Notes under the pieces: generated by a model
Told to the model about the DNA's origin: nothing
The model's input: the letters and a program-made list of their open reading frames with translations, nothing else
The model's database searches: none
Assembly: GCA_019096065.1 (NCBI GenBank)
Contig: JAGUCH010000002.1
Coordinates: forward strand, 9,808,501-9,872,500
DNA: 64,000 nt
Direction: 5' to 3'
Source of the DNA: Paracyclopina nana
Lineage: Eukaryota; Arthropoda; Copepoda; Cyclopoida; Cyclopettidae
Made by a program: the position numbers and the translations under genes
Shown: piece after piece, positions 1 to 64,000 of the stretch
How positions within the stretch are numbered: position 1 is the first letter of the stretch
How the letters are laid out: every line of letters starts with the position of its first letter

Positions 1-274
1 AAAATAAACCCTGGTATGAGAAAAAGCTGAGAAGCATTTGGAAATTGAAGGCACACCCAGGATTTGCGGTTACGGTTTACCGGTAGGTAATAAGACATAT
101 TTTACTAAAAAAGGGTTCAATCCTACGCTCAGATGAAAAATAGTAGCTCAGTTCTCAAATTTTTCCCGACCTCTCAGGGATTTTTCTTGGGGCCTAACTT
201 TTGCTGAGGCAGTTGGGAACTATTAGAGTCAAAAAATTACTTTGAGGCATCTCTAGGCCCAACTGCTGATTGGA

Positions 275-3200
275 CTTGAAGTTTTGCTTCGCTACATAGG
301 AGAGCAGAAATGGCTCTTTCTGTGCCAGACTCTGCAGTAGCTTTTCTTGCAAAGGCCAAAAAGGCCAGTTGTGCCAGAAAGGTCATGCTACCAGCTAACT
401 TTTGCAGTAACCACTTTGAAAAAAGTTACTTCTTGGCGCGGGTTTGAAATTGCACTTGAAGTTTTGCTTCGCTACATAGGAGAGCAGAAATGGCTCTTTC
501 TGTGCCTGCCACTACAGTAACTTTTCTTGCAAAGGCCAAAAAGGCCAGTTGTGCCAGAAAGTTCATGCTACCAGCTAACTTTTGCAGTAACCACTTTGAA
601 AAAAGTTACTTCTTGGCGCGGGTTTGAAATTGCACTTGAAGTTTTGCTTCGCTACATAGGAGAGCAGAAATGGCTCTTTCTGTGCCTGCCACTGCAGTAA
701 CTTTTCTTGCAAAGGCCAAAAAGGCCAGTTGTGCCAGAAAGGTCAAGCTACCAGCTAACTTTTGCAGTAACCACTTTGAAAAAGTTACTTCTTGGCGCGG
801 GTTTGAAATTGTACTTGAAGTTTTGCTTAGCTACATAGGAGAGCAGAAATGGCTCTTTCTGTGCCTGCCACTACAGTAACATTTCTTGCAAAGGCCAAAA
901 AGGCCAGTTGTGCCAGAAAGTTCATGCTACCAGCTAACTTTTGCAGTAACCACTTTGAAAAAAGTTACTTCTTGGCGCGGGTTTGAAATTGCACTTGAAG
1001 TTTTGCTTCGCTACATAGGAGAGCAGAAATGGCTCTTTCTGTGCCTGCCACTGCAGTAACTTTTCTTGCAAAGGCCAAAAAGGCCAGTTGTGCCAGAAAG
1101 GTCAAGCTACCAGCTAACTTTTGCAGTAACCACTTTGAAAAAGTTACTTCTTGGCGCGGGTTTGAAATTGCACTTGAAGTTTTGCTTCGCTACATAGGAG
1201 AGCAGAAATGGCTCTTTCTGTGCCTGCCACTGCAGTAACTTTTCTTGCAAAGGCCAAAAAGGCCAGTTGTGCCAGAAAGGTCAAGCTACCAGCTAACTTT
1301 TGCAGTAACCACTTTGAAAAAGTTACTTCTTGGCGCGGGTTTGAAATTGCACTTGAAGTTTTGCTTCGCTACATAGGAGAGCAGAAATGGCTCTTTCTGT
1401 GCCTGCCACTACAGTAACTTTTCTTGCAAAGGCCAAAAAGGCCAGTTGTGCCAGAAAGTTCATGCTACCAGCTAACTTTGCAGTAACCACTTTGAAAAAG
1501 TTACTTCTTGGCGCGGGTTTGAAATTGCACTTGAAGTTTTGCTTCGCTACATAGGAGAGCAGAAATGGCTCTTTCTGTGCCTACCACTGCAGTAACTTTT
1601 CTTGCAAAGGCCAAAAAGGCCAGTTGTGCCAGAAAGGTCAAGCTACCAGCTAACTTTTGCAGTAACCACTTTGAAAAAGTTACTTCTTGGCGCGGGTTTG
1701 AAATTGCACTTGAAGTTTTGCTTCGCTACATAGGAGAGCAGAAATGGCTCTTTCTGTGCCTGCCACTGCAGTAACTTTTCTTGCAAAGGCCAAAAAGGCC
1801 AGTTGTTCCTGAAAGGTCATGCTACCAGCTAACTTTGCAGTAACCACTTTGAAAAAGTTACTTCTTGGCGCGGGTTTGAAATTGCACTTGAAGTTTTGCT
1901 TCGCTACATAGGAGAGCAGAAATGGCTCTTTCTGTGCCAGACTCTGCAGTAACTTTACTGGCAAAGGCCAAAAGGCCAGTTGTTCATGAAAGGTCATGCT
2001 ACCAGCTAACTTTTGCTGTAACCACTTTGAAAAAAGTTACTTCTTGGCGCGGGTTTGAAATTGTACTTGAAGTTTTGCTTCGCTACATAGGAGAGCAGAA
2101 ATGGCTCTTTCTGTGCCAGACTCTGCAGTAACTTTTCTTGCAAAGGCCAAAAAGGCCAGTTGTGCCAGAAAGGTCATGCTACCAGCTAACTTTTGCAGTA
2201 ACCACTTTGAAAAAAGTTACTTCTTGGCGCGGGTTTGAAATTGCACTTGAAGTTTTGCTTCGCTACATAGGAGAGCAGAAATGGCTCTTTCTGTGCCTGC
2301 CACTGCAGTAACTTTTCTTGCAAAGGCCAAAAAGGCCAGTTGTGCCAGAAAGGTCAAGCTACCAGCTAACTTTTGTAGTAACCACTTTGAAAAAAGTTAC
2401 TTCTTGGCGCGGGTTTGAAATTGCACTTGAAGTTTTGCTTCGCTACATAGGAGAGCAGAAATGGCTCTTTCTTGGCCAGCCACTGCAGTAACTTTTCTTG
2501 CAAAGGCCAAAAGGGCCACTTGTGCCAGAAAGGTCATGCTACCAGCTAACTTTTGCAGTAACCACTTTGAAAAAGTTACTTCTTGGCGCGGGTTTGAAAT
2601 TGTACTTGAAGTTTTGCTTCGCTACATAGGAGAGCAGAAATGGCTCTTTCTGTGCCTGCCACTACAGTAACTTTTCTTGCAAAGGCTAAAAAGGCCAGTT
2701 GTGCCAGAAAGTTCATGCTACCAGCTAACTTTTGCAGTAACCACTTTGAAAAAAGTTACTTCTTGGCGCGGGTTTGAAATTGCACTTGAAGTTTTGCTTC
2801 GCTACATAGGAGAGCAGAAATGGCTCTTTCTGTGCCTGCCACTGCAGTAACTTTTCTTGCAAAGGCCAAAAAGGCCAGTTGTGCCAGAAAGGTCAAGCTA
2901 CCAGCTATCTTTTGCAGAAACCACTTTGAAAAAGTTACTTCTTGGCGCGGGTTTGAAATTGCACTTGAAGTTTTGCTTCGCTACATAGGAGAGCAGAAAT
3001 GGCTCTTTCTGTGCCAGACTCTGCAGTAACTTTACTGGCAAAGGCCAAAAAGGCCACTTGTGCCAGAAAGGTCAAGCTACCAGCTAACTTTTGCAGTAAC
3101 CACTTTGAAAAAAGTTACTTCTTGGCGCGGGTTTGAAATTGTACTTGAAGTTTTGCTTCGCTACATAGGAGAGCAGAAATGGCTCTTTCTGTGCCTGCCA

Positions 3201-3520
3201 CTACAGTAACTTTTCTTGCAAAGGCTAAAAAGGCCAGTTGTGCCAGAAAGTTCATGCTACCAGCTAACTTTTGCAGTAACCACTTTGAAAAAGTTACTTC
3301 TTGGCGCGGGTTTGAAATTGCACTTGAAGTTTTGCTTCGCTACATAGGAGAGCAGAAATGGCTCTTTCTGTGCCTGCCACTGCAGTAACTTTTCTTGCAA
3401 AGGCCAAAAAGGCCAGTTGTGCCAGAAAGGTCAAGCTACCAGCTAACTTTTTGCAGTAACCACTTTGAAAAAAGTTACTTCTTGGCGCGGGTTTGAAATT
3501 GCTTTTGAAGTTTTGCTTAA
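275..3520. repeat. ~179-bp tandem satellite array, about 18 units
   Basis: A recurring ATGGCTCTTTC landmark falls at 310, 490, 670, 849, 1029, 1208, 1387, 1565, 1744, 1922, 2101, 2281, 2461, 2640, 2820, 2999, 3179 and 3358, so spacing is 178-180 bp. The left edge (about 180-300) decays into a degenerate partial unit and the right edge breaks off near 3520. Units are very similar and differ at a few diagnostic sites (ACTAC with GTTCATG against ACTGC with GTCAAGC), which often alternate. Each unit carries GGCCAAAAAGGCC and TTGGCGCGGG. The 69-residue open frames in the array start in one monomer and end in the next and shift between units, so I treat them as by-products. The monomer is close to one nucleosome repeat, as in many animal satellites; a centromeric or heterochromatic role is inference only. 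Confidence 0.95.
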
Positions 3521-3570
3521 AAGTTCATGCTGGCAGCAACCTTTTTAAAGCTTTTTTTGTTTTCTGTTGG

Positions 3571-3710
3571 TTTGTGCGGTATGGTGCCGGTTTGTGCGGG
3601 TCAATGCGGGTCGGTGCGGGTCGGTGCGGGTCGGTGCGGCTTGGTGCGGGTCAGTGCGGATCGGTGCGGATCGGTGCGGATCGGTGCGGGTCGGTGCGGG
3701 TCGGTGCGGG
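3571..3710. repeat. 10-bp minisatellite (TCGGTGCGGG)n
   Basis: About 14 head-to-tail copies of a 10-bp unit, consensus TCGGTGCGGG with TCGGTGCGGA and a few degenerate variants at the left end. It lies about 50 bp beyond the end of the 179-bp satellite and is strongly G-rich on this strand. The open frames across it are repeat artefacts. Confidence 0.95.
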
Positions 3711-5727
3711 TTTTAGACAACCCGGCGTAATGGGTATCGTTGGAAAGCTTGAACCTTTAGACATCTTCTTTGTTTTCTGACAAAATGAAAAATATTATTG
3801 TGAATTCCGCGTGACAACAAAAAATAAATGATGCATCAGTTTTTTCATGACAATTTTCTGGGTTGCCTTGGGTAAATTGAATTTTCACGGTTTTTTCCTC
3901 TTTCAGTTGATTTTTTCTACTTTAACAAAAGAGATGGAAAAAGGCTCAATCTTTCCAACAATATCATTAAAAAGTCCTGTATTTATTGAATATGTGACAA
4001 AAAGTTTAGATTCCCGTACCGTCCAATTTTGAACGGTCAGACTGTATATCAGTCTGTCGAGTTTGATGACAAGATTTTCACAGTTTACAGAAGGGAGCAA
4101 AGAGCCACGCCGCTGTCTATTGCTTATTGAGGATTTTCAGCCACGTGCATGGTGTTGCTCTTATTGCCAATATAAAGGTTGGAGTTATATACAGCAAACC
4201 GCTTTTCAATGTCATATCATTTTCACGCCTGGGAGCATTTTCGACAAGTGAGCTGGGAAATTTTGTGCAAATTCGTCATTTCCAAGGGGAATCCGCGGAG
4301 TAAGTGCCTTTTTCTCGTCAGTAATAAGGTGTAGTAGGAGGTTCTTTGCTGTGGAATTGTCGAAGATTGCTTCTTCTCGCATCAATGTCAAGGCCAGAAG
4401 CAAGAGAGCTATGTCAATGGGAGGTTGATTGAGCCAGCATCAAACTGGCGCGTCGAACCTTATTGAATTTCATCATCGCTGCTTTTATTCAATAATGAAA
4501 TGATCGGGAGCATCCGAAGGTGATTTCCCATCTCCATTTACGAGCCCGGTCGTCGCGCGATGATGATGAAAACATGCATATGTATACCTTACTCAATAAC
4601 AGGGCTACTACCTTATTTTAATGACCCATCGCTACCATACTGAAAATCTTAGGATGAAGAAGACGAACGCCAGCCAACAAATGGGGACAAAATCCTTGAA
4701 CACTCCCCAAATTCAAAATGATTGTCGCTGTGACAAAAAGATGAGCAATTCGTATGTTTTGCATATGATCACTCTGTACATAGGCACACAATGCCCATTA
4801 TTTGCGAGGCGACAACAAGGCATGTATGCGCGTGCTGTATATACGGCTCGCGGTCCACTGTGGACATTCAGCGCCAACTATCAAAAAGTGTGCATAAGCA
4901 AACTATGGTAATTTTTATAACTCTGTTAGCACAAACGTTAACTATTCACGAAGAAGGCGCTGCTGAATTACGCAGGCTCATTAATTAGGACTTTTTTAAA
5001 ATGCTTAATATAAGGACTTACATGCAGGGGATCGCTGTAATGGGGAACGTTGAGGCGATGTAACGGCAAGTTAGACTTGCTGAAAAATCCCAATCTTCCT
5101 CATTCTTGCGGCACGAGCGTCAATTCATAAATTGACGTTTCTACGCAACCAGACTGCGGTGCGCACGGAGGGAATGCAGCCTATTTTGCGATACGCGCAT
5201 CGCAAAATGAAACTGATAGCCTACTGCAAAATTATATTGGCGAAAAATTGGAAATGTTCTCGCATTAATGCGTTTGATAATAAGGTACTGACATCACTAT
5301 TGTAAATTGAACGCTGCGTGGTTAAGCATTTCTACCAATCTTGAAAGTAGTGTGGCTTCCTAGTTTGCTAAAGTGCACCTTGCCCACATAATAACTGCAT
5401 GACATAATTATTTATTTGTGACGTTGCACATTGACGTCTTTGACTGCACAAGGATGGCCTTTGCAGTGTTTGCCAAGGGTGTGGAGGTCAAAGCATAAAA
5501 ATTACTTTTCGAGGCGATTTCAATGATTTAGCGCACATCTATTTACATTCTTCATTCAACAATTTTCATAGGTAATTGGTGCTTTGATCCGAATCTCCGA
5601 AGATGCAAGCAGAATTTTTAGTGGCGGAAAAAAGCCTGCTATGAGCCTTTTCATCGTCACTAGCAAGCAAATTCTTATCACTGCACTGATATAGTGAGTA
5701 GGCTGCTCCAAAATTATCTCTATTTGG
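3711..5727. other. Intergenic stretch, no gene recognised
   Basis: I see no convincing coding region here. Open frames are short, lack recognisable domains and do not join by splice sites. Two small perfect hairpins occur: 5118-5137 (arms CGTCAATT/AATTGACG, 4-base loop) and 5183-5208 (arms ATTTTGCGAT/ATCGCAAAAT, 6-base loop). Their role is unknown. Confidence 0.6.
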
Positions 5728-5764
5728 TATAAATACCGGGCAGGCATGCAGGCTTCCCTTCAGT
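5728..5764 (+). promoter_or_regulatory. TATA box and initiator of the ABHD10 gene
   Basis: TATAAATA lies at 5728-5735 and an arthropod-style TCAGT initiator at 5760-5764, about 30 bases downstream. The ABHD10 ATG follows at 5778, so the predicted 5' UTR is only about 16 bases. The spacing supports a focused core promoter. Confidence 0.65.
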
Positions 5765-5777
5765 CAGCAGAGAAGCC

Positions 5778-7103
5778 ATGGCCCTGAACAATATCCCTGC
5801 ACCCATCCTTGACAAGGCAGCTCCTCAGGAAGATTCCACCGTCGTGGAAGCAGTTCCTCTCCAATTCCTAGATCTTGCCCCGAATCGTCGCATCGCCTAC
5901 AGGAAATATGAGGGTCATCGCCAGCCCACCATTCTCTATGTCCCTGGCTTTTCTCCACCATGAACTTGAGGAAGATCATGGTGATCGAGGAGTTTGCCCG
6001 TGCCCAGGGATACTCGAACGTGAGGTACGATCAGGAATGCACTGGTCTCTCTACTGGTAATACTAAATACTATTTTCATCTCATGCGACCCTTAATTATC
6101 GTGCATATGCAAACAGGCTCGCAGACAACTATCGAGTTCGAGCATTGGCTGGAGGACGCATTGGCCATGGTGGATCGCGTTTGCGATGGGCCAATCATTC
6201 TCGTGGCCTCCAGCCTCGGAGCTTGGGTGAGTGCTTTATTCTACATTATAGTATGCATAGCCAACCCCCGCTTAATACGATCTCTCTATCACCATCAGAT
6301 CTCGATGCTGGTCGCGCAGAGAAGGCCTCAAAGAATCCATGCCATGCTTTTGTTGGGCCCAGGATTCAATGCATTACGAGCCGGCTACTGGCATCATTAC
6401 AACATGCTGCCCGATGACGTCAAGGCCAGAGTGGACGCCGGAGCTGAGCACATTAAGATCAAGATGCGCTATGGCGGCGTTGGCATCCTCAGGAGGGATT
6501 TCTGCGAAAACACTAAGCCCTACGAGATCGACTTTTCGCAGCCCATCAACGTATCCTGCCCTGTGAGAATCATGCACGCCATGCCTGTAAGTAAAAATTA
6601 GCAGTGCTCGTGCGGCGCTAATCCGAGAGATGGAGCTGCGATTTGTTGTAGTGGAAATTGCGTTTGAAACGGCACTATTATCCCCAATCAGGCGTCGAAA
6701 ATGCCAAAGAACAACAAACTGAAAAATCCACTTCTGGCAGTTTTGGTGGCGCCGTCTACAAATGCATTGTGTCAAAATTCGTTCAAACTTAATCTCTCGA
6801 TCACGGCTTTGTAGAACTAGATTTCGTCGGTTCATTTTGGAAATGAACATGCTGATTGGCGCGCGACAGTAATCTCATTTTAAAAATTATCTCTATTAAT
6901 AGGACGCAGATGTACCCTACGAAGCGAGCCTGCTATTAATGGAAAGGCTGACAACTCAAGATGTGGATGTCATATTTCGAAAGACCGGAGATCACCGCCT
7001 CAACACACAATCTGACCACACACTTTTGCTCTCAGAGCTTGACAGACTACTTAAGCAGTATCCAATTCAGCGCGCGGAAACGACACCAAAAGCTAAACTA
7101 TGA
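5778..7103 (+). CDS. ABHD10: ABHD10-like alpha/beta hydrolase (apparent 1-base frameshift in exon 1)
   Basis: This resembles ABHD10, a mitochondrial serine hydrolase (acyl-glucuronide esterase and S-depalmitoylase in mammals). Exons are 5778-6056, 6117-6226, 6299-6586 and 6903-7103, all with GT/AG introns; the product is about 292 aa. Visible landmarks are the LYVPGF strand, the nucleophile elbow VASSLGAW (family GSSLGG, first Gly replaced by Ala), a late Asp in DADVPYE and the catalytic His in GDHRL. The start is the ATG just after a TATA/initiator promoter. In exon 1 the reading frame changes at about 5948-5960: the run of four T after GG C would need five T to join PGF to the following STMNLRK. 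This is either a sequencing error or a real one-base deletion. AATAAA at 7105-7110 overlaps the stop region. Family assignment is firm; integrity of the reading frame is uncertain. Confidence 0.82.
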
Positions 7104-7110
7104 AAATAAA

Positions 7111-7771
7111 AACATCTTATCGATCACATTTTTGAAACCGAGCATAAACCTAATATGCATATTCTTAGTTATTTGCTCTCGCTTGCCTCCTTTTTTATTG
7201 CTAGCCTTAGATATTCATGCTACTTTGCTGTTCTAAAGAATGCTGCCACAGCTTTACTAAAATTGCTGTACTCTTTTTATATGGATCTGTATATTCAGTT
7301 CGGTTTTATTTTAGGAAATAGCACATCATGGTTCAAATTCTCAATATTCTCCGCTGAACCAAGTGCATCATCATCAAGTGCTAATTGATTGGCCTCATTT
7401 CCGAAGAAACAGAAGCATGAGAATGTGATTGTGACACTTTAAGAATAGTGGTTGGAGCAGTAATGAGCTCGGACTAAACCTGCCACTCTGGTTCAGATAC
7501 AGCATAACTTCTGGTGAAATCTCCATAATTGCTACGACGTAGCTAGTGCGAGTTGATGCATAGACAGGAAGCTAATTAAAAAAACCCTAGCATAATGGTC
7601 GTTTCATAAAGGGGGATGGATAGATGGAGTGTGTATTAGTTATTTTTACACACATCATACATATGGTACCTACAATGTATATACAATCCCTGCAAAACTC
7701 GGCTCTCCATCATTTTCAGGATGAATGGGTAATCACAGCACAGTATTTTGTCTGAAACAACACGATGTAGT
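7111..7771. other. Convergent intergenic region with DNAJA 3' UTR
   Basis: Lies between the ends of ABHD10 (+) and DNAJA (-). It holds presumed 3' UTRs; I see no further gene or repeat family in it. Confidence 0.5.
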
Positions 7772-9087
7772 TTATTGTTGAGCACACTGGGCTTGAGGTC
7801 CTCCGTGAAATTGCTGCTGACTGTAGAAGTGTTGGCCTTGGTCGTCGCTGGAGTTGCCATCATCGTTGCCATTCTCTTCAATGCCTCCTTTCCATTGGCC
7901 TTGGCCGTCAAAATCCTTGAGTCTCACCTCTTCGGACGGATTAGGAATAGTCGGCTTATTCACCTTGGGCAGAGCAGCTTGAATCTTCTTAGCATTGGCT
8001 TCAGTCAACGAGTCGGGGAAATCCACGTTGAAAACTATGATAAGGCGGCCTTTATTGAACGGATCTCTGTGATTGGGAAAGCCCTCGTTTTCAATCATCT
8101 TGGTGGATCCGTGCTTGATGATCTCGCCTGGCTTGGTTGAAATGACAATGTTCCGGTTGTCCAGGGTCTTGATGACGCGGACAAATCCACACAGCGATTC
8201 CGACAGAGACAAGTCTATTCGCATGGCTAAGTCACTGCCATGCCTCTGGAATACTTCATGAGCTTTCTCCTCCAGCTGGATGATGACGTCTCCGGGTTCT
8301 TTTCCAGGCTCATGATCGCCATCGCCATAGAACGTGAACTTGTGATTGCTAGCCATTCCAGGGTCAATGTGAACCTAATCAATAAAGGAAGTTGAAAAGT
8401 AAGCCTGCAGTACTTTTAACATGCTTGAGCAACAATTACCTCAAGAATTTTCTTGTCTTTGGTGGTTTTCTTGCCATTGCACTTTTTGCATTTGTGTGCC
8501 TCGCTCACAATTTCGCCTTGAGCAGAGCACGAGTCGCACGGACTTTGCATCTGCTGGATCATACCCGGGCCAATCTGCTTGGTCTTCACTTTCATCCCTC
8601 TGCCATTGCAAGCATGACAAGTTTCAACCTTGGACCCTCCTTTGCCGTCGCAATGTTCGCAGCAGACCTCCCTATTAGCAGCCAATTTGCGCACCTTTCC
8701 ATTGAACAAATCTTCCAAGGCAACTGCCAACTTATGGACGATGGGCTTCGACTTCATTGGGCCACCACGACCACCCCCTGTGCTGCCAGAGGGGAAGCCT
8801 CCGCCGAAAAACATATTGAATACGTCCATTGGCGAGTGGAAGTTGCCCCCTCCACCGCGGCCTCCCTCCTTGATAGCTTGCTCCCCACCCTCATCATAAA
8901 TGGCTCGTTTGGAAGAGTCGGACAACACCTCGTAGGCCATGGAAATCTCCTTGAACTTGTCTCCGGCATCCGGATTTTTGTCCGGATGGTACTTCAGAGC
9001 TAATTTTCGGTACGCCTTTTTCAACTCGGCCTCGGAGGCTTCAGGGGAGACCCCCAGGATGTCATAGAATTTTGTTTCATACACCAT
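7772..9087 (-). CDS. DNAJA1: DnaJ homolog subfamily A (type I Hsp40)
   Basis: A complete type I Hsp40 co-chaperone that delivers clients to Hsp70 and stimulates its ATPase. Exon 1 is 9087-8440 and exon 2 is 8374-7772, separated by a 65-bp intron; the product is 416 aa (human DNAJA1 is 397). In order: J domain with the HPD motif (residues ~5-68), Gly/Phe-rich linker, a cysteine-rich zinc domain with four CxxCxGxG-type repeats (CEHC, CHAC, CDSC, CKKC), the C-terminal substrate-binding domains, a Gln/Asn/Gly-rich tail and the terminal CAQQ. CAQQ is a CaaX prenylation box as in DNAJA1, A2 and A4, predicting farnesylation. I start at [12 protein letters not shown], which matches the family N-terminus, rather than the in-frame ATG five codons upstream. 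A heat-shock element lies about 100 bp upstream. Confidence 0.95.
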
Positions 9088-9182
9088 GCTGTTTCTGAGC
9101 ACTTGTCTTGTTCGGACAGCTGATTTGGACTAATCAATGAGTGTGCCAAATCTTGCTCGACTTGAGGAACCTCGACGCGTGC

Positions 9183-9202
9183 AGAAAGTCCGAGAACTTT
9201 CC
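9183..9202 (-). promoter_or_regulatory. Heat-shock element upstream of DNAJA
   Basis: Contiguous 5-bp units read aGAAa gTCCg aGAAc tTTCc. Three of the four match the alternating nGAAn/nTTCn heat-shock-factor consensus and one is imperfect. The site is 96-115 bp upstream of the DNAJA start codon, where a functional HSE would be expected for an inducible Hsp40. Confidence 0.6.
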
Positions 9203-9337
9203 CGACAACATGCTTTCTATCCCCTGATAAGTAAGTGTGTATTTTCTCCCCAGAGTTTACTTAAAAGGTAGAGCATATTACATAACGCGCGCTCGTGTGA
9301 TCAATGTCACTGCTATCACCGATTTCTTCTCGTCTCT

Positions 9338-10430
9338 TTACGCCATTGCACTCAGCAAGTCAGAGGTGTACTCCCAAAGCCTCTCTTGGAGGTCGGTATC
9401 GTTGATTTCGTTAGCCCGTACAAACCATTTCTCTTCTCGGCAATCAGCTATGTACTTTCCGTTCAGCTTTTCCACCGGATTGGAAGCTAAACTGGCATGG
9501 AGGACTGATTGAACACCTTGCTCACGATTTTTGCACGCGACTCCGGCAAACCGAGAATCGGTGAAAAACCTCGTGCGAGCGGGAGAATTGTCAAATATAC
9601 GAGTTAGCACCAAGCCTATTAACGGATATTTTTTTGTAATTGATGTAAGAGGCTTTGGAGCTCAATAACTAGGGAATACCTGGATGGAGGCTGACCGAAA
9701 TAATTGGATCACCATTTTCAGAAAAGGATCTTGCCAGGTGGTTGGACCAAACTATTTGGGCCATTTTCGAGGCAAAATACTGGACGTGAGGATTGTAGGG
9801 CCGCTTGTTAGAGTTCAAATCAAAGTCGTCCTTGTTCAGAGGACCACCCAAGTGACCAATAGAGGACACGGTGACAATCCTTGATGGATCACCAGCCTTG
9901 CCTCCGTTTCTAAGCAAATCCAAAAGAAGCCGGGTCAGCTGGAAGTGGCCGAAATAATTGGTTCCTACCACCAACTCCAATCCGTCGTCGGTGACCTTCT
10001 TAATGGGCTTGCCAGTCTCGTCCTCCAGGTTGAGGTAGACTCCAGCATTATTGACCAAGATATGTACTTCGTTGGTCAACAGGGTCACTTCATTGGCGAA
10101 ATTCGCAATCGACTTCAGATTGGCCATGTCCAACTCAATGGCTTCCAAGTCAGCCTCTTCTACATGATGAAGTATTTCTTGAATAGCAATCTTGGCCTTT
10201 TCCAGGTTTCTGCATCCCAGAATGAGTCTCGCTCCTCTTTTGGCCAGTTGAATTGCAGCTTCAAGGCCAAGGCCTGAAGTTGCGCCGGTGATGATGACCA
10301 CCTTGCCCTCCAAATCCGCGGTGCATCTGCAAATGCCCATGGTCAGCTCTTTGACGAGCCAAATGGCGAGCATGACCATCACCACCTTCCCACAAACCCC
10401 GATCATCCACCACAGAGCTACTTGCAACAT
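9338..10430 (-). CDS. Membrane-anchored short-chain dehydrogenase, retinol dehydrogenase 11-14-like
   Basis: A classical SDR of the RDH11/12/13/14 type, which uses NADP(H) to interconvert retinal or lipid aldehydes and alcohols on endoplasmic-reticulum or mitochondrial membranes. Exon 1 is 10430-9680 and exon 2 is 9615-9338, with a 64-bp intron placed exactly in the conserved HPG motif (HPG|LVLTRIF). Seen in order: an N-terminal hydrophobic anchor (~residues 1-35), the Rossmann motif TGATSGLG, NNAG, the catalytic Ser in VTVSS and YFASK (YxxxK). From MLQVALWW the protein is 342 aa; an in-frame ATG at 10481 would add 17 residues and cannot be excluded. It is divergent with TMEM254 across a ~230-280 bp shared upstream region. 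Assignment within the RDH family is uncertain. Confidence 0.9.
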
Positions 10431-10688
10431 GCTGAACAAGTGTGGAGATAATCTCTTTTCTTCTACATCGCAACTCCACATGTATCAGGTAACAACAGCT
10501 CAAGGAAACGCGAGATTACTTTTTCACTTCAAGCAGTCTATTTTTTACGCCAAGTAAAGGCACATGGAAATCGGCCAATATTTTGCTCAGCGAGGTTTCG
10601 TGCTGATTAGCGGATTCACCTTGCATATCATCAGCACCAGTATCAGCGCGTATGCTCACCTCGCTGTGTTTTGACAGCTAGCAGTAAT

Positions 10689-10718
10689 TCAGTAGGAAGA
10701 GATACTACTATGAAATGA
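10689..10718 (+). promoter_or_regulatory. Initiator and minimal uORF of TMEM254
   Basis: A TCAGT initiator sits at 10689-10693 with no clear TATA box. At 10710-10718 there is ATG AAA TGA, a two-codon uORF whose stop overlaps the main ATG (10715-10717) in an ATGA arrangement. The uORF start has A at -3. Confidence 0.45.
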
Positions 10719-11149
10719 AACGTGAACAGGCTCAACAGACACGTGACCAATTCAGGGGATGTCATCCGTTAGTGACGTTCATCTGCGTGGGTGGCATATT
10801 TGGAGCATTGCCACTCCTAGCATTTATGCCAGATTATGTCCCGAATTTGGACTCTTTGGGACCTCTGGGCATCACAATTGACACCTTCATCAGTGAGCAA
10901 CGAGTGGCGATTCGCAACACTTTCCTCATTATCGTTGTGATCCACTTGACAGAGGCAGTGATCGCGATGATGATGTGTGCCTACATGGATCGTTCCACCA
11001 GCATCACACTCCAATGGGGAACAAGTGTGTTTGTGCATGGTATTTTCTCCTTTCGATACCTCATGGAGGAACTCTATTTTCATGAGTCGCAACGGCAAGG
11101 GGGCGTTTCTCCAGAGGTCAAACTTGGCCTTGCCGAATTTGCTCAGTAA
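10715..11149 (+). CDS. TMEM254: TMEM254-like small membrane protein
   Basis: A single-exon gene of 144 aa. It shows the TMEM254 pattern: a hydrophobic segment near residues 20-40, then LDSLGPLGI (family NLGPLGPF), a second helix around residues 68-90 with HLTEA (family HVGE) and a third helix near 95-115. The molecular function of this family is not established. The stop codon is only 8 bases from the stop codon of AOPEP on the other strand, so the 3' UTR must run into AOPEP coding sequence. The start overlaps the stop of a two-codon uORF. Confidence 0.8.
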   Translation: MKREQAQQTRDQFRGCHPLVTFICVGGIFGALPLLAFMPDYVPNLDSLGPLGITIDTFISEQRVAIRNTFLIIVVIHLTEAVIAMMMCAYMDRSTSITLQWGTSVFVHGIFSFRYLMEELYFHESQRQGGVSPEVKLGLAEFAQ

Positions 11150-11157
11150 ATACACGA

Positions 11158-14100
11158 TTATTGCTCAAGGATCGTCTTCACATTTTCCCATGTGTCATAG
11201 TCCATTTCAGGCTGAAGATCATTCATGATTCGCTTCGCCAATCGCGTCAGCATCTTGTTTTTGCTCCATCTCATCTCTCCATATAAATAAACGCCCATTG
11301 CTTGGTGTTCAACAAGATATTCTTCCAAGAACTGAAACTCCGCCACGACTTGGTGATGCACAATCAGTTCACACCATCTGTGCTGGATATCAGCGTTGCA
11401 CTTGTCCAGGCAGTAGATTTGTTTGAGTTTCACCAATCCAGCCTCCAGCTGAGCCCGATTTTTGAACACCACTTCATCTGCATTAATGAGATTTTCCAAC
11501 AGTAGAATCAATTGCTCCGGGAACAATGACGACTTTTCAAGAATCGCTTCTTCTCCCCCAACAACACGACGATTCCACGACCGTTTTTTGCATTTTCCTC
11601 CCATTTGCTTCAACCAAGCGTCCGTGAGCATCCGAACTTCCTCCAAAAGAGGGCTGTCCAGACTAGAACATTTCTCACTAACCCAATTTGGCAGCACTTC
11701 AGTGTCAAGCCAGGTCTTGCATATGCTGTTAGTATCCTCGTTTGCAATAATGTCATTACCACATTTTTCAAAGAAGAGAGCCAAAAAGTTGGTGGAATGA
11801 ACCAATCTCCCGTGGTATACTTCGTGAACGTAGAATCTGAGAAAGGCAAAAAAATCCTCCTCGCCCACTTTTTCGCACAGGTAGTGCAGCAAAAAGTACC
11901 CTTTTAGGTAATGAACTTGGGTGACGGCCATCGCAGGGTTTTGTCCATTTTTGACGTACTTGATGTCAGTGTTCACATCACGCAATTCTTGCCCTCCCAT
12001 GGGCCTAATTATCTGGTGATCAAGCGGAGTGCTCTTTAATTCCGCACTGAGTGTCTGATACCGAAGGAGGCATCTTAATTTGGACAGCTCATCCCAAACT
12101 GAATCACTGCAATAGTCGTCGTGACCTTTCGGCAAAAGAGACGGATACTGGCGAGAAAAGGCCTTCATTGCTTTTGTATGAATGAAATCCTCTGCGAACG
12201 TTGCAAAGCCCTGTAAGATAAAAAGGCTTAAATTATGCCCCTCGTAGTAAATCCAACAGAAGATTAAGGAAGAGTACCTTTGCAAGGAGCATTCACTTAC
12301 TTTCTATTTGATGCACAATTGAATCAGCTAAAAAGGACATTTAACACAGCTAAATTGGTTTTATTTAAAGCTAAATCTTTACAAAAGTTGCTCGCTTAGC
12401 AGTTAGCTAAGCAGCTGTGGCTATTTTCAATGCCAAAACCTTTTTCAGCAAAAGCACTTCGGCTTGAGCATGGGCTTGAGAATATTGCTACGGGTGATGC
12501 ATTAAGACGTGCTTTAGGCATCTCGCTAAAATCCTGTCAAAAACATGTTGCGAAAGAACAATAACATTCAAGAAATAGAATGTTTACAAAAGTGCACCTA
12601 ATGAATCATCAAATTGACAAAAAAGAAATCTTTACATTAGGTAACTTCGCACTACTTGTACCATTTTCCTTACACTTACGCCACTAAGAGCTTAATTCCA
12701 AAAAAGCGCTTAGTGCACTGGTGCACTGGCATCAATGTGCAACTCATAAGTAACTAATGTACTATGTGAGAGCAAGAAGTTAAAACCATTGCGAACACTG
12801 TTGTTGCAAAATCTTGAGCTTTCAAAGCACCCTCGTAAAAAGAACGCACTAAGCTTATTTTAAAGCGTTTTTTTCTCCTTTTTAGCGGCGAGTATAAAAG
12901 GCCAGTTTGCAGTTACAATAAACACACAATCATGAAGTTGCACCACGTCTTTCTGTTCCTCGTTTTTCTGCTAGAGCCCAAGTAAAACTGACACCAATGT
13001 AAGCCACTTAAATTGCATTGCACTAACAATTTCAGGGTGGAGGGAGGGCTGACAAAATCTGAGTACCTCAATTTTAAGCAATATGAACGCTCATTGGCAA
13101 GTAGCGTTTTGGAAAACCCATTGTATAACAAGGACCAAAGGCCACCTGGAATTGACAACGTTGGTAAGACATAATCAACCCAATCAGTACTTAATCTGTA
13201 ATTTTTGGTTGAAGACGATCACCTGGACATTACATTTTCTCTGTACATCCTTGATCTGGGCCTTTGCTCGCACAAGCAAAACCTTGTGATTGGAGGTTAT
13301 TTGCGACAATTTTGGACAGACCCTAGACTAGCCGTGGAAGGAGTGGAGCCCAAAAAAATTATTTACCAGCCAAGAGACATGTTCCAAAATAGCAGAATGT
13401 GGGTGCCAGACACATTCATAGTGGAAAGCCAAACTGGATTTCTAAGAGAAGCTGATACAGGAACAGGCAGGACATTCATCAGGCTTCACGCTGACGGCAG
13501 CGTCAAGAGCTCAATGCAGTATAAAATAACGTAAAAGTGGATTATGCTCACTGTTCTCCTATGAACCTACTTTTAGCTTTCACACCAAGGCTTTGTGTCC
13601 AATTCCGAAAAACACTCAAGAAGGAGATGTCGTTGAGTGTAGCCTTAACTTTGAAAGCTGTAAGTATTACGTCATGAAGATTAAAATTAAGTGAAGAGGT
13701 GTTTTTTTGCTCACACACAATATTTTGCAGATGGTTACACAAATAAGGACGTCCATTATCAATGGCAAGAGGATGCATGGGCAAGCGAACAAATTGCTAG
13801 TGAGGCACTCGAAAAACTTTCTAACTCCGGCTGGATCTTGAGTGACAGTAGAGTTGAAAATGGTACAACAGTACTTTCATTTGGTAAGAGTGCGGGTCTT
13901 TTTTAAAGATTATCACAATCATACCAATAATTATGCACTTATTTCAGGAGAGTACACAAACGCTAAGCTTGTTTTGACTTTCGAGAAAAAATCAACTAAG
14001 GAGGATTCATCCTCAGAAGAATAACTTTCACCATTTGAATCACTAACAATTTTTAACGCCTCGCTAAATATTTCGCGAGAATCCTACTAAACAATGAAGA

Positions 14101-15306
14101 AATAAATCACACTCACCTCTGATAGCCACTCTTCTGTCCAATCTAGCGCACCGATAAGAAGACCAAACCAGCTGTGGCTAATTTCGTGAGCTAACCGAAT
14201 TAGCATAGCAGTATCGGCATTTAACACGAGACTCTGAGAGACAAACATCAAACTGGGGCTAGATAATCCGAGTCCGGAGTAGCTTCTAGGTACGATTACG
14301 ATGTCCAGCTTCTGGAAGGGATGTGGGCCAATCAATTCATATGCACATTTGAGGCAAAGTGGAATATACGACTTCCAAAGTTCAGCCACTTTAGGCAGGA
14401 GTGATGTGGGTCCAACCAGCCTGCAAGGAATCAAGGGGCCTTCGTCGCCTCTTTCAATGTGACAAGGATAGTATTCGTGAAGTTTTTGACAAGGTTTTTC
14501 GCTTTGCGATACTTGATGGGACCGCTCAGTGATTTGCATACATTGCCACTTCCCAACGGCTACAGCAAAGGTTGACATGGGTAACACCATTTGTGTGTAG
14601 AAGTAGTGCTTTCCTTCTGGTGTTATCAGTGCATCTTCATCACCAGTGCACATAATAGAATATCCTTTGTCAACGAACAGGATGCTTTGCCACGAAGCCA
14701 TTGCAGTGGGAGGCTCTTGGCAAGGAAAAAGAGATCTACAGCAAAAAGCGGAAAGCGTAAAAAAATACATTTTCACAAGATGAACGCAATAACAAACCTG
14801 TTGTTCACCGCAGCAGCAGGCGTGAAAGCAGACTTACTCTGATCTTGATCAAGCCTCCACATCAAAGACTTCCCCTCCTTACTGGTTGTCCACTTAATTT
14901 TGATGACTTTCGGAAAAAGCCTCGACGAGTTTACGGAGGCTTTGCTCACTCTTATGCACCAAGGCTCAACCTTGAATGTCAGAGGCACTGATGATTTTTT
15001 CAACCATTCTTCCATTGCCGAGAGTTGCTTTCTTTTGCTGAAATCTTCCAATATTTCATTGGCCTCAGCAAGATGACAGACAACCTCTGATACTGACGAT
15101 ACTTCCAAGTGACGAGAATCGAGGATAAGCTCGAATGGCTCCTGATGAACATGATCTGGGCTAACTGAGGGGTCCAAAAACAGAACAGCCTCCCCGGTGA
15201 CAATTGATAGACTCATGTTAAACTCCATGACCATCATGTAATGACGGACTCTGATTATATCAGAATTAGCCATCAAAGGCAAGTCATTATCATGGTCAAC
15301 TTCCAT
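11158..15306 (-). CDS. AOPEP: Aminopeptidase O (M1 zinc metallopeptidase)
   Basis: Closely matches aminopeptidase O (human C9orf3/AOPEP, 819 aa), an M1 peptidase that removes N-terminal residues such as Arg. Exons are 15306-14798, 14735-14117 and 12210-11158, giving 726 aa; phases agree at both joins. Landmarks are the N-terminal DLPLMAN, LFPCQEPPTAM, the zinc site HEISH with the third ligand Glu in DWTEEWLSE, VHYLKGYFLL, the basic nucleolar-like segment CKKRSWNRR, HRWCELIVHH and QAMGVYLYGEM. Exon 1 is shorter than in vertebrates, which explains the smaller size. The second intron (12211-14116, about 1.9 kb) contains a complete gene on the opposite strand. The stop lies 8 bases from the TMEM254 stop. 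The 5' end is divergent with CD2BP2, about 350 bp away. Confidence 0.93.
12893..12900 (+). promoter_or_regulatory. TATA box of the nested ligand-binding-domain gene
   Basis: TATAAAAG lies 32 bases upstream of the start codon region of the nested gene (ATG at 12932), inside the second AOPEP intron and antisense to AOPEP. The predicted 5' UTR is therefore extremely short, as for the TATA-driven ABHD10 gene. Confidence 0.6.
12932..14024 (+). CDS. Secreted Cys-loop ligand-binding domain protein, GABA-A/Rdl branch, no membrane domain
   Basis: Six exons (12932-12981, 13036-13163, 13215-13530, 13577-13659, 13731-13883, 13948-14024) join in frame to 268 aa. A signal peptide (1-~15) is followed by a whole Cys-loop receptor extracellular domain: PLYNKDQRPPG, loop D GGYLRQFWTDPRLA (Rdl has FYFRQFWTDPRLAY), loop A MWVPDTF, FIRLHADGSV, a Cys-loop C172-C186 with the canonical 13-residue spacing, loop B NFESYGYT, and a loop C Tyr at 246. 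It ends with KLVLTFEKK and the acidic tail TKEDSSSEE where membrane helix 1 should begin. No helix-encoding exons follow, since AOPEP exons occupy the DNA. By-eye counterparts of Rdl orthosteric residues are Y88, R90, E191, S192, Y193 and Y246. The Cys-loop lacks the usual FPxD. I infer a soluble binding protein, perhaps for GABA or a related amino acid; the ligand is unproven. Confidence 0.85.
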
Positions 15307-15654
15307 AGTTCAAACCAACTTTTACTCAAAATTCAAAACTTTTATCCTTTTTTGTATTACAGAATATACTTTGCTGTAGCTGAGCGGCAAGAGTTCGTCA
15401 ACACTTGACAATGTTCATTTAAGTAAATTGTAAGCATCATGAATCAAGGTTTTAAACGTAAAACGTATAAAAAATACAAATGTTAGCCAGAAATTATTTT
15501 GAAATAATTTTGCATCACAATGATTTTGTAAAAGTCCTATTTTAGGTTTTTTTCTTCAAGAAATGTCGATGGTGTTACATTTTACTCTAGTAAACGCAAA
15601 CGTATCGAAAAAGATAAACAATTTTTCAATTTGGTATTTCACGGGCTACAAAAA

Positions 15655-16737
15655 ATGGTAAATCGCAAAAGAACGGCGCTAGAAGCTGAATTACTAGCCG
15701 AGCCTTCGCCATCGACGTCAAATGTTACCAGAAGGACGAGGGAAATGCAAGGAGATGGAGCTGACGGGAAAAAACATTCAATCGACAGCGATGAAGAAGA
15801 TGAAATCAAGGATGACAACTATGAGGTCCTTAAAGACGATGATATAGAAGGCCAAGAGGATGACACTATCGACAATGATGGGGAGGTGAAAATAACGCCT
15901 TTTAATTTGAAAGAAGAGCAAGAAGAAGGCGAATTCGCCGCCGATGGTGCCTTCATATGGAAGAAAACAACGGAACTGAAAGATGCTTGGCTTGAAAACA
16001 TTGACTGGGTGAAAGTTAAAGAGGTAACCGCCGCAGAAAAGACGCGAAATGATGCCAGTGACGATGCTGAGGACGAGGCAGAGGCAGCTTATAACGAGAC
16101 CGAGTCTTACAAATCTGTCCTGAGCTACATGAAACCCGAAGAGACGGTAGCGAAGGCAATAAGAAGACTTAGTGGTGCCACCAATGCCCCTGGTCAACAA
16201 AAGATTGTCCAACAGAAGCAGAGAAAGATCGCACAGAAGCTTAAGAGCGGGAAAAATCTGACAGACGAGGAGGAAGCATTCCAAAAAAGCCGAGAAAGAA
16301 TGACTGAGCTGACCGGGTTAGCTGATGCCATTTTATCGCGTTCTGGAAATATGGAAATCTACGAAGAGACCTATGAAAAGATTGCGTTTATGCTAAAGGA
16401 AAAAGAGAGTGTTCAAAAGACTTCGATTCCCGAGGGCATTGACGAAGATGACGCTTTGGACATGTTTGCAGATACCTTGGATGAAAAGCCTAAGCCTACT
16501 GAAGAAGTTAAGGCTTCAGCTAGTGATAGCGTAGCACAAATCGATATTGACGGCGAAGTGCAGTGGGAATTTCGCTGGGAAAATACAGACGACGCCAAAA
16601 TTCACGGACCTCATAAGTCGACCGAGATGCTAAAATGGCAAGAGACTGGATTTTTCGATAAAGGCGTTTTTGTGCGGAAAGTTGGTACAAAGGAGTTTCT
16701 CAATGGGAAGCGGATAGATTTCGATCTGTATACATAA
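15655..16737 (+). CDS. CD2BP2: CD2BP2 / U5-52K, GYF-domain spliceosomal protein
   Basis: A single-exon gene of 360 aa, orthologous to CD2BP2 (yeast Lin1/Snu40), a U5 snRNP assembly factor in the nucleus. Recognisable blocks are HSIDSDEED, ITPFNLKEEQEEGEF, the segment around DAWLENIDWVKVKE, ETVAKAIRRL, TGLADAILSRSGN, and a C-terminal GYF domain (last ~60 residues) with WEFRWENT, GPHKSTEMLKW and RIDFDLYT at the very end, as in human CD2BP2. The ATG at 15655 is used; the open frame upstream has no other ATG. The gene is divergent with AOPEP and convergent with MAN1B1, whose stop lies 230 bases away. Confidence 0.95.
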   Translation: MVNRKRTALEAELLAEPSPSTSNVTRRTREMQGDGADGKKHSIDSDEEDEIKDDNYEVLKDDDIEGQEDDTIDNDGEVKITPFNLKEEQEEGEFAADGAFIWKKTTELKDAWLENIDWVKVKEVTAAEKTRNDASDDAEDEAEAAYNETESYKSVLSYMKPEETVAKAIRRLSGATNAPGQQKIVQQKQRKIAQKLKSGKNLTDEEEAFQKSRERMTELTGLADAILSRSGNMEIYEETYEKIAFMLKEKESVQKTSIPEGIDEDDALDMFADTLDEKPKPTEEVKASASDSVAQIDIDGEVQWEFRWENTDDAKIHGPHKSTEMLKWQETGFFDKGVFVRKVGTKEFLNGKRIDFDLYT

Positions 16738-16967
16738 TGACGTTTCATGAATGTATTTGGGTACAATTATTTCCAACATAAAAGTATCGACTGCCATGGT
16801 CGTATCACAGCTCTTAAAATTGCAAAAATAAAGAGGATAAATTAAACAACACATCTGTACATACTAGCTACTTAATAGTACCTAGCACATACTACGAAAA
16901 GTTAAGCTCTTGCCGTCTTAATTACAGGATCATTTTAGGGTAAGCCCATTTTTGGATAAGCCAATTA

Positions 16968-19333
16968 TTAGCTAGCGTGGACCGGCAACGGGTGAGCTTC
17001 GGTATTGAACACCCATTGATTCAAATCAAATTCCTGCTCGTCAGCAAATAGTAGATACAAGTACTTCAAAGTTTCACCGAGGAAAAAAGATTCCATCATG
17101 TCTTTAGGCCGCATATCCAAAGGGTTGCGAACATTCCCCACTGTAGTATAGCCATTGAGTACTTTGGTGTACTTCTCAATTCCCTGCAATATACAAAGCA
17201 GATTCTAGAGCACGCTGACACTTCATTTTTAGCAAAAAAAATTAATTACCTGAAAAATATTCCAGCCCCAGTCTTGGTAAGTTTTGTTGCCGGTCACGTA
17301 GTAGAGATACCAAAGGCTTTCAATTGTTTCTGGTCTGAGAAGATAATGCGAATCTGCAGGCTTGACATAAAAGTCATTGGTAGAAGATGGCTCAGAGTTG
17401 AAGTGGGTAATTTCGGGAGCCAGAAATGTGGGCTGTCTGGCAAAAGTTAGGTAGCACGTGTACGCCAATTCCTCTGCCAACTCCATTAGGAGATTGTCAC
17501 TAGCCTTTTGCGTTTGAGCGTCAGCAACATGCCTTGGTGGCAACTGGCCTGACAAAGTTAGCCCTTGATACGAAGCAAGAGCTAGAGTACCTGGCAAGAA
17601 GCACGCCTGAGGGTAAAAGAATTCCCATTAAGGAGTTATTTGATTTTTTGACTCTTGAGGAAATCCTTACCAATTCATCCATTTTGGGCTTGAAATCCTT
17701 TCCACCCGAAACAATTTCCCCTATGTACAGAAGTCTATTTGGCACAGTTCTCCTTGAAAGTCTATTGACAACCTATGTAAATAAAACATTTTAGTCACTC
17801 GATTTACGATTCGCTGCTTATCCTCAACTCAGGTTGTTTAAAATCCCATTTTTATTTACAAACAGCTAGCTTAAAATGAGGTATGTATTTTTGAAGGTTG
17901 GATGGTCGACTCAAACCACGATAATAAAACGACTTTTTTACTGCCTTGCTTTCAAGGAAAGGCAAATAGCATTGCAACTTACCCCTTTCATTGCATCGAG
18001 AAAGTCATCTTTGAGGAAGTCTGTTCGCTTTCCCGTTTGTATCCATTGCTTGAGCAAATATTCGTAGTACGAATCTCCTCGTGCGCCAAAAGTAATAGTG
18101 GAATGCTTTCGAAACTTCCCAGAGTTGGCATTGATGAAAATGGGAACCAGGCCCTCGGTTTTTTCCAACGAATGAATGATATCTGATATTTTCGCTGCAT
18201 TCTCCTCGAACTGTGGCTCATTCAAGCATCGGCTAAGATCCCTGAATTCGAGTTGGATGGTCGTCACCTCCGACGTGCTCGAGTCTGGGCTCCATTTCGG
18301 CGCATGCCCACGAGTAGATTTAAGATTGACATCAGAGTACGGAATGCCCGAGCTTGAGGTGAAGGCTCCTAAGAGCCTTTGGCCTAAATCTTTTGCCTTG
18401 TCAAGAAAAACACGCTCGGCGCTCAGATGGAATGCGGAGAGAAGACCTCCAAGCACCCGAATTGTTGTTTCGAACAGGTTGACGTCCTTGAAGACAATTC
18501 CATTTAGAAGACTTAATTACATGGATGATCTGCTTTCTACCAACCTTATTGATGCTGAAGCTGAGGCTCTCCGCAACCCAATCCTTGGCTCTATTGAACT
18601 CTTCGTGAAGGTTCATGATTATCATTGTGTCGAGTGAATCAATCAGAGTGAGACCTAGACCGAACCAATTTTGCGCTCCCTTGGAGATGGGTCTCAAGTG
18701 ATCGTGGCCCCAGGCATATGTCTCGTAGCCTTTCCATGCATGCTTAAAAGCATCCACGACAGCCTTTTGGCGTTCATTAGTAGGACCTCGAAAAACAAGG
18801 CTGCCATCTTTAGGTGGAACAATTTTAACTTTAGCTGGAGGCTCATCATGTTGCTTTTCGTTAGCTTGATTGCTGTCATTATTGCCTACAGCAGCCTCTT
18901 CGTACATCTTTTCGTCCTCATATTCTTCCTGGGCTTTGTTCTCCTCAGCATTGATGGGCTTGGCTAGTTTGGCATCTCGTCCGGACTTTTCCTCCAGAGC
19001 TCGCTGCACTGCCTCTACCTTATTCACGCCAATTTGTAGCTGCTTGTTGGCATCAATAATGTCATCTTCAGTCACAGCGGCAACGGCCAACTTGTCCTCG
19101 TTTTCTCGCAGATTACTCCAGTTAAGGTAGACAACCATGAGAATGATGAAAACTGTGGCAAAGTATACAAGGCTTCGCTGCAGTCGTGACAAACGTTTCC
19201 AAGCCTAAAACAAAGAGCTAAGCCAAAATGAGTCCACAATTTAATGCTGATGATGAATTACCCTAAAACAGCTTTTTCGGTGTGGCGAGTCGAGCAAAGG
19301 CTCATGACTGTTCAAATTGATTTTTGCTGACAT
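16968..19333 (-). CDS. MAN1B1: ER mannosyl-oligosaccharide 1,2-alpha-mannosidase (GH47)
   Basis: Class I alpha-mannosidase that trims Man9GlcNAc2 in the ER/Golgi and marks misfolded glycoproteins for ERAD. Exons are 19333-19262, 19204-18545, 18486-17983, 17772-17671, 17606-17250 and 17183-16968, all in phase; total 636 aa (human 699). Exon 1 encodes only 24 residues and supplies the cytoplasmic tail. Next come a type II signal anchor, an acidic coiled-coil-like stem (~60-150), and the GH47 catalytic domain with [84 protein letters not shown] and the terminal calcium-binding FNTEAHPLP. The intron-2 donor is AAG|GTTGGT, a non-optimal but phase-consistent GT. Assignment is firm. Confidence 0.95.
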
Positions 19334-20432
19334 TTTTAAGCTCAAGTCTGCAGAATGGAAATAAACATGGCCCGGTTTCGCAGAGCTGATTCCCGCTCTT
19401 ATCGCGCTTCAATCACAGCTGCACACCTCGCTAAGACTTCGAAACTTTCGTCCAACCGGCCCAACGTCAACTCAAGCGGCACACTTTCAATTTGGCACCA
19501 TGAAATAGTTGACCTAAAATAGAGGTGAATTGTTGATTTTTGGGGAAACTCGCTGTGTCAAAAAAAAGTTATCATGTCAGGCATCATATTACCCAATGCA
19601 AGTTTTGGCGTTTTTCGTGCAATTTTGGTTGTTTTTATTTTGCCTCACCTCATACCGTTGTAGTAATACATCACCAACAGCTGAATGTTTCTTCTTGAAG
19701 AAAGAAAGCCATTTTCACAGCTCAAAGAAGTTGTCCTAATTCCTATTGTCTTCATTCGATTAACGTGGAGGAGAGTCCTTATTTGTTCACTCGTTGGCTT
19801 TTCCTGGGAAGGACCTAATATTCTAGGTGAGTTAGCCATGAAAAAATGTGGTGTTTACCGATCAGGTGGCATTGTTGTGCTGTTGCCAAAATGGCTGTCG
19901 TCATGGAAATTGTTCCTGGCTAACATTTGCGTCGTTAAATTCGTCATTGAAATTCTGATGGGACCCCGATTGTATAAATCTCTAAGCAAATGTCATGTCT
20001 AAATCCTGGATCTAATATTTTATTTGCTTAAAATCACCAGACCTTGAAGCAGTGAAGACTACAAGCTCCCGTATCAGAGATGATGATGATGACAGCCCCT
20101 TGTGAAGAATGAGGACTCTATTCCCACAAGCTATTAAATGAGTCATTCGAGGCTCCACGATGATTCGTGGTAATGCTATGATCATCACGTCTTGGCTTAT
20201 GTCTAATCAATAAAAATAATCAATACAGTTCTGTGAGTTGCTCGAAATAAATCGTAGCCTCTCTTTCAAGGTAACTTCAAGGTAAGTGTTGAAAATCTTG
20301 CGTAGCGTATAAGTATACTAGAGTAGGGGGTCCCATCTAATTTCTGTGTGCGTGTGCGCACCAAAGCCACCTCTTCGGAGCTGCTGTCAATGACAGTTCA
20401 TGAGTGAGAACGGTTCTGTGTGTATAGTGAAA
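19334..20432. other. Divergent upstream region of MAN1B1 and RSRC2
   Basis: About 1.1 kb between two divergent genes, presumably both promoters and 5' UTRs. On the minus strand a possible two-exon small open frame can be drawn (start near 19910, exon join near 19864/19817), but it matches no family I know and I do not call it. Confidence 0.45.
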
Positions 20433-21656
20433 ATGGCCTCCTCTACTCTGGTTGGCTACAGCAGTGGAGAAGAGGACGTTGAAGGAACTCGTCGTCACCT
20501 GGATGCCAATTATGATGATGTCAAGATGGACATGTCCTCTGAGGAGGAAGATGGGGGAGGAGAGTCGGCGATGTTTGCATCCAAACAAGAGTACCAGGAG
20601 TACAAAAAACAGTTCTCCTCATCATCAAAGGCCGTAGAGAAGGCTGAGGAGCCTTCCGAGTACGGTAGTGGAGCAATAAAAAAATCGGATCCTCCACGTG
20701 CGGAAAAGCACGATTCAAGAAGCGGCAGCAGTAGCGAGGACTCGTCTCAAGGGTATTTGGAGGATTTAAAGAGAGATCAAGAGAAGGAGCGAAGGGATGA
20801 AGCGACCAAGAAGCGCAGCAAAAGCCCTGACGATCATAGGAGGCATCATCATCGTCATTCCAAAGAGAGTAGCAGCAGTTCACGAAAAAATCGCCATCAT
20901 CACAAAGATCGCCACCGAACTCGGAGCCGATCTCGAGAACGTCGCAGGCGAAGTCGGAGTCGCTCACGAGACAGGCATAGGGGTGGCCATTCGACGCGTG
21001 ACCGCAACTCCAGAGGCTCCGCTGCCTCGGAACGTCAGGACACGCGTAATCGAAAGTTGCAGAGCTTGGGCTTAGTCAACCCCGGGTCTGGAACCTCTTA
21101 CGAGTCTCAATTGGAAAAGGTCAAAGAGATAACCGGCGTAGAGGTACCCAAGTATTACAATCCATCCGTGATCAACCCCTTGCGCTATGCTGAGCAAATA
21201 AAAAAGAGGCAGATGTTGTGGAGCAAAAAGCCAGCCAAGGATCAGGAGTTGGCACCAGAGCAGCAGCCAGCTCCAATAGCTCCCATTGCTGCAGCTAAGG
21301 TGGAAGAACCAGCTAACTCTGCTATGACGGCCGCTTCATTCAACAAATGGGAGGCTACCAACTTTGGCAATGACAAAACTAACGAAAAGTTCAGGCGTTT
21401 GATGGGGATCAAGAACGCTGGGTCTGTTCAGCCTCCAAACAGCGCCTCTGCTGCTCCAGCCTCGCATAGCTCCGTGTCCAATCAAGGTAGTGCAAAATGG
21501 TTTGCTGACCAAGAAGAGCAATACGAAAGGGCTCGCGCCATTACTCACACACAACGAGGATTAGGTTTGGGTTTTTCAGGGGCTCTGGGCATGGATGGAT
21601 CTTCAGCCAACCCTTCCACGGGAGATAAAAAGCTTTTGTCTTTTGTAAAGAAATAA
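20433..21656 (+). CDS. RSRC2: RSRC2-like arginine/serine-rich coiled-coil protein
   Basis: A single-exon gene of 407 aa. The N-terminal third is acidic and serine-rich, residues ~110-210 form an RS/His-rich domain typical of nuclear splicing-related proteins, and the C-terminal half matches RSRC2. Key blocks are VPKYYNPSVINPLRYAEQ, KKRQMLW, the SMAP block around KWEATNFGND and NEKFRRLMGIK, then QYERARAITHTQRGLGLGF. I start at ATG 20433 (MASSTLVGYSS, strong context AAAATGG); an in-frame ATG at 20400 would add 11 residues. AATAAA overlaps the stop codon (21652-21657), so the 3' UTR may be very short. The function in RNA processing is inferred from the family. Confidence 0.92.
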   Translation: MASSTLVGYSSGEEDVEGTRRHLDANYDDVKMDMSSEEEDGGGESAMFASKQEYQEYKKQFSSSSKAVEKAEEPSEYGSGAIKKSDPPRAEKHDSRSGSSSEDSSQGYLEDLKRDQEKERRDEATKKRSKSPDDHRRHHHRHSKESSSSSRKNRHHHKDRHRTRSRSRERRRRSRSRSRDRHRGGHSTRDRNSRGSAASERQDTRNRKLQSLGLVNPGSGTSYESQLEKVKEITGVEVPKYYNPSVINPLRYAEQIKKRQMLWSKKPAKDQELAPEQQPAPIAPIAAAKVEEPANSAMTAASFNKWEATNFGNDKTNEKFRRLMGIKNAGSVQPPNSASAAPASHSSVSNQGSAKWFADQEEQYERARAITHTQRGLGLGFSGALGMDGSSANPSTGDKKLLSFVKK

Positions 21657-21811
21657 ATATCTACATAAAGCATGTACCTTCAAAGCTACTTATAACCCGG
21701 TTTTTCTGGAATGGAAAAGGGCAGCATATTTCAAGTGGGCGGGCATTTTAACCTTAGCGTTTCTAATTAACTTAAATCATTTCTCTTTTTGTTGGCGGGC
21801 GCAAGTCAAGA

Positions 21812-23368
21812 ATGGAGTTTGCGAAATTGGAGGAAGAGCTTAATGGCCTCGTCGAAGCGGAGGACCTTTATTGGCTGAGGAACGACGCAAAATTCCGAGC
21901 AGCAAAGCAAAATGTTTCCTATGAAGAGTTTGAGCAGATAGTGAAGGTAACTTTCACAAGATAAGTGCGAGATCGGTACGGCTTTTATCATTATGATGCT
22001 TGCCAAAGAAAGAGTGGCTTATGCTTGAGGTGACTAATTCGTTGGTCAACATCCTTACCTTGAAGGCATCTTGTTCTTGAATCCAAACGATCTATTTGCA
22101 CATCTAGAATGGTATACGTGCAGTCTCGTCTTTCTTGTTGTGTAGCTAAGCGAAAAAGTACTTCTAGCTTGCTATAGTAGGTACGTTTTCGAGTCGTTTG
22201 TACGCATACGACCGAGTTGTCCCATATGCCTTTGCATTTTTAAATAGAGCCTTGCCTTGGTTGAAAGCAACGAATACGTTTGAGTAAGCTACGTGCTGGG
22301 TTGTGTGTTTCATCTTGTAACGAAATTGTGGGCTTGAGGCCATCCATATACTATATATGCGTGGTCGAGTGTATTGTAAGAATACAACTATATCCCGCAT
22401 TAAAAAATAGTCGCAACCAAAATTAGATCGCGGAGGCTCGAGAGGGTCTCTTAACCAAATGCTCCCCTTAATATGTTTTTAGTTGAGGTGAACTCGCACA
22501 CACATATTTTTTTGTTCTCTTCTTCGCTAGTTCCGTTTTTAAATCCCCAGGCAAAAATGTCAACCATTTGACGGAAAGCTCAAACTTTTGTTAAGGAGCT
22601 GGTTGCCTCGCAATACCTGTCTTATTTATTTTTGATCGACAAAACTCACACCCATCCACCTTCTAGTCGCCTTGTTTCTACGATCATACGCTTTAGTTAA
22701 AGCCAGATCATTAGTGATTATTATGCAATATTGCAAGCCTTCAATGTCCAACTCATTAAAATGAACCTCGAGGAGCTTTGATAGAATAACCAAAGTAGAC
22801 GTTAGATAATGCCAGCAGAATAGGAAATAGCGAGGTTTTAATCTAAAATCCTTTGTAGCAAGGTCAACGTTACTTTCTCACCAAACAAATACAATTTTGC
22901 TCTGTTTAGTGCTCGCATTTGACACCTTTGGGAAAATCTGACCGCCTTCAAATCAAGCACAAGACAATTTGGAACGCTCATGCTGCCCCCGAGAAAACTT
23001 CTGGTCACGTAATGAATTCGTCTCTAACGGCAAAGCCAGAGGGAGAGCCGAAAGCAAATCAAAGCCGAAAGTACGGTGGATGCAAGAGCTCAAATCCTTC
23101 GGCGTCTCTACATGCCCTCGAACGCCAAATGAAGCTTATGAAGGCTAAAGGCCACCCAGTCGACCAAACATTTATCATCACTTCTATAGAGACGCTCGAC
23201 AAATCTTTGGAAGAATGTGAAAAGAATGCTGAGCAAGCCGTCAGAACTTGGGATCTTTTAGCATCTATGAAAAGGTTTGATCTAGAATGGACTTTCATTA
23301 GCGGCCCTGAACAATTCAAAGGCCAAAAGCTTGCAGAAAAACTTGAAAACTTGAAAAAACATGCGTGA
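21812..23368 (+). CDS. CCDC103: CCDC103/DNAAF19, dynein-arm assembly factor
   Basis: Two exons, 21812-21946 and 22910-23368, join in phase 0 to 197 aa (human 242). Exon 1 encodes a short coiled coil matching the CCDC103 N-terminus (FAKLEEELNGLVEAE, then KFRAAKQNVSYEEFEQIV; human has ASYEEFRGIV). The junction gives CSHLTPLGKSDR, which parallels human ASHLKPLERKD and confirms the splice. The C-terminal part is helical and resembles the RPAP3_C-like region (LLASMKRFDLEW). In animals CCDC103 is needed to attach or assemble outer and inner dynein arms in motile cilia and sperm tails. The 963-bp intron shows no other gene. AATAAA lies at 23384-23389, 16 bases after the stop. Confidence 0.85.
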
Positions 23369-23485
23369 TATCGGTATTTCTAGAATAAATCATGGCCGCA
23401 TGCGGATGAACGCTCTCTTTCAATTCCTTAGCTTGACTCAGCAACTGCTTTACTCTTTACTCTACTTCTTTGCCGACTGATGCAG

Positions 23486-23644
23486 TCTCAGTACGAAAAG
23501 CAAATCAGGTTGAATCTGGATTTCTTAGTCCTAGCAAATCAGCGAAACCAGTAATCACGTTTCATCAGCCGTTCAAGCTCCTTACTCAAGATGAAGAAAT
23601 TCACGAAAAGAAGAGCGAAAGAATGGTAATGCATCGTCGCGCTG
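23486..23644 (+). other. Orphan exon-like open stretch
   Basis: An AG acceptor (GATGCAG) and a good donor (CTG|GTAAGT) bracket a 159-bp open stretch with the motif HQPFKLLTQDEEIHEKK. The phrase PFKLxT is faintly reminiscent of TPX2-type repeats. No in-frame ATG precedes it and the DNA after it turns into repeats, so it may be a relic exon or chance. Not assigned to a gene. Confidence 0.2.
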
Positions 23645-23949
23645 GTAAGTGGCCTTATGAATGTCCGTAAAAAAAGTACTGGAGAATTGATAGTAATTAA
23701 TCAGAAGTTATTGTCAGCAAATTCTAGTTGCTGCAAATGGGTGCCATTACCTGGTACTACTACGGATCGTGCCTGGTACTACCAGACCGCATTGGTACAG
23801 CAAAATGCATCGTCCCTGGTGCTACGAAATGAAAAATGGCAAAACGCACCGTACCTGGAACTACTACTAGAGCAAACTAAAGTGAACAACTGTCTTTTCT
23901 TTGACTACCAAGATCAGGGTCCAGTTTTACTTGGATAGTCTTGCATTGT

Positions 23950-24180
23950 CAGCCAGTTCTTGCCTGAACTGCCAAGCCTTGCTTGATCTCCCAAGCCTTG
24001 CTTGACCTGCCAAGTCCTGTTTGGTAGGGTTTTCCTTGTGACCCAAGCATGGTATATTATTGTTTGCAAAAATCATGCTTTGTAAGTCGTGCTTGAAAAG
24101 TTTTGCATTGTAAATCTTGCTGCGCTTGGTTTGTCTTGCTTGGCAAGTCTTCCTTGGTAAGCCTTGCTTGGTCGGTCACC
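23950..24180. repeat. Degenerate CCAAGCCTTGCTTG short repeats
   Basis: A low-complexity tract in which CCAAGCCTTGCTTG-like words recur in slightly changed form, probably a decayed minisatellite inside the composite element. Confidence 0.5.
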
Positions 24181-24260
24181 CAAGTGGTGTTGTTGTGACA
24201 GTCATAAGGAATTCTCGCTCAAACATATTTTGCACAAGAAAAAAATCTAACTTCTGTAGT

Positions 24261-25196
24261 GGGGAACGGTAATAAGATCGAAATTTTAAGATCGAAATCA
24301 ACATGGGATTATAAAGTCGAAGCTTTTTTAGAGACTGGGTATTAATGTCGAAAGAGTAGGGTATTAAGTCCGATGGATTTTGAGCCTCAGGGTAATAAGA
24401 TCGAACGGTGAATTACAACACCAAACTATACCTGGATTTTAAGATCGAATCACCTGAATTTTAAAAACTCAGAAATTTGCATGAGTTGCATATTGTATTA
24501 TGACTTGAAATGGTGCCATTTTATCCGTAGATTATGTCATATTTTTAAAGGTTTTAGAATTAGTGCACCAAAAGCCAAAAAAAGCCTCCCAACCAGAAAT
24601 TTTCCCAAGTTTTCTGAAAGTTATTGCAACGTGTTAGCACTCCTTCGTTTTACCCAGGTTGAGTTTATGTTGTTATGTAACATTAACTTCCGTACCACCT
24701 ATGAAAAAAATTTGAGAAAAATCGAATGTGACACGGAAAATTTGTATTTTCGATTTTACCTAGGTGTCAAGGCAGTTAATGTTACATTACGACTAGAACT
24801 CTATGTTGATAAAACGTATAAGTTTCACTGAGGATTTTTTTGCCGTATGAGGGCCCAGAATTTCTTTACTATTGACAAAAAATTAAGATGATTTGAAGCA
24901 GCTTTTGAAAATGTAAAAAGAATAATTTTCTGGCTTTGCTTTGCTGAGAGATAATGCCAGAATTCTGGCAATTATAGCTAAATGCGTTGACAAACAATAT
25001 CCAGGTGTTTAAACTTTAAAATCTAGATGTTTCGACTTTAAAATCCAGGTAGAGGTTCATTTTTTGTTTTTCCGTTCGATCTTATTACCCAGTATCAATT
25101 TCAGTTCGATCTTAAAATCCAGGTGATTCGACTTTAAAATCCCTTATCAATTCGGCTTTAAAATCCTCCCTAAATTCGATCTTAATACCGGCACCC
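24261..25196. mobile_element. 936-bp foldback-like element, 8-bp TSD TCTGTAGT
   Basis: Perfect 8-bp duplications TCTGTAGT flank it at 24253-24260 and 25197-25204. The ends are inverted (GGGGAACGGTAATAAGATCG against GGGTGCCGGTATTAAGATCG). Each end contains several copies of TTTTAAGATCGAA or its complement TTCGATCTTAAAATCC. Subterminal repeat arrays and 8-bp duplications fit a non-autonomous hAT-like or foldback transposon. No transposase is present; the internal open frame at ~24480-24830 shows no known domain. Confidence 0.8.
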
Positions 25197-25216
25197 TCTG
25201 TAGTACCAGGTATGAT

Positions 25217-25280
25217 CCCAACCAGAACTTTTCACGATTTATCAGAAAATCCCAACCAGAACTTTTCACGATTTATCAGA
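25217..25280. repeat. 34-bp tandem duplication
   Basis: Two adjacent copies of a 30-bp block beginning CCCAACCAGAACTTTTCACG, at 25217-25246 and 25251-25280. Variants of CCAACCAGAAATTTT also occur near 24590, 29785, 30700 and 31635, so this word belongs to the local repeat families. Confidence 0.8.
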
Positions 25281-25691
25281 TAGTAATTGTGATTATTTCA
25301 TGTTTAAACTCACTGAAATATAAATGAATCGTTTTTCAATAGTTGACGCTTTTTCAAACTGAGTCTATGATTTCTTAATGTATTTTGAATGATTATTCAA
25401 AGAAGTAACATTATGATTCCTTCAACGAATTTGTTAATGATTTGTTTATGATAAGCTCTTGATCACTTTCATTAACTTTTCCGCTGTTATACATGGATTA
25501 AACAGTGAGAACTATTCAGGTGCTTTTCATTAATTGATATTCAATAAATATTAAATCACCTGTTTTCATTACAAAAATTAAGTTAGTTTTATTAATTGTT
25601 ACTTTCTAATTCATTATAAATTTACTTGTAATGCTTATCATGAATTTTAGTGTTTGAAGGAGAGAAAATTAGAAAGCAGGAAAGAGAGAGT

Positions 25692-25764
25692 TGCCCTGGG
25701 AGAATTTGAACCCATGAACCTCAGGTTAGGAATCCGGTGTCTTGCCTCTAGACCACATAAGATG
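25692..25764 (-). other. tRNA-like sequence, probably a SINE head
   Basis: On the minus strand a box-A-like GTGGTCTAGAGGC is followed by an anticodon-loop-like TTCCTAA and a box-B-like GGGTTCAAATTC at tRNA spacing. The anticodon and acceptor stems do not pair properly, so it is not a functional tRNA gene. A tRNA-derived SINE head or a decayed tRNA copy is the best reading. Confidence 0.4.
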
Positions 25765-26040
25765 GTTTATTTGTTCAATTTACTATTTATGTTCCAACAA
25801 AAATACAACAGATGTAGCTACCATACCTAATAAGCAGTGTTCATGAAGTATTCATTCTTGAAAGCTACTGAAAAATGTCTCCCTGAATAGCCTTTGATTT
25901 ATCATGGAGTATTCATACTGGAGAAGTTACCATACAAAAGTGACTGAATAGTTCTTGAGTGTTCAAGAAGTATCTGTACTTATAAAGTTACTGAATTAAA
26001 CCTCTTAAATCGTTCACATACGTTCACACATGTGTAAACT

Positions 26041-26249
26041 CTTTTCTAATGAAATGTTTTAAATAATTCAATTACGTTTTTCTCATATCTATCATTGCTC
26101 GAATTATTTTATTGTTTGGAACTAAAATGTCAGTTCTTGAATGTTTGTGAACTATTTAAGAACTGACATTTTAGTTCCAAACAATAAAATAATTCGAGCA
26201 ATGATAGATATGAGAAAAACGAATTATTTAAAACATTTCATTAGAAAAG
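26041..26249. repeat. Large near-perfect hairpin, ~95-bp arms
   Basis: The arms 26041-26138 and 26158-26249 are almost exact reverse complements (one small indel near the base) with a 19-base loop. For example, CTTTTCTAATGAAATG at the left end pairs with CATTTCATTAGAAAAG at the right. It is AT-rich and has no open frame. Confidence 0.9.
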
Positions 26250-26981
26250 TGTCTATGGGTTCTATGTGTAGACTCATAATCTTGGACTCATACATGATTC
26301 TTAAATGAAACTGCTATGAAGCTAGTATCAACAATTTTTAAATGAACACTCAGCTCTTATCAGACAATGATTCTTCATTAACGAGTTCTCATAGAATAAT
26401 ATTGAATTAAGAATAAAAAAACCAATATATGTTTTTTAAACAATGAGTTAGTCATGAAAATAAAACGCTAATCTAATAAAAAAAATTGAAAATGAATAAT
26501 AGACAAATATTTGTGAACTAATTGTTTATCCAAAAAATAGCAATAATGAGATCATGAAAGATAAACAAGTGATCAGCAATGATTAAAGAAAGAACATCAG
26601 CTGATACATCCATTCGTGATTATTAACCAAGTAGTCAGTCAATAATGTTAAACAAAAAACAGAAATCAACTCAGCACATGAGTTATTAACAAAAGACTGT
26701 CTAGCATTTAACGAGGCACTCTTCTACGATCAATCGTCGAAAAATCGTACTACGATTGGATAACGAAAACTAACTACATTATATTTAATTATGAAATAAT
26801 CATGCTTGAATCATTGACCAAAGTTCTCCTTGGGATCCGTTTGATGAATCGGTAGCACCAAGTACGATGCGTTTTGAATGTATAGTATCAGGTACGATGC
26901 GTTTTGTGGCACGAAGAACGAACCGTCATGACTGTAGCTCCAAAGACGATCCGTTCTAGTAGGACCAGGCATATGGCTGCC

Positions 26982-28058
26982 TATCGCGGATATTTGACGG
27001 TCTTCAGTTAACTGCAGTTGTAAAAGTGCTGATTGCATTGTGATGCAATTGTGAAGCATGGAAATCAATGCACTCCTTCTTGCTATTTATAATTCAGGAT
27101 GAATATTTGGTCCTGCTTTTACTTTGGGTGCTTCTGCTATATTTCTTTTGTACTAAGCCCAAATCTGCTTTTTAAAGGCTTTTCTTTTACATTAGAAAAT
27201 ACCAAATTAAAAGAAATCACTAAGATTCCCTTCTTAACATAGTTGTTTTGAGCGCACGCATCGCAAGCACCGTCAGCTCTTATTCTCGACTCAGACTCTT
27301 TAGGCAGTGAGACTAGCTCGAACTTACAGGTCTTTTATATATAGCGCAACTAATTTAAAAAAATGCCAAAAAGACTTATTACCTTTGTTTTCAATATCTG
27401 GTAACTATGAATCGGCCGTGAATTTTTATTAAGCTTTTTATAAACATATTTTCAATAAGAACTTTAAAAATACTTGTAATGGAAACAATATATTATGATC
27501 TAATTAGAATTGAGAATAAAAGCATCATTTGGGCTCAGATGAAAGCTTTTGGAAATATGACGACTCAAAAGTCTGCTCTAGCCGTCAGATGTAGTCAGCC
27601 AGCGCCGAGGGTTTATTTTTGTCTCTTTTGGAGCGTGACCACAACGTGGATAACGCACCCTATGACGTCATCACTAATGCACTTATCTTTTAAAATATAA
27701 GCCTGAACAGCCTCAATTTATATCCAGTCGACCTAGCCAAAAGTCTTGCTTATTAATTTGTTGCGGAAATCCGGAATTTGGAGCTTTTTTAAGCCCAATT
27801 TGTAGCTCACGGTTGATTAAAAAAATGTAAAATAAGTAACATGTGCTAGTGCAAAGTAAAAAGTTAAAGGTATTTTTCAAAAATATTAGTATAACATTAT
27901 TGTTTGTAGTAGGCAAGTAGCTCACAGGTAAGCAAAACAACGGATACATAAGGTCGAAAAAGTGATCCACTTTGCAATCGAGTTTTCACGCAAGTTTAGC
28001 GCTAATGTGCTTTTACAGTCTGTTTCGGGCAGGTAATTGTCAACATTTTAAAAATTAA
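26982..28058. other. Intergenic, nothing recognised
   Basis: AT-rich DNA with scattered stops in all frames. I see no gene, tRNA or family repeat. Confidence 0.5.
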
Positions 28059-28470
28059 GGCCTGGATCAGCTGGTTATTTCACCGCAATTTTGAGCGCCG
28101 TAATTGCGATGCAATTGTCAACATAACAGCGATCAGCTGGTAATTGTAATCCAATTTTTGCTATGGGCAAAAATTACTTCTTTAGGGTGTTTAAAGTAAA
28201 ACTTTAAGACCAAATTACATAATTGGGATAAATTGAACTTAAATTATCAAAAACAGCCTCTGTTATGACAAATAAGGCCAAAAATTAGGCCAACTTAAAT
28301 AGCAAAGGTTTGGTTGACTTTACTCTGGAAGTTCCGCCGCTGCTTTGCTCGCCGAAATTGCGCTGCAATTATCTGTAGTAGCTGATCCACTTAAATTGCA
28401 GCGCAATTACAAACAGCAGCTGAAATCATAACCGAAATTGCGCAGCAATCAGGACCAGCTGATCCAGGCC
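28059..28470 (+). mobile_element. 412-bp PIF/Harbinger-like MITE, copy 1
   Basis: Terminal inverted repeats GGCCTGGATCAGCTGGT / ACCAGCTGATCCAGGCC, flanked by TAA at 28056-28058 and 28471-28473. The 3-bp TWA-like duplication and GGCC start fit the PIF/Harbinger superfamily. The interior has many AATTGC words and no coding capacity. The length is identical to the copy at 31676. Confidence 0.88.
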
Positions 28471-28618
28471 TAAAAGCTTATTTTGGGGTTCTCAATGTTA
28501 TCCTCATTTTTTATTACAACTTTCTTTTCCAGCATAGCTAATTTTTGAACTTATTCAATATGCCGCAAGTGTATTTCAAAACTTGATCAGTGGCTCAATT
28601 TGCACTAATGTAAAAAAG

Positions 28619-29743
28619 GTGGACTCGCTGTTCGCGTTGTTGCTTCTGCTCAAGCCGCGCAAAGAAGAGAAGCTCGCGGAGGACGAAAAGCATCGATGCG
28701 GCCTTCGAGGTGGAATTGGAGAGACAACCAAAAGCGACAGATTGTACGCAAGCCAGTTCGGGTGAGCGCCGCCACCTTTCATGTGTTACTTTTTGTCTTA
28801 CCTAACTTTGGAGGTTTCCTAAACGTAAGGAATACTAAATTGGATGGGTGGAGCCACCATGCTCAAAGAGAATTCCCCTCTATTTTGCCTCTCAAATGAA
28901 AAACTTCTCCTACGTAGGTCTACCAAAATTAAGGTAAGACATTTCTCAAACTTTGTATCTTGTTAAAAAGTTGGCAAATTTAGTATACATTTTGGCAATT
29001 GCTAATAAACTCGGGCTTAAAATATGTTGTTTTAACTTTGAATGCTGGCCATGCTTAATTGCGCGCGAGTCTAATAGTCTAATATCCCACTTCCTTTTTT
29101 TTAAATGATGCCTAATTAAAAATAAGATTTGCTATCTTTCCTAGGGAGATACGGTTGCAATGAGTCCATATCAAAGCCTCTCCATGGCGCTGAACGGTTA
29201 AAACAAAGGGACCATTTCGCTGAAAACATCAACAATTCCGCACGTGCATTCAGAGTGGTAAGTTTGCTTGGTCCATTTTCGTTTTTTTCATTTTTCAGTA
29301 AGGGTAGTAAAATATATCGTTTTATCATCTTTCTTTTTACCTTTACCGATCGCTAATGCGGCAGACATACTGCTTTTTAAATTGTGGAGCAACCAAATCC
29401 TCATCAATTCTACAATGTTTTCACGTCAAGTTTATTAAGCTGTGTAGGTAATCATGTAGCTTGCAAAAAATAGCACACGCACAAGTGGCTCTTATATACT
29501 GTTCATCTACCGTTCCTTAAGGAATGCATAATGACGAATCAGTACATAAACTAGCTGCGTAGAGCTGTCATTCTGCATGGTTTCGTCATAATGCATTCCT
29601 TAAGGAACGGTAGATGAACAGAGTATTAAAGTTGTAAGTTGGCTCTTGCAAGCAAATACATGGTTTGAAAATAACTTCTGAAAAAATCCTCTTTTTTTCA
29701 GGGCGAGACCACGAGGTCGGGAGCGCGTGAAAATATGTGCTGA
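28619..29743 (+). CDS. Candidate 3' exons of an unrecognised gene
   Basis: Three stretches have compatible splice phases: 28619-28761 (donor CGG|GTGAGC), 29145-29257 (acceptor CTTTCCTAG, donor GTG|GTAAGT) and 29702-29743 (acceptor CTTTTTTTCAG, then 13 codons and a stop). Only one frame is open across the last two, and it joins the +1 frame of the first. The result has a Cys/Arg-rich start (RCSRCCFC), charged middle and C-terminal ARENMC. The upstream acceptor at 28618 is weak and no start codon is found, so earlier exons would be needed. A second frame in the first stretch ends on its own. I recognise no family. Confidence 0.25.
29499..29621. mobile_element. 123-bp MITE with TGTTCATCTAC termini
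   Basis: Forty-base arms are inverted with one mismatch, beginning CTGTTCATCTACCGTTCC and ending GGAACGGTAGATGAACAG. The centre contains AGCTGCGTAGAGCTGTCA. A decayed inverted copy of its body lies at 44301-44369. Confidence 0.85.
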
Positions 29744-29865
29744 ATTAATTTCATGCACCGATAGCTTAAAAAATGCATGCTTCTCAACCAGAAATTTCGT
29801 TCGAGAACTTCGAACCAAAACGGCAACAATTTTCATGTGTCCGATTTGTTTGTTTTTTGTGTATC

Positions 29866-30990
29866 ACAAATTGAGCACAATTTTGTTGAACTCAGCAGAT
29901 ATTGTTTATTCCACAGATATGTTGAAGTTTAGTTATACCTAACCTTACACAAGTTTGTTTGACACAAACATGTTTTACATTTATGTTCCACAAACTGAAC
30001 ACAATTTCGTTGAAAACAGAGCTTTTTGATGTTTGTGTCACACAAATTAAGCATACTCTTGTGTCACTCAAGATTGAGCCAATTCTGAGTCACACAAATT
30101 GAACACAACACTTTTTTTAATTGGAAGTTGAGTTCCACAAAAAATGTTATTTTGTCACGGATTTCAGCCTCAAATTACCTACTTTGAGTCACTCTTATGT
30201 AAGTCACAAAAGCCCTGCTTAGCCTTTAGGAAAAATTCAAGAATTTAAAATTCTAGCTTAGCAAATTATTAAGAGAAGGCTCTGCTATCAAACCTATTTT
30301 ATTTAAAAGTAATTATAATTACAACTTTGCAATGCATTGAGAGTTTCAAAAAAATTGCTAATAGCTTTCGGTCCAAACTAAATTAGTATTGAAGTAAAAA
30401 TAATTTTATTTTTAATATTATTATGGAAATATGAAATATTTAAAACAAATCAAGAAGCCAGTAAGTTAGAGAAGTAAGTATCATAAAAATAATATCTCTC
30501 TCACAAGTCCCATCTTAAAGGACAATAGTGCATCTTGTCTGATGTGAGATAGACTTGCAAAGTCAGCCATCTATTGGCCAAATGTCTAAATATTTTTGAA
30601 TTATACTCTCATTCCTAGCACCTTTTACCTAAGGGATAATGCCAAAATTGGGGGATTTCTGTGTTACCAAAAAGTCGCACAGAAGTTCTTCAAAATTTTC
30701 AAAAATTTCTGGTTGAGGCCGAATTGGCCATAGCGCTTACCCAGTTTTTATGACTCAATCAGTACATATGTAGGTGTAACATAATGACTGATTTGTTAGG
30801 TTTTTGAGTACAATTTTGTTGATGTTTTAAGTGTAATTTTTGTGCTGGTTTTGTGGGACTCCACTTTGATTGCTGACTAAACTGAGTTCAACAAAAAGGT
30901 GCTATTTCGTCACGGGTATTTGACACAAATTTGACAAATTGTGGATACTTTGAGCAACAACAAAAGTGACCCAAAAGTAAGTCAAAAATT
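29866..30990. repeat. Degenerate CACAAATTGAACACAA repeat region
   Basis: CACAAATTGARCACAATTTTG-like words recur at about 29866, 29985, 30045 and 30095. A second module (about 30108-30210 and 30880-30985) shares GAGTTC-ACAAAAA and TTTYGTCACGG and is duplicated directly. Part of the right side (30800-30850) carries the first word inverted. It is likely a decayed foldback-type element; limits are not clear. Confidence 0.45.
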
Positions 30991-30991
30991 G

Positions 30992-31615
30992 GGGAGAAGT
31001 CACTAAGGCCTAAAATAGGGGTAGGTTTTAGGATCTAAAATCATAGTGGGTTTTAAAGCCTACACTTTTTTGGCTCTGGGTTTTAAGATCTAAAGGTTTG
31101 GATGCTAAAGCCTAATATATGGATGTTAACATCTAACCATATGGGTTTTAAGATCTACATTGAAAAAAACATCAAGTTTTATTCCTAGTTTTTAAAATCC
31201 AGTCGAATGGTTTATTTAAGATCTTTAAGTTCTGAAAAGTGACTTTCAATAGAAAACTTGCAGGAACTTCATATATTAATTTATTTCATAAGTTTGTATT
31301 TTCTCTTCAAAACGTGAAGAGCCATTAATAAACATGTAAGCAGGTAAGCTAATAATGTATGTGCTTTCCAATAACAAAAATATGTTGTGAAAACTTCAAT
31401 TTCTTGTTACTGTCTAGTTTTGAAGATGTTATATCTTAAAATCTTGTTCTTTAGATCTTGAAACCCAGGTACAGCTCAAATCAATTTTTCAACTTAGATC
31501 TTAGTACCCAAATCCTAAAAAGTGTAGGCTTTAAAACTCATTTTTTAGGTCTTAAAACCCAACTGTATTTTAGATCCTAAAACCCACCACATTTTAGGCC
31601 TTAGTGACGGCACCC
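30992..31615. mobile_element. 624-bp foldback-like element, 8-bp TSD AAAAATTG
   Basis: AAAAATTG flanks it at 30984-30991 and 31616-31623. The left end, GGGAGAAGTCACTAAGGCC, mirrors the right end, read inverted as GGGTGCCGTCACTAAGGCC. The two arms then carry repeated GGGTTTTAAGATCTAA-like words. Architecture and termini match the 936-bp element at 24261, but the subrepeat has GATCTAA instead of GATCGAA. No coding capacity. Confidence 0.78.
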
Positions 31616-31675
31616 AAAAATTGCGAAAATTTCTGGTTGGGTTGCGCTTGCTGCTATTTATCTTTATGTAGATTG

Positions 31676-32087
31676 GGCCTGGATCAGCTGGTTATTTCAC
31701 CGCAATTTTGAGCGCCGTAATTGCGATGCAATTGTCAACATAACAGCGATCAGCTGGTAATTGTAATTCAATTTTTGCTATGTGCAAAAATTACTTCTGT
31801 AGTGGGTTTAAAGTAAAACTTACAGACCAAAATTCAAAAATGGGATCTTTAGAGCTTAACTTATCAAAAACAGCCACTGTTCTGACAAATAAGGCCAAAA
31901 ATTAGGCCAACTTAAATTGCAAAGGTTTGGTTGACTTTACTCTTAAAGTTCCGCCGCTGCTTTGCTCGCCGAAATTGCACAGCAATTATCTGTAGTAGCT
32001 GATCCACTTAAATTGCAGCGCAATTACAAACAGCAGCTGAAATTATAACCGAAATTGCGCTGCAATCAGGACCAGCTGATCCAGGCC
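31676..32087 (+). mobile_element. 412-bp PIF/Harbinger-like MITE, copy 2
   Basis: Same termini and orientation as the copy at 28059, same length, flanked by TTG at 31673-31675 and 32088-32090. By eye the bodies are about nine-tenths identical, suggesting fairly recent activity. Confidence 0.88.
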
Positions 32088-32897
32088 TTGGTGTTAAAGC
32101 GCTACATATAAACCAAAGAGCGAACGAATTCCATTTACGGAACTTCACCAAGCAACAAATCAAAATGCATTAGCATACAGCGCTCCAAATCAACTATCCT
32201 GATGTCTGTAACATGCTTTATTTGTTTCTCGATAATTTAAACAGATACTTCTGTGAACTGTCGCTATGTTGAATAATTGTTGGCTTAGAAGAGTAGAGTT
32301 ATTGCCTGTTCATTTTAATGTCGACAAAATTGTGGTTTCGCCATCATGCATTTGAGTTTTCATAAGTTACAAATTAATTCAATGGTTGATTTTGTTTGAT
32401 AAAATCTCGTTGCAATACTAGGATAGCATTGTTTTGAATTAAAGAAGGCTTTGCGCCATGCGTCTTTTCTCAACCGTTTTTCTTAGACAGGAGGAAAAGT
32501 CAAAAACGACGAAAAGCACTTGGCAATTTGACTTTTCAACGGAATGCTAGCTGTAAAGAGCCTAAAAAAGCAAAAAAATCCAGATTAGCGTATTTAGCTG
32601 TATCAAGTAGCGCACCCCCATCATGCTGTACAACCTAAAACATGATAGGCACCAACTGTTTTATAACTTTTATTTACCAAAAGTTGGAGAAATAGTTATT
32701 AGATATAGCCTTACATAATTTTGCAGATCAGGAAATAGGGCTGTTTTTGGCTAAATTAGCTCATTCAAGACCAAAAGTCGGTCCCGGCCCAAATGCATGC
32801 AGCCGCAAGCATAACTCCATTAACAGTCTCTTTTGGACCGTACCTTGTCCTACTAGAATACTTGTTCCTACTGTGACACATAGTGCTTGGTCACATT

Positions 32898-33057
32898 AGC
32901 CCGGCTCCAACAACAAAATAAGTATTGTATAAGTACGATTAACCAGTATAGTGTTGTGCAACAGAACGCGCGAGCTAGTAGGCACTATACTTACTGTACT
33001 TATAAGTATAAGTAAGGTGTCCCATACTATAATGATTTTCATTGTTGGAACCTGGCT
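32898..33057 (-). mobile_element. ~160-bp AGCCCGG MITE, diverged copy
   Basis: Ends are AGCCCGGCTCCAACA and TGTTGGAACCTGGCT; the interior contains ACGCGCGAGCTAG, the reverse of the block seen in the three 154-bp copies, so it is inverted relative to them. TA lies next to both GCCCGG-type ends. Confidence 0.7.
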
Positions 33058-33906
33058 ATTGGCTTGGCAGAGTACCTATCCCAAACTTTTACAACACCCG
33101 AGAATTGTTCATATCCTAAAAGCTTGAGATCCAAGGGCTCGTTTGACGTTAAAATGATGAAATAAAAATCATGGCCTATCGCTTTCAATAACTTTATAGT
33201 TCATTTTTTAGCTTAAATGACCTCACTAAAAAAAAATAAAACTTGTGTTGCTTCATATGTAGTAAAATCGCTAGAATGAACAGAAAATGAGATATGGCTC
33301 ATCATCTTCCGCGTCTTTGATCGTGGCATGCTTACGGTTGTTATCGCTTCTTATTTACTGTCATCGCAACCTCGTCAGTGTATAATATGTCATGCTAAAA
33401 GTTGATTACTACTAACTTGATTAATTTGGCATGATAAGTTTGGCAGCAAATATATCAATTTGAGTGCATTTTACAGACTTGCTTTTGAAATGAAAAAGTT
33501 TGAGCTTCTTTTTTTAAGAGGGGTGCCATTCATGTTAATAATTAAAAAAAAATAAAAAAATGGGTGCCAGACTCTTTTGATATGTTATTGGAAGCCATAG
33601 GCCAGGATTTTTAGAATACAACCAAATTAACTCTAAGAACATAACTTTCAGAAAAAATAGATTTTTTGGCGTTGGAAAGAGTTTGGGTTGGGACCTGCAG
33701 CAAGCCAATGCGTGATGCATTATTTTATTCCATATATTGTAGGGTTGAGTGAAGACTACCTCATTGTTCCTTAAAAAATTCTCCTTTTTTTACCGAGTTG
33801 CCAGTAATGACTTCTTTTTTTAGCTAGTTAAGTATATAGTTTAAAGTGGTAACCTTTATTTAACTGAACTAAAGCATTTTTTATTTTTCGGACAACTAAA
33901 TACTAA

Positions 33907-34349
33907 GGCTTGGATCAGCTAGTCCTGATTGCAGGGCAATTTCGGTTATAATTTCAGCTGCTGTTTGTAATTGTGCTACAATTTAAGTGGATCAGCTACT
34001 ACACAGGGCAATAAATTCACAACTCTGCTACTACAGATAATTGCAATGCAATTTCGGCGAGCAAAGCATCGGCGTAACTTTATGAGTAAAGTCAACCAAA
34101 CCTTTGCAATTTAAGTTGGCCTAATTTTTGGCCTTATTTGTCATAACAAAGGCTGTTTTTGATAGTTTAAGCTCTAATGATCCCATTTTTGAATTTTGTT
34201 CTTAAAGTTTTACTTTAAACCCGCTAAAGAAGTGATTATTCACATAGTAAAAATTGGATTACAATTACCAGCTGATCGCTGTTATGTTGACAATTGCATC
34301 GCAATTACGGCGCTCAAAATTGCGGTGAAATAACCAGCTGATCCAGGCC
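33907..34349 (-). mobile_element. 443-bp PIF/Harbinger-like MITE, copy 3 (inverted)
   Basis: GGCTTGGATCAGCTAGT at the left and CCAGCTGATCCAGGCC at the right, flanked by TAA at 33904-33906 and 34350-34352. The body matches the two 412-bp copies in reverse orientation with extra sequence near 34000. Confidence 0.85.
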
Positions 34350-35606
34350 TAAATGTAATGCAGATAACTTTTATTGTTCCAAAAGCAAAATAAGTACATA
34401 TGTATTTAGAAACTTAGCTTTAAGATTTTCCTGAAGGTTCAGGTACTTTCTGTAGCACTAGGGCCAGGTACGTACGGTGGGCCGCAGTATGACCATAGTC
34501 AGTATGTCATAGTGATAGCATATCTATATACTAATCATGAACGATCTGTGATAGCACCATGTATGCAGATCTGCAAACGCAACCCCTAAACCCCCGCCAA
34601 TAGTTAGTCATTCTTGTTGGAGAATTCATTGTTTGTCATTTCATAGGCTCCCAGAGAAGCAAAAAAGGTATATGTATAAAGAGATGTGCGTTTTGGCGTC
34701 TTGTAATTCCCCTCATACACATTTCCGTTTTTTTAAATCAGCCTGGGGATTTTTTGCATGGAAGAGACAAGCGTCATTATTTTCCATAAACTTTTCAACC
34801 AAGGTAAAGGAGAAGAGTCCTCCTTGACATGTACGTAAAGTGGAAAATGAGAAAGTTCTGAGTCTAGCATAGGGCTTCGTGCGGGTCCATGGAAAAGCAA
34901 AATTCATGAGATTTAAGTAATATATACTCATACGCAAGCTCATACGTACCTTGTGCGCGAGCGTAAAATCGAGCAATTAAAAGTAGCTGAGTGAGGACTT
35001 TGAAATGGAAAAACCGTCTGAATCTTTATTAGACCGAGCCGGCGAGTTTTGTAATTTTATGAGCGGCTTTACATTTTAAAATCCGAGCTTCACCTCACTA
35101 GTATACCGTTCATGTGCAAAGTTGCTTTTCGGAAAGTAAAAAATTGTCATAAGGCAACGGAATTTTGCTATCAAACCACTTAAGAAGGGCTTCTCAACTA
35201 GTTGAACCAGGAATCGAGTTAACAAATTTAGGACAATATTCCAATGAACATTGATTATTTCACCTGTTTCTTACATGTAATAACTCTGCAATTTTTGAGT
35301 TGGTTCATGTGAATTTGTGAGAAACATATTGATTCAAAAGTAACCAGTTTGGCTCTGAAATTGAAATAAACTTTGAGTATTTACTTTTCAATAGTCTTAA
35401 AATTGACCCATTTTTTTCCTAAGTATTAGCATCAGCAGAAGTTTACTTTTGTGTTTGTCATAAGACAATTTTTCTCCTTTCCATAAGGCGTTCGACGTGC
35501 ATTATCGCAAGGAATTTGGGGGCACATGAACTGGATATAACTTTCGTTATGTTGTTCTGATAGCACTTTGGCTAGAACATCCAATTTATAGTCTATATAG
35601 GAGTAG

Positions 35607-36088
35607 CCCTGTTCATCTACCCTATGTTTTCGTAACTTTCTTGTTCTACCTTACGAAAAAAGTCGTCATAACTCCACGAATTTCTATAAGCTGTCATAGC
35701 TTGTAAGAACTGGTGTTATTTTAGCGATCCCTCTAGGATTGACTAAACTAATGCAACTTTGGAAAGAATTCACCGAAATGATAGACCTGGTAGAATGTTT
35801 TAGTCAGCCCTAGCAGGCCGGCTTTACTTGCAGTAAGCCTCATCCTTACATTTGGACACACTAAACCAAAGGAAGGTTAGAAGTTTGCCCTTGAACAAAG
35901 GCAAATACAAATTGATTTAGTCAGCCCTAGCCATTATGTGCTTAACTTGACCAACGCCCTTACCCAATTCGTACGCTAATGACTGATCTTATGCTCACTT
36001 AAGACAATTTTTGTCGCTATTGAATAACGAAAAAATTTCGTAAGACTGCTAAAGTTAAGACTGAATTTGTCGTTGTAGATGAACAGGG
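35607..36088. mobile_element. ~480-bp inverted-repeat element, TGTTCATCTAC family
   Basis: Starts CCCTGTTCATCTACC and ends GTAGATGAACAGGG. Imperfect inverted arms with TACGAAAAAAGTCG/TAACGAAAAAATTTCG words extend inwards. Related termini occur at 29499, 37991, 40358 and 43495. Confidence 0.65.
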
Positions 36089-36702
36089 CAGGGCATAAGA
36101 GGTTCAAATGCCATCATTCACTTTTTATCTAATTGCTATGGAATTAGCCAAGATCATAAAATTGTACAAAATGTATTTGAGGAATCTTAGATAAGTTAAT
36201 GTCTTCCAAAATATAATTTCTTGTTTTAAAATGCTTCATTTTTCGCACGATTGATTGACCAGAAAATTCTCGTGGCATAGAACAACTGAGTCAGATCGGT
36301 AAGAGGAAATCATCGTATTATATACCTTTCTTGACGCTAGCTGTAAGAAGTGATGGATCGAAGGAAAGCGAGCGTAATTCAAAGCAGGAGAAGAAAAGCG
36401 TACAGTTCAAATTCAATATTCTTTGGCATAAGTTCCCCATTTTTCCCTTCGAGGATGGAGTAACTTGAATTGACAAGCTGCTCGCAACCATTGCATTCAG
36501 TTATCGTGCTATAGTTTAGCTGGCTTTTTTGCCACATTTTTCATTTTGCAAAATACTGTCTATGAATAGGTGTAACTCGTCAAATCTGTTAAATCAAAGC
36601 GAATAAATCAACATTCCAGTACAGCACTGCCCCTTTGATTCAGCAGCTGAGCACGGCAGAAAGAATATTGTTCTCTTTTGGCAAGGAACGAGGATAAATT
36701 CT

Positions 36703-37336
36703 CACTGCACAGTGGGTCCCGTTGAAGCATTTTCCTCCATTTCTGATTTTTCGTCAAATCGGCAGTGCATTAGCAAAGCCCCTAAATGACTGTAAAACTC
36801 GAACTTTTAACTCTTTCTAGCAAAGTCTTACGCACATCCACGCACTTTTTTTGCAATTCAACCCTGTTCATATTACTTTTTCTCTAATTTGACAGTGTTA
36901 TAGGTTGGACAACCTTGGACATAAAAAGTTCTGCTAATATTTGGTTTAGTTTTACATGCAAATAGAAGAGTCATCTTTTTGGGTCAATTTTGACACTTAT
37001 TTTAAATGAAATCCTGTTCTCTTGAGGCCTAAAATACTTAAACTAACTCTAATTAAAGGCTTCAACCAAAAAAAATTATAGTTCTAATGGAACAGTTGAC
37101 GCTTGTAGCCACTTTTTGACATTTCTTTTTTCTTAGATTTTTTTTAGCAAATTCGGGTTGCTTCTCAAAAATGATCTTCATTTCACAAATCAAATTGAAT
37201 TTAGAGCCTTTTAAATGGCCATTTCTGATCACCAAGAACCCATAGGAACTATTATAAGATAAAAAAGTGTTTGAAACTGGATTTCATAATTTAGCTGAAA
37301 TGGAGAAATAAGGGTCTCCGTGGCCCACTGTGCACT
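36703..37336. mobile_element. ~634-bp inverted-repeat element, CASTGCACAGTGGG termini
   Basis: The left end CACTGCACAGTGGGTCCC and the right end, inverted CAGTGCACAGTGGGCCAC, form short terminal inverted repeats. The interior shows no open frame. No clear target duplication was found; superfamily unassigned. Confidence 0.5.
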
Positions 37337-37767
37337 GTAAGCTTTGTCATTCTGAAATGGTCATTTTTTTGGCGTGATGGCAAAGTCAACCCACGACCCA
37401 CAATTCGATTGTAGTAGTGTTCTAACAGAACTTCCCTTGAGCTTACAGGTGAATTGTGTGGTTTTTTTCACAATTATTCAGCGCAGGCAGGCGCGGGTTG
37501 ATATAAGAACAATATACTACACTTGTATGTGTTACAGAATTGCTTACTTTATGTTTTCATGCAAACCGCAGTGTTGAATTCGAACGTGCAAGCATTGCAC
37601 TGAAGCTGATATCGTCGTCGTTTTGTAATACAGCATATCAAATACCTCTTTTGTATTAGTGAGCTATTTCGAATTTATAAACACACACACGTATGTCAAA
37701 TTGTTTCCCCCTTTTAGCACTTGAATCCAATCATCGGCTACGCTATCATTGACGCGATTGCTGAGAA

Positions 37768-40700
37768 ATGGCAAATCACGGCATCGGCAGTGAGAGCGAG
37801 ACGACGACCACGCGTGGATTTCTATCGCAGCCCTTCGAAACCATGGATCCTTTGATCGCGTGGATCAAAGCGCACCAGACTGCAATCCAGGCCCTGATCC
37901 TGTTCCTGATGTTGTGCTTGCCTGGCAACCTCATGACCCTAGTGCTTTTTCATCGAGTGCATTACGCAGTGGTGAGATGTACTAATGCTGTGTTCATCTA
38001 TAAAGGAAATTTTTTCCTTCCGTTAAATTGCGTTTTACTTAAGCCTCCTATTTTAGAACTGATCATTTTTACTCACTTTTGATAGCTTTAAGTAAACCAC
38101 TTTTCCCACCTCTTTAGGTCACATGAGTTTGAATTGTTTTGATTAATCAGAAGTACGAAAACTTAGGCGTTTCATTTAAGGCTGTCGTAAGATTTTAAGG
38201 AAACGAGGCATAGATGAACACCCCATAAATGCGATTAGCGCTTACGATAGCAATCTGCTTTACAAGCACGCACTAAAACTTGCAAAACATGTGAACTTCG
38301 CGCTAATTCAAAACGTGAGGCTGCAGCAAAGATCTGTGCCGAAAAAATTGCAGACTCTAATGTTTTGACTGCTTGAAAATTGGGCGAGGCTTAACTTTTT
38401 ATGCTTTCTTCACTTTACAATTTTTTTTTTTGCAAGAAAAGAACATGTTTGCTGCAAAATCTCTCGTTCAAAGTGGACTATCAAATGTAGTTTTTATTCG
38501 GCTACTAGCTTGAAATGCAAGACAAATGCTCTGTTCCAGGACTCCTCAATGACCAATGGAAGTAAAGAGTTTCTTGCCAATTTCCACGCTATATCCGAAG
38601 ACTTGTGCCTGCAACTGGCCAGGCCTCCCCTATGCTTGCTCAACACGACACGTGAAAGTGGTGAAGGCTGCTGGTCCAGCCGCACCAGAGAGTCAAACGT
38701 GCTTCTGCTGGATCACTGCGCATCTCAGGAGAGCTTGCAAAAATGCCTAAAAGACATCGTGAGCCACACGCAAAATGGGCCCGTGCAGGAGCATCGTTTG
38801 TGCAACGAGTACGTCTACGAGGTAAGCCCGATCAATATTGCACGAGGCTCATGCTTGGGAGTCATTTTGCGGAGTTTCACAGGCCTCGAAGGCTGTGGAG
38901 GCCGCCGTGACGTACCCACCGCCGTGTGCGAACGGCACGTGCGGAATATCCGACGGCAGCAGCCATTCAAAGCCAAGCAATTTTACGTGCCATGAGTCTT
39001 TCGAGAAATTCTCACCGCTTGTCGTTGGCGCCCAATTCTGGCTCGGTGGAGTGGGCACCATTGTCGTTGGCGTTTTTGGAATGGCTGGCAATCTCATGAC
39101 TGTCATCGTGCTGCGGAAAATCGACACCAACATCATGTTCAACAAGCTACTCATGACGCTAGGTAATTCTCGGTTTTTTCATGTGACACATCTTGCATGC
39201 TCTATTTTCTTGCCCGCGGCCAGCCATTTTCGACTCGCTGTACCTTGCCTACCATGTGATGGACAACGGCATCATTGGCACCATGCTGAGGTCCCAAGAG
39301 CGGCCAGAGCCTCTGTGGTATCGCATCAGCTATCCCTACATATTGTGTCCCCTCAAGTGGATGTTTATGACGGCCACCATATTTATGGTGGTGGCCATCT
39401 CGGCTGAAAGGCAACGAGCAATTTGCTCCCCCCTCACCCATAGACCAACTTTTTGGCCCTACGTTTTGACAGTCATATGCATTGCCTGTGAGTACGAGCG
39501 GTCTTGGCATGCCATGATGAGAAAATTAGGTTTTTCCCTATGCGCAGGCACTTACAACATCCCCAAGTTTTTCGAGTTCAGCCTCACCGTCAACGAGAAG
39601 GGCGAGTACGATTACACGACGACCTTGCTCAACGAAAACAAGAGCTTCATTGCGTTTTGCGCCTGGTGGGACGACCTCATCGTTTGCGGCATAGTTCCCT
39701 TGGTCTCTTTGGTGGTCTTCAACATGCGGATCTACCTCAAAGTTCGGTCGTCCGACAACCTCGAGTTCCGATTTGTGGGACGTAGAACAAGATATTCGAG
39801 CTCCAGGTCCGGTGCTCCGCATCAGTATTCCTCATCGTCGGGTCCCGATGATGAATCGTTCGTGGGAAGCTTCAAGTACGTGCTTTCAACTTTTTTAATT
39901 ACTTTTTGCCGCAAATTTCGCCTCGGGTCCGAGATTAGATCAACAACACATGCGTGAATGCCCGCCCTAGCTGGCGAACATGCGCCGCGCTAAGCCATTT
40001 TTAAAGAGCCCTTATTTTTAACGTCATGATCATCTTCTTGAATTGCCGCAACTTGTTTTCATTCGTTTTTAAGCAGGAGCTAAAATGGATCCTGTGATAA
40101 ATGAAACTGCGGTTTTTCTCAAAAGTGGGGAAAAAGGAAGCTAAAGATGCTTTTGTGCTCGCCTTTAGTGCAGGTGAAGTCAATGCACAAAAGGCACTCA
40201 GAAACTCACTACCCTGAGCATGCTTGATCAGACTGTCCACCAAGACATGCCTTCAAGGTATTTCGACACTCAATCAGAAGCCCCACGTGGGTTTTCAGAG
40301 AGCGATTCGTCAACTGGGTATCGCTCACGATGAAGGCAACAAAGAAGGACTAATGTGGTGTTCATCTACGTCATCTTTCCTTATCATAAGGGAAACTTTT
40401 GATTTCAAGACTTAAGCCCGGTTCCAACAAGGAAAATCAGCTAAGTCAGGAGACGTAACTTGACTTATTAGCATAGTCAGGACACAGCTAGCTCGCGCGC
40501 TCAGCTCAACCTGACTTAACTGGTTTACCGTACTATACTATACTGATATCCCGTGTTGGAACCGGGCTTCTGTCATTTTCGTGCTTAGGAACATACATTA
40601 TTTCTCATTAAGACTAGTAGCACTTTTTCAGAATCATCGCCAACTCTTAGTTTTTAGCTCTCCGTAGTGAAGTAATTCGCCAGAGGAAAAAGACGTTAAG

Positions 40701-43700
40701 GATTAGGATTGTCCTTTCCTTTATAGATGAACACAACATAAATAACAAGCATCATTCATTTTTGTCATCTTGGCGGTGCACAGTGGATTTATTTGCCGAT
40801 TTCACGCGCACGGAAAAAAGTCGCGAAATCAATGTAGCACCTCTTTCTTATTGGCTGTAAGCTAAAAATATTCATCCTAGCACCCGGGAGAGCAAGTAAG
40901 AGCAGCCAATTCTGGTTGATAATCATTTTATACTATAAGTTTGACTTCCCTGACTTGGTCACTCAATTGGATTCATTTGGAATCAAAAGTTATGGAAGAT
41001 TCAATTTCTGCTCAATTTGCCCAAAACTGCTGTTCTACTGAATTCGCCGAAATCAACTTTTTCCCCCAAATTATTTTTTCTGTGCCTAATCTCTATCTAG
41101 ATCTGTCAATTTACATTAATTTGTACTCATTAGATAGCCTAGAAGTCATGCAAAATAGAGACTGAAAATTGGGGCTAAAATCGGAAATCTGCGATTTGAC
41201 AAATTCTCGTTCGCGTCAAATCGGCTTTTTGTTCCACCGTGCGATGGGGTCGCAAAGTAAGGCAGTGTGGCGAAAATCCTAGTATTTTGCGGACCTCCCA
41301 AAACAGTGACAATCGCCGATTTGCTTCCCAATAGGGCGTTCTCATATCGCATTTTAGTTTAACCAAAACTGAAACTGGTTAGACCAAACTGACTTTTGTC
41401 CGGACAAAAGTCAGCATTCCTGTAGTGTTTAGTTTAACCACAATCAGCGTGGTTTAACTAAAATCAGTTTTGGTTAGACCAAACTGCGATATGAGAACGC
41501 CCTTATATGTCACAGCTAGTTCGCGCGCTCACCTCGACCAGACTTTGCTGATTATACCTTACTGATCAATGCTGATATACCATGTTGGAAACGGGCTATC
41601 ACTTGGGTTTGATCCCTGGTCTACCGGATGGCAGATCGACACAATACCACTACAACCACCAGATCATACCCAATGGCAAGATCTAATGCGTGATTTAAAA
41701 TTAAAATTGCATGAAAAAGCGCCATCTATTCAAATGACACCGCATTTAGCAGTGATTGCTGACTGTTGAGATCTAGTGTTGCTAACCTGGAGATGCGCGC
41801 GCGATTGACCGCAAAGTTTGGGTGCCAGTACTTTGATCTAGAAAGGGGTCCGTTTTAAAATCTACATGTCTAATGGCGTCTTGTTTTATGATCTACTAGC
41901 GTCGCTTTTAAGGTCTATGTTGGATTTTTTGGTAACATCTTTACCTGAGTACTTTGATCTACACACCTGTGTATTACTTGTTACAGCTTGGGCTTGGTTT
42001 TAATCTAGCTTCACTTTATTATGAACAAGCAAGAAAATAAATCAAAGCACGGTTTCCCCAAAGTTTGACCTGCAATCTTATCTATCTTTTTTAAGGCCAA
42101 TTTAATTGTTAAATTAAAGTTACTTGAAGTCAACTTAAAAGAAAACTGCCTCAATTTTACCAAATGTTGTTCACTAGCTTACTATCGCGAGTGAGATACT
42201 TTGATTTATTTAACCAACAAATGTAAAGAGGGAAAGTTGAGTAAAAAAAATCGATGCTGCATGCACAAAGGGCATTAATTAGATTGGTTGATTCTTCTAA
42301 AAGAAATGGTGACTTTTTCGTACGAAATAAAATGCTTAGTTAAGTCAATAGCCCAGGTGTAGTGAATTGCTGATAAGCCAAATGATATTTTAAAAAAATC
42401 AGGAATGCATGTGTATTTTCCCAAGTTTTGAGCTAGACAGCCTCATACGAAACAGGCACATTGCTTCTCCTACAACTGTAGCCATATATAACTGACATTC
42501 CTTGACAATTCTTAGAAAAATTTGATGGGTAGTAAACAGTGTTATGGATGACAACTCGGCAGCTTTATATGATAGCCGTCATTTATACTTTCCTTTTTTC
42601 TGTTTTAGGAAGCCCCATTTGGAGCGACGTTCCAAGCAGAATAGCATTGAGCTGTTGGAAATGACTGAAATCAAGAATTCATTGGATAAAGCGTACGGCT
42701 TCTCAAGGCCAGAAAAGGAGATTGGATACACGAATGGGAGATTTTTAGCCTCTTCGCTCAAGTGCACAAAAGGCAGAGGCCGCCAATTTTCGACCAGATC
42801 ATATCACGGCACCAAGTCAACTGAGCAAAATACTTCCAATGCAACATCATGTGTCCGATCGAGCTCTCGAAAGCTTGCACGGTAATGATTACTCGGTTTT
42901 GCATCTGATAAATTATTCATGGCTGTGAATTGATAAATTAGGGTCAATACCGAGGGCTCCTCCGACGCGGACTCTATAGAGAGTCCTATTCGCAAATGTG
43001 GACCGTCTCGCAGCTTTTTGCATCACAACAATTCTGAAAAAGATATGGACAACGACGGAGGCGGACCAGAGGAGAAAACGCAACATTTCCGAAAGCGGCG
43101 AGAAAAGACCGCACGTATCCTCTTGACGATTGTGCTTACTTTCCTGTTCTGCCACACGTTTCGATTTGTCATCAAGGCTTACGAAGTTACCTATCCTAGT
43201 CACAGCACCAATGAACATCACATATTCTGTCTTCAGCAAGAAAGGTGACTTTTTTCGCTTTTCCTTGAGGAAAAAAGGATAGCACTTCTGATGAAATTAA
43301 GAAATTCATTACTAATGCAACTGCAGAGAACTTTACTTTCGGAAATTGCCTTTTCGAAAACTTTCAAAATATTTGGACATCCTTAGTATGCCCTACTTTT
43401 GTGATGATTTTGGCTGTTTCTACATATATGGATTTCTGCGCAATCGACATGCTTTTCCAAATAAGCTCACTTTGCATTGGCGGGTTTTATGCTGTGTTCA
43501 CCTGCAAGGAAACTTTTCCCTTCCGTTAAATTGCGTTTTACTTAGGCCTTCTATTTTAGTACTGATCATTTTTACTCACTTTTGATAGATTTAAGTAGAC
43601 TACGTTTCCCACGTCTATTAGTCATATGAGTTTGAAGTGTTTTGATTAATCAGAAGTACGAAAACTTAGGCGTTTCATTAAAGGCTGCCGTAAGATTTTA

Positions 43701-45794
43701 AGGAAACGGGGCATAAGTGAACGCACCCTATTACTAAAGCCTCTCAAATATATGGTAATTTATGAATATTATATTTATATATTATGAATTTATTCTATGC
43801 CTCGTTTCCTTAAAATCTTACGACAGCCTTAAACGAAATGCTTAAGGGCCACTATTAGCCTCCAAACTACCTTGCTTATTTGAGCTTGCTTATAGCCCGG
43901 TTCCAACAAGGAAAATCAGCTAAGTCAGGAGACGTAACTTGACTTATTAGCATAGTCAGGACACAGCTAGCTCGCGCGCTCAGTTCAACCTGACTTAACT
44001 GGTTTACCGTACTATACTATACTGATATCCCGTGTTGGAACCGGGCTTATATGAAATCGGCCTAATATGACCAAAAGAGGTCGGAAAAGTGGTCTAATAT
44101 ACTAGCCCGGTTCCAACAAGGAAAATCAGCATAGTCAGGAGACATAACTTGACTTTTTAGCATAGTCAGGTCACAGCTAGCTCGCGCGCTCAGCTCGACC
44201 TGACTTAACTGGTTTACCGCACTGCACTATGCTGATATCCCGTGTTGGAACCGGGCTAAAATCTGCAAAATGATTTTATGCAGGTGAACAGGGCCTAACA
44301 CCGTTCCTTAAGGAATGCATTATGACAAAACCATGCCTTATGACAGCTCTACGCAGCTAGTTTATGTATGAGAACTCCTTAGCGCAAAGGAATTTCGAGT
44401 TCCGATTCCTGAAGGAGGTTAGTAGATGAAAAGAGCATAAAGCTTTTATTCATGCCATGAGCTAGAAACTTCTTCGTGCCATCGGACCATTTTAGATGAA
44501 CTTTTCTTGTTCCGTAGTGCCCAATAAAATTTCGCCATTACTCTTATAGTGCTCTTGGCTTTTTTTCAAATGAAATTCCTACACCATTTTTGCTACTTGT
44601 TAGCTGTATTTGCCTTTGCAATTCTTACCTACCGAGCCCTAGAGTAAGTCATGCATATTGAAATGGAAAAAATAAACTTTACGAGACCTGTACGCCAATT
44701 TCATGCACATAAAGTCTTACAGCGTTATGAGCCTTATCAGCAGCAGCAGCTAGCACGTTCCTAGGGCAATTCCTACAGCATTGTGTAGCATAATTCTGCG
44801 CTCTGTATAAATATAGATGCGTTAGATGATTTAGATGGCTTAGAAGATCCTCTTTGTCATCGATCTATATTTGTACCATTTTCAGAGGATTTTTGACAGG
44901 CAAGTAGCTACTTGCCTGTGCTTGCCGGTATAAATAAAGATGATTCTTGGATCAGTCATCTATATCTGGACCAAATATAGATGATTTTAGACTTAAACCA
45001 AGCTCAAGCAAATATGATGGCTTTTGAAAGATTGCTCCTTATAATAAACACATGGCTCTTTTAAAACCTGATTTAGGAAAAATAATCAGAACAATTGTAA
45101 TTACTTTTCATTTCATGGTAAGGAAAATCCTAGAATAACTTATTAAAGAACTAAAATAATAGCTCTATTTTTTTAGGGCCAAAAAGCTTGAAACATTTTG
45201 AGCCATGCTTCATTGATCAAGCTTACTGATATTTTGGAAAGTACAATTTATTTCGGAAATTCTTATGAAACTGTTAATTTTAATTTCTTTTATTTAGGTT
45301 TTTATGTAGATTGGTCAATTTGCAGGTAGAATATATTTTAAAAATCTTTTGGGTCCAGCTTAATATTAACTTTAAAGTAGCTCATCTTAGCTAATTGCAA
45401 TCATCTAAAAATCTTCTATATTTATACATCTTGTGAGTGCAGGAAATTGGTGGTACAAATATAGCAAAAATAATCTATATTTGGACCAAAAACGGTACAA
45501 ATACATAGATAACAAAGATGATCACCTAAATCATCTAACGCATCTATATTTATACAGACCCATTATTCTGCTTGAATTTGCAGGTTCCACGTTCCCGTGG
45601 CCCTCTACGTGATGCTGAGCCTGAGTCACTTGCTACTAGTCGTCAATTCCTCGATCAACTTCATCATTTATTGCTGCGTAGGCAAACGGTTTCGCAAGGA
45701 GTTGCGGCTGATTGTGTCCTCGGCCTACCGCAAGTGGGGCTGTCGAGGCTCCAGCATCACCATCGACGCTCAAGCCATCGTCATTGAGGATTGA
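37768..45794 (+). CDS. FMRFamide-receptor-like class A GPCR with Cys-rich ectodomain
   Basis: Eight exons join in phase: 37768-37971, 38540-38821, 38883-39162, 39224-39487, 39548-39875, 42609-42881, 42942-43244 and 45584-45794, giving 714 aa. Exon 1 encodes a hydrophobic segment ending GNLMTLVLF. Exons 2-3 encode about 130 residues with nine Cys and four N-glycosylation sequons, then the classical first helix with GNLMTVIVL. Later landmarks are SAERQR (DRY position), YNIPKFFEF, a very long third cytoplasmic loop (~200 residues, exons 5-7), helix six FLFCHTFRF with KAYE, and helix seven NSSINFIIY. These last motifs point to the invertebrate FMRFamide/myosuppressin-type receptors. Exon 1 could be a signal peptide, a signal anchor or a duplicated first helix. 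The large introns are full of MITEs. The stop is 29 bases from the USP2 stop. Confidence 0.85.
37991..38220 (+). mobile_element. 230-bp MITE, TGTTCATCTA family, in GPCR intron 1
   Basis: Starts TGTTCATCTATAAAGG and ends CATAGATGAACA. About nine-tenths similar to 43495-43722. It begins 19 bases after the exon 1 donor. A similar open frame in both copies is due to the shared MITE. Confidence 0.82.
40358..40734. mobile_element. TGTTCATCTA-type element hosting a nested MITE
   Basis: Starts GTGTTCATCTACG and ends TATAGATGAACAC. A complete 154-bp MITE (40415-40568) lies within it, so this element is the older of the two. It lies in GPCR intron 5. Confidence 0.65.
40415..40568 (+). mobile_element. 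154-bp MITE, AGCCCGGTTCCAACA termini, copy 1
   Basis: Terminal inverted repeats AGCCCGGTTCCAACA / TGTTGGAACCGGGCT. Nearly identical in sequence and exactly equal in length to the copies at 43894 and 44104. Nested in the 40358-40734 element. Confidence 0.9.
41333..41503. mobile_element. 171-bp MITE with palindromic centre
   Basis: Terminal inverted repeats AGGGCGTTCTCATATCGCA / TGCGATATGAGAACGCCCT. The inner parts carry GGTTAGACCAAACTG words in both orientations and the centre has the perfect palindrome CTTTTGTCCGGACAAAAG. It abuts a truncated 154-bp-type MITE. In GPCR intron 5. Confidence 0.85.
41509..41597 (+). mobile_element. Truncated copy of the 154-bp MITE
   Basis: Matches the right half of the 154-bp family (CACAGCTAGTTCGCGCGCTC through GTTGGAAACGGGCT). 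The left half is missing exactly where the 171-bp MITE ends. Confidence 0.75.
41820..42058. mobile_element. 239-bp foldback-family element, 8-bp TSD CAAAGTTT
   Basis: CAAAGTTT flanks it at 41812-41819 and 42059-42066. Ends read GGGTGCCAGTACTTTGATC and, inverted, GGGAAACCGTGCTTTGATT. The left arm repeats GTTTTAAAATCTAC- and TGATCTA-like words. A short member of the group at 24261 and 30992; in GPCR intron 5. Confidence 0.72.
43495..43722 (+). mobile_element. 228-bp MITE, second copy of the 37991 type
   Basis: Starts TGTTCACCTGCAAGG and ends with CATAAGTGAACG; body closely similar to 37991-38220 in the same orientation. It lies in GPCR intron 7. Confidence 0.82.
43797..43842 (-). mobile_element. 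Fragment of the 230-bp MITE, inverted
   Basis: TATGCCTCGTTTCCTTAAAA and the following 26 bases are the reverse complement of the right end of the 37991 element. Only this end fragment remains. Confidence 0.75.
43894..44047 (+). mobile_element. 154-bp MITE, copy 2
   Basis: Full length with the same termini as 40415-40568 and almost identical sequence. In GPCR intron 7. Confidence 0.9.
44104..44257 (+). mobile_element. 154-bp MITE, copy 3
   Basis: Full length, same orientation as copy 2 and only 56 bases from it. A few more differences (TTTTTAGC, GCACTGCACT) mark it as a separate insertion. Confidence 0.9.
44301..44369 (-). mobile_element. Decayed copy of the 123-bp MITE
   Basis: CCGTTCCTTAAGGAATGCAT and the following ~50 bases match the reverse complement of the element at 29499-29621, including CTACGCAGCTAGTTTATGTA. 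The outer end is lost. Confidence 0.65.
44802..45558. mobile_element. ~757-bp inverted-repeat element in the last GPCR intron
   Basis: Arms of about 60 bp begin TCTGTATAAATATAGATGCG and end CGCATCTATATTTATACAGA. CATCTATATTTGTACC words recur inside both arms. A perfect palindrome AGGCAAGTAGCTACTTGCCT sits at 44897-44916. The right end is only about 25 bases from the exon 8 splice acceptor. No coding capacity. Confidence 0.8.
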
Positions 45795-45823
45795 GCGCCG
45801 GAAAGAAAAAATACACTCGCTTA

Positions 45824-47826
45824 TCACTGCGTCGTCCGTGGCATGGTTCTGTGGAAGAACATTAAGTAAGCCTCGGACGTTATCACCCGGTCCGCACTCA
45901 TCCCGGAGACGCTTCTGTCGTTGTACATGTGCCACGCTTCGCTGTTGTAGGGATGCCTGCAAGCGGCCGTGTAATGGCCTCCGTGGAGCGTGCCAGAGTG
46001 ATTGGAAACGCCGAAGCACTCGTACACCGGTCGCTCCGTCGAGCCCGACGCATTGGAGGAGAAAGGGCTGCGGAAAAAGAGCTGCATGAGCAACGATCGG
46101 AAGTATGCGCGGCACGCGTGAAATGACCACCTCAGATCCAGGTGTTTGAGGGGAGCCTCGATCATGGTGGACAGCTTGGACCTGAAGCTGCCCGAGGGCC
46201 CGAATCGCTTCAAGTGCAAGACCAAGATCTGAGGCCACCTCTCGAACGAGTACCACTTGGTGCATTGACGGCGTTCCTTGCACCTCTCACAGAGAGGCAT
46301 CTCGTCGCCCTCCAAGGTATCTGCTTTCACGAATAACTCCATGCACTCTTGAACGTCGTGAGTGTCCTTCGAGAGGGGCACCGAGACCACGAGGAAGGGC
46401 TCAAAGGTCACAGACTCGTGGCGACACTCGGTGCACTTCAGGGTCGACCTCAGCTGGCCCAAGAAGAGGTCCGTGATGACGCTGTCGTCCTTGCTCAAGT
46501 AGAACAGCAGGCAACGTCTGCTCTTCTCCTCGGCGCTTATGGACGGGTCCTCAATATCCGCGTACGTTACCTTTGGGTCTTCGCCGCCGGAATCCTTCAG
46601 TGCAAGCAAAAAATGACATGTTTCGATCATGATAATAATACTGCTATATACCTTCTTTTCAACCCTATTCAACTCCGTATGGAGTCCGTCCAATGCGTAC
46701 AAAAGAAACTCTTGAGAATCGTGCTGCTCAAAGCCGGAAAACTTGGGGGCGAAGCTGCAAACCGCGTTGCGAAATCCCGAAGGATCGGCGACGCCGTGAT
46801 TACTCGCGCTGCTCTTCCACATTTCCTGCGTCAGCCTTGCCAGCGATTTGGTGATCCTTTTGGCGTGCCTACGCAGAGCATCACCATCCCTGCTGACATC
46901 CCTATTTTTAGAGCGGAAAAAGTTTATTTGGGCCACCTTGAGCAAGTTCAGTGGCCTTACCCGTTGGGGATATCATGCGTCGTGGCCAAAAAATCCGTAG
47001 AGAACTCCAGCAGCTTCCTTGTATGGACCAAGCATTGGATAATCGAGTTCATGTAGCAGGTGTTGCCCAAGTTTTTCAAGCCTTTTGCGGCCGACGGTAG
47101 ACCGTTCCAACTTTTCCGAGAAGAAGGGCCATCAACGATGGAATCGTCTTCTTCTTCTTCTTCTTCTTTGGGGCTCGTAATCAAAGGCTGCCTTGCATTA
47201 TTTTCCTTGTAACGAGCTGGCAACCCGTTATTGCGTGGCACCTCATCGTTCTCACTTTGAAAATCCTCCGCTCCATTAATGGCTCCACTTACGTCGCAAA
47301 CACCATTTTTATTGCCATTATAATCAATGGCGTTTGAGCCATTATGGTTTATGGGGGAATTTTGGCGAACGGGGATCTTAACCACTTTTGAGGACGGTGC
47401 TTGAGTGGAAAATGGAGGTGGAGGTGGAGGTGGTGGAATAATTATGGCCTGCGCATCACTAGTTGCATCGAGTACTTCTTCCACTGAAAATGAAACGAAT
47501 CTTTTTCGTACTCTAAAACAAGGTACAGCACATATGGCATTTTTAGAACAGTAACGAGGCCTCTTCGATGAATGCCCATCAACATACAATCATCATAATT
47601 GGGGTCTAAATATCGTGAATAGGCTGTCATTACCTGGCTTCACGTCGACTTCGATCTTGATTGGAATCGTGCGAAACTCACTTTTGGTCTCTCCGTTTTT
47701 TTGCTGGTCGGAAACTGCATCAGCGCTAGCATAGGACTGGTTACTGTTCCACGATGCTGCAATGGCGGATACATTGTTGCTGTAGGTTCTTGTTGGAGGG
47801 GGAACGTAGACTCGGCCAAAAGGCAT
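45824..47826 (-). CDS. USP2: USP2-like ubiquitin carboxyl-terminal hydrolase
   Basis: A C19 deubiquitinase of the USP2/USP21 type. Exons are 47826-47634, 47483-46961, 46901-46652, 46594-46131 and 46067-45824, in phase, giving 557 aa. The N-terminal ~180 residues are low-complexity (eight prolines after III, Asn-rich, six Glu). The catalytic domain then shows the Cys box [18 protein letters not shown], the QQD-type box [15 protein letters not shown], two zinc-binding CxxC pairs (CTEC, CERC), LVLHLKRF, and the His box [11 protein letters not shown] with the late NDRSV. Sequence order and VSNHSGT closely follow human USP2. The last intron is 63 bp, a multiple of three and free of stops in frame, so retention would insert 21 residues. 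The 3' end converges on the GPCR stop 29 bases away. Confidence 0.93.
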
Positions 47827-49937
47827 TTTGTGGTTATCTTCTCATCTTTTGGTTTATCAGTCCACTAGCTGTCGCACGAAGCAGAAATTATGGCGCAGAC
47901 TGAAAAAGCGCATACTTCTTGGCCAAGATGTAGTCAAGCAGTCGCTGGCCTTCTGTGCAACAGCATCAGCAGCAGCAGTACGACTTTCACCTACTTTTTC
48001 GACTCGATCACCTTTCTTTAGCCGTAACCTCGAAAAGAAAGTTTAAGCTTATGCTGCTACGAAATGGGCGCTTCTTCAAACTTCAGCTAGCATATATTTT
48101 AGTGCTACATACGTAGAAGAATTGTCGTTTGCTATGAGAGATCGATCAAACTTCAGCATCTTTGATCCATAAAATAATCAATGTGAATTTAATGCTATTC
48201 AGTCTACTGGGGGATCGATGATGCTTGTAAAACGTGCATGGGTGGCCTCTTTCGAGGCAGTGATCGAAACTTTTCATGTGAGCATCCAGGGAAGATTGAG
48301 ACGTGGGAAAACTAAAGATTGAAGGTTCGAGACGCAAGGTGCAACTGCGACTGCAGCGAAAACACAAACAAGCATACATATGTAATCTTGAACTTTACAG
48401 CCCTAAATGTATGCCCTCGAATGTGCTTTCGACCCATAGCTTTTATAAATGCCCTTCGTGAAAAAGGCATTCGGGACGAAAAGCAAAGGCAAGATCAATA
48501 CGGTATTTTAGATTTCATCTCAATTTACGTTCCGATCTACGATATTGCAGCCATAATGTGGCATCCCTGGCTGCAGACACGACGATTTACGCTGATCAAT
48601 TTGGTCCGAAATTGTGTGGTTTCTGTTTTTAGCTCAGACAAAATGGCCAAGCTTTAGGTGAGCACATAATGGGTGAGCACAGAAACAAGCACATTATCTA
48701 TTGGGCCATATGTAGGTTCTGGACTCATGCAGTATACTACAATACAGAACGCGAGCATAGAAAATGATGCACTCCAGGACTTACACCTACCATGCTTTAC
48801 AGTCAGTCCGAAAGATTTCTGTTCCCGTTGGAATAATTCCATAAAAAAGTTCGTCCCTGTTCACTGCAGTATTATCAGCGAAATAATAGGCTATATTATG
48901 CTGATATTTGCAAATATACAGTATTTGTAAAAGCATTTTTCAGATTTTGACTTCGAAATATGTTTATTGGTACCAAAAGCCATCCTACACCAATATAAAA
49001 ATTCTCAGTTTGTCAGTATATCTCTCCGATATTTTGCCAAAATATCTGCCATATAATAAGCAGGTCTGTTTTAACTCTTGATGAAAAACAAACTTTTATG
49101 CTTTTGTCCATCTGACTTGTGTTGTGTTGTGCTGTGAGGTAACAAATTTCGGTAACTTGGAAAATTTAGCACTGATTGTAGTGTCGAGTTTTGGTGACTT
49201 AGTGTCAAAAAAGCACCACATGGAAAGCCCCTAAGCTTTTGACCATTTTTATTTAATTTTTGCCAATACCAAGAAAATGTCCTTTCAAAAATTGGAAGTT
49301 TTGTTAAATAGCTGCTTTTTTATTTATTTTAGAATGGTCGCAAGGCAGATAATTACTATTCCCCTTAAAAGTATTGACCTGTTTCACTGTACTGTTGCCA
49401 CTTTTCCCTGTACTTCATACGGATTAATGCCTGTAGAAGTTCAGTTTATCCAGATCTTAAATACGTACTTCAACATTCTTAATATTGAATGATGAAATTA
49501 TGCAACTGCAAGCCCACTTTCCGCAAAAAGCTAGTCACTTTTTAGCCTCATTTGAAAATGCCAGTTTGTCCAACACAACTTGTTCCCATTCACCTTGCAG
49601 AGCCAAGTAAGTGAGTTCTTGACGCAAGTTTTGCATGCTAAAATCACCAAATCTGTTTGTCTTAGCCTAGGTGGCGCTAGTTGTTCTTACAACATAGCGC
49701 GTGAGCTCAAGTGACGTGTCAGTCATGGAAGCAAGCGGGCTAATCTCACGCGTCTTCAACAGAGCTCCTAGATAAGTTCTGTCTTTTTTAAATAGTATGC
49801 AATTTGGGCACTTTTTGATAATTTAAGGCTAGTTATGGAAATTTTTGGAAGTGAAATCCACAGAATTCTATTGTTTTGTCTTGAAGCCTACAACAGCTCA
49901 GTCCGAATGTGTGCTATAGTAAAGCAGCGACAAGAAC
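47827..49937. other. Upstream region of USP2, no gene recognised
   Basis: Presumed USP2 promoter and 5' UTR at the left, then AT-rich intergenic DNA. Open frames (for example 48319-48657) lack ATG starts or domains. I see nothing else I can support. Confidence 0.5.
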
Positions 49938-50065
49938 TCACCTTATTACTATAGATCATCTTGAGCCTAGCAACAATGCTGACTGACTGACGGCTTCAAA
50001 GGATTTCTCAAAGGCCAACTGAAGTAAACATGGGCCATAGCAAGATGATCTATAATATAAGGTGA
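49938..50065. mobile_element. 128-bp MITE
   Basis: Terminal inverted repeats of about 25 bp, TCACCTTATTACTATAGATC at the left and GATCTATAATATAAGGTGA at the right. A second possible pair (GACTCCTCACTCA near 50091 and TGAATGAGGAGTC near 50307) lies just downstream but is weaker. Confidence 0.7.
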
Positions 50066-50918
50066 CATACTAGCTGAGCTTCACTTCTATAGACTCCTCA
50101 CTCATAACAATAACAATCAACTAGCGAGGCAGCTATCGGACGTTCGTGATCAAAATAGTAGGTGAAAATCTTGCTATTGAGGGATCGAGATACTACTACT
50201 TTTTAATTTTGCCTTAAAAAAGGTACATCGCCTTTATTTAATTTTCGCCTACGTTATTACCCGAATTTTTCCGCTAGGCGTCGCTCGAATGTTTTGAATG
50301 AGGAGTCAATGAGCTGTCGGACTATACTGTGGTACCCCGTCTGACGAAAAAATATTGAACACTGTGAATTTTATCTATATGATCAATTTCATTTTTTGCC
50401 AGAGTTTAACAGAAAACGCCAAAATCGAGAGCTTTTGAGAAGTAAAAACAATCTGGCAGCACTCACATCAAAACAAATCAATTTCAGCAAAATTAGCAAT
50501 TTTGGATTTAAAGGAGTAAATGAGAAAAGTAGCAAAGATGCTGATAGCCGCCCTTTCTGTTTTTGAAGCCTGGGCTAGAAAATCCAATGTCATTGAAGTC
50601 AAAGTTGATTATATTATAAATTGATAATCATAACCAAGCTAAAATAGCATTTTAAAATGAAAAATTCTAAGGGAATGATATTAGAAATCATTAGCTCCAG
50701 TATCTGCATTACTTTCTTCTTTAGTTCCCTCTTTTAGTGATAGCAGCGCCACCGCAGTAATGACGAACAGATTTCGTGATTTAATGTCTCTTTGTTCCGT
50801 CAAGAATAGCCTTACGAGATGGGGCTGGGCCATAGCTAATTTTGGTTAATATATTTGCATAAGGTGGTGCACTAGAAATATTTTTATACAGCTCGGCTTG
50901 AAAACAGATTCGAAATGG

Positions 50919-51789
50919 TTAGTATCCTTCCCTCTGGATGCGAGCTCTGGATCGCTTGGCCAGAAGGAAGTCTAGAAAGTAGAGAATGGACAGGATGATG
51001 CATAAAGCAGCCATGGTCAGCGCAGCATCATAGTTTTTGGCTTTCTCTCCTGTACTGAGGTCGGCATTTTTTGCCTGTGTCCAAGTGATGGCAGCTATAA
51101 CTCCTGCTCCTGCATAGAGGAAAGCTCCAAGGAAGTTCCAAATCTAGAAGCCATCATTTCTTTATGAATGCAAAATTACAAAAATTAGCAAGTTACCCAT
51201 TCCAAGAAAAACTCCTGAATGGCAAATCTTCCGTCAATTACGTACGAGGCCAACAGAACTGACGAAATGACCAAATAAGATACCAAAACGCCATTGCCCA
51301 GATTCTCAGCATCGAGGCCAGGTGAATTCTGAAAGGTTGTGAAATTAGTAAGGGCCGTTCTCATACCTTTTTCAATCGAGATACTTTGATGGAGTCTTTT
51401 TGGTTGCCCATCATAGTTGAAATGCAAGGCCTCTATTTTTGCCTAACTTCAAGCTTACAGCTTAATGTTTTCAGGTAACAGTGTTTCAGCTATGCTTCAG
51501 ATATCCTCCTTACCTGATCCAGGCCTTGGCTTACTTTCAGCATGGACATTTGCAATTTTGAGCCAGCAATGTTATTCCTTTATGCTTGCAAAGTATTGTT
51601 CAGTTTTGCTTATGGAACATGTTAGCGGGCTTACACACTTACCGAGCTTAACTGGATGGCGGGGTTACCGAAGAAAATCATTTTGCCATAGTCACCATAT
51701 CTGTGGATGATGACTGTGATGAAGCCGAGAACAATTTCGAGCACCTTGAGAATTCCTGAAGCGGAAAAGACTTCACTTGCAGGGCTCAT
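50919..51789 (-). CDS. Snakeskin-like four-helix membrane protein
   Basis: Exons 51789-51643, 51328-51197 and 51143-50919 join in phase 0 to 167 aa. Four hydrophobic segments lie near residues 13-30, 65-80, 95-112 and 130-150. The first is followed by HRYGDYGK, the last by FLDFLLAKR. Length, helix spacing, the HRxG motif after helix one and LDFLLA after helix four resemble insect Snakeskin (Ssk) and its relatives, which build smooth septate junctions in gut epithelium. The similarity is modest, so another small MARVEL-like family is possible. The exons are short and several ORF finders would miss the gene. Confidence 0.7.
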
Positions 51790-52020
51790 TTCTGATTCAC
51801 TAAATGCCGAATTGTTATCTCTGCTGACTCACCATGCATACGTGAAGTGATAAGGCAGATCCGTTGCAGCCTTATCTCGGAGCGTTGTCAATGATTTCAA
51901 ATTGGGCAAATAATGGCTTCTTATTGGACAACGAGGCATTTTTTCTTCGGCAGCTAATTTTTCTGCCAAACTTAAGATGCATAAACAGCACTCAAAAAAT
52001 ACAGGAAAAAAACCGTATAT

Positions 52021-52625
52021 ACTAAATACCGCACACAAACGCAACGCAACGCACACTACTAAATACCGCACACTACTAAATACCGCACTCAGCAAAAAAT
52101 GTAATTGCTTTTTAAAAAATCTAACAGGTAGTAGTACCGATTCTAACATAATTAAAAACTGTTGTTTTCACATAGCATTGTGATTTACACCACCAGTTAA
52201 AGTTAAATCATTGGTTTTGACCTGAGTCTTATTTTTCAACAATTATTTTGCTACTTTTTCCAACAAGTATTCACTTTGTGTGAGGTATTTAGTATTCACA
52301 TACAAAATACCGCACTCACTTAAAAAGAGTTAACAGATAAAAATTAAAACAGAATCAGGTGCAAACATTCTACCATTGAGCTATCAGGATTCACACATTT
52401 TAAAATACATATTCTTGCTCACTCTAGTTTTTTCAATGTTGCCTGACCCAGAGGCCTGAATTTTGGATGTTTTGTTTCATTGACATTTCAAAAAGCAACA
52501 AGGATTGCTTTTCAAATTATTTGCTTCCTCCATTACAGATACACATTTACCTTCCTTTGATTAATTCATAACTATATAGTATAGTGTGCGGTATTTAGTA
52601 GGCAAACATACTAAATACCGCACAC
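52021..52625. repeat. Cluster of ACTAAATACCGCACAC words in both orientations
   Basis: The 16-base word or close variants occur at about 52022, 52058, 52073, 52303 and 52608, and inverted at about 52285 and 52583. The pattern suggests a decayed inverted-repeat element with short subrepeats. No coding sequence. Confidence 0.6.
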
Positions 52626-52630
52626 ACTTA

Positions 52631-53496
52631 AAAATTCATAGGAAAATGTATCATAAGGAATTGTATCATAGCACTTTGTATCATAGGGAAATGTATCATA
52701 AGGAATTGTATTTTGTTATGTGCTTGGTTGTGACTCAAGGCTGATCAAAAGTTTGTTTGAATTACTACTTTAATTCAAGTGTTAGTGTAGAAACAGTGTT
52801 GACTGGCTGATGTTATGTGCTTGGTTGTGACTCAAGGCTGACCTTCAAGGTCATCTCTTGACCTTGTTCTAAAATGACCTCATCCTTAGCCCCTCAAAAA
52901 CCACAAGCAGCTGATTCTAGATACAAAGTGCTATGATACAATTTCTTATGATTCATTTTCCTATGAGACAAAGTGTTTTGATATATTTCCTAATGATAAA
53001 AAGTGCTATGATACAATTTCCTATGATACATTTTCCTATGAGACAAAGTGTTTTGATATATTTCCTAATGATAAAAAGTGCTATGATACAATTTCCTATG
53101 ATACATTTTCCTATGATACATTTTCCTATGATACAAAGTGCTTTGATATATTTCCTTATGATAAAAAGTGTTATGATACATTTCCTTATGATACAAAGTG
53201 CTATGATACATTTCCTTATGATACATTTCCTTATGATACAAAATGCTATGAGCTATGATACATTTCCTTATGATACATTTCCTTATGATACAAAGTGCTA
53301 TGATACATTTCCTTATGATACAAAATGCTATGATACATTTCCTTATGATACAAAGTGCTATGATACATTTCTCTGTGATTCCCTATGATACAATTCCCTG
53401 TGATACAATTCCCTATGATACAATTCCCTATGATACAATTCCCTATGATACAAAGTGCTATGATACATTTCCTTTTGATACATTTCCTTATCATGC
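52631..53496. repeat. 15-bp repeat foldback (TATGATACAAAGTGC / TATGATACATTTCCT)
   Basis: The right arm (52921-53496) is about 38 tandem copies of a 15-bp unit TATGATACA plus AAGTGC or TTTCCT, often alternating. The left arm (52631-52714) is the same unit in inverse orientation. The spacer holds two copies of GTTATGTGCTTGGTTGTGAC. The long open frames across the array result from the 15-bp period, a multiple of three, and are not genes. Confidence 0.85.
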
Positions 53497-54191
53497 AAAT
53501 CAAAAAATAAGTTTTGTAGAAGTACATGCTTATAAGTGTGAAGGCAGTCAAGGAATCTGTGACGCTCTGTTTAGTAGGTTTGAGCTTATTTGCCTTTTTC
53601 GTGGAGCTGGACACATGCGCGTAACTAATTTTTCAGATCAACATATCCTTACGGTCCTACTACTTCTCTTTGATTTCTTAAGAAAGTGGATAGTATGTAT
53701 TTCAATTTCACGAATGCGTACGACCAAATTACTGCTCAGAAGAATTTTTTTTATATATTAATAAATCAATTTTACCTCAAACGATACCGCAACCAAAAAT
53801 TCTCTAACTCGAAAAAGCTGTCACCTTGAAGTTCGTAATAGCCTTTAAGGCTTGTAAGCTTTTCCTAATGAGATTATATTTCACTTTCTCGGCAAATACC
53901 ACTACCAGATTTTAAAACAGGCTCAGATACTGGATGTTGTGATTTGAGAACCAGCAAAATGAAGAAAGCTATCAAATCAAATGTAAGAAATGCGCCTCGC
54001 GCAGTAGTTGGTGAGCAAACCCTGATATCATAAAAAGCAACCTCGTGGGCTTGAGCCAACTCATTCCGCTTTTCTGGCTTTTAGAGCTTGAGGGGGCAAG
54101 CATTTCTTTGATAACGGACCAACATTTTATTCTTATTTGGTTTTTTGACTGCTCGTTAACTAGTCGAATTGGCAGGCTAAGCCAGTGGCTC

Positions 54192-54407
54192 ATGGATAGT
54201 GAACGATACTACTACGAACTGCTACTGAAGGCTGATAATCTAAATGCACCTGACTATTTCGGTGTTTATTTCAACTCGAACAAGATGGATGAATACAGAA
54301 CACTCACTCTTGATGGTAAAAAATGTGTCAATCGAGTCGATGTAGGGAAAAAGGACAGATATCCAACGAGCACCTTGAAAAGCCATTTCATCGAGCGATC
54401 TTTATAG
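54192..54407 (+). CDS. Possible small ORF, unrecognised (71 aa)
   Basis: An ATG-started frame beginning MDSERYYYELLLKADN and ending SHFIERSL. It is hydrophilic and has no domain I recognise. A Cys-rich open stretch follows (to 54553, with CQICQCCGG) but the intervening sequence is too short for a normal intron in some arrangements. It could be a real small gene or chance. Confidence 0.25.
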   Translation: MDSERYYYELLLKADNLNAPDYFGVYFNSNKMDEYRTLTLDGKKCVNRVDVGKKDRYPTSTLKSHFIERSL

Positions 54408-54713
54408 CGTGTGTGTGTATTAGTTGTCAAGAAAGGCCTTACAAGTATGCACGTTGTCAAATCTGCCAATGTTGCGGAGGAAACACTGTACAGCCTCTCG
54501 TAAAAATGCGAAACGACGGTACAAATGTGAATACTAGCAGACTGTCCTCCTAAAATGGGTCTTTTTATGTTCTACAATTACGGTTTTTTCGACAAAAGGT
54601 GAAACAAGTGGACTTCATTCATAAAGAAAATCGCGTTGTTGTAAATATTTTCTCGGTCACATACTCTTCTGATCTGAACAACTCGTGAAGGTCCTTTAGA
54701 AATGCCGCCGGAT

Positions 54714-55274
<561 letters not shown>

Positions 55275-58200
55275 GATAAAGATGTTTGGTTGCTGGGTTG
55301 TACAAGTTCAAAGGAGAATCCAAGGATTACTAAAGGTTAGTCCGAATCCGTTCAGAAGCCGCACGAGACAGAGGTCTGAAGCCAAAATGGCGAATGCTGT
55401 GAGCAGACAAAAGTTGCACAATTTCCCTTTTCGGCCGCTTATTGCTCAAAAAAGCCAAAGCGGTCGCCAGCATGACTTTGTTTATGTAAACCTGACAACG
55501 CTGCTGATCAACACCGACATTTCTGCTGATTAGGGTTGACTCAAACTGTTATTCGGTTCCGTTGATAGCCGTAAAAGTTAGTATTATCAGCAAACAAAAA
55601 ATTGACCGATGCTTAAAAAACAATTGCATGTGATATTCGCTGAAGTTTCAAACATGACGACCCAATCATCTGCAAATGTACAGTAAATTTCAATCCATTC
55701 TTTACATCCTTATTATGGTGGTCTTTAACAGCAGATGGTAAGACTTGACGAGAGTCGTTATTCGACTTTATTTGCTTGAAAAAGCCCAAATGAACGTAAT
55801 AAAAGGAGAAAAATAGACATACACCTTTACTCTTGGAAATTACATCAAAACACCTTTTTCGTGATGACTCAATCGACCATGTACATAAAACTTATTGATC
55901 TTTTTGCTGGCCAAGTCACTCCCCTTCTGGATAATGCTTTTCAGTGAGCATTTCGACCAGGTAAGTTTATCAGCTTAAAAAAACCCGAAATTGCGTGAAA
56001 GTGACTCAATTGTTCAACAAGGCTCAACAGGCTTTTTTCGTGCTTCAATTCATTTCTTTTTATTGTGACAGTGCAGAGAAACTTTGGGGACGGCTTTGGT
56101 AAAGGCTAAGATAGGGTCACCTTGGTGATAAGAGTTTTTGTGCGTTAGCAAAATTGCGTTGCAATTCGACTGCTGCTGCTGATAAGAACACATACTCATT
56201 TATGTATTGGATTTAGTATAGTTGAGGCCTCAAATGTATCATAACCTTTTAGTGCGAGCTCATTTGGTGGATGACGAGCGTATCAATTGTAAGTAATTTA
56301 TTTCCTTACAACTTAGCGCTTATTTTTTGTGGGCAATTTTCTCTGTCTATGCTAGTTTTTGCTAATCCTGGACTGCTTGACATTTGACTGCACAGAATTC
56401 AAGTCGTATCTTATAATAGCTTTGAATATAGAAATTTATTAGGGCAACCGGCCTTGAAGCAAGCATTTTCAGAGTACTGCTTATCCTTGAAGAATACATG
56501 TTCCTTTGTCATTAACATGATTAAGCACTTATCTGACCTTTCAAGATTTATTTGAAGCTGTTTGTGAACATGAAGACGTTCATTGCATAGTGAAAGATGT
56601 TAGACACCAGTTTGAGCTTATGTGAATGATTATACTTGAAAAAGTGGGACTAAATGATGGATTTAGTTGGATGAGATGCATTGCATTTTCATGTAAGGTC
56701 TTTTTATCAGTTTTGCCTCAAACTTGAAAACCTTTGTATTTTTTCTCTATTTTCCCATCCATTAATTATTGCTCAAGACTTCTCCAACCATTGTTTTCTT
56801 ATGAACTTTCTTACTATATTACGCAAATAATCAAATTTTATTTTCAAAGTTGAGATCCGATTCTTATCTATAGTGATAGTTTTTCTCATTTATAGGCCAA
56901 ACTGCTGAAAAAATGTTGATTTGTAAAGGCTACATTTTGCAAATATTCCTTTAGGCTTGTTAGATCAAAAACGTCATTGGAAACTGTGAAGTCCTCATTT
57001 GAAGCTAATTAGCACGAAGAAATTGAAACGTTAAGTCATTTGCTTTCAATTTTCATAAGCCTTGGTTGAACTTAGATGCGGGATTTTAACACAGAGTCGC
57101 TCATCGGGGCAGACTGGAAAAAATCGCGATAACTCTCGGTTTATATAAACTTAAAATGTCCAGATCCCTTCGATCTGCTCAAATATGAATCATCTAGTTT
57201 GGCACACAATTTCTTAAAAACGAAATGGTCCTCCCGGATGGAGCTGGCAGCGCCTAATTCCTACTCTAAGCAGATGTTCCACTTAGGATATAAAGATAGG
57301 CTTCACGCAAGCACTTTTTATTACGGGAAATGTAAAAGCTCTTGAAGCTTTCGCAAAACTTTTGAAAGTAACAATCCTTGGTATTTGAAACATTGCAATT
57401 CGTGGATTTGTGTTTGTGCTTGTAATTTGTAGCCATGGGTGTAAAAATGTGTAAACTTTCAAGCTTTTTTTGAAATAGCATAGCTTTTGTTTAGCGAAAT
57501 TTACTGTAGTGAGACAAAATTGCCAAACTTGAGCTTAATAGCAATCGGTTTTATTTTCAAGCTTATTAAATTACTTAGGCGCTATGCTCATGCTTGATTA
57601 ATGTGCTTGCGTTTTAGAATTTACTAGTGAAAAGAGCAATGGATAACGTTTATCCGAAAATGCTCTTTTAAGCTTAATCTGAAGGAAAATTGGGAAAGAA
57701 ATAGCTCTTCCAACTTTTAGCTCTTTTGTCAAGGATGTTTTTATATCAATGCACTTTGCTCTTAACCTTGCTTTTAATTAGGTGCTTTACTCGTGTTGCA
57801 ACCTTTGTGATGTGCCCATTTGCTACCAATTTTATTTTGGGACTCACATTTGCTGAAATTGACCCGCGTTGTAAACTACTTTAGTGGGCCGATGCACTAT
57901 TTGAAGGCTTTTCTTCAAGTTTGAATTTCATTGGTCCAGCCGCACCGGTTTGAATTATTCACGCCAAACCTGGGGAATCCCCAATTGCAGCAGCGCCCAT
58001 GTTGATGATTGAAGCGATCTGCCGCGGCAGGGTTTTCCTTTTGAATGAAGCTCGAGCGAAGGTCGTTGCGTTCTTTTCCGTCTTAGCTTGGGAAAAACCC
58101 CGAACCTGAGTGCGTGTGCCTTTTTGAGGAAATGTTAGCGGTTTCAGTTTCCTACGGAACAGCTAGCTAAATAAACTGTGATAAAACTATCGAACCAAAA

Positions 58201-58780
58201 ATGAAGATACCTGCTGAGACATGCCAAAGCGAAACGATTAATTTCGTTGACGCTGTGATACGTACGTAGATAAAACCATAAACTATTCTACCTTATTAAA
58301 GCAATATCAATATTGTTCCGAAAAATAGTATTACCTTCGCTTTACAGACTTTAGAGCCCCAACTAGCAGCTTTTTGGGGGTTATGCGTTAGGAATGGCAG
58401 ATGATTCAAATTTTTTGAAATTCACGAATTGGGAAAGGTTGCTTTCATTCGTAATTGGAATTACGTGCTGACTCATTGGTAGCATGAGAATGGACCTTCA
58501 GTACATCTTTAGTCCATAAACTGGGTTTTAAAGGATGACGTGAGTGCATTCTTTTGCGGGAACTTAATTTTGTTTGCGTTGCGTAATTGAAAACTATTTT
58601 AATATGCTCTACGTAAAAAGCAAGCTCATCTCGCAAATATTATTTAAGCGCTGCCATAAAGGGAGCAATTTTCCTGGATTATTCCAAGTGCACTACATTA
58701 CCTGAATCATTAGCATGTGAACATTGTCGGCAATTGATAAGGTTATCTTTCTTAATTTATTTGAAGGTCTGACTGAAGCC
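55275..58780. other. Long intergenic region upstream of mind bomb
   Basis: About 3.5 kb, AT-rich. It must contain the promoters of the subunit c gene and of the mind-bomb gene and possibly untranslated exons of the latter. I see no coding exon, tRNA or clear repeat family. Confidence 0.5.
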
Positions 58781-61700
58781 ATGTCTACCCTTATTGGGGC
58801 TGGAGCTCGAGTCATTCGAGGCCCTGATTGGAGTTGGGATGATCAAGATGGGGGCGAAGGATTTGCTGGCACCATTGTGGAGGGCAACACCAAAAGAGCA
58901 GCTCCAGATGGCACCGTCATGGTTAGGTGGGACGTTGGCAAATTGAGCAACTACCGAATTGGCCACCAGAACGCTTTTGACTTGAGACTCATTGACAATG
59001 CTCCTATAGGGGCTCGTCATGAAGGACGGACATGCAAATATTGCCTCAAAGACTCGTCGATTTCTGAGGAAGAAGCTCGTCGTGGCATTGCTGGCATGCT
59101 GTGGTCTTGTGGCACTTGTCAAGGAATCCAATTATGTACTCATCACTACATGAATGACAAGCACGACATTCATCACCAATTCTTGAGACTTGACTCACCT
59201 TCCGTAGACAAGCATGCATTTCTTGCGGTCATGGTTCCCCCCAGAAAAGGATCAAGGAAGGTCACACTCAAGGGAATTTTCGCTGGTGCCAAGGTTCAAA
59301 GATCTTCAGACTGGACCTGGGAAGACCAGGATGGAGGCTCTGGCAAGCTGGGCAAGGTGTCTCGCATCCAAGATTGGGACAAAGACTCTGCTCGGTCTGT
59401 TGCTACAGTGACTTGGATGGCGACAAATTTGACCAATGTCTATCGAGTTGGCCACAGGGGTAAAATTGACTTGCAGTGTGTGACACCTGCCTCAAATGGA
59501 ACTGCCTACATCGATCACCTTCCTATTGTGGGCAAGCAGTACGCCCTTTCAGTTGGGGCTGAGCGACTTCCGTCGTTTCAGCCGAGTCCTCCACTGCTGA
59601 ATCGATCCGTTACGCCATTGGTAGATAGTCCTCCCAGGCCCGGACCTTGCATTGAGAAATCCTGCCCACGCTTCCAAATTGGTGACAAAGTTAAAGTTGT
59701 GGTCTCAATTGAGGAATTGGAGGCGCTTCAAATCGAGCACGGAGGCTACAATCCCAAGATGCTGGAGATGGTAGACAAAATTGGCTATGTTCATAGGATC
59801 ACCACTGCTGGCGATATTCGGGTGCAATATTCGGGCATACCGGAATCCAGCTATCGATGGACCATCAACCCTGCAGCTTTGACATTGGTCAGCTTTCAGC
59901 CGGGAGATCGAGTCAGGCTGGTTGACAACGTGGAGGCCATTAAGGTTTTCCAAGTTAATCACGGAGGCTGGACTCCTGAGATTGTCAGAGCTTTGGGGCA
60001 GGTGGGCAAAGTACTCAAAGTCTACTCTGACGGTGATGTCCGCGTGAATATCATTGGTCACGAGTGGACATTCAATCCATCTAGCCTGAGGCATGCAGAG
60101 ATGCAAGGTGCGACCTCCAAACCTATATTACAGCAATTGCCACCACCACCACCACCTGCAATGATGCCGCAAATTCCTCTGCTACCTGACCTCAGCCTAT
60201 TTCAAGATCATCAAAATGGCCATCAATTAGCTGCACGTAAAAAAGACAGCGAAACTGACAGCCTTATTAGAGCTTCTACAAAGGGGGACATACAGAGTGT
60301 GTCAGCCATTTTATCTTCGTCTCAGCCATCCTCCAGGGTCGTAAGAGCTTCATTGCAGGGAGCCTGCCAAGGAGGCCATTTGGAGGTTGTTCAACAACTT
60401 ACTAAAGCTTATCCAGGTGAAGTCGTGCATAAATGCCAAGGCAAAACACCCCTCCAAGTTGCATGCCACAGTGGATTTATGAACGTCGTAGAATTCCTAT
60501 TGTCAGATAAAAACTGTCTGTTATCGTTGGATGCTAAAGACGATGAAGGCGACTGCGCAATGCACTATGCTGCCTACGGCAAAAAGACTCTAGTCATCCA
60601 AAAGTTGGCATCAATGGGGGCCGACGTTAATGCTGTCAATGAAAAATACTGCTCCGTGCTTCATACCGCGATAGTCATGAAGGATCTGGAAACTGTGGAT
60701 TTCCTCTTGAGCCAACCCAACATCAGACCCAACATTTGCGATGCTTATGGAGATACCCCGATGCACGAAGCCATCGTCAAGGGCTGTCCTCGTATCCTGG
60801 ACCGGTTATGTTGCCATCCTGACATTGATTATGGGATCGTTAACAAGAGAGGCTTCAATTGCTTTCTCTACGCAGCTCTCAAGGGGAACTGTTATGCACT
60901 GAAAAAGATGGTGGAATCCGGTGGTCCTTCTCTTGTAGCTTCAACAAAGGATGATGGGTACACAGGTGTGTTCAGTTTTTTTGAGTTTTTAAACTATTTG
61001 TTATTGGCATTTTGTCTTTTCTGTGCAGCGCTTCATTTGGCATCTCTAAATGGCTATTTGGAGTCAGTGGCCTTTCTTTTGGACAAGGCCGGCGCTGACT
61101 TGCTATGCGTGGACAATCGGGGTCAAAATGCTCTTCATTGCGCTGTCCACCAAGGCCACGCATCCGTGATTGAATTTCTTATTCGTGCTGCGGAATCGCG
61201 CACCGTTGCCGAGACCTTCATCAATGCAGCTGATAATGATGGAGAAACTCCGCTGCACATCTCTGTCCGGCGAGAGGGTGAACCGGTTACTCAAGAACAG
61301 CCTTTTGAAGCCCTTGCTCTATCCACCACAGCCATCCTGCAAGACATCAAGGCAATCAGTGGAATTCCCTCCATAATCATGTATCCTGTTGCAATAGCTG
61401 CCCTGCTCATTTCCAAGGGATCCAGGACGAATTTGCGAAACAAGGGCGGAAAAACTGCCCTAGATCTAGTCTCGGATCTAAACGCTAAGCTTTACTTGAA
61501 CAATTATTGCCAACAATATGGAGCTACTAGCAAAGCTGTCGAAGTCGACATCACCAAAACTTTGGCACCTGCAGCTCCTACCATCAAGAAGCTGGAATGT
61601 CAAATATGCTGTGAGCCGATGAGCAAGTCATTGAAACCTGTTAAATTTGAGCCTTGTGGGCACATTGTGGCCTGCTCAGACTGCTGCACCCGCATGAAAA

Positions 61701-61990
61701 AGTGCATTGAATGCAAATGCAGAATTGACAGGAAAATTGTGATAAAAACTTGCAACGCTACTGATGATGAGTTTGAGGATGAAGTGAGGTCCCTCAAGAC
61801 CATGAAGTTGCATGACCTTGAGGCAAAAGTTCATGATTGGGAGGAGCACTACATGTGCACCATTTGTATGGAGAGGAAGAAAAATGTGGCATTTCTTTGC
61901 GGACATGGGGCATGCAGTGTATGCGTTGAGACACTTAGATGCTGCCATATGTGTAGGGGACCCATTTCACATAAAATTAACCTCTACTGA
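58781..61990 (+). CDS. MIB1: Mind bomb-like E3 ubiquitin ligase
   Basis: An E3 ligase that ubiquitinates Notch ligands such as Delta to trigger endocytosis. Exons 58781-60965 and 61029-61990 give 1048 aa. Order: MIB/HERC2 domain (GPDWSWDDQDGGEG, ~1-70), ZZ-type zinc finger (~85-130), second MIB/HERC2 domain (SSDWTWEDQDGGSG, ~150-225), two SHR repeats (IEHGGYNPKML and VNHGGWTPEIV), a proline run, about eight ankyrin repeats (~490-870), then two RING fingers (CQICCEPM... and CTICMERKKNV...), ending INLY like MIB1 ILLY. Human MIB1 has three RINGs; the middle one is absent here, as in MIB2. I use the first ATG of the frame (STLIGAGARV). The 63-bp intron is a stop-free multiple of three. AATAAA at 62059-62064. 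Confidence 0.94.
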   Translation: MSTLIGAGARVIRGPDWSWDDQDGGEGFAGTIVEGNTKRAAPDGTVMVRWDVGKLSNYRIGHQNAFDLRLIDNAPIGARHEGRTCKYCLKDSSISEEEARRGIAGMLWSCGTCQGIQLCTHHYMNDKHDIHHQFLRLDSPSVDKHAFLAVMVPPRKGSRKVTLKGIFAGAKVQRSSDWTWEDQDGGSGKLGKVSRIQDWDKDSARSVATVTWMATNLTNVYRVGHRGKIDLQCVTPASNGTAYIDHLPIVGKQYALSVGAERLPSFQPSPPLLNRSVTPLVDSPPRPGPCIEKSCPRFQIGDKVKVVVSIEELEALQIEHGGYNPKMLEMVDKIGYVHRITTAGDIRVQYSGIPESSYRWTINPAALTLVSFQPGDRVRLVDNVEAIKVFQVNHGGWTPEIVRALGQVGKVLKVYSDGDVRVNIIGHEWTFNPSSLRHAEMQGATSKPILQQLPPPPPPAMMPQIPLLPDLSLFQDHQNGHQLAARKKDSETDSLIRASTKGDIQSVSAILSSSQPSSRVVRASLQGACQGGHLEVVQQLTKAYPGEVVHKCQGKTPLQVACHSGFMNVVEFLLSDKNCLLSLDAKDDEGDCAMHYAAYGKKTLVIQKLASMGADVNAVNEKYCSVLHTAIVMKDLETVDFLLSQPNIRPNICDAYGDTPMHEAIVKGCPRILDRLCCHPDIDYGIVNKRGFNCFLYAALKGNCYALKKMVESGGPSLVASTKDDGYTGVFSFFEFLNYLLLAFCLFCAALHLASLNGYLESVAFLLDKAGADLLCVDNRGQNALHCAVHQGHASVIEFLIRAAESRTVAETFINAADNDGETPLHISVRREGEPVTQEQPFEALALSTTAILQDIKAISGIPSIIMYPVAIAALLISKGSRTNLRNKGGKTALDLVSDLNAKLYLNNYCQQYGATSKAVEVDITKTLAPAAPTIKKLECQICCEPMSKSLKPVKFEPCGHIVACSDCCTRMKKCIECKCRIDRKIVIKTCNATDDEFEDEVRSLKTMKLHDLEAKVHDWEEHYMCTICMERKKNVAFLCGHGACSVCVETLRCCHMCRGPISHKINLY

Positions 61991-62543
61991 GCTTTTCGAA
62001 CTGAATGTTTGTAAGTATTTTAACTGTCACGAGTCATTGACCATAGTATTTGCTTTACAATAAATTAATCACAATTGTGTGTGGTTGAAACTAACCTATA
62101 CGTGCAGATAAATAACGTGTAATTTGATTCAAGGACTCCTGGGGCCTCCTTGCTTTCGTTTACTTAGAAGAGTACAAAAAATGAGCTTAGTATATGGGTA
62201 TACCTAAACGTACTTGCCTCTGCTAAGCAGAGATAAAAGCATCATTCCCGTGAGCAACAGTGTTTATGATCCTCTTTCCTTCCCCGTAATGACATTTTAT
62301 AGCTTGGAAATTATTAGAAACTCTCCTGAGGAGTTGAGCTCCAGAGCAGCAGCTTATCTTGATATTTCCGCATTGCTGGTAAACTTGAGTCAACATTTAT
62401 GAAAGGGGTGCCAGGTAGCTCATATCTCAAATTCATTTGGGAGGGTACGTTGAGTTGCCAATTCTCAGGAGACTAAACAAACTAGTAATAGCAATAACAA
62501 ACTCAATAGGCTCAGCAGCACTTTTTGCTTGATACCGTCAAAA

Positions 62544-63476
62544 ATGTGGATTGTCTGGTTGTGTTCCTGGATATTGGCCGCCTGCATTGTCTACTTGCTG
62601 AAACCGAAAAAGGCCTACGGAAAGCTGCAGAAGAAGAACTATGCCAAGGACACTGTGTACCTAGTGCAATTCCCAGTGTCGCCCCACATCCGCAGCATTT
62701 CCCCGTTTGCTCTTAAACTAGAGACTTACTTGAGGCTGAAGAGGGTAAAATATGAGCCTGTTTACTCCCTGCATTTCGGCAAAAAGAGGCAGATACCATA
62801 CATTGAGCTAAATGGGGAGCATATTCCAGACTCGAACGTGATCATCGCCGAACTTGAGCGTAGGGGCATTAGTCAGCCGGATGGAGAGCTTAGCCCTGAT
62901 CAGTCCGCCATTGGTCACTTGATTGGCGTGGCTATCGAAAATCATACATCTCTGGCAGGATTTTTATGGAGATACGGCTACAACATGAAGGAATTTTATG
63001 AAGCTTTGTGCAGGGACAACTTTGGAAGGAGCCGGACCTTATTCTTCTTCAAGCATATGCAACCCATAGGAATGAGGATGAAAGGCAGATTTCATGGGCT
63101 GGGCAGGCACAGCCTCGAAGAAATAGCAGAGTTTTCATACAAGGATTTGAAAGCAGTCTCTATTCTCCTCGGAGACAAGCCTTTTTTCAACGGAAACGTA
63201 AAAAATTACTATGCTGGCATAATTTACAGGCACTAATCAAGCCTAATATGTGTTTCCTTCCAGAGACCTTCAACATTTGACTGCACTCTCTTTGGCCATT
63301 TGGTGCAATTCATCTACCTTCCAATGAACATCCCACAGAAAAAATTCATCCACGAGCAGTGTCCTAACTTGGTTCAGTTTGTCGACCGGATGAAGGCCAC
63401 GCTATGGCCAGATTGGGAAGAAATGTGCCAACGAAGCTGTATGATAGGCAAGACAGCTGAATCGATCATATTTTAA
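62544..63476 (+). CDS. fax: FAX-like (failed axon connections) GST-fold membrane protein
   Basis: Exons 62544-63197 and 63264-63476 give 288 aa. An N-terminal hydrophobic anchor (MWIVWLCSWILAACIVYLL) precedes a metaxin-like GST N-terminal domain (VYLVQFP...SPFALKLETYLRLK, IPYIELNGEHIPDSN) and a helical GST C-terminal domain (STFDCTLFGHLVQFIY). This is the FAX/FAXC family, linked to axon development in Drosophila. The start is the ATG just before the anchor. AATAAA at 63501-63506 lies inside the 3' end of GDAP1: the two stops are 38 bases apart on opposite strands. Confidence 0.9.
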
Positions 63477-63514
63477 ACTTTTCCATTTACGATGGCTAAT
63501 AATAAAAAATATGG

Positions 63515-64000
63515 CTATCTAAAAATCTTTTTCAGTATGTAAGCACCAGCTAGGCCAAAAGTAGCGTACATCGCATAACGCGCCGTCTTGTGTTCTTGTG
63601 GCTCGGAGTCAATCTGCTTATACTTGTGCTCATTTTCTTTCCATTTCGTAGCTCTTAAAACACTTGGCCTGTTAAGAGCTTCTCGAGCGTACAAAGCCAA
63701 AGTTGGCAAATTGCCTTGTTCCCAAAGTTCTTCGTCCAGTCCCAACTGATACAGCCTCAACAAAGTCACGCTTAAAATGCAATCGTGGGCTGAAAATAGA
63801 GGTCCGTTCAGCCATACTCCAACTCTCTTCTCGTCAGCAAGATGAGCCTCAAGGAGCCCCAATAGACTGGCAACATCATTTAAAGCCATGGGAAAGTTTT
63901 GATGGCTCTCCGCATTGCTGCAGTACTTGCTGATAAGGTTTTCACTTTTGTCTAGCGCTCTATGAAAATTGGACTGGCTTTCAGAGGTGTCATTTTGCAA
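63515..64000 (-). CDS. GDAP1: GDAP1-like protein, C-terminal part (cut by the window edge)
   Basis: An open 161-codon stretch that runs off the right edge; the N-terminal GST domain is outside. It contains the GST C-terminal fold with FSAHDCILSVTLLRLYQLG (family FTLADVSLAVTLHRLKFLG), a helical linker and a C-terminal membrane anchor (AMYATFGLAGAYIL) followed by the basic tail KKIFR. GDAP1 is a tail-anchored outer mitochondrial membrane protein that affects fission and contacts. The tail is shorter than in vertebrates. Confidence 0.85.
   Translation of the reverse strand: MQNDTSESQSNFHRALDKSENLISKYCSNAESHQNFPMALNDVASLLGLLEAHLADEKRVGVWLNGPLFSAHDCILSVTLLRLYQLGLDEELWEQGNLPTLALYAREALNRPSVLRATKWKENEHKYKQIDSEPQEHKTARYAMYATFGLAGAYILKKIFR

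Follow-up and report, generated by a model that had tools for sequence, protein, structure and literature searches.

The window, meaning the whole 64,000-nt stretch of Paracyclopina nana DNA analyzed here (contig JAGUCH010000002.1, positions 9,808,501 to 9,872,500), contains a plus-strand gene of six exons at 12932 to 14024, referred to below as the target gene. Its spliced model has a coding sequence of 807 nt that translates into 268 amino acids and a stop, and all five introns are GT-AG, 46 to 71 nt long, and in phases 2, 1, 2, 1, and 1. A TATA-box-like pattern, TATAAAAGG (12893..12901, plus strand), begins 39 nt 5' of the ATG and is a putative promoter element. Exon 1 (12932..12981) supplies the ATG and, by gene model and hydropathy, a hydrophobic leader, MKLHHVFLFLVFLLEP, in which 11-residue windows reach 2.45. 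Exon 2 (13036..13163) encodes the N-terminal helix region of the binding domain, an element named by homology. The first sandwich strands follow in exon 3 (13215..13530), together with loops D (YLRQFWTDPRLA), A (WVPDTF), and E (FIRLHADG); alignment also places there C77, a cysteine without a partner, in the LCSHKQ sequence of the beta1-beta2 loop. Exon 4 (13577..13659) holds the Cys-loop, CPIPKNTQEGDVVEC, with 13 residues between its cysteines (C172 and C186), and the start of loop B (FES). The remainder of loop B (YGYT), the loop F region, the start of loop C, and the only N-glycosylation motif of the protein (NGT) lie in exon 5 (13731..13883). Exon 6 (13948..14024) encodes the loop C tyrosine (GEYT), the last strand, and a charged tail, KKSTKEDSSSEE, followed by a stop that replaces M1. 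All six exons are on the plus strand, as is a candidate poly(A) signal, AATAAA (14101..14106), 77 nt past the stop.

In a Pfam comparison that took matches up to E 0.1, residues 35 to 237 of the target protein match Neur_chan_LBD (PF02931) with an E value of 1.8e-20, covering profile positions 2 to 191 of 216; the other match, JetA (E 0.053), is below its cut-off. The closest solved relative in a PDB search, 9she (E 5.2e-19), carries the name GABA receptor subunit beta. The coding score of the target frame is 0.24, whereas the five remaining frames score -0.18 to 0.02 and the introns -0.20 to -0.03, all on a small training set. At the composition of the window, 268 stop-free codons have a chance probability of 5e-8. 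Because of these two homology matches, the open frame, and its coding score, we exclude chance as the origin of the target frame. Promoter, terminator, and tandem-repeat scans yielded nothing useful. The first-pass annotation of this DNA had described a leader like a signal peptide and a complete Cys-loop ligand-binding domain spread over six exons, with an acidic tail and a stop where M1 is due; gene model, Pfam, and the PDB match agree with that description, and its proposed GABA/RDL affinity is in line with the best PDB match.

Minus-strand exons of an AOPEP-like M1 peptidase flank the target gene on both sides, at 14117..15306 (PF01433; one intron between) and at 11158..12210 (PF09127 and the C-terminal part of PF01433, the latter below its cut-off), with limits set by eye in both cases. 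The target gene therefore lies inside an intron of an AOPEP-type gene. The next plus-strand gene, which encodes a GYF domain, starts at about 15.65 kb, and the plus strand between the target stop and that point is mostly opposite the peptidase exons. Neur_chan_memb (PF02932) is absent from the target protein at E values up to 0.1; the 92-Mb assembly has 91 matches to this profile, none of them within the window, and on this contig the closest lies roughly 1.7 Mb from it. Since divergent members in this genome escape PF02932, we also searched the window by tblastn with membrane pieces of eight channels from the same genome, and the best of the 28 matches listed has an E value of 0.07. In a control search, two ECDs (extracellular domains) from this genome match the target gene at 7e-12 and 9e-7. 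The claim that AOPEP exons occupy the downstream DNA and leave no hidden membrane exons there agrees with these searches, none of which detects a membrane domain in the window.

Ligand site and coupling elements

We take 9she to be the insect RDL receptor, and we added 15 to its chain numbers to obtain the RDL numbering of the literature. Although only 48 of 137 aligned residues (35%) are identical between the target protein and 9she, seven of nine binding positions are (hypergeometric probability 0.009), in keeping with the earlier statement that most Rdl orthosteric residues are present. Retained are Y109, R111, F146, R166, S176, E204, and S205, among which we assume Y109 and R166 to be binding positions; E202 is replaced by N and F206 by Y. 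R111, S176, E202/E204, S205, F206, Y254, and F146 are named for RDL binding in the portion of PMC4019635 that was available. The 9she alignment stops before loop C; this loop was judged on an alignment with GABA-A beta3. There, the tyrosine Y205 is kept, whereas T202 is changed to F and F200 to L. We assume that the latter two beta3 residue numbers are correct and that beta3 Y205 corresponds to RDL Y254. Because of the changes at T202, F200, and E202, the affinity of the target protein, or its ligand, may have changed.

In the accessible text of PMC4178172, positions 37, 54, and 56 are argued to set the ligand class, including whether one-acid ligands bind alongside glutamate or in its place: R37 and R56 together go with the two-acid ligand glutamate, and a receptor with L37, Y54, and R56 also accepts one-acid ligands. 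The alignment gives L, Y, and R at these positions in the target protein, which under the rule as it stands in that part of the source makes it one-acid-type. With three cysteines in all, the target protein has no vicinal Cys pair of the kind found in acetylcholine-binding proteins.

Coupling elements have changed. In the Cys-loop, FPMD is replaced by QEGD in the alignment, which matches the expectation of an altered coupling loop; the first-pass annotation had considered the whole FPxD motif gone; F and P are indeed lost, whereas D is retained. The beta1-beta2 loop, which carries the unpaired C77, is also altered. By homology C77 faces the former membrane side; target pentamers may therefore be disulfide-joined through that side, and back-to-back pentamers are a testable idea only. 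In the available portion of PMC3423370, the single free cysteine of a snail AChBP, C71, in all probability gives disulfide-bonded subunit dimers and perhaps also di-pentamers; C77 lies in a different loop than C71. The motif around C77, LC(S/P)HKQ (13262 to 13279 of the window), also occurs at the corresponding place in three nicotinic genes described below (L042, L044, and L038), despite their belonging to the opposite branch of the superfamily. The DNA is similar there as well, and in the nicotinic genes an intron follows the motif, whereas there is none in the target gene.

Related genes and descent

We surveyed the assembly for further ECD-only genes. The 132 exon matches to PF02931 form 80 clusters, of which 33, including the target gene, have no same-strand PF02932 match in the 12 kb downstream. 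We read 19 of these in 9.9-kb loci and three in loci of 3.2 to 3.3 kb; the remaining 10, on C5, C7, and C8, were left out, and the ECD-only genes counted here are therefore a minimum. Membrane-like stretches follow the domain in 13 of the 19 clusters and in all three shorter loci (L013, L015, and L029 on C9), and we rejected these as ECD-only genes. Among the 13 are L031 to L034, L037, L041 (viewed in part), L043, and L045 to L049, as well as L039, a candidate for a third anion-branch ECD-only gene that was dismissed by eye on its M1- and M2-like stretches. Five of the 19 (L035, L036, L038, L042, and L044) lack such stretches within the gene, and the remaining one, L040, may belong to either group. 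Hydrophobic stretches do occur 0.6 to 1.8 kb 3' of L036, L038, L042, and L044, where they lie past the genes in separate open frames, some of which by eye resemble other receptors. Other channel genes were seen along the way: L032, L033, L043, and probably L031 are divergent Cys-loop channels with a putative LDL-receptor class A-like cysteine module ahead of the ligand-binding domain, and L023 (G000:C2:1838999-1842553) has both the ligand-binding and the membrane domain in an open frame of 902 residues that is lengthened at the N terminus by a long stretch of unknown type. No near copy of the target gene was found in the assembly. Searching 5.8 billion proteins yielded 426 candidates, none of which matched at 1e-3. 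This says nothing on other animals; because solved GABA receptors score down to 5e-19, we take that collection to be animal-poor.

L035 (G000:C2:6231500-6241400) is an ECD-only gene of the anion branch. Its five exons (1144-1190, 1238-1371, 1435-1502, 1598-1901, and 2601-2797 of the locus) encode 249 amino acids that end at the pre-M1 strand, and another long open frame starts about 200 nt past its stop. Its best PDB match is the Caenorhabditis elegans GluCl (3rhw; 3.9e-34, residues 42 to 243). L035 retains all eight glutamate-site positions (R37, T54, R56, S121, S150, Y151, T197, and Y200), compared to an overall identity of 75/197 (probability 3.5e-4), and like GluCl channels it has the loop C Cys pair. 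PMC4178172, in the part available, lists R56, S121, S150, Y151, T197, and Y200 as glutamate contacts and discusses R37; on the same partial source, R, T, and R at positions 37, 54, and 56 make L035 glutamate-type. In its Cys-loop, YPMD is replaced by EETG. L035 ends in NFESSEL and a stop, unlike L028, a GluCl-like gene of the same genome in which the reading runs through pre-M1, FARQLSFFIFTIYIPC, into M1.

The further ECD-only genes are nicotinic, at least two of them with a vicinal Cys pair in loop C like that of acetylcholine-binding proteins: L042 (250 amino acids) and L044 (242 amino acids) are complete five-exon genes with a leader, a ligand-binding domain (3.8e-43 and 5.7e-42, respectively), and a stop soon past the last strand. 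The best PDB match of L042 is the nicotinic alpha-9 ectodomain (1.7e-29). L036 has a nicotinic-like ligand-binding domain in one open frame (1.3e-33, profile positions 15 to 214 of 216) and lacks the Cys pair, and L038 is a broken copy of L044. Two RDL-type exons that are nearly identical, L052 and L053 (G000:C9:5268375-5269484), also lie next to each other in the genome. RDL is known for alternative exons, and these two are probably mutually exclusive alternatives.

We built trees of ectodomain pieces, in which the PDB rows are aligned pieces rather than whole chains and some rows from this genome (among them L002, L005, L009, L028, L039, L042, and L051) were joined by hand or script and may carry a few wrong junction residues. 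In the main tree of 24 rows, the target protein groups with the anion rows (GABA, glycine, and GluCl) against the nicotinic rows with support of 100/91. The target protein sits on a very long branch, with 2.7 to 9 changes per site depending on the tree; because of this, its origin within the anion branch does not resolve. In a reduced tree of 13 rows, from which 11 of the 24 (nicotinic rows, divergent rows, and L035) were dropped, the target protein joins the RDL rows at 94/90, not starred; when L035 is added to give 14 rows, nothing resolves. The phylogeny that the first-pass annotation had proposed as a check places the target protein, despite its long branch, in the anion branch; the RDL placement appears in the 13 rows only.

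In clade tests on the 24 rows, grouping the target protein with RDL costs 0.37 lnL (p 0.36) and with L035 8.8 lnL (p 0.23), whereas grouping it with two nicotinic ECD-only genes costs 25 lnL and is disfavoured (p 0.011). A single origin of all four soluble rows, a group that was named after the tree was seen, costs 31 lnL and is disfavoured (p 0.036). In the reduced set, a GluCl origin of the target protein costs 5.1 lnL (p 0.063) and a GABA-A origin, tested with two GABA-A PDB rows, 1.6 lnL (p 0.35). L035 joins GluCl at 87/80, not starred, in the 24-row tree. Overall, an RDL origin of the target gene, separate from a GluCl origin of L035, is favoured but not proven. Intron positions are common to the target gene and L035 at the leader, ahead of beta1, and within loop B; the last of these seemingly also falls at exon ends of L028 and L051 (judged by eye from translations). 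The shared positions make ordinary duplication, rather than retroposition, the probable origin of these genes.

Interpretation and comparison with known systems

The ECD-only architecture of the target gene is well supported, and it is strengthened by the GluCl-type ECD-only gene in the same genome. We consider it probable that the target protein is a secreted, pentameric, channel-less, RDL-derived protein that binds GABA or some other one-acid amino acid and acts as a buffer or carrier. It would have arisen from an RDL-type GABA-gated chloride channel by loss of the membrane part, would be made with a signal peptide and then secreted, and would assemble through the retained beta-sandwich interfaces, most likely as a pentamer. 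A small one-acid amino acid, GABA first and beta-alanine or taurine next, would bind between subunits, with R111 and S176 on one side and E204, S205, Y206, and Y254 on the other (RDL numbers). Lacking a pore, and with its coupling face altered, such a protein may serve as an extracellular ligand buffer or carrier.

A regulatory short subunit, which, rather than being secreted in a complex of its own, would co-assemble with RDL-type subunits in the ER and lower or alter their number at the surface, is an unlikely alternative. In its favour, the fold is kept across the whole domain, and RDL-type exons, in two near-identical versions, are present in the genome. Independence from a channel is instead indicated by the long branch and by the changes in the Cys-loop and the beta1-beta2 loop, and the parallel GluCl-type gene and the nicotinic counterparts better fit a soluble class. 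We think it improbable that a soluble protein retains the fold without the transmitter role, for example as a mineral-binding or structural protein that works through its acidic tail (KEDSSSEE) like the molluscan ACCBP variant, a precedent given in the available portion of PMC3423370. A purely structural role would not require the retention of binding positions above background that we observed in both the target protein (7/9) and L035 (8/8), and L035 has no such acidic tail.

We give little credence to a recently truncated channel gene or a decaying, functionless copy, even though the target gene is single in the assembly. Its 268 codons contain no stop or frameshift despite the long branch, its splice sites are intact, it has TATA-like and poly(A) signals, and its binding positions are kept above background; L038, by contrast, is visibly broken, and the existence of L035 makes an accident of decay less likely. 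Almost no weight falls on a hidden full-length channel with membrane exons that were missed or lie far off. PF02932 did miss the membrane domains of many divergent channels, as the 13 of 19 clusters with membrane-like stretches attest, and there is one hydrophobic stretch between the target stop and the next plus-strand gene, in a plus-strand frame from 14585. However, that frame lies opposite a peptidase exon on the other strand and by tblastn has no likeness to M1, the membrane pieces of eight channels find nothing convincing in the window, the plus strand up to about 15.65 kb is largely opposite peptidase exons, and the target frame has its own stop and candidate poly(A) signal.

If the target protein is a soluble amino acid binder as we propose, channels for more than one transmitter seem to have been converted into soluble binding proteins. 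We raise tentatively the further possibility that this lineage made secreted binders from a GABA channel, a glutamate chloride channel, and several nicotinic receptors, and so has an extracellular set of buffers for acetylcholine, for glutamate, and for GABA or a different one-acid amino acid. This would show that the step from channel to binding protein is a repeatable evolutionary route, in which coupling loops are lost and the ligand site is retained, and it would suggest that inhibitory transmitters are buffered outside the cells of an animal whose genome retains RDL- and GluCl-type channel genes. According to the accessible part of PMC3423370, soluble gastropod AChBP greatly helped nicotinic receptor studies; natural soluble GABA-type and GluCl-type ectodomains would help likewise for receptors that are targets of insecticides and anthelmintics. 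Among the matches listed in open-access literature on soluble or truncated Cys-loop proteins, so far as their text was available, there are nicotinic proteins only and no natural soluble GABA, glycine, or GluCl member.

Soluble relatives of nicotinic receptors are known from molluscs, an annelid, and a spider. Like the molluscan and annelid AChBPs, the target protein is a Cys-loop ectodomain with a ligand site, a variable Cys-loop, no membrane domain, and, presumably, a secreted fate. AChBPs are nicotinic and bind acetylcholine, whereas the target protein is in the anion branch and lacks their vicinal Cys pair; by analogy, AChBP is a functional model for the target protein, not its family. The available portion of PMC4569296 describes a putative AChBP of Cupiennius salei, an arachnid Cys-loop subunit completely without transmembrane regions and with an atypical Cys-loop of 16 residues, and in both respects the target protein is similar. 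That spider protein is nicotinic and, in the same portion of the source, the sole subunit reported without membrane regions; the Cys-loops of the 12 spider anion-type subunits described there are well conserved, unlike that of the target protein. With RDL, represented by 9she and by the exons L052 and L053 of this genome, the target protein shares the loop D pattern YxRQFW.DPRL and WVPDTF, and with 9she also R111, R166, S176, E204, and S205. RDL continues into M1 to M4, whereas the target protein stops, and in it both the F and P of FPxD and the sequence of the beta1-beta2 loop have been lost.
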